A DNA stretch of 21,621 nt from a virus: IMG/VR virus record IMGVR_UViG_3300045440_000047, positions 1 to 21,621 of that record, one strand, 5' to 3'. The position numbers and the translations under genes are program-made. Under the pieces are notes generated by a model. That model was not told the origin of the DNA. It was given only the letters and a program-made list of their open reading frames with translations, and searched no databases. Of the stretch, positions 1 through 21,621 are shown in pieces (the stretch's first letter is position 1; every line of letters begins with the position of its first letter).

Positions 1-1
1 T

Positions 2-1321
2 GGGTATTCCGGCGTTGTGGTGGGGGATCGATATTCGATTTTCGAGGTTGGAAGCACATCTGAATTGAGTTTTTACGTTTCGTGGGCCGATGGCACCTAT
101 TCGATTGTGATGGGCAAGCCGCAGTCGTTGGGTGCTGGTTTCATGCGTCAGCCTGGAGCACCGTGGGGGTTCTATTTTCAGCGGCGGTTGTGGGTTCCGT
201 TTTACTATTCTCAGAGCGGGACAGCACCGGTTGTGTTCGCTGATCGCGGGATTCGTGATGAGATTGCGGTGAGTGACATCTTGGACGAGAGCACCTACGA
301 CCAGATCTACAACCAGTTTCGGATTACAGGTGGGACCGCTGATTTTGTGGTGGGTTTTCAAGGTTTCTATGACGATGCGATGGTTGTTTTCAACCGCAAC
401 AGCATCCACATACTAACACAGACGCAGGGATCGGTGGATGACGTGGTGGTTCGCGAGTTGACGAGGGAGGTCGGGTGTTTGGCTCGGAAGTCGATCATGA
501 TGAAAGGGAACACGGTGGTGTTTTTGAGCGATGCCGGCGTGTATGCGCTCGAGTTTGCCGACCAATACAACCTGCGGGGGACTGACGAACCGTTATCGAA
601 GAACATCCAGCCGTATATTGACCGGATCAACCGGGATCGTGCGGACAAGTCGGTGGGGATCTATCATGACAACCGCTATTTTTTGGCGGTTCCGCTGGAT
701 TCGGTCGAGGGTGCGGGTGATGCTCGTGGAAACAACGCGATTCTGATCTTCAATTTCCTCAATAAAGCGTGGGAGTCGGTAGACACTTACAGCGAGAACG
801 ATTTTCTGATTAAAAACTTCATCAGGGCGAGTGCGGGGGTGCGCGACGACCTGTATGCGGTTACGACTAACGGCGGACTACACCAGATTGATGCTGTTGA
901 CAGCGCATACGACCGTTTGAGCGTGACCAACTCGTCCGATGACGTGGTGGTGGTGCCGATTGTTTCGAAGTTGACAAGTCGGGGGTATGATTTCGGGGAT
1001 TTGGAGCGCAAACGGTTCACGGTTGCGCAGGTCCAGATGCAGAACCTTGCCGGGGATACCGGAGAGTTTGACGTTTCGTTCAGTTCGGAAGATCCCGATG
1101 CAGCTACATCACTGGGGACGACCACAGATTTTCTTGGTGGGGAGATTCTTTCACCGAGTGATGCCAACGAGGCCGAAACAGCATCGATCCGGTGCCGGTT
1201 GGGCGGATTTCGTGGATTCACAGGCACCATGATTTTAACACGCACGGCAGGCAGTCCAAAAATTCATTCTTTACGGGTTTCAGGCACTACAACCAACAGA
1301 CAAGTGATCTCACAGAAATAA
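2..1321 (+). CDS. Tail nozzle / DNA-stabilisation protein, beta-propeller-like (5' partial)
   Basis: The frame is open to the left edge, so the gene is cut. A GTG at 17 could start a 434-aa product, but nothing marks it as the true start, and related proteins are usually longer. The visible part is beta-rich, with motifs I associate with podoviral nozzle/stabilisation proteins (T7 gp12-like, P22 gp10-like): RRLWVPFYYS near the left end, VVFNRNSIHIL (about residues 123-133 from the GTG), a turn reading VVFLSDAGVYAL, and IFNFLNKAWESVDTY. Such proteins close the bottom of the portal channel and carry the fibres. It is followed after 4 bases by a fibre-like gene and then by three candidate ejection proteins, as in T7-type late regions. 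The coding strand is strikingly G/T-rich compared with later genes (421-480 has 29 G and 8 C). The family assignment is pattern recognition; a receptor-binding beta-propeller is the alternative. Confidence 0.65.
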   Translation, partial: GYSGVVVGDRYSIFEVGSTSELSFYVSWADGTYSIVMGKPQSLGAGFMRQPGAPWGFYFQRRLWVPFYYSQSGTAPVVFADRGIRDEIAVSDILDESTYDQIYNQFRITGGTADFVVGFQGFYDDAMVVFNRNSIHILTQTQGSVDDVVVRELTREVGCLARKSIMMKGNTVVFLSDAGVYALEFADQYNLRGTDEPLSKNIQPYIDRINRDRADKSVGIYHDNRYFLAVPLDSVEGAGDARGNNAILIFNFLNKAWESVDTYSENDFLIKNFIRASAGVRDDLYAVTTNGGLHQIDAVDSAYDRLSVTNSSDDVVVVPIVSKLTSRGYDFGDLERKRFTVAQVQMQNLAGDTGEFDVSFSSEDPDAATSLGTTTDFLGGEILSPSDANEAETASIRCRLGGFRGFTGTMILTRTAGSPKIHSLRVSGTTTNRQVISQK

Positions 1322-1325
1322 ATTT

Positions 1326-1856
1326 ATGGCAGGAGTAATCGAAACCACACGCACATTCGCAAGCACTGAGTTGGTCACGTCGATCAAGCTCAACGAAATC
1401 ATCAGCGAGACAGCTTTCACCGGTGACGCGATCACCGGAAGCACGTTGCAGGTCTCGACCGGCAAGTTGAAGGTCTCGACCGGCGGGATCACCAGCAACG
1501 AGTTGGCATCGTCATCGGTGACTCCTGCAAAACTGTCAGGAGCACAGTCCGGTAGCGCGCCGGTGTTTGGCATTCGGGCATATGGGTCTTTCGATGGAAG
1601 CGTCGATCCGGTTACCCTTGGGAACTTGGGGAATATCGCTACGATTGCTTTTATCAGCACCGGGAATTGGCTTGTTACGTTCACCACACCGATGGCAAAC
1701 ACTTTATACACCGTTGTCGTCAATTGTATCTACGGAGCGACCAATGCGGTGAACGCGAGCGCAGGCACAAAAACAACGTCGTCGTTTATCATTACAACCA
1801 ATTCAAACTTGGGTGTATTCAATTCCACATCCATCAATTTTGTCGTCATCACATAA
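1326..1856 (+). CDS. Small tail fibre-like protein
   Basis: A 176-aa protein. The N-terminal 85 residues are low-complexity and beta-helix- or stalk-like, with the phrase VSTG occurring twice (KLKVSTGG) and the stretch ITSNELASSSVTPAKL typical of fibre shafts. From about residue 80 there is a compact domain: the motif RAYGSFDG, then IAFISTGNWLVTFTTPM and NTLYTVVVN. This matches the general pattern of a C-terminal tip domain seen on many phage tail fibres (RAW..F.G, then G.w.v.F.t.m....Y.v). The start ATG lies 4 bases after the nozzle stop, with A-rich sequence and no Shine-Dalgarno in front, so translation is probably coupled to the nozzle. It could be an accessory fibre or a nozzle-attached tip. 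Fibre-like identity is fairly secure; attachment partner and receptor are unknown. Confidence 0.6.
   Translation: MAGVIETTRTFASTELVTSIKLNEIISETAFTGDAITGSTLQVSTGKLKVSTGGITSNELASSSVTPAKLSGAQSGSAPVFGIRAYGSFDGSVDPVTLGNLGNIATIAFISTGNWLVTFTTPMANTLYTVVVNCIYGATNAVNASAGTKTTSSFIITTNSNLGVFNSTSINFVVIT
1451..1484 (+). repeat. Two copies of a 13-base repeat encoding VSTG
   Basis: The 13-base string ggtctcgaccggc occurs at 1451-1463 and again, identically, at 1472-1484, a period of 21 bases (7 codons). It encodes the repeated phrase VSTGKLK / VSTGGIT in the shaft of the small fibre protein. The identity at DNA level suggests a recent internal duplication. Confidence 0.8.
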
Positions 1857-1877
1857 CCATTCCAACCATTCATCACC

Positions 1878-2930
1878 ATGGGACTATTCTCAAAACCAAA
1901 AAAAATCAAAGCGCCGAAAGCGGACTACGCTGCTGACCTGACGAAATACGTCAATGCGATGAACTCCGCGCAAGGGTCTATCTTGAGCGCAGAGAAACAA
2001 TACCGGCCCGAGTATCAGGCATTGAACCTGCAAGACATGAACGGGTTCTTGAATGGAACCGGCGGGCAGCAGGGTTTGATCGGTCAGACGGGTGCCGCGC
2101 AGTCGGCAGCGCAGGACCAGATAGAGTCGATGCGCGGCCGCGAGCTTGGCAACATGAATGCCAACACCGGGATGGTGCGTGGTTTGTTGGGAAACTTGTC
2201 ACCGGAAGGTGCTGCCCGAGTCAACCAAGCGCAGTCGGCAGCGCAGATGGCACAGGGTCTTGCCGGATCCTATCAGGGCGCAAGCCAGGGCTACATCGAT
2301 GCTGCGGACACCATGGGGATGGAGGCATTCAACCGGCGCGGGTATCTGTCGCAGGAGCAGATGCGGGCAAGCGACCAGCAGGCCCGCGAGGCCGCTGCGG
2401 CATCCGGCAGGCTGGGTGACAACGCGAGCATTGCCTCGCAGATTTTGAACCGTGAGAACGCGATGGCAGGCCGGCGGCAGGAAGCGATGGGTGCCACGCA
2501 GAATGCGATGTCCCAGTTCAACGCGCAGCAGCAGATGATGGGGAGCTTCCGAGGCGAGGCGCAGAATGCCAATACGAATGCTTACAGCATGGCTGATTCG
2601 TTCTACACGCAGCCCGGGTTGCAGTTGTTGGGCATGAACCCGGCGAGCATGGGGATGGGTCAGAACTACATGCAGTCTGGCATGGGGATGATCGGGCAAG
2701 GTAATCCGAAACTTTACGACACTGGAGCGGCACTCAACCTGGGTGCGGCGGAACGCCAGAACCTGCTAGGCGCACAAGCGGCGAACGCGCAGGCGCAATC
2801 ATCTTACAGTTCGGGTCTGCTTGGCGGAATCGGCAAATTGGTCGGAAGTGCGGCTGGAAGCATCTTTGGTCCGGCAGGTACTGCGGTCGGAGCAAAGCTC
2901 GGCAGCACGGTAGGCAGTTGGATGAAATAA
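1878..2930 (+). CDS. Putative internal virion / DNA-ejection protein (gp14 position)
   Basis: A 350-aa protein rich in Ala, Gln, Met, Asn and Gly. It starts with a basic segment (MGLFSKPKKIKAPKA), continues with long Gln/Ala-rich predicted helices (residues about 15-290, including two QSAAQ units), and ends in a Gly/Ala-rich hydrophobic tail (about residues 313-350, GLLGGIGKLVGSAAGSIFGP and onward) that could insert into or perforate a membrane. This composition and its place as the first and smallest of three genes between nozzle and terminase resemble T7 gp14, which forms the outer-membrane pore for DNA ejection. No family is recognised from sequence alone. The spacer to the preceding gene (1857-1877) is pyrimidine-rich and lacks a Shine-Dalgarno. 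The functional assignment is inference from order and composition. Confidence 0.5.
   Translation: MGLFSKPKKIKAPKADYAADLTKYVNAMNSAQGSILSAEKQYRPEYQALNLQDMNGFLNGTGGQQGLIGQTGAAQSAAQDQIESMRGRELGNMNANTGMVRGLLGNLSPEGAARVNQAQSAAQMAQGLAGSYQGASQGYIDAADTMGMEAFNRRGYLSQEQMRASDQQAREAAAASGRLGDNASIASQILNRENAMAGRRQEAMGATQNAMSQFNAQQQMMGSFRGEAQNANTNAYSMADSFYTQPGLQLLGMNPASMGMGQNYMQSGMGMIGQGNPKLYDTGAALNLGAAERQNLLGAQAANAQAQSSYSSGLLGGIGKLVGSAAGSIFGPAGTAVGAKLGSTVGSWMK
2097..2246 (+). repeat. 18-base direct repeat encoding AQSAAQ
   Basis: The 18-base string gcgcagtcggcagcgcag is present identically at 2097-2114 and 2229-2246, in the same reading frame of the 350-aa protein, giving AQSAAQ twice. The 132-base period (44 codons) suggests a duplicated helical segment, though the flanks are not alike. 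Confidence 0.75.
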
Positions 2931-2946
2931 TTTACTACACACAAAC

Positions 2947-4509
2947 ATGGCAATGATGGGCAGTTCAATCGACCCTCGGATGTTCGTTAACGACTATTCG
3001 GGATTCACCAATGCGGCAGCGATTCAAGCTGCCGGCATGCTTGATTTCGGCAATCAGATCGGAGGCGCGATCAAGGACTACCAGAAAGAGCAGAAGGACT
3101 CCAAGAACATGCTCAAGGCGGGAGAGGCGCAGATCAAGGCCGCTGCGGCACTGTTCCCGTCGCAGGCACCGATGTTCGAAAGCCTCGCCAACGACCTTCG
3201 CAACGAGGACACCCCGCTATCTGAGAGGGCAGCGATTGCAAGCCAGGTAGCCGACCTGATTTCCATGAGTGTGGGTGAGAAACGCTATCAGACCGAACGT
3301 GGCTACAAGGAACGGGATCAGGTGTTGGCTGAATCTCAGAACACTCGTCAGAACACACTTTTCAACCAGCAATCCGCCGCTACCCAGCTTGCGATTCAAG
3401 ACGCACAGGCAAAGAGAGATGCAGAACGATTCAACGCACCGGCAAACCTTGCTGCGGCAATAAAGAAGGCAAGTCAGATTTCAGATTTCCCCATGCCATA
3501 CAAAGGCACGGATCTCGAAGCGGCGTTTGACCAAACGCCAGAAGTGCAGAATGCGATGACTGCCTTGATCACTTCGCTACTGCCCGAAAAGCAAAAGTGG
3601 GAACTCAAGAACCTTCCGGCAACGATTAACGGGCAACCTGGTGAGATCCCTGCTTTGTTTAATGATAGTGGAAACATTGTTCCACTTGGTATGAACGACG
3701 GGATGGTCCTTCCTCCGAAGCAAGGAGGCACGATTGCACCTCCACCAGAAGACATCGCGACCAACGAGGGAGCAGTGCTGCCCGCCAATGAGTCGAAACT
3801 TGTGGGTGAGGGAACATCGACAGACGGCAAGCCAATAGAAATTTGGAACTATCAGGGACAGAATTACACCGCACCGAAGAAAGCCGGCCCGGCAAGCACT
3901 GGAGTCGATATCCAACTCGGTCGGAACATGGTTTCACCCAAACAAACCCCAGGAGAGGTGTTGCAAATCACCCGTGAGGGTGACATGGACAAATCCTTGA
4001 GCGGCATCCGTGACGAGGGACTTGTCCAGGCGCAGACAATCGGCGCGATGGAGGACGCAAGCAAGTTGCTGGATTCAGTTGAAACCGGATTCACCAAGGA
4101 CACTCAAATGAGAGTGAAGCGTGCGTTTGGCATGGACGTGAAGGATGCGGAGCAGTTGCAAGTCATCGTCGGCAAGTTCGTGATGGACAACATCGCACTT
4201 ACAAAGGGTGCGATTTCCGAAAAGGAAATGGCATACTTCAAAGACGAGCTTTCGCCGGGCATGGGCAAGACCACGGAGGGCAACAAGAAGATCATCGAGT
4301 TCAAGATCAAATACGCAAAGCGGGCAAAGGAAATCGGGGAGTTCATTACCGCAGCGCAGGCAGCGGGCAAGTCTCCGTTTGAAATCAAGTCTGCGGTTGA
4401 CTCATACCTTGAGAGCAACACGCTTGTCGGTGGTGGGAAAGGGGCAGCACAAGTAGACCCTAACACGGAATCAAGCAATCGGATTCGCTCAAAGAAAGTC
4501 CAACAATAA
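2947..4509 (+). CDS. Putative internal virion / DNA-ejection protein (gp15 position)
   Basis: A 520-aa, largely helical, charged protein. Residues about 35-170 are Gln/Ala/Lys-rich and probably coiled coil. Residues about 245-290 form a Pro/Gly-rich linker (contains LPPKQGG and APPPE). The C-terminal half (about 340-495) is helical and contains TKGAISEKEM (about 419-428) followed by a TTEGN phrase (about 443-447), a pattern I associate with C-terminal regions of phage internal or ejection proteins. The spacer before it is 16 bases (tttactacacacaaac) with no Shine-Dalgarno. The stop codon overlaps the next start in a TAATG, so translation of the giant downstream protein is probably coupled. 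Position and helical nature suggest a periplasm-spanning ejection component analogous to T7 gp15. Enzymatic motifs are not evident. Function is inferred. Confidence 0.5.
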   Translation: MAMMGSSIDPRMFVNDYSGFTNAAAIQAAGMLDFGNQIGGAIKDYQKEQKDSKNMLKAGEAQIKAAAALFPSQAPMFESLANDLRNEDTPLSERAAIASQVADLISMSVGEKRYQTERGYKERDQVLAESQNTRQNTLFNQQSAATQLAIQDAQAKRDAERFNAPANLAAAIKKASQISDFPMPYKGTDLEAAFDQTPEVQNAMTALITSLLPEKQKWELKNLPATINGQPGEIPALFNDSGNIVPLGMNDGMVLPPKQGGTIAPPPEDIATNEGAVLPANESKLVGEGTSTDGKPIEIWNYQGQNYTAPKKAGPASTGVDIQLGRNMVSPKQTPGEVLQITREGDMDKSLSGIRDEGLVQAQTIGAMEDASKLLDSVETGFTKDTQMRVKRAFGMDVKDAEQLQVIVGKFVMDNIALTKGAISEKEMAYFKDELSPGMGKTTEGNKKIIEFKIKYAKRAKEIGEFITAAQAAGKSPFEIKSAVDSYLESNTLVGGGKGAAQVDPNTESSNRIRSKKVQQ

Positions 4510-7500
4510 TGCCATCCGATCCTAGGGAATATGCAGTTGCAGTTAGGGATGGGGTTTCGACGTTCTTTGGACCGTCAGGAACCGAGGTTCCAACTCCTCC
4601 GATGGAGACGTTCACAGCACAGGCAGCGTCGGACGAGGATTTGATTGCCCGAGGTCTGTTGGACGAGAACCTCAATGCAACGCCAAGAGGAGAGTTGTTC
4701 CTCGATTTGACTGATGCCGGAATCTTCGATGAAAACGGCGTGATTACTCAGAAGGGTCGGGATTACTCGGTCGCAGAGAGGGACATCGGCAAGCCCGAGA
4801 ACTTCGATGCGTTCAAAACGCAGTGGGATGAGGGGATCATCCGGCCCGAAACAGGACCGATGGATGTGGCAAAAGGAGTGTTAAAGTTTGCGGGGGAGGT
4901 CGTTTCTGGATTACCCGAACGTCTTCAACAAGAATTTCTGGGGACCGCATACAACATGACGACATGGGGTGGATTCATTGGTCGTGATGACAACCGACCA
5001 CAATGGCTGAAGAATGAAATGACGGCAACTGGTCTTGGATGGGCAGACGGGTTAGGAGAAAGCTACGGGCAGTTGGCATCGATGGCAGACGTGGGACGTG
5101 CATGGGCAAAAGACGACATCCTCAAAAATCGCAAGTTTTTTCCCGGTGATGTTGGCGATGAAAAAGCGAAAGAAGCGGAAAGGTCACTGTATCAAGCCAG
5201 ACAACGGCAGTGGCAACTTCAGAAAAACATCCAAGATCTTGAAGCTGGTGAGATTGCTGAAAATGTCCTTGGTCTGGATAATGCCATCCAGCAAGCCGAA
5301 GTGACGAAGAAGGCACTCGGTAAGGAAAAGTTCGACGAGCTGTATCAAGGGGGAAGTTCCGCTTCCCAAATATTTACCGATGCATCCAATGTCGTCCCTG
5401 GGCTTTTCGCAGTCAAAGCTGCCACAAAGGCACCGGTCGCGACTCGAGCCATCCTTCTTGCCCAGCAGAGGATCGGGCGCACCGCAGCGATGGACATGAA
5501 GATCGCCAGCATGCAGACCGCACTTGCCGCTGGCGAGACGCTGCTCAAGAAGGAAGCAGTCGCAGGACCACGGTGGGCGACACTCGCGACCAACCTGACT
5601 GCGCGAGGTGCGCTCGATGATGCAGCGATTGCAGCGGGCAAGGCATCACGACTGGCGGATGATGCCGCCCGGGTTCGCACGACCCTGCCGGCACTCACCG
5701 ACGAGTTACAGAAAGCCATGGCGCAGCGTGCAAGCCTCGCCACCCGCATCCCCGAGGCAGTGGCGCAGAAGGCAGTCCAGACGATGGAACTGGGCCGCGC
5801 AGCACGCGCACTGCCCGCCAACGTGATGGGTGCTACCTTGGAGAGAGTCGGCAACGGACTGACCCGCACCGACAAGGCGATCACAGGGTTTTTGAAAGAG
5901 CGCGGACTCGATCAACTTTATACTGGCGCGGTTGGAGCCGCAGGCATGCTCGGCCTGGCAGGTAACCCAGTGCTGGGTGCGGTCGGGATCGGTGCTGGCG
6001 TTCTCAAGACCGGCAAGATGCTCGAGCAGGCGGGGAAGATGTTCCGCTACGTCGGCAAGGAGATGGCACAGGCGAGGGGGCAGATACCGTTCTGGCAACG
6101 AGTAGCGGTCCACACCGCACCCGGCACGGCAAACCGTGCTCTGGCGCACACGTTCGGCATGTTTGAGCTTGGTGGCGCCACCACCGACATCCTTCGCCGC
6201 ACCGGTCGAGGAGTGTTGGCGGCAGCACCGGTCGATCTGGCTTTCGAGTGGCTTTCAGACGGTGCCGACATGCGCAAGCAGACGGTGTATCAAGCATTCG
6301 CTGAGTCGATGGTCCTCGGTGGGTCATTCGCCGCAGCAGGAGGGATCACGATGGGGACCAAGGCGCGCATGCGTGAGCTTGGCTTGAACGACGAGATCAA
6401 CTTCCGCCAGGGACTGGTCGACCAAAAGCAGAAGGCACTGTTCGAGGCGATCCCGACAGAGTCCCGGCGCGCGGTGGCAACTTACTCGATTGCGAACCCG
6501 ACACTCAATTTCAATTTCACCAACAAGGGTGCGAGTCACTACGACCCACCGACCAACACGGCGACGATCAATGTGGCATCGAGCAATCCGCTCAAACCAC
6601 TGCTTGGGCATGAGGTCCTGCACCACACGATCATCAAGAACGGCATGGAAAGCGGCATTGCCGCCCTTTTCCTTGGGGACACCGAGACCAACACCACCGG
6701 AGGTCTGCTGCGCGCCAAGGACGGGTCTCTTGACCCCAACTTCGCGGAGTTCGTCGAGACCTACAACCGGCGGATGGACAATGCCGGCGCGCCCAGGCCG
6801 AAGCTCAAGGATCTGGCAGTCGAGTATTTCATCGAGCAGCATGCTGACCACTACTCAGACATGGCGGAAAGTGGTGCCTTGGGTGCCACAGCATCGAGAG
6901 GTGCTGCGCGCCGGTGGATGGGTGGTGTGATGGACACCCTGCTCCCTCGAGGCGCGGTCTTGAAAGACCTGCACTTCAAGATGGGTGGCGCGGTGGATGC
7001 GAACGGTGCCATGGTCATGGGCAACGGACTGCTGGCAGACGGCATCCGCCAAACACCTGCGGCACAGAAGATGTTCCGCGACATGAACCGACGCAGTGCC
7101 GGTCGTGCGCCTGGGCAGTTCGAGCCACTCGGCACCGACAGCAAGGACGCAGGACCGACCGTCCAACTCGACCCAGAGAACGGCATCGACATCGCATTGA
7201 TGCACCCGTTGGTGGTCGTCGACGAGAACGGTGTGCCGGTGATGCAGAATGGCAAGCCGGTGTTCATCGACAAGGCGACCGACATGCTGCGTGGCGCGGC
7301 AGGTGTCACCGTCATGGAGAAACTCCGTGAGAACCAGGCTGCGGGCAAACGCTACGCACCCGGGGAGATGCACTTGGACGACAATGGCGAGGTGCAGGGT
7401 CGGTGGTTGTCTCCAGAGGTGCTGCGCGATGTGATTTCGAAGAACAAGTTCAACTCCGAGCAGGCGCAGGTCATGCGTTCTGTCAATGCGGCGATCAAGA

Positions 7501-9797
7501 CTGGCGACGGTAGCCGCATGGTCGTGATCAACTTCCCAGCGACAAAGAAGCTGAAGAACGGCAAGGTGGTCTACGCCACGCAGGCGGCAACCATCCGCGA
7601 CATCGTGCCAGTCGGGTTATCGATCACCAAGGACGGCAACCTGCTCATCGGTCTGATGAGCGTGACCAAGCTGCATGAGAACATCACGAAGCGGGCCGGC
7701 AGCAAGCGGGGCAAGAGACTCTACGGTGGCAACACCGACCAGATCCTGACCGACGTGCGTGCCATGATGGACTACCACAAGCAGGGGGTCGACAGTCTGG
7801 AGTTTTTCGCCAAGAAGTATGGTGCGGTCGAGGCTAACGAGCGGAAGCTTTTCATCAACACGATGTTCGGGCTGCTCAACAAAACAGAGCAGGCGGTGCT
7901 CAATCCGCTCTTATTGGAGGACGGTGTGAAGAGCCAGGACAACGTGTTCCGCACCTACCGGGTGGACAGGGTGAGCAAGGCGGTGCCGATGGCACCCGAC
8001 CAGCACCAGCCGATGCCGTTCTCCTACGAGGCGGCGAGTGCGGTCAAGATGCCTGAGATGCCGGAAGGTCCGAGGATGATGCCGGAGACTGCAGACATGG
8101 ATCCAGAACGTGCTCGTCAGATAAAAACACAGGAGGAACTGCTCGCCCCAGAATTGGATGACGGTGCCGAGTCGATCCCCATCGAGAATCCAGATGATGC
8201 GACGATCCCCGGCACCATCGCGCCAGATTCACCGCTCAGAAGTCTCCCCACCACCGGCACCCCAATCCGATGGGATCAGAGCAACGAAACATCCAAGCGG
8301 TATCTTCCTGAGTCGGATCGGAATGCTTATCAGACGATGACCCCGGAACTCCTCGCACAGATTGAGGCAGAAACGCCGACGCTGGCAGCCATTCACATCG
8401 ACCGGATGAAGGTCGGTGAATACATGGGAGTGGACCTCCAGGGCGGGATGTTCTATCCGACGATCAAGGAGAATCTCGCCAATGGTGTTGCATGGGCATT
8501 CAACTCACCGGGTGTCGCCCGCTCCGTGGCCCGCCGCGCAGCGCAGAACGGTGGCTACGTCAAACTGATCTTGATGCAGGAAGGCAACGTCGTTGGCAAC
8601 AAGACGTTCGGCAACATCTGGTTCAACAATCTCAACGAAAACATCAAGGCCCGCAAAATCTCCAAGGGCATGGCGCTGACCCAGTTGAACGTGGCCCGCC
8701 GTGTCGTCTATAAGAAAATCGAAGGAAAAGACGCCAAGCGGAACCCGTGGGTCGAGTCACATTCCAAACAATGGAAGACGCTGGAAGAAGCGAGGGATGC
8801 CATCCTCTCCATGCCGCAGATCGAGCGGGGAGCCACCTACTTTCAGAAGTCAAAGACCGTCACAAAAGCGGATGGGGAGAAAATTTCCTATGGCGCACTG
8901 CTGTCCCAAAAGATGGCGGCTTCGGGTTTTCCGGACGCAATCAAGATTGTCGGTGACATCGAGGAACCCGCATTCAAAGGAGTCCCTACAGGCGCTGCTG
9001 TTGCGATCCTGAGATTTGATCCGTTGTCAGACGATGCCAAGATCCAGACCGCCCAAGAGGCCGGCGTGCCAGAGCATATGTCGTACGGTTATGTGCTCAA
9101 AGGGCAACCCGTCGCCAAGCTCAGTCACTACCAGGTAGTCGATGAAACATTCCCGAAAACAAAGGGGCAGATCATGACGCAGCAGCACACCGACTTCCCG
9201 ATCAAGGATTCCGTGCCATTTAAAGGTGCGAGCAAAGGGGAGATTGATTTCGCAACCGCCGACATCCGCTACCTGCCCGAGCCGCTTGACGGCGGTGGTA
9301 AGAATGGCGGCATGGTTACTCCTAAGATCAACACGCCCAAGGAAATAAAACTCATGGAGCAGGCTCTTGCTGCGCCAAGGGATATTCCAAAAGACCTGCG
9401 AGAAGCATGGGAGATTGGAAAAAGGGTGTCTCACCTTTCAGACTCAGAGGCAGTTTATAGCGGAATGGTTCCAGAGTGGGTGTTTAATTTGGGTCACGAC
9501 GTTACGGAATTTTATGAGGCAGGAAGACGTGGTGAGAATCCCGAATACGTTGTCGGGTGGCGACGGGGAGGCATCCCAGAACGTGGACGAAGCGTGAATT
9601 GGGCTGATAACAACGCGGAACCAGGGGTTTCTTTGGCATATGCTCACAATAGGACAGACATGGAGTTAAACGCCATGACAATGCTTGGAGTTTCTCACAG
9701 AAAAAAGACATTTGTGGATGGGTGGGCATTTCCAAAGTCAAGATGGGGGAGCGATGGTGAAATTGTAACCCTCGGCACCAAAGAATTGAAACCATGA
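4509..9797 (+). CDS. Giant polyvalent ejection protein with HExxH metallopeptidase domain
   Basis: A 1762-aa multidomain protein, last and largest of the three candidate ejection proteins (T7 gp16 position), so it probably enters the cell with the DNA. Regions seen: an acidic N-terminal part (1-120); a helical Ala-rich part (about 225-470); a hydrophobic Gly/Ala segment (about 474-505, possible membrane insertion); a zinc-peptidase motif HEVLH at residues 701-705 in the setting LLGHEVLHHTI, with E772/E776 in VEYFIEQHADH as possible third ligands; and a region about 985-1180 of unknown type. A first RYLPE junction (1264-1268) follows, then a globular module (about 1275-1580), a second RYLPE junction (1587-1591), and a C-terminal module (about 1605-1762) with VGWRRGGIPERGRS and EPGVSLAY. 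This architecture fits phage 'polyvalent' proteins. A transglycosylase signature was not recognised. Base composition changes along the gene, pointing to module exchange. The peptidase motif is clear; substrate unknown. Confidence 0.75.
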   Translation: MPSDPREYAVAVRDGVSTFFGPSGTEVPTPPMETFTAQAASDEDLIARGLLDENLNATPRGELFLDLTDAGIFDENGVITQKGRDYSVAERDIGKPENFDAFKTQWDEGIIRPETGPMDVAKGVLKFAGEVVSGLPERLQQEFLGTAYNMTTWGGFIGRDDNRPQWLKNEMTATGLGWADGLGESYGQLASMADVGRAWAKDDILKNRKFFPGDVGDEKAKEAERSLYQARQRQWQLQKNIQDLEAGEIAENVLGLDNAIQQAEVTKKALGKEKFDELYQGGSSASQIFTDASNVVPGLFAVKAATKAPVATRAILLAQQRIGRTAAMDMKIASMQTALAAGETLLKKEAVAGPRWATLATNLTARGALDDAAIAAGKASRLADDAARVRTTLPALTDELQKAMAQRASLATRIPEAVAQKAVQTMELGRAARALPANVMGATLERVGNGLTRTDKAITGFLKERGLDQLYTGAVGAAGMLGLAGNPVLGAVGIGAGVLKTGKMLEQAGKMFRYVGKEMAQARGQIPFWQRVAVHTAPGTANRALAHTFGMFELGGATTDILRRTGRGVLAAAPVDLAFEWLSDGADMRKQTVYQAFAESMVLGGSFAAAGGITMGTKARMRELGLNDEINFRQGLVDQKQKALFEAIPTESRRAVATYSIANPTLNFNFTNKGASHYDPPTNTATINVASSNPLKPLLGHEVLHHTIIKNGMESGIAALFLGDTETNTTGGLLRAKDGSLDPNFAEFVETYNRRMDNAGAPRPKLKDLAVEYFIEQHADHYSDMAESGALGATASRGAARRWMGGVMDTLLPRGAVLKDLHFKMGGAVDANGAMVMGNGLLADGIRQTPAAQKMFRDMNRRSAGRAPGQFEPLGTDSKDAGPTVQLDPENGIDIALMHPLVVVDENGVPVMQNGKPVFIDKATDMLRGAAGVTVMEKLRENQAAGKRYAPGEMHLDDNGEVQGRWLSPEVLRDVISKNKFNSEQAQVMRSVNAAIKTGDGSRMVVINFPATKKLKNGKVVYATQAATIRDIVPVGLSITKDGNLLIGLMSVTKLHENITKRAGSKRGKRLYGGNTDQILTDVRAMMDYHKQGVDSLEFFAKKYGAVEANERKLFINTMFGLLNKTEQAVLNPLLLEDGVKSQDNVFRTYRVDRVSKAVPMAPDQHQPMPFSYEAASAVKMPEMPEGPRMMPETADMDPERARQIKTQEELLAPELDDGAESIPIENPDDATIPGTIAPDSPLRSLPTTGTPIRWDQSNETSKRYLPESDRNAYQTMTPELLAQIEAETPTLAAIHIDRMKVGEYMGVDLQGGMFYPTIKENLANGVAWAFNSPGVARSVARRAAQNGGYVKLILMQEGNVVGNKTFGNIWFNNLNENIKARKISKGMALTQLNVARRVVYKKIEGKDAKRNPWVESHSKQWKTLEEARDAILSMPQIERGATYFQKSKTVTKADGEKISYGALLSQKMAASGFPDAIKIVGDIEEPAFKGVPTGAAVAILRFDPLSDDAKIQTAQEAGVPEHMSYGYVLKGQPVAKLSHYQVVDETFPKTKGQIMTQQHTDFPIKDSVPFKGASKGEIDFATADIRYLPEPLDGGGKNGGMVTPKINTPKEIKLMEQALAAPRDIPKDLREAWEIGKRVSHLSDSEAVYSGMVPEWVFNLGHDVTEFYEAGRRGENPEYVVGWRRGGIPERGRSVNWADNNAEPGVSLAYAHNRTDMELNAMTMLGVSHRKKTFVDGWAFPKSRWGSDGEIVTLGTKELKP

Positions 9798-10444
9798 TCA
9801 CTCCACTGAAAAAACCTAGCAGACCAAAGAAGCGCAAGGTGAGCACACCGCTGGACGAGATCATGGCAGTGAAACAGCATGAGACTCCCGTTCCGTTCTC
9901 CAACGACGAATGCCCACCTGAGTGGTATGAGGAAGTGCGGCAACGGGTGATCGAGCAGGGTGGAGGACCATCCAGCACTGAGTTTGTGAAACCAAAGAAG
10001 TGTGCCATCGCACTTTGGAGGTTAGCGCAGGGAGTTGCCATGTGGCGGATCGCTGATGAAACCGGATTAGATTTAAAAACCGTCGTGCGCTTGAGATGGA
10101 GACACACCGACACGCTTGACACCCGGCGCAAGGAGTTTTCCCGAAGCTATGCCCAGGTTGCGGATGTTTTCACCGATCTCCTGATGGAGAAAGCGCAACA
10201 ACTTGGCAGCGACCCAGAGTCGCTTTCAAAACTCTCGCCAGAAAAATTAGCTTTAACGGTCGGCATCATGACCGACAAAGCAGCGCAACTCTCAGGCATG
10301 GCGGGAGTCATCATCGAACATAGGAAGGGGCCATCCATCGAAGATGCATCGCAAGCCATCACAGCGGCCCGCGCACGGATCGCAGAGAAGATGCGCGCCC
10401 AAGCAATCGAAGCGGAAGTCATCACCGAAGAACCTGAAGCATGA
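9794..10444 (+). CDS. Terminase small subunit
   Basis: A 216-aa protein directly before and overlapping the large terminase. The N-terminus is basic (PLKKPSRPKKRKV). Residues about 70-105 form a helix-turn-helix candidate (ALWRLAQGVAMWRIADETGL followed by DLKTVVRLRWRH), as expected for a pac/cos-recognising small terminase. The rest is helical and would form the oligomeric ring, and the acidic C-terminus (ITEEPEA) could contact the large subunit. It overlaps the upstream giant gene and the downstream terminase gene by 4 bases each (ATGA), so all three are probably translationally coupled. In the virion assembly pathway it would select the genome concatemer and regulate the large subunit's ATPase. 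Assignment rests on position plus the HTH; sequence family not identified further. Confidence 0.8.
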   Translation: MITPLKKPSRPKKRKVSTPLDEIMAVKQHETPVPFSNDECPPEWYEEVRQRVIEQGGGPSSTEFVKPKKCAIALWRLAQGVAMWRIADETGLDLKTVVRLRWRHTDTLDTRRKEFSRSYAQVADVFTDLLMEKAQQLGSDPESLSKLSPEKLALTVGIMTDKAAQLSGMAGVIIEHRKGPSIEDASQAITAARARIAEKMRAQAIEAEVITEEPEA

Positions 10445-12039
10445 AGTGGCGCAGTCACCAGATCCTGACCCCACCCACCGACGAGGAACTCGTCGTGATG
10501 GACGAGGCGGACTTGGTCGAGCTGCACCGGATCTTCCATGAGGCAATTGAGAACGCGGAGAAAGACCCGTTCCGCTACGGATTTCGTCTGCCGCACTGGC
10601 AGAAGGCGGAAGAGGCAATGAAGGATGTCTCGGAGGTGTTAGCGTTGGGTGGAAATCGCAGCGGTAAGACGAGGTGGGGTGCATACGCAGTGGTGCGTGC
10701 TGCCATCGAAAACGACAACAGTGAAATCTTCTGCTTCGCGCAAACATCGGAAGTTTCCATCCGCCAGCAGCAAAGCGCAGTGTGGGAAGCACTGCCGGCG
10801 GAAATGCGGACCAAGCAGATGACTGCGGGAGCTTACATTTCCTACACCAAGAAGAACGGATTCACGGACTCATCCCTGATTCTTCCCAACGGGTCACAGA
10901 TCATCTTCAAGACCTACTCGCAATACTCCAACAACCCGACCATCCTCGAAGGTGCCGAGCTTGGAAGCAAGAACCCCAAGTGGCACAACATCGGTGTGTG
11001 GCTCGACGAGTATCTGCTAGGACCGGAACTTATTTCAACACTCCGCTTCCGCCTCGCCACCCGAGAATCAAAAATGTTAGTAACCTTCACTCCCGTGTCG
11101 GGATACACCGAGATAATAAAAGAGTACCTCGAAGGCGCGACCACCATCGAGACGAAGCCCGCCGAGCTTCTCAACGGCGAACTGGTCCCCTACGTCCAGC
11201 GGAGCAAGCAGCGCAACGCCAGCGTCCACTACTTCCACTCGGAGGACAATCCCTTCGGAGGTTATCATCGCATCCGCGAGACGCTGATCGGTCGTCCCCG
11301 CGAGGAAATCTTGATCCGTGCCTACGGGGTGCCGGTCAAGAGTCACGCGACCAAGTTCCCCAAATTCAATACAGCGATCAATGTCGTCACTCCAGAAAGC
11401 ATCCCAACGGAGAACATCACCCGGTATTGCATCATCGATCCTGCCGGCAGCAAGAATTGGTTCATGGCATGGGTGGCAGTCGATGCATCCAGCACGTTCT
11501 GGGTCTACCGTGAATGGCCCGGGGTCGACGTGGGCGACTGGGCCGAGTGGAAGAACGGCAAGTGGCAACCTGGCGAGGGCGCCAAGGGGCAGGGATACGG
11601 CATCAAGGACTACGTCGATCTCATCCGCGACATGGAGGCGGGCGAGGATATCTACGAGAGACTGATCGACCCCAGACTCGGTGCGGCGAAGTATCAGAGC
11701 AGCGACGGTGCATCCTCGATCATCGAGGACTTGGCCGAACACGGGATTGACTGCATCGCAGCACCTGGCCTCGACATCGACGACGGCTTGCAGGCACTCG
11801 TCAGCAAGATGGCATGGGATAACAGCAAGGAAATGGACTCGGTCAATCGTCCTCACTTCTACATCTGCGACGAGTGCGAGAACATCATCCGAGCACTGGC
11901 GGAATACACCGGCGACGGTGGACTCAAGGAGGCATGGAAGGATCCCATCGACGTGATCCGCTACGCTGCCATTGCCGACCTCGATCACGTCGACCACAAA
12001 AGAGTTTTAGCGACCCGCCAAGGGTCTGGAGGATACTAA
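10441..12039 (+). CDS. terL: Terminase large subunit (packaging ATPase and nuclease)
   Basis: A 532-aa motor protein, normal length for the family. The Walker A motif is GGNRSGKT at residues 70-77, preceded by EVLALGG. The Walker B motif is IGVWLDE, ending at D189-E190. The C-terminal RNase H-like nuclease has candidate metal-binding acids at D333 (CIIDPAGSK), D410 (RLIDPRLG) and D501/D504 (KDPIDVIRYA). It pumps DNA through the portal into the prohead and cuts the concatemer. The ATGA overlap with the small subunit and the portal gene 300 bases downstream fit a packaging module. A GGAGG occurs near its 3' end (12028-12032), but it is 19 bases from the next ATG, too far for an ordinary Shine-Dalgarno. 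Identification is firm. Confidence 0.95.
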   Translation: MKWRSHQILTPPTDEELVVMDEADLVELHRIFHEAIENAEKDPFRYGFRLPHWQKAEEAMKDVSEVLALGGNRSGKTRWGAYAVVRAAIENDNSEIFCFAQTSEVSIRQQQSAVWEALPAEMRTKQMTAGAYISYTKKNGFTDSSLILPNGSQIIFKTYSQYSNNPTILEGAELGSKNPKWHNIGVWLDEYLLGPELISTLRFRLATRESKMLVTFTPVSGYTEIIKEYLEGATTIETKPAELLNGELVPYVQRSKQRNASVHYFHSEDNPFGGYHRIRETLIGRPREEILIRAYGVPVKSHATKFPKFNTAINVVTPESIPTENITRYCIIDPAGSKNWFMAWVAVDASSTFWVYREWPGVDVGDWAEWKNGKWQPGEGAKGQGYGIKDYVDLIRDMEAGEDIYERLIDPRLGAAKYQSSDGASSIIEDLAEHGIDCIAAPGLDIDDGLQALVSKMAWDNSKEMDSVNRPHFYICDECENIIRALAEYTGDGGLKEAWKDPIDVIRYAAIADLDHVDHKRVLATRQGSGGY

Positions 12040-12051
12040 CATAACAAAAAC

Positions 12052-12330
12052 ATGAAACTGCGCTACAACCCGAACGAGACGATCAACGAAGAGGAAGAAC
12101 TTCCGACATTGCGTCAGTCCGCCAAGGAGGTTCCAATACCACTCACCAAGACCCTTGAGGTGCGGGTGATCCAGCTCGCCAAGAACCCGCGATTCGTCTA
12201 TGCCGACCTCGAGGGCAACCGGATTGCCGTTGCGGTGCCGCAGAAGATTTCCGCAAGACTCCAAGGTAAAATCATTCGCGTGATTGCGACTGACAATGCC
12301 GACGAAACAGTTTACACCTATCAGTCATGA
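12052..12330 (+). CDS. Small unknown protein between terminase and portal
   Basis: A 92-aa protein with an acidic N-terminal stretch (NEEEELP) and a beta-rich, OB- or SH3-like C-terminal half (VRVIQLAKNPRFVYADLEG, then GKIIRVIATDN). It sits 12 bases after the large terminase behind an A-rich spacer and overlaps the portal start by ATGA (12327-12330), so it belongs to the packaging operon. Small genes at this position are common in short-tailed phages but I do not recognise a family. The frame is well used (no low-complexity, charged and hydrophobic residues alternate sensibly) and the couplings on both sides support a real gene. Function unknown. Confidence 0.75.
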   Translation: MKLRYNPNETINEEEELPTLRQSAKEVPIPLTKTLEVRVIQLAKNPRFVYADLEGNRIAVAVPQKISARLQGKIIRVIATDNADETVYTYQS

Positions 12331-14384
12331 ACGAGACCATCGATGAATCAATGATCTATGCCGACGAGGAACCTGACATCAAGGCACTCACCGATGCATA
12401 CAATTCCGCCTTGTTGGACAACGGCGACTACTTCGACCAGTGCCTGCGGTCCTACGATGACCGGCGCAACATCTGGACGGGCAAGTCGTCCGACCTGCGG
12501 AAGCACGGTGCGAACTCATTCCCGTGGGAAGGTGCAAGCGACCAGGAGGTCAACGTGGTCGGGGAGCGGATCGACAACTACGTCGCCATGTTCTCGCAGG
12601 CACTCAGCCGCAGTCACATCAAAGCTTTCCCGACCTCGCCGGCATCCATGCCGCGCGCGAGCATGGTCTCGGGGTTCTTGAAGTGGATGCTCTCCAGCTA
12701 CATCCCCGACTTCAAGTCACAGATGGAACTGGGCGGAAACTACCTACTCGAAAAGGGATTGATGATCTCCTACGTTGGATGGAAGCGTGAGGTGCGGACA
12801 TTCCTGCAAACCGTCACGCTCGAGCAGATTGCGGAAGGTTCCCCCGAGCTTGCCGACATGATCATGGCAGGGGATGCCGACGAAGACCTGGTGGCAGTGC
12901 TTCAGCAGACGTTCCCAAACCTGACCACCAAGCGAGGTCGCAGCGTCCTGCGCGACATGCGGAAATACGGACAGGCGGCAATCCCAATGCCACGCATGAG
13001 TGTGGACTGCCCAATCGTCCATGCCTGCGCCCCCGATGGTGAGGTGATTCTGCCACCCTACGTCACCGACCCGCAACGGTCACCCTACATCTTCTGGCGC
13101 ACGTTCTACACCCCGCAGGAACTCGAGAAGAAGGTCACTGCCGAAGGCTGGGATGCCGACTGGGTTGAGAATGCTATTCAGAACCTCCGTGGAAAGGACT
13201 CAGAGAAGATCGACGGTGAGAAGAAGGGGAACCAACGCCGGCCAATCACCGAGGACAACGACCTGATCATGGTCGTCCATGGCTACCAACGCCTGATCGA
13301 CGAGGAGGATGGCAGCGAGGGCATCTACTGCACCGTATTCCACCCAGAGGCGGAAGGGTATGCCAAAAACGAGCTTCTCAATGGATACGACAACTATCCA
13401 TTCATCATCACCCGACTCGCCCACAACGAAAAGCGGATGTATGAGGCGACAACATTCTCAGACTCCCTGCGAGGACCGCAGATGCAGATCAAGACCGAGA
13501 TGGACAGCAGGATCGACCGTGCATCCATGGCGACCCTGCCGCCGCTCATGCACCCAGCCGGTCGCCCACCCAGCGACTGGGGACCAGGGTGCCGTGTCCC
13601 CTACCGTCGCCTCGGAGAGATCGCCTTCGGGCCGGTCCCGACGTTCGACCCGGGGTCGATGGAGATCGACGTGAACAAGCGCCTGCAAGCCGACCGTGCG
13701 GTGGGGTTGGACTTCACCAACCCAGCCAGCAGTGCAAGGCAGCAGTTCTACATCGGCAAGTTTTTGGATCACGTTCGTGATGTGCTCGGGCTTGCTTGGC
13801 AACTATTCCAACGGATGGGACCGGACGAGGTGTTCTTCCAGGTCACCGGGAACCCAAACCCGCAGACCATGAAAAAAGGCGACCCCGACGAGGTGTATTC
13901 CATCGTCGTGGCGTTCGACTCCATGGCAAACGACCCAGAGACCGCAGAGGCTCAGATGAAGCAGGTGATCAGCCTCGTCCAATACGACCGCAACGGGATT
14001 ATCGATATGAACAAGTTGCTCGAGTTCGCAGCCATGAGCATCTCACCGGTCCTTGCCGACTATGTGCTGCAACCTGCCGAGGAGGCACAGCAGAAGGTCA
14101 CCAAGGCAGTCACAGACGACCTTGCCAAGATCTTCGCAGGCATCGAGGTGCCGGCGCAGGCCAACGGCGCACAGATCGCCATGCAGATCGTGCAAGCCTA
14201 CGCGCAACAACCGGACATCGGCCAACGACTCCAGCAGGACGAGGCATTCGCTGAACGTCTCACTAAGTATCACGGACAATACCAATTCATGATGCAGCAG
14301 GCTCAGAACGCCGAGATCGGCAAAATCGGAACTGCGCCGGCAGAAATGGCCGGCGTGAACACTCAACAGATGAACCAACAATGA
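12327..14384 (+). CDS. Portal protein
   Basis: A 685-aa protein in the portal position, directly after the terminase pair and before scaffold and capsid. Length is in the range of podoviral portals (P22 gp1 is about 725 aa). Recognisable traits are the N-terminal clip/wing phrase with WTGKSSDLRKHGANSFPWEG, a long alpha/beta core, the segment RSPYIFWRTFYTPQELEKK, the phrase ISLVQYDRNGIID, and a Gln-rich helical C-terminus (about 600-685) that would form the barrel or crown. Twelve copies form the ring through which DNA passes, binding terminase on the outside and later the adaptor (229-aa protein at 17725). It starts in an ATGA overlap with the upstream gene and ends in an ATGA overlap with the next. 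The family call is by position and general pattern rather than by a catalytic motif. Confidence 0.88.
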   Translation: MNETIDESMIYADEEPDIKALTDAYNSALLDNGDYFDQCLRSYDDRRNIWTGKSSDLRKHGANSFPWEGASDQEVNVVGERIDNYVAMFSQALSRSHIKAFPTSPASMPRASMVSGFLKWMLSSYIPDFKSQMELGGNYLLEKGLMISYVGWKREVRTFLQTVTLEQIAEGSPELADMIMAGDADEDLVAVLQQTFPNLTTKRGRSVLRDMRKYGQAAIPMPRMSVDCPIVHACAPDGEVILPPYVTDPQRSPYIFWRTFYTPQELEKKVTAEGWDADWVENAIQNLRGKDSEKIDGEKKGNQRRPITEDNDLIMVVHGYQRLIDEEDGSEGIYCTVFHPEAEGYAKNELLNGYDNYPFIITRLAHNEKRMYEATTFSDSLRGPQMQIKTEMDSRIDRASMATLPPLMHPAGRPPSDWGPGCRVPYRRLGEIAFGPVPTFDPGSMEIDVNKRLQADRAVGLDFTNPASSARQQFYIGKFLDHVRDVLGLAWQLFQRMGPDEVFFQVTGNPNPQTMKKGDPDEVYSIVVAFDSMANDPETAEAQMKQVISLVQYDRNGIIDMNKLLEFAAMSISPVLADYVLQPAEEAQQKVTKAVTDDLAKIFAGIEVPAQANGAQIAMQIVQAYAQQPDIGQRLQQDEAFAERLTKYHGQYQFMMQQAQNAEIGKIGTAPAEMAGVNTQQMNQQ

Positions 14385-14590
14385 GCGCACTACCCAAACC
14401 AACCATCCAGCAGGCAGTCGCAGAGCTGCAACACCGTGACGAGTTCAAGGTGATCGTGCAGTTCCTGCGTGACGAGCGTGAGAGATTTTTCGCAGACTTG
14501 AGGCAAGCGGAAACGCCCAACGATGTCATGAAACTGGCAGGCTCGACGGCAACGCTCGACGAGATCATCCAACTGCTCCAACCCGCATGA
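14381..14590 (+). CDS. Small helical protein downstream of portal
   Basis: A 69-aa, almost entirely helical, amphipathic protein: residues 8-45 contain AVAELQHRDEFKVIVQFLRD and ERERFFADLRQAETP, and residues 48-67 contain MKLAGSTATLDEIIQLLQ. Small proteins of this kind follow the portal gene in many short-tailed phages, and the pattern (a bulky helix, then DLRQA, then a short helix) looks familiar, but no function is known to me. Both ends are 4-base ATGA overlaps (with the portal at 14381-14384 and with the 35-aa gene at 14587-14590), which strongly supports translation. A coiled-coil role in prohead assembly or portal chaperoning is possible but speculative. Confidence 0.75.
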   Translation: MSALPKPTIQQAVAELQHRDEFKVIVQFLRDERERFFADLRQAETPNDVMKLAGSTATLDEIIQLLQPA

Positions 14591-14694
14591 GCGCCGGCAA
14601 AGGATCGACCCCGAGACCGGTGGACGCTACAGCGTGGGACAAAGGCTACAGCAACATAGTTTGGCCCAGCACCAAGGAAAAGCCGAAGAAGTAA
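14587..14694 (+). CDS. Tiny 35-aa phage protein with GKGSxPRP motif
   Basis: A 35-codon gene below the usual length cutoff. The product begins MSAGKGSTPRPVDATAWDKG and ends in a lysine-rich tail (KEKPKK). The N-terminal GKGSxPRP, followed by an aromatic/charged W-D-K segment, is a pattern I recognise from very short conserved proteins in tailed-phage structural regions. It starts in an ATGA overlap with the 69-aa gene and stops 13 bases before the intrinsic terminator, so it is the last cistron of the packaging operon. The overlapping start, sensible frame and terminator placement argue that it is real. No function is known. Its basic, unstructured nature could allow nucleic acid or portal binding, but that is conjecture. 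Confidence 0.7.
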   Translation: MSAGKGSTPRPVDATAWDKGYSNIVWPSTKEKPKK

Positions 14695-14707
14695 CCCTTC
14701 GCCACCC

Positions 14708-14740
14708 AGCCCGCTCGGAGCAATCCCAGCGGGCTTTTTT
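14708..14740 (+). terminator. Intrinsic (Rho-independent) terminator
   Basis: A perfect 8-bp stem, AGCCCGCT (14708-14715) with AGCGGGCT (14728-14735), a 12-base loop, and a run of six T ending at 14740. It lies 13 bases after the 35-aa gene and before the scaffold gene, so it closes the terminase-portal operon. Confidence 0.88.
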
Positions 14741-14762
14741 GTGCCGCCGTCCAACAAAACGC

Positions 14763-14779
14763 ACAAATATTGCATTTGT
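14763..14779. promoter_or_regulatory. Palindrome in the intergenic region (possible operator)
   Basis: A perfect inverted repeat with 6-base arms, ACAAAT (14763-14768) and ATTTGT (14774-14779), around a 5-base centre. It lies just downstream of the terminator and just upstream of the TTGACT hexamer. Its size and AT-rich half-sites fit a regulator-binding site, or it may be chance in AT-rich DNA. Confidence 0.35.
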
Positions 14780-14781
14780 AG

Positions 14782-14848
14782 TTGACTTGCGTTAACAAAA
14801 TCGGCACAGATCCACCATCGCCTTCGCCGTGGCGTCAAAAATGGTGTT
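14782..14848 (+). promoter_or_regulatory. Probable promoter/leader region of the scaffold-capsid block
   Basis: After the terminator a new start of transcription is expected for the scaffold and capsid genes. TTGACT at 14782-14787 matches five of six bases of the bacterial -35 consensus, but no good -10 hexamer follows at 16-18 bases (the sequence around 105-111 of this line reads CACAGAT), so the promoter may be of another class or need an activator. GTTGAC and GTTAAC (14781-14786 and 14791-14796) are near-identical half-sites. The leader ends with a 3-codon ORF (14841-14852) that overlaps the scaffold start. Confidence 0.35.
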
Positions 14849-15877
14849 ATGAGCAATCAAGAGAAGACCGTCGAGGGGGTCACAAATCCTTCGGAGAACA
14901 TCACATTCGAAGAGCTAATTGCTCAGAGAGTCGCAAAGCACTCCCCGACCGAGGAGTTGGAGACTGAGGAATCGCAGGATGAGGAGGAACTGGAGGAGCA
15001 ATCCGACATAACCGACGAAACCGAAGAAACCGAGGACGAAGACAACGAGGAGGAAAGTGCCGCTGAAATCGATTTGTTGTCACTGACAACCGAGCAGATT
15101 CAAGACCTAGCCAAAAAGGGAAAATCCCGACTCCTGCAAAGGATCGGTGAGCTTACCGCTCAAAAGAAAGCCCTGGAGGAAAAGCTTACTGCCCGGCCCG
15201 ATGCGAAACCACTGCCATCCATACCTGCCGAGGAGAATCCATTCCGTGACTTGAAAACGGTGGAGGAGATCAAAGCGAAGTATGAGGAGTTGGAGAAGGT
15301 CGCTGAAGAAACTGACAGCATTCTGGAAGATCACGAAGACTACGCTGCCGACGACATCATTTCGCTCGGCAACAAGGAATTCACAAAGAAGGAAATTCGC
15401 CTGGCAAACCGGAACGCTCGGAATGCGATGCTGAAGTTTCTCCCAGCTCAAGCCGCAGAGATTCAAAAGGTCTCCCACCGTATTGAAATGGCAGAGAAAT
15501 TCGACGCAGCCATTCCAATCGAGATTCCCGAGATGGCAGACGAGAAGTCCGATCTCTCTCAGAAATTCAAGTCGATGATGGAAGACCCGCTGATCGATCA
15601 GGTTCGCAGGCAAGTGCCGGATCTCGCCCCACAGATGGGCTACCTCCTCGCACATGCAATCCGCTCAATAAACCAGCAGACGACCAAACCACGCGCAGCA
15701 ACGGCGCCGGGAATAAATTCAAGACCGAAAGTGTCTGGATCCCCGGTTGGAGCCGGAGCAGCGAAGGCGGGAGGAAAGTCGGTTAGGAAGCACGGCGCGG
15801 ATGCCTACCAGCAATTCGAGCAAACAGGCAGCGAGGCCGATTGGATCGCCGCCAGAATCGCTAGAGCAAATTCCTAA
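14849..15877 (+). CDS. Capsid scaffolding protein
   Basis: A 342-aa protein immediately before the major capsid gene. The N-terminal region (about residues 33-75) is extremely acidic (runs of Glu/Asp such as DEEELEEQSD and ETEDEDNEEE). The middle is charged, helical and probably coiled coil (RLLQRIGELTAQKKALEEKL, then VEEIKAKYEELEKVAEE). The C-terminus is basic and flexible (SVRKHGADAYQQ). This acidic, helical make-up with a basic C-terminal coat-binding end is characteristic of phage scaffolds such as those of T7 and P22. It would assemble the procapsid with the portal and then leave. The ATG at 14849 is first in frame after the intergenic region; the preceding sequence lacks a Shine-Dalgarno. 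No protease motif is visible, so it is probably not a fused prohead protease. Confidence 0.85.
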   Translation: MSNQEKTVEGVTNPSENITFEELIAQRVAKHSPTEELETEESQDEEELEEQSDITDETEETEDEDNEEESAAEIDLLSLTTEQIQDLAKKGKSRLLQRIGELTAQKKALEEKLTARPDAKPLPSIPAEENPFRDLKTVEEIKAKYEELEKVAEETDSILEDHEDYAADDIISLGNKEFTKKEIRLANRNARNAMLKFLPAQAAEIQKVSHRIEMAEKFDAAIPIEIPEMADEKSDLSQKFKSMMEDPLIDQVRRQVPDLAPQMGYLLAHAIRSINQQTTKPRAATAPGINSRPKVSGSPVGAGAAKAGGKSVRKHGADAYQQFEQTGSEADWIAARIARANS

Positions 15878-15889
15878 ATCATTACGACC

Positions 15890-16879
15890 ATGGCTATTTC
15901 AACCACATATTCACCTAACGCCCCCGCCGCTCGCAGCGGCCAGGGGTCCGCAATCGGAAATCGTGAGGACCTCAGCAATGAGCTTTGCCTCCTCGCACCT
16001 GAGGACACACCGATTCTCTCGCTTTGCTCAAAAGGCAAGGCAAACAGCACGTTCCGCGAGTGGAACACCGACAAACTTGGTGCCATCTCCACCGCAGGTA
16101 TCAGTGAAAACACTGACGTGACTGCCTTCGAAGACAAGTTCGCGAGCCGCGCACGTTTGGGCAACTACACGCAGATCTTCCGCAAGAGTTGGATGGTGTC
16201 GACCATTCAGGACGCAGTCACTTCTGCTGCTCCTGCCAATAGCGCAGCCGCAGAAGCAAAGGCAATCCGCGAGTTGAAGCGCAACATGGAAGCGACCATC
16301 TGCTCATCCAACGAGATGACCGTGGAGAACGGTGGTGGAGTGCCTTACGGACTTCGCGGACTTGGCAAGTGGCTGCAATCGACCGCACAGGCGACCAACC
16401 CGGTTCCTGCCGACTACCTGACCCCAGCCGGAAGCATCCTGACCGCAGCGCCTTCGGAGAGCACCCTCAACAACGTGATCGCATCGATTTTCTCCAAAAA
16501 CGGAGAGATGAATGCTTTGACGGTTGTCGCAGACATTGCAGTCCGCAAGGTGATTTCTGAGTTCACCCGCACCAGCACGAACACGAACACGAAGACCTAC
16601 CAGGTCAATCAGGATGTGACCTCGAAAAAGATCACTCTCAGCGTGACCATGTTCGACTCTGACTTCGGGCAATTGTCCATCGTAAACGGCAATCCTGATT
16701 GTATGCCATCGGGCAGCAATGCCTACATCATCAATCCGAAATACCTCGGATTCGACACGCTCATCCCTATGGGATCGCAGCGTCTCGAAAACCAAGGTGG
16801 CGGCGAGCGGGGGTTCATCGAGGCAGTGGGAACACTGCTTGTCAAACACCCGCAAGCACACGGCAAGATCGCTTACTAA
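15890..16879 (+). CDS. Major capsid protein, SU10 type (formerly DUF5309)
   Basis: A 329-aa HK97-fold shell protein. The N-terminal region contains EDTPILSLCSKGKANSTFREW, broken here as DTPILSLCSKGKA followed by FREWNTDKL, which matches the hallmark of the SU10 major capsid family (dTPf/l...gkg.a....eW..D.L). A helical spine region follows (about 125-150, AAEAKAIRELKRNMEATI), then a central domain, and a conserved C-terminal stretch with DSDFGQLSIVNG, the phrase IINPKYLG and LVKHPQAHGKI. It lies 12 bases after the scaffold gene with a short A/C-rich spacer and no Shine-Dalgarno. Length is normal for the family. SU10-type capsids occur in short-tailed phages and in some others, consistent with the rest of the window. 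Confidence 0.9.
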   Translation: MAISTTYSPNAPAARSGQGSAIGNREDLSNELCLLAPEDTPILSLCSKGKANSTFREWNTDKLGAISTAGISENTDVTAFEDKFASRARLGNYTQIFRKSWMVSTIQDAVTSAAPANSAAAEAKAIRELKRNMEATICSSNEMTVENGGGVPYGLRGLGKWLQSTAQATNPVPADYLTPAGSILTAAPSESTLNNVIASIFSKNGEMNALTVVADIAVRKVISEFTRTSTNTNTKTYQVNQDVTSKKITLSVTMFDSDFGQLSIVNGNPDCMPSGSNAYIINPKYLGFDTLIPMGSQRLENQGGGERGFIEAVGTLLVKHPQAHGKIAY

Positions 16880-16914
16880 TCTTCAACCTTCCAACAACTA
16901 ACAACTGAAAAATT

Positions 16915-17364
16915 ATGAAAATTAGTAATAACGAAAACGCCGCATTCACCGACATCGTCAAACTGACTGCTGCCGACCTGATTGCCATCGGAACCGGTAA
17001 TACCAAGCAAATCGGACTTCTTCCTGTCGGGGCAGCAATTGAATTGTGCGGAATCATCAACACGGTGGACATCGTTGGATCGAGTTCGCTTGTCGTCGAC
17101 ATCGGCTATTCCGGTGCCGCTACTGCGTTCATCAACGCATGGGATGTGGATGCTGCAACTGTCGGTCTTCCCGTTTACAACACGGGAACCGATTTTGTGC
17201 AGTCTGCGGCAACCACCACTTTCAAAGGTGGCGCATTGCCAGTCAAGCCAGTATCAGGAGCAACCCCGATCTTGTTTAAAGTGACCGATGCTGCCCTTGC
17301 ATCGATCACTGCCGGCGAGATTGTCATCGGCATGCGGATCCTCGACCTCGGTCGTTTCGCTTAA
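16915..17364 (+). CDS. Small beta-rich virion protein, probable head decoration protein
   Basis: A 149-aa, hydrophobic-patterned, beta-rich protein without cysteine clusters or catalytic motifs. Visible phrases are TAADLIAIGTGNTKQIGLLP, then VGAAIELCGIINTVDIVG, SSSLVVDIGYSG, and a C-terminal ITAGEIVIGMRILDLGRF. Proteins of this type, in which a strand pair reads 'leLPaGa.i......v....f....s..l.vg..g', are found next to capsid genes of many short-tailed phages, and I take it as a capsid decoration or head-fibre base protein. It begins 35 bases after the capsid gene, preceded by aacaactaacaactgaaa, again with no Shine-Dalgarno. Directly after its stop lies a strongly structured 66-base spacer. 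Function is inferred from position. Confidence 0.55.
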   Translation: MKISNNENAAFTDIVKLTAADLIAIGTGNTKQIGLLPVGAAIELCGIINTVDIVGSSSLVVDIGYSGAATAFINAWDVDAATVGLPVYNTGTDFVQSAATTTFKGGALPVKPVSGATPILFKVTDAALASITAGEIVIGMRILDLGRFA

Positions 17365-17421
17365 CCCCACACCCATGGCGGGGTAGAGATTGCGGCAATC
17401 AGGCCGGAGTTTCTGCCCCGC
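17364..17421 (+). promoter_or_regulatory. Alternative hairpins in the spacer after the head protein gene
   Basis: In the 66-base spacer 17365-17430, the arms 17378-17391 and 17408-17421 can pair over 14 positions (11 Watson-Crick, 3 G-T), anchored by GCGGGG with CCCCGC. Two competing hairpins share its bases: ACCCC (17364-17368) with GGGGT (17380-17384), and GATTG (17388-17392) with CAATC (17396-17400). No T-run follows, so it is not a standard intrinsic terminator. It may reduce or pause expression between the abundant head proteins and the low-copy adaptor, or protect mRNA ends. Confidence 0.5.
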
Positions 17422-17430
17422 TCTTCTCGG

Positions 17431-17715
17431 ATGATATACACCGGAGAAATGCACCAGGCACTGGTCCGCGAGTTATGCTCCGGTCGCCAGTTGGCAGAGA
17501 CCCTTGAAAACAAGCGTGAGGTCGAAGCGGCGAAGGTCGCTCAACAGGCGCGAGGACACAAGACCATCCAAGGACTGGGCAAGCAAATCGGTGAGATACC
17601 CCAGGACACCTACTTTAAAATCCTCCGTTCACAAGGCGAGGGGTGCTGGCAGGACAAAACATTTGTCCGCGAGTTTTTCAACAAACACTCACACCTCCGG
17701 TCCCACCGGATTTGA
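17431..17715 (+). CDS. Unknown 94-aa protein between head protein and adaptor
   Basis: A 94-aa basic protein with mixed helices: MHQALVRELCSGRQLAETLE, then EVEAAKVAQQARGHKTIQ, a central IGEIPQDTYFKILRSQGEG and CWQDKTFVREFFNKHSHLR at the end. The pattern 'G..ig.Ip...Y..l....G..cw.d..f...f....' recalls small proteins between capsid and tail-adaptor genes in marine podoviruses, but I do not know a function. The ATG at 17431 is chosen because it is the first in frame. The frame stays open back to the stop of the preceding gene, without another ATG, GTG or TTG. No Shine-Dalgarno is present and the strong hairpin ends 9 bases before the start. It lies 9 bases before the adaptor gene. Confidence 0.65.
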   Translation: MIYTGEMHQALVRELCSGRQLAETLENKREVEAAKVAQQARGHKTIQGLGKQIGEIPQDTYFKILRSQGEGCWQDKTFVREFFNKHSHLRSHRI

Positions 17716-17724
17716 TAAACACTC

Positions 17725-18414
17725 ATGACCGAACGCACTCATGCCGACCTCATGGCGCTGATTCAAGGCTTGTGCGGGGTAAACTTCGCCACCATTGAGC
17801 TGCCGCGCATCAATGCGCTCATCAACCGGCGGGCAACGAAGGCATACCGAGCTAGCAACCATTGGCCTCGATTCCTGCATGTCGGTGAGGAACGAGCTGT
17901 GACGCTCAGTGTCATCCCATTCGCAGAAGGTGTCCTCGACCGGATCGAGGTGTTTTTACGCATCCACAAAACCCTACCTTTTTATTCGAACACGGCGCAG
18001 GAGTTTACGTTCCACGTCACGTCGGCAGGTGCCACGCTCATCGCCGGCGCCTTGAATCCATCCAGTGCGTTTGTCACTTACAAAAAGGCGTTCACACCGA
18101 CATACACCACCTCGAGCATCGACATTCCAAGCGAGTGGTTCGACTACCTGGCGCACGGCACCTATGCCGACTTCCTGCGTTCTGAGGGTCAGCAGGAGAA
18201 ATCAGCATTGGCCGATGCCGAGGCAGCAGACATCCTGACCGACGAGCTACTCAACATCGACCAGGCCGGCACCACACAGGTCGTCGCAACCCGGTTCCGC
18301 ACCCACCTCAACACCGACTCCCGTTCAGTCAACGGTGGTGGCGGCTCCGCTGCACCGGGCTTGACTGCCGACGCACCGGATCTCGATGCCATCTTTGAAG
18401 AAGGGCTTTCTTGA
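17725..18414 (+). CDS. Head-tail adaptor / tail tubular protein A-like
   Basis: A 229-aa protein in the position of T7 gp11 (after capsid, before tail genes). The N-terminal helix (ADLMALIQGLCGVNFATIEL) is followed by INRRATKAYRASNHWPRFL, a typical adaptor helix-turn with an aromatic W-P-R-F-L. A beta insert lies at about 65-130. The motif IPSEWFDYLAHGTYADFLRS, then EGQQEKSALADAEAADIL, gives the C-terminal helices ('P..f...l...a.A.yL...gq...a...e..a...l') common to podoviral adaptors. The last 40 residues are Gly/Ala-rich and flexible. A ring of twelve such proteins would join the portal to the nozzle. The start codon is preceded by ttgataaacactc with no Shine-Dalgarno. Family assignment is by pattern and gene order. 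Confidence 0.7.
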   Translation: MTERTHADLMALIQGLCGVNFATIELPRINALINRRATKAYRASNHWPRFLHVGEERAVTLSVIPFAEGVLDRIEVFLRIHKTLPFYSNTAQEFTFHVTSAGATLIAGALNPSSAFVTYKKAFTPTYTTSSIDIPSEWFDYLAHGTYADFLRSEGQQEKSALADAEAADILTDELLNIDQAGTTQVVATRFRTHLNTDSRSVNGGGGSAAPGLTADAPDLDAIFEEGLS

Positions 18415-18418
18415 CAAT

Positions 18419-18793
18419 ATGAGTGATCTAGCACCAGAAACAGTCCAGTTGGCGCAACGGGCAGCCCAAGAGAGCAAAGCACTACGCACGCTCATAAATA
18501 GCAACGTCGCAACTCTTGGCGCCCTCACGACGACCGCAAAGGAATCTCTTGTCGCCGCCATCAATGAGGTGAAAGCCGGGGCTGGTGTCACAACCCTCAC
18601 CACCCCACCAAGCAACACCTCAGTTATATGGTTCGACCCATCTGACTGCACCCTCTCGGTCTATAACGGCTTCTACTGGGTGACTGACGGGACGATCTAC
18701 AACATCCCAGACGGAGACACCCCAGACAACGCGATCACGTTCAACGGCGACATCCTTACGTTCAATGGAGACACTTTAACATTTGCAGCATAA
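18419..18793 (+). CDS. Short tail fibre-associated protein with FNGD repeats
   Basis: A 124-aa protein. The frame also contains an earlier ATG at 18386, but that lies inside the adaptor gene; the ATG at 18419 sits 4 bases after the adaptor stop, so I prefer it. An A/G-rich AGAAGGG stretch about 13 bases upstream could act as a weak Shine-Dalgarno. Residues about 35-60 (LGALTTTAKESLVAAINEVKA) match a helical phrase common in phage tail-fibre N-terminal and neck regions. The middle (VIWFDPSDCTLSVYNGFYWV) is a small beta domain. The C-terminus is a short strand repeat, TFNGDIL, TFNGDTL, TFAA. Its stop lies 4 bases before the spike ATG. A trimeric connector or head-binding cap for the spike is plausible. 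Confidence 0.65.
   Translation: MSDLAPETVQLAQRAAQESKALRTLINSNVATLGALTTTAKESLVAAINEVKAGAGVTTLTTPPSNTSVIWFDPSDCTLSVYNGFYWVTDGTIYNIPDGDTPDNAITFNGDILTFNGDTLTFAA
18737..18778 (+). repeat. 21-base tandem repeat encoding TFNGDxL
   Basis: Two tandem 21-base units, 18737-18757 and 18758-18778, encode TFNGDIL and TFNGDTL, with a third partial unit (TFAA) ending the protein. The units differ by synonymous changes (AAC/AAT, GGC/GGA, CTT/TTA), which suggests the protein sequence, not just the DNA, is maintained. Confidence 0.75.
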
Positions 18794-18797
18794 AATT

Positions 18798-21506
18798 ATG
18801 GCAACAAAACCAATCGAAAATTTAACTGTTTTAGAACAAGCCACATTTCGCGAAGAGATCGGAGCGAATAATGCCAGCAATATCACCAGCGGCACCTTGG
18901 CACTGGCTTACGGAGGCACAGGGTCAGGAACAGCGGCAGGGGCGCGGACGGCACTTGGCGTGGATTCCGCCAAGCAATTCCGCGCGTCCAACTACGGCGC
19001 ACGGGCCGATGGGGTTACGCTTTTCGATGCGGTTTACACCAACGGCAGCACAGCACTCACTTCCGCTTCTGCTGCATTCACAGCGGCAGATGTGGGAAAA
19101 TCCATTGTGTTGCAGATATCGCAGGGTGTCCGGCAGATTTTGACAATTGCCTCAGTCACCAACGGCACTACGATCACGCTTAGTGCAAACGCCTCTGGGA
19201 ACTCGGTAAATTACGCATTTCAAAGCGTTACCTACGGCACCGACAATACTGCTTTCATTCAAGCGGCAATCAACGCCACCGCAGCAAACAACGGAGGTGG
19301 GGGGTCAGTGATTTTTGACGGAGGGACGTATCTTTGCACAGGATCGCCAAGCGATACTAGCAACCGAAATTCGATCTTTGCCATTCCGTTTGCGGTAGAT
19401 CCACGGACTCAAGAACCCATTACCATCGAGTTGATTGGTCCGGTGCCTCCAGGCACTTTTTTTGCTGATCCAGACCAACTACCTCACAAAGCTGGAACGA
19501 TCATCTATTGTCCAAACCAAACCGCAACAGGGTCAAATCCTTCTGTCTTCGCGGTGGTCAAAGGCAATGCCGCACAAGAAGCCCTGATTTCTGGGACAAA
19601 CACAAAAACCATGACCCGTTCTGGGAATGTGTTTACCTCCAACGGTCACGGTTATTCCAACACCAACGCCGTTCGCGTGTTTGCAGTAGGTGGCAACCTA
19701 CCTTCACCACTTGAGCCTAACGTCGATTATTTTGTAAGAGATTCAAACACAAATACCTTCAGCTTGGCACTTACATCTGGTGGAGCAGTAATTGAACTCT
19801 CGGGTGGGTCGGGGACATTCAGAGTCTGTCTTGCATCCATTAAAACCTATTGGGGTGCAGTTACGACAACGACATCATTTAAAAACATTACTGTTCGCCA
19901 AGTTCCAAACCCCAAACTGCACGCGCTCCAGTTTAGATGGGGGGGCAGATTGTTGGCCGATGACGTTTGTATTGATTTGGATGTGCCTTATTCATCTGAG
20001 GCAAATTTGCTTATAGATCCCAATTCCGGTGCTGCAATTGGAATTATATGCCCAGATAAACTAAGTGGCTACGGGTCAAATATCGGTAGGGCTTACATTT
20101 ACGGGTATTATGCCGGAATTGAAATAGGTGACTTGACCTCAGTGGCTCACTTGACTGCCGAGTTTTGCTACATTTGTACCACATCCCGTCCTACGACGAA
20201 CTACATGAACGCTCTTGTTCTAAATTCGTATCGTTGCACGATTCCATTGGTCGGACCGATGGCGGGAGGCGGCGGGATGGTGATTCACATTAACCTGTTC
20301 AATATTGAAACCTACCGTGGAGGAGGAATTACTTATGCTCCGGCTTGGACATACAGCAACAATGGAAACATTGAAATTGATATTCCTCTAGGTGCCATTT
20401 CTGGACATATCAACGTAAGCACCGTATTAGCTGGGACTGGACTAATCCCGACAACGGTAAGAACAGGAACTTCTGAAGGACCAGCAGCTCTTACCGTTTA
20501 CGACCTTGTTACAAGAACATTTACTGGTAAAAATGAATCTTCCAGCATCACGGTCAAACGTCCGTTTACTCCTGCCGCGCCAACTTTGACGGTCAATGGC
20601 ACAGGGGGATCGACCAACTACTCGTATCGAATTGGGTATAAATTGCTCGACGGAAGCATTGTTTTAAGTTCGGTGGTTAGTGCAAATGCTGCTGCGACAC
20701 TGGGAGGGGCTGAAAGTATTTCTGTCATAATCCCTCCAGTTAATGGGTGTGCAAACTATTTCCTATACCGGACAGCATCTAGCGGAACCCCAAGCACATT
20801 GGGGTTAATAACGACGGGGAGTGCGGGAACGGGTGGATACATCCCAAGGTCGGGAGCTGCCATTACGGACAACGGGATTGCGGCAGACACTGCCTTACAA
20901 CCTATTGAGACGGTTGGAACAGTCACCGCTGAAAGGCTTGAATTGACTGGCAACGCCAGAGACTCCGGCTTCAGCGTCTTGGATCGGGATGAGACAGATG
21001 CTCGATATGGTCAACGGATCTACCATGAAGTTACCTCAGATGTAACTAATGGCACCGGAAGCACGACAGTCAGCTCAAGTACTGTGACGGTTCCGGTCGG
21101 AAAGTGGCTTGTAAGAGGGTCAATTTTCGTAACTCGAAATGCGACGACTTCAAATTGCAGGGGCGAACTTATGTGGGTTAGTGGGGGAACAACTGTATCT
21201 GGCCGAATGAGTCAAACTTGCAACCATAACACCACGTTCAATGGTGACCCGTTCACTTTTGCCACTGGCGGATCAATTATGGGGGGGAGCAATTTTTCTG
21301 CTGGGAGTGCTATTTTGGGAGGTACTGGAATGGACACAGTTGCATCTGGATCAAAGGTAATGATTTTCCAAGGAAACGGATTTATCAATGTAACAGGATC
21401 GCCATCGGTGCTAAGGTTTCAAGTTACTCAGACAACAGCGGACGCTGTAAACCCCGCCATTTTAAAAGCGCAAGAAACTTACGTTGAATTCCAAAAGATA
21501 AACTAA
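18798..21506 (+). CDS. Tail spike with pectate-lyase-type beta-helix
   Basis: A 902-aa receptor-binding protein, probably trimeric and possibly cutting surface polysaccharide. The ATG at 18798 is preferred over the TTG at 18783 because the TTG lies inside the preceding gene and ATG is used everywhere else. Regions: an N-terminal fibre motif with SGTLALAYGGTGSGTAAGAR and TALGV (about 32-55); pectate-lyase superfamily entry phrase NYGARADGV (about 65-73) and DNTAFIQAAINATAANNGG (about 150-168), leading into a right-handed beta-helix; an inserted domain (about 275-340, with NVDYFVRDSNTNTFSLAL); an FN3-like domain (about 593-700, NYSYRIGYKLLDGS); a DARYGQ junction (about 735); and a C-terminal C1q/jelly-roll-like domain (about 738-902). 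From about 19600 the gene is AT-richer than its neighbours (20041-20100 has 24 of 60 G+C), suggesting a receptor-specific part acquired by exchange. Catalytic residues were not identified. Confidence 0.85.
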   Translation: MATKPIENLTVLEQATFREEIGANNASNITSGTLALAYGGTGSGTAAGARTALGVDSAKQFRASNYGARADGVTLFDAVYTNGSTALTSASAAFTAADVGKSIVLQISQGVRQILTIASVTNGTTITLSANASGNSVNYAFQSVTYGTDNTAFIQAAINATAANNGGGGSVIFDGGTYLCTGSPSDTSNRNSIFAIPFAVDPRTQEPITIELIGPVPPGTFFADPDQLPHKAGTIIYCPNQTATGSNPSVFAVVKGNAAQEALISGTNTKTMTRSGNVFTSNGHGYSNTNAVRVFAVGGNLPSPLEPNVDYFVRDSNTNTFSLALTSGGAVIELSGGSGTFRVCLASIKTYWGAVTTTTSFKNITVRQVPNPKLHALQFRWGGRLLADDVCIDLDVPYSSEANLLIDPNSGAAIGIICPDKLSGYGSNIGRAYIYGYYAGIEIGDLTSVAHLTAEFCYICTTSRPTTNYMNALVLNSYRCTIPLVGPMAGGGGMVIHINLFNIETYRGGGITYAPAWTYSNNGNIEIDIPLGAISGHINVSTVLAGTGLIPTTVRTGTSEGPAALTVYDLVTRTFTGKNESSSITVKRPFTPAAPTLTVNGTGGSTNYSYRIGYKLLDGSIVLSSVVSANAAATLGGAESISVIIPPVNGCANYFLYRTASSGTPSTLGLITTGSAGTGGYIPRSGAAITDNGIAADTALQPIETVGTVTAERLELTGNARDSGFSVLDRDETDARYGQRIYHEVTSDVTNGTGSTTVSSSTVTVPVGKWLVRGSIFVTRNATTSNCRGELMWVSGGTTVSGRMSQTCNHNTTFNGDPFTFATGGSIMGGSNFSAGSAILGGTGMDTVASGSKVMIFQGNGFINVTGSPSVLRFQVTQTTADAVNPAILKAQETYVEFQKIN

Positions 21507-21508
21507 TA

Positions 21509-21556
21509 ATGCGCCCACCCCTCGCCATCCTCCTGCTCACGATCCCAACCATTTAA
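21509..21556 (+). other. 15-codon hydrophobic mini-ORF between spike and next fibre gene
   Basis: An open frame reading MRPPLAILLLTIPTI and TAA, starting 2 bases after the spike stop and ending 3 bases before the next ATG. The peptide resembles a bare signal or transmembrane segment, but it is too short to judge. It may be a leader whose translation carries ribosomes to the next gene, the remains of a lost gene, or chance. Confidence 0.3.
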
Positions 21557-21559
21557 TTC

Positions 21560-21621
21560 ATGACAGCCATCATTTTCCCAACAGCTCCAACAGACGGGCA
21601 GGAATACACCGAAAACGGCAT
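21560..21621 (+). CDS. Start of a further tail-fibre/structural gene (3' partial)
   Basis: Only the first 20 codons are in the window: MTAIIFPTAPTDGQEYTENG. The phrase FPTxPTxGQxYTxNG is characteristic of phage fibre and virion proteins that continue with a W-x-W-x-G type beta unit. It follows the tail spike, so it is probably another fibre or fibre-assembly component. No Shine-Dalgarno precedes the ATG (ccatttaattc). The rest of the gene is outside the window, so length and domains are unknown. Confidence 0.65.
   Translation, partial: MTAIIFPTAPTDGQEYTENG

Follow-up and report, generated by a model that had tools for sequence, protein, structure and literature searches.

Three consecutive genes of a podovirus fragment from IMG/VR probably encode the capsid-packaged DNA-ejection (pilot) proteins of a group of lytic podoviruses, the largest of them being built as a polyvalent protein. 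The window analysed here, the whole fragment of 21.6 kb (21,621 nucleotides), belongs to a podovirus with a major capsid protein of the SU10 type (PF17236, 5e-51). A preliminary description of this DNA had placed three open reading frames of 350, 520 and 1762 aa between a nozzle candidate and the terminase genes, and all three were found there on the plus strand: protein A (350 aa; 1878..2930), a putative outer-membrane or first ejection protein, protein B (520 aa; 2947..4509), a putative periplasmic-tunnel ejection protein, and protein C (1762 aa; 4509..9797), a putative giant third ejection protein of the polyvalent type. An ejectosome-like function of this cassette has good support, whereas the sequence comparisons do not support an ejectosome of the T7 type.

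The upstream neighbour of the cassette encodes a nozzle or head-closure (Hc3) protein (2..1321, plus strand) and is 5'-truncated at the contig edge. Its product matched the Hc3 PHROG at 4.8e-5, and its profile matched the 'head closure Hc3' protein of phage C75C1 (OQ984151) at 100% and the 'phage stabilization protein' of MW202718 at 98.6%. Profile comparison with P22 gp10 and T7 gp12 gave no match, so that the nozzle assignment, already suspected in the preliminary description, holds through the annotated homologues of C75C1 and MW202718 and not through P22 or T7. Between the nozzle gene and A lies the gene of a small fibre-like protein of 176 aa (1326..1856, plus strand; PHROG tail fiber, 0.0011), and a fibre-like gene directly after the nozzle gene is also found in most relatives. 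A and B are separated by a 16-base gap, B and C overlap in TAATG, and C overlaps TerS by 4 bases. TerS (9794-10444, plus strand), assigned by position and conserved neighbourhood, and TerL (10441-12039, plus strand; Pfam Terminase_6N 1e-10, PHROG 9e-20) form the downstream boundary. No clear Shine-Dalgarno sequence was seen in the window upstream of 1878, 2947, 4509, 9794 or 10441. The TerL ORFs of five relatives (L019, L024, L032, L052 and L056) are 827-847 aa long, their Walker A motif being interrupted by an intein-like insertion with the junctions GGNR^C...HN or KN^SGKT; the TerL of the window is uninterrupted.

IMG/VR searches with C, the portal protein, A and B gathered about 190 related loci, 86 of which have distinct A proteins, distinctness being judged on one 100-residue stretch of A. 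Many of these 86 loci are still closely related and the locus counts are therefore not independent trials. The gene order of the 86 loci is conserved, running from nozzle and fibre through A, B and the third gene to TerS, TerL and portal, and the cassette genes all lie on the same strand. B follows A, with an optional extra gene in between, in 80/81 cases, TerS comes directly after the third slot in 53/54, and the third slot is never empty among the loci that cover it. The extra gene of L019 (7355-8161) encodes a 267-aa protein with a PAPS-reductase domain (PF01507, 2.2e-9); genes of this type lie inside the cassette in 22 of the 86 loci (L019 and 21 others), and the window is without one. On the contig of L061, TerL-TerS-C occurs a second time in inverted orientation (165-5237, minus strand), possibly an assembly chimera. 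Capsid, portal and terminase are alike across the group (71-80% identity), and within it the wall-cutting enzyme of B, the third protein as a whole and the effector modules of C are each exchanged separately. Searches of 50,697 phage records with A, B, C and the C tail (tblastn) returned no match.

Relatives of A are encoded at at least 435 IMG/VR loci, and a search of 85k bacterial and archaeal genomes returned none, which is consistent with a lytic phage. The alignment of 62 A sequences holds invariant residues, and the AF2 model built on it is all-helical, although weak (pLDDT 68, pTM 0.35). Foldseek of this model against the PDB gave nothing but generic long-helix matches, none below E 0.1, and a PDB sequence search with the A profile gave nothing relevant. 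The Gly-rich tail reported before is real: residues 301-350 (2778..2927, plus strand) form a hydrophobic stretch with 56% Gly, Ala or Ser and 3 charged residues, which matches a Gly-zipper weakly (0.044), and the hydropathy peak of A (1.19 at residue 313) is comparable to those of P22 gp7 and T7 gp14. MW202718 has an A-like gene of 246 aa in the same place (hhalign 84%). In C75C1 (L099), an A-like stretch is located near the C-terminus of the gene 1 product (residues 2478-2620 of 2769; probability 42%, E 3e-4), suggesting at the sequence level that A may be fused there to a giant N-terminal part. Three A proteins (L006:3410-4447, L032:647-1714 and L041:1-753) continue after the Gly-rich tail with an S74-chaperone-like segment, which would be odd for an internal protein. 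PHROG matches that would class A as a tail-fibre protein were traced to the S74-like tail of these three members and not to A itself, and this classification was dropped.

The N-terminal part of B, about 130 aa, is conserved (123 ORFs) and the remainder is variable. This remainder is a phage lysozyme in L161 (5.6e-20) and a glucosaminidase in L186 (4.9e-8), and in L041, L018 and L002 B shows a sub-threshold CHAP/NlpC-like domain (3e-4). Altogether, 12 of the 46 complete B proteins bear a hydrolase, and its occurrence is unrelated to the family of the third protein. None was detected by Pfam and PHROG scans in the window's own B, and the same scans yielded nothing useful for B or C of the window. 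Many phages of the group have B split into two genes.

The third slot is filled by C in 31 loci, by a second family, C2, in 27 and by a third, C3, in 8; HMM and profile comparisons detected no cross-similarity among the three. CDS0003 of C75C1 (1343 aa) is a member of C3 (100%, E 9e-84). Within C, residues 26-1260 form a core that is about 53% identical among relatives, followed by a variable C-terminus. The shortest forms (1136-1197 aa) end near residue 1150, keeping the helical N-terminal half and lacking the variable modules. The core includes a Gly/Ala-rich hydrophobic segment at residues 481-499 (5949..6005, plus strand; KD19 1.59). The AF2 model of C is weak (pLDDT 55, pTM 0.31), and Foldseek of the core against the PDB found long-helix matches alone (such as Vipp1, chemoreceptors and axonemal proteins), none below E 0.1, which we treated as meaningless. 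PDB sequence searches with profiles of C, of its metallopeptidase region and of the first C-terminal module were equally without relevant results. In BFVD, fold matches of C included a 1488-aa phage protein at 1e-10 and, weakly (1.8e-3), a protein whose name refers to a 'large polyvalent protein associated domain'.

The metallopeptidase motif noticed earlier in C is confirmed by its conservation. C of the window has a single HExxH, at residues 701-705 (nt 6609-6623), in a zincin-like domain (6384..6938, plus strand) that also contains Glu 772 (nt 6822-6824). The motif is present in 26/26 complete C proteins, and thus not by chance, as against 0/24 and 0/8 in the alternative families (0/32 together). 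H701, E702, H705 and E772 are invariant in 13 diverse C members down to 27% identity, the Glu lying about 67 residues past the motif. In zincins, the HExxH helix is placed after a group of strands. In the AF2 model of this region, strands precede the HExxH helix and C-terminal helices come after it, at moderate confidence (block pLDDT mostly 60-84). A comparison of the zincin with the PDB gave no fold or sequence match, and C matched neither an LPD nor an MPTase domain of Pfam, whose models miss the zincin core. We also considered that the B hydrolase and the C zincin might substitute for each other, and rejected this since the census shows no such pattern.

Longer forms of C, including that of the window, bear extra C-terminal modules past the core. 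In L018, C carries an ART-PolyVal domain (PF18760, 3.3e-20) and the zincin in the same polypeptide; two enzyme domains together were seen in this protein, and the window's C combines the zincin with two modules without a named activity. Module 1 (residues 1264-1586; 8298..9266, plus strand) starts with RYLPE and is mobile: it is 71-79% identical in other C proteins, compared with about 53% for their cores, and recurs in the unrelated locus L113, within a giant protein, at 53-56% identity. Module 2 (residues 1587-1762; 9267..9794, plus strand) also starts with RYLPE, and no relative of it was found. Throughout the family, module ends are marked by the peptide R[FY][ML]PE, which occurs 28 times in 16 C tails as against 0.02 expected from shuffling, and the same upstream module end is joined to differing downstream modules. 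Motifs of this type are encoded by 22 different DNA sequences in 51 occurrences; hence it is the peptide that is maintained and not a fixed DNA string, and the idea of a DNA recombination site was rejected for this reason. L113 (2-7743) belongs to another lineage with a triad of 354, 576 and 1645 aa. Its giant third protein is outside the C family, yet it has an HExxH, module 1 and FMPE at a module end.

The preliminary description had set this cassette beside the ejection proteins of T7. Median hydropathy of the slots is high-low-high (A 1.33, B 0.83, C/C2/C3 1.61/1.38/1.33) and resembles that of T7 gp14/15/16 (1.31/0.84/1.44) and P22 gp7/20/16 (1.31/0.79/1.18), with TerL and portal as controls at 1.01 and 1.02; yet no clear transmembrane helix is present in the window proteins. 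Profile comparison of A, B and C with the ejection proteins of T7, P22, SU10, LUZ19 and N4 gave no significant match, hhalign probabilities against T7 gp14-16 did not exceed about 2%, and the structural comparison yielded the weak models and generic helical matches given above. Missing homology is expected here, as gp15-type proteins are for the most part recognised from size and synteny (Swanson et al., PMC8954989). The conserved anatomy is that of a podovirus ejection cassette and supports the idea of a divergent DNA-ejection machine; the specific tie to T7 is not supported.

As in T7 gp14-gp15-gp16, which measure 196, 747 and 1318 aa as had been stated, three co-oriented genes of rising size lie between nozzle and terminase, hydropathy runs high-low-high, and the cassette includes a cell-wall enzyme, here in relatives. 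Apart from the lack of detectable homology, the cell-wall enzyme of the present group, if there is one, resides in the second protein, the third protein bears effector modules along with a zincin, and the fibre gene precedes the cassette, whereas it follows in T7. A hydrolase can move between gp16 and gp15 and is found in the gp15-type protein of K1E/K1-5 (PMC8954989). The P22 order gp10-26-14-7-20-16 and the N4 order gp52-51-50 fit the cassette as well as that of T7. With P22 gp7-gp20-gp16 it shares the place directly after the nozzle and needle genes, the rising size and the Gly-rich tail of the smallest protein; on the other hand, the third P22 protein is far smaller (609 aa), has no zincin and is not followed by the terminase genes. 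N4 gp52-gp51-gp50 likewise rise in size (150-644-3500 aa), and gp50 (vRNAP, 3500 aa) is a giant injected third protein with one HExxH (residue 2228). However, no RNA polymerase was detected in C, and profile comparison with gp50 gave a probability of 0.2% for C and 1.5% for the zincin alone.

In its build, C resembles the polyvalent proteins (PMC5512222), which are giant multidomain proteins encoded near virion genes, are predicted to be injected and combine a zincin with an ADP-ribosyltransferase (PF18760) and other modules, as does C of L018. The recurring R[FY][ML]PE joints and the location in the third ejection-gene slot are apparently specific to the present group. The zincins of polyvalent proteins have been proposed to process the polypeptide in the head or after injection, or to act on host proteins (Iyer et al. 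2017, PMC5512222). Phage C75C1, on which no paper was found in the literature, has a homologous portal (53%), capsid and nozzle and a member of C3 in CDS0003, but no zincin protein of the C type.

By analogy with T7, P22 and N4, we infer that the three proteins are packed inside the capsid and exit ahead of the DNA. The Gly-zipper-like tail of A would probably enter the outer membrane. B would probably form or line a periplasmic conduit and, in many relatives, supply the peptidoglycan hydrolase that opens the wall. C would come last: its N-terminal half, helical and Gly/Ala-rich, would complete the conduit, and its tail would bring effectors into the cell. Self-processing of C, whether before injection or afterwards, is the most likely role of the zincin, although it may act on host proteins; the R[FY][ML]PE joints are candidate processing sites in C. 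That the zincin cuts C, and perhaps C alone, at these very joints, so that effectors are released singly and exchanged as peptide-bounded cassettes, is a speculative extension of this scheme. If true, ejected C would be a string of effectors.

Among the other explanations, it is somewhat unlikely that A, B and C are fast-diverged orthologues of P22 gp7, gp20 and gp16. The gene order after the nozzle is the same as in P22, loss of sequence signal is normal for such proteins (PMC8954989), C2 aligns with P22 gp16 from C-terminus to C-terminus (probability 22%, E 0.001) and a short stretch of the A tail with gp7 (probability 3%). However, none of these matches is significant, and neither the nozzle protein, compared with gp10, nor C has a P22 match. 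A slightly less probable reading confines the conduit to A and B and regards C as an injected passenger effector outside the channel. Three dissimilar families in one slot and the effector modules on C would fit a passenger, and T4 Alt illustrates that packaged effectors need not belong to the channel (PMC5512222). Nevertheless, the slot is never empty in the loci that cover it, the shortest forms of C retain the helical N-terminal half without the variable modules, and the third protein of N4 does both jobs.

The zincin could also be a murein endopeptidase in place of the T7 gp16 transglycosylase. This counterpart role, the weakest step of the preliminary description, is distinctly improbable, although a cassette of this kind usually needs a hydrolase and the window's B has no detectable one. 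C retains the zincin next to B proteins that bear a glucosaminidase or CHAP/NlpC domain, phages with C2 or C3 lack it whatever their B carries, and the closest context of the zincin is that of the polyvalent proteins. Since it occurs with or without a hydrolase in B and sits with polyvalent-type effector modules, processing of C is the likelier role than replacement of the T7 cell-wall enzyme. Least probable is that the three proteins belong to the exterior of the virion, as parts of the tail or of the adsorption apparatus, as might be suspected from the adjoining nozzle and fibre genes and from the S74-chaperone-like ends of A in L006, L032 and L041 that match tail-fibre PHROGs. Most A proteins are without such an end, the all-helical AF2 model of A has no beta-structured fibre domain, and the combination of an ADP-ribosyltransferase with a zincin fits injected rather than external proteins. 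We favour packaged pilot proteins with a polyvalent C.

Few parts of podoviruses diverge as fast as the ejection proteins, whose counterparts in other phages are recognised chiefly from size and position. With its many natural variants, its separately exchanged parts and its similar capsid, portal and terminase, the present group allows one to ask which components of an ejection machine are structural and which are cargo. The independent exchange of wall enzyme, third protein and effector modules and the zincin-linked peptide joints go beyond what the preliminary description had noticed. In conclusion, polyvalent phage proteins have long been proposed to process themselves, and the R[FY][ML]PE joints linked to the zincin provide a concrete candidate for such processing.
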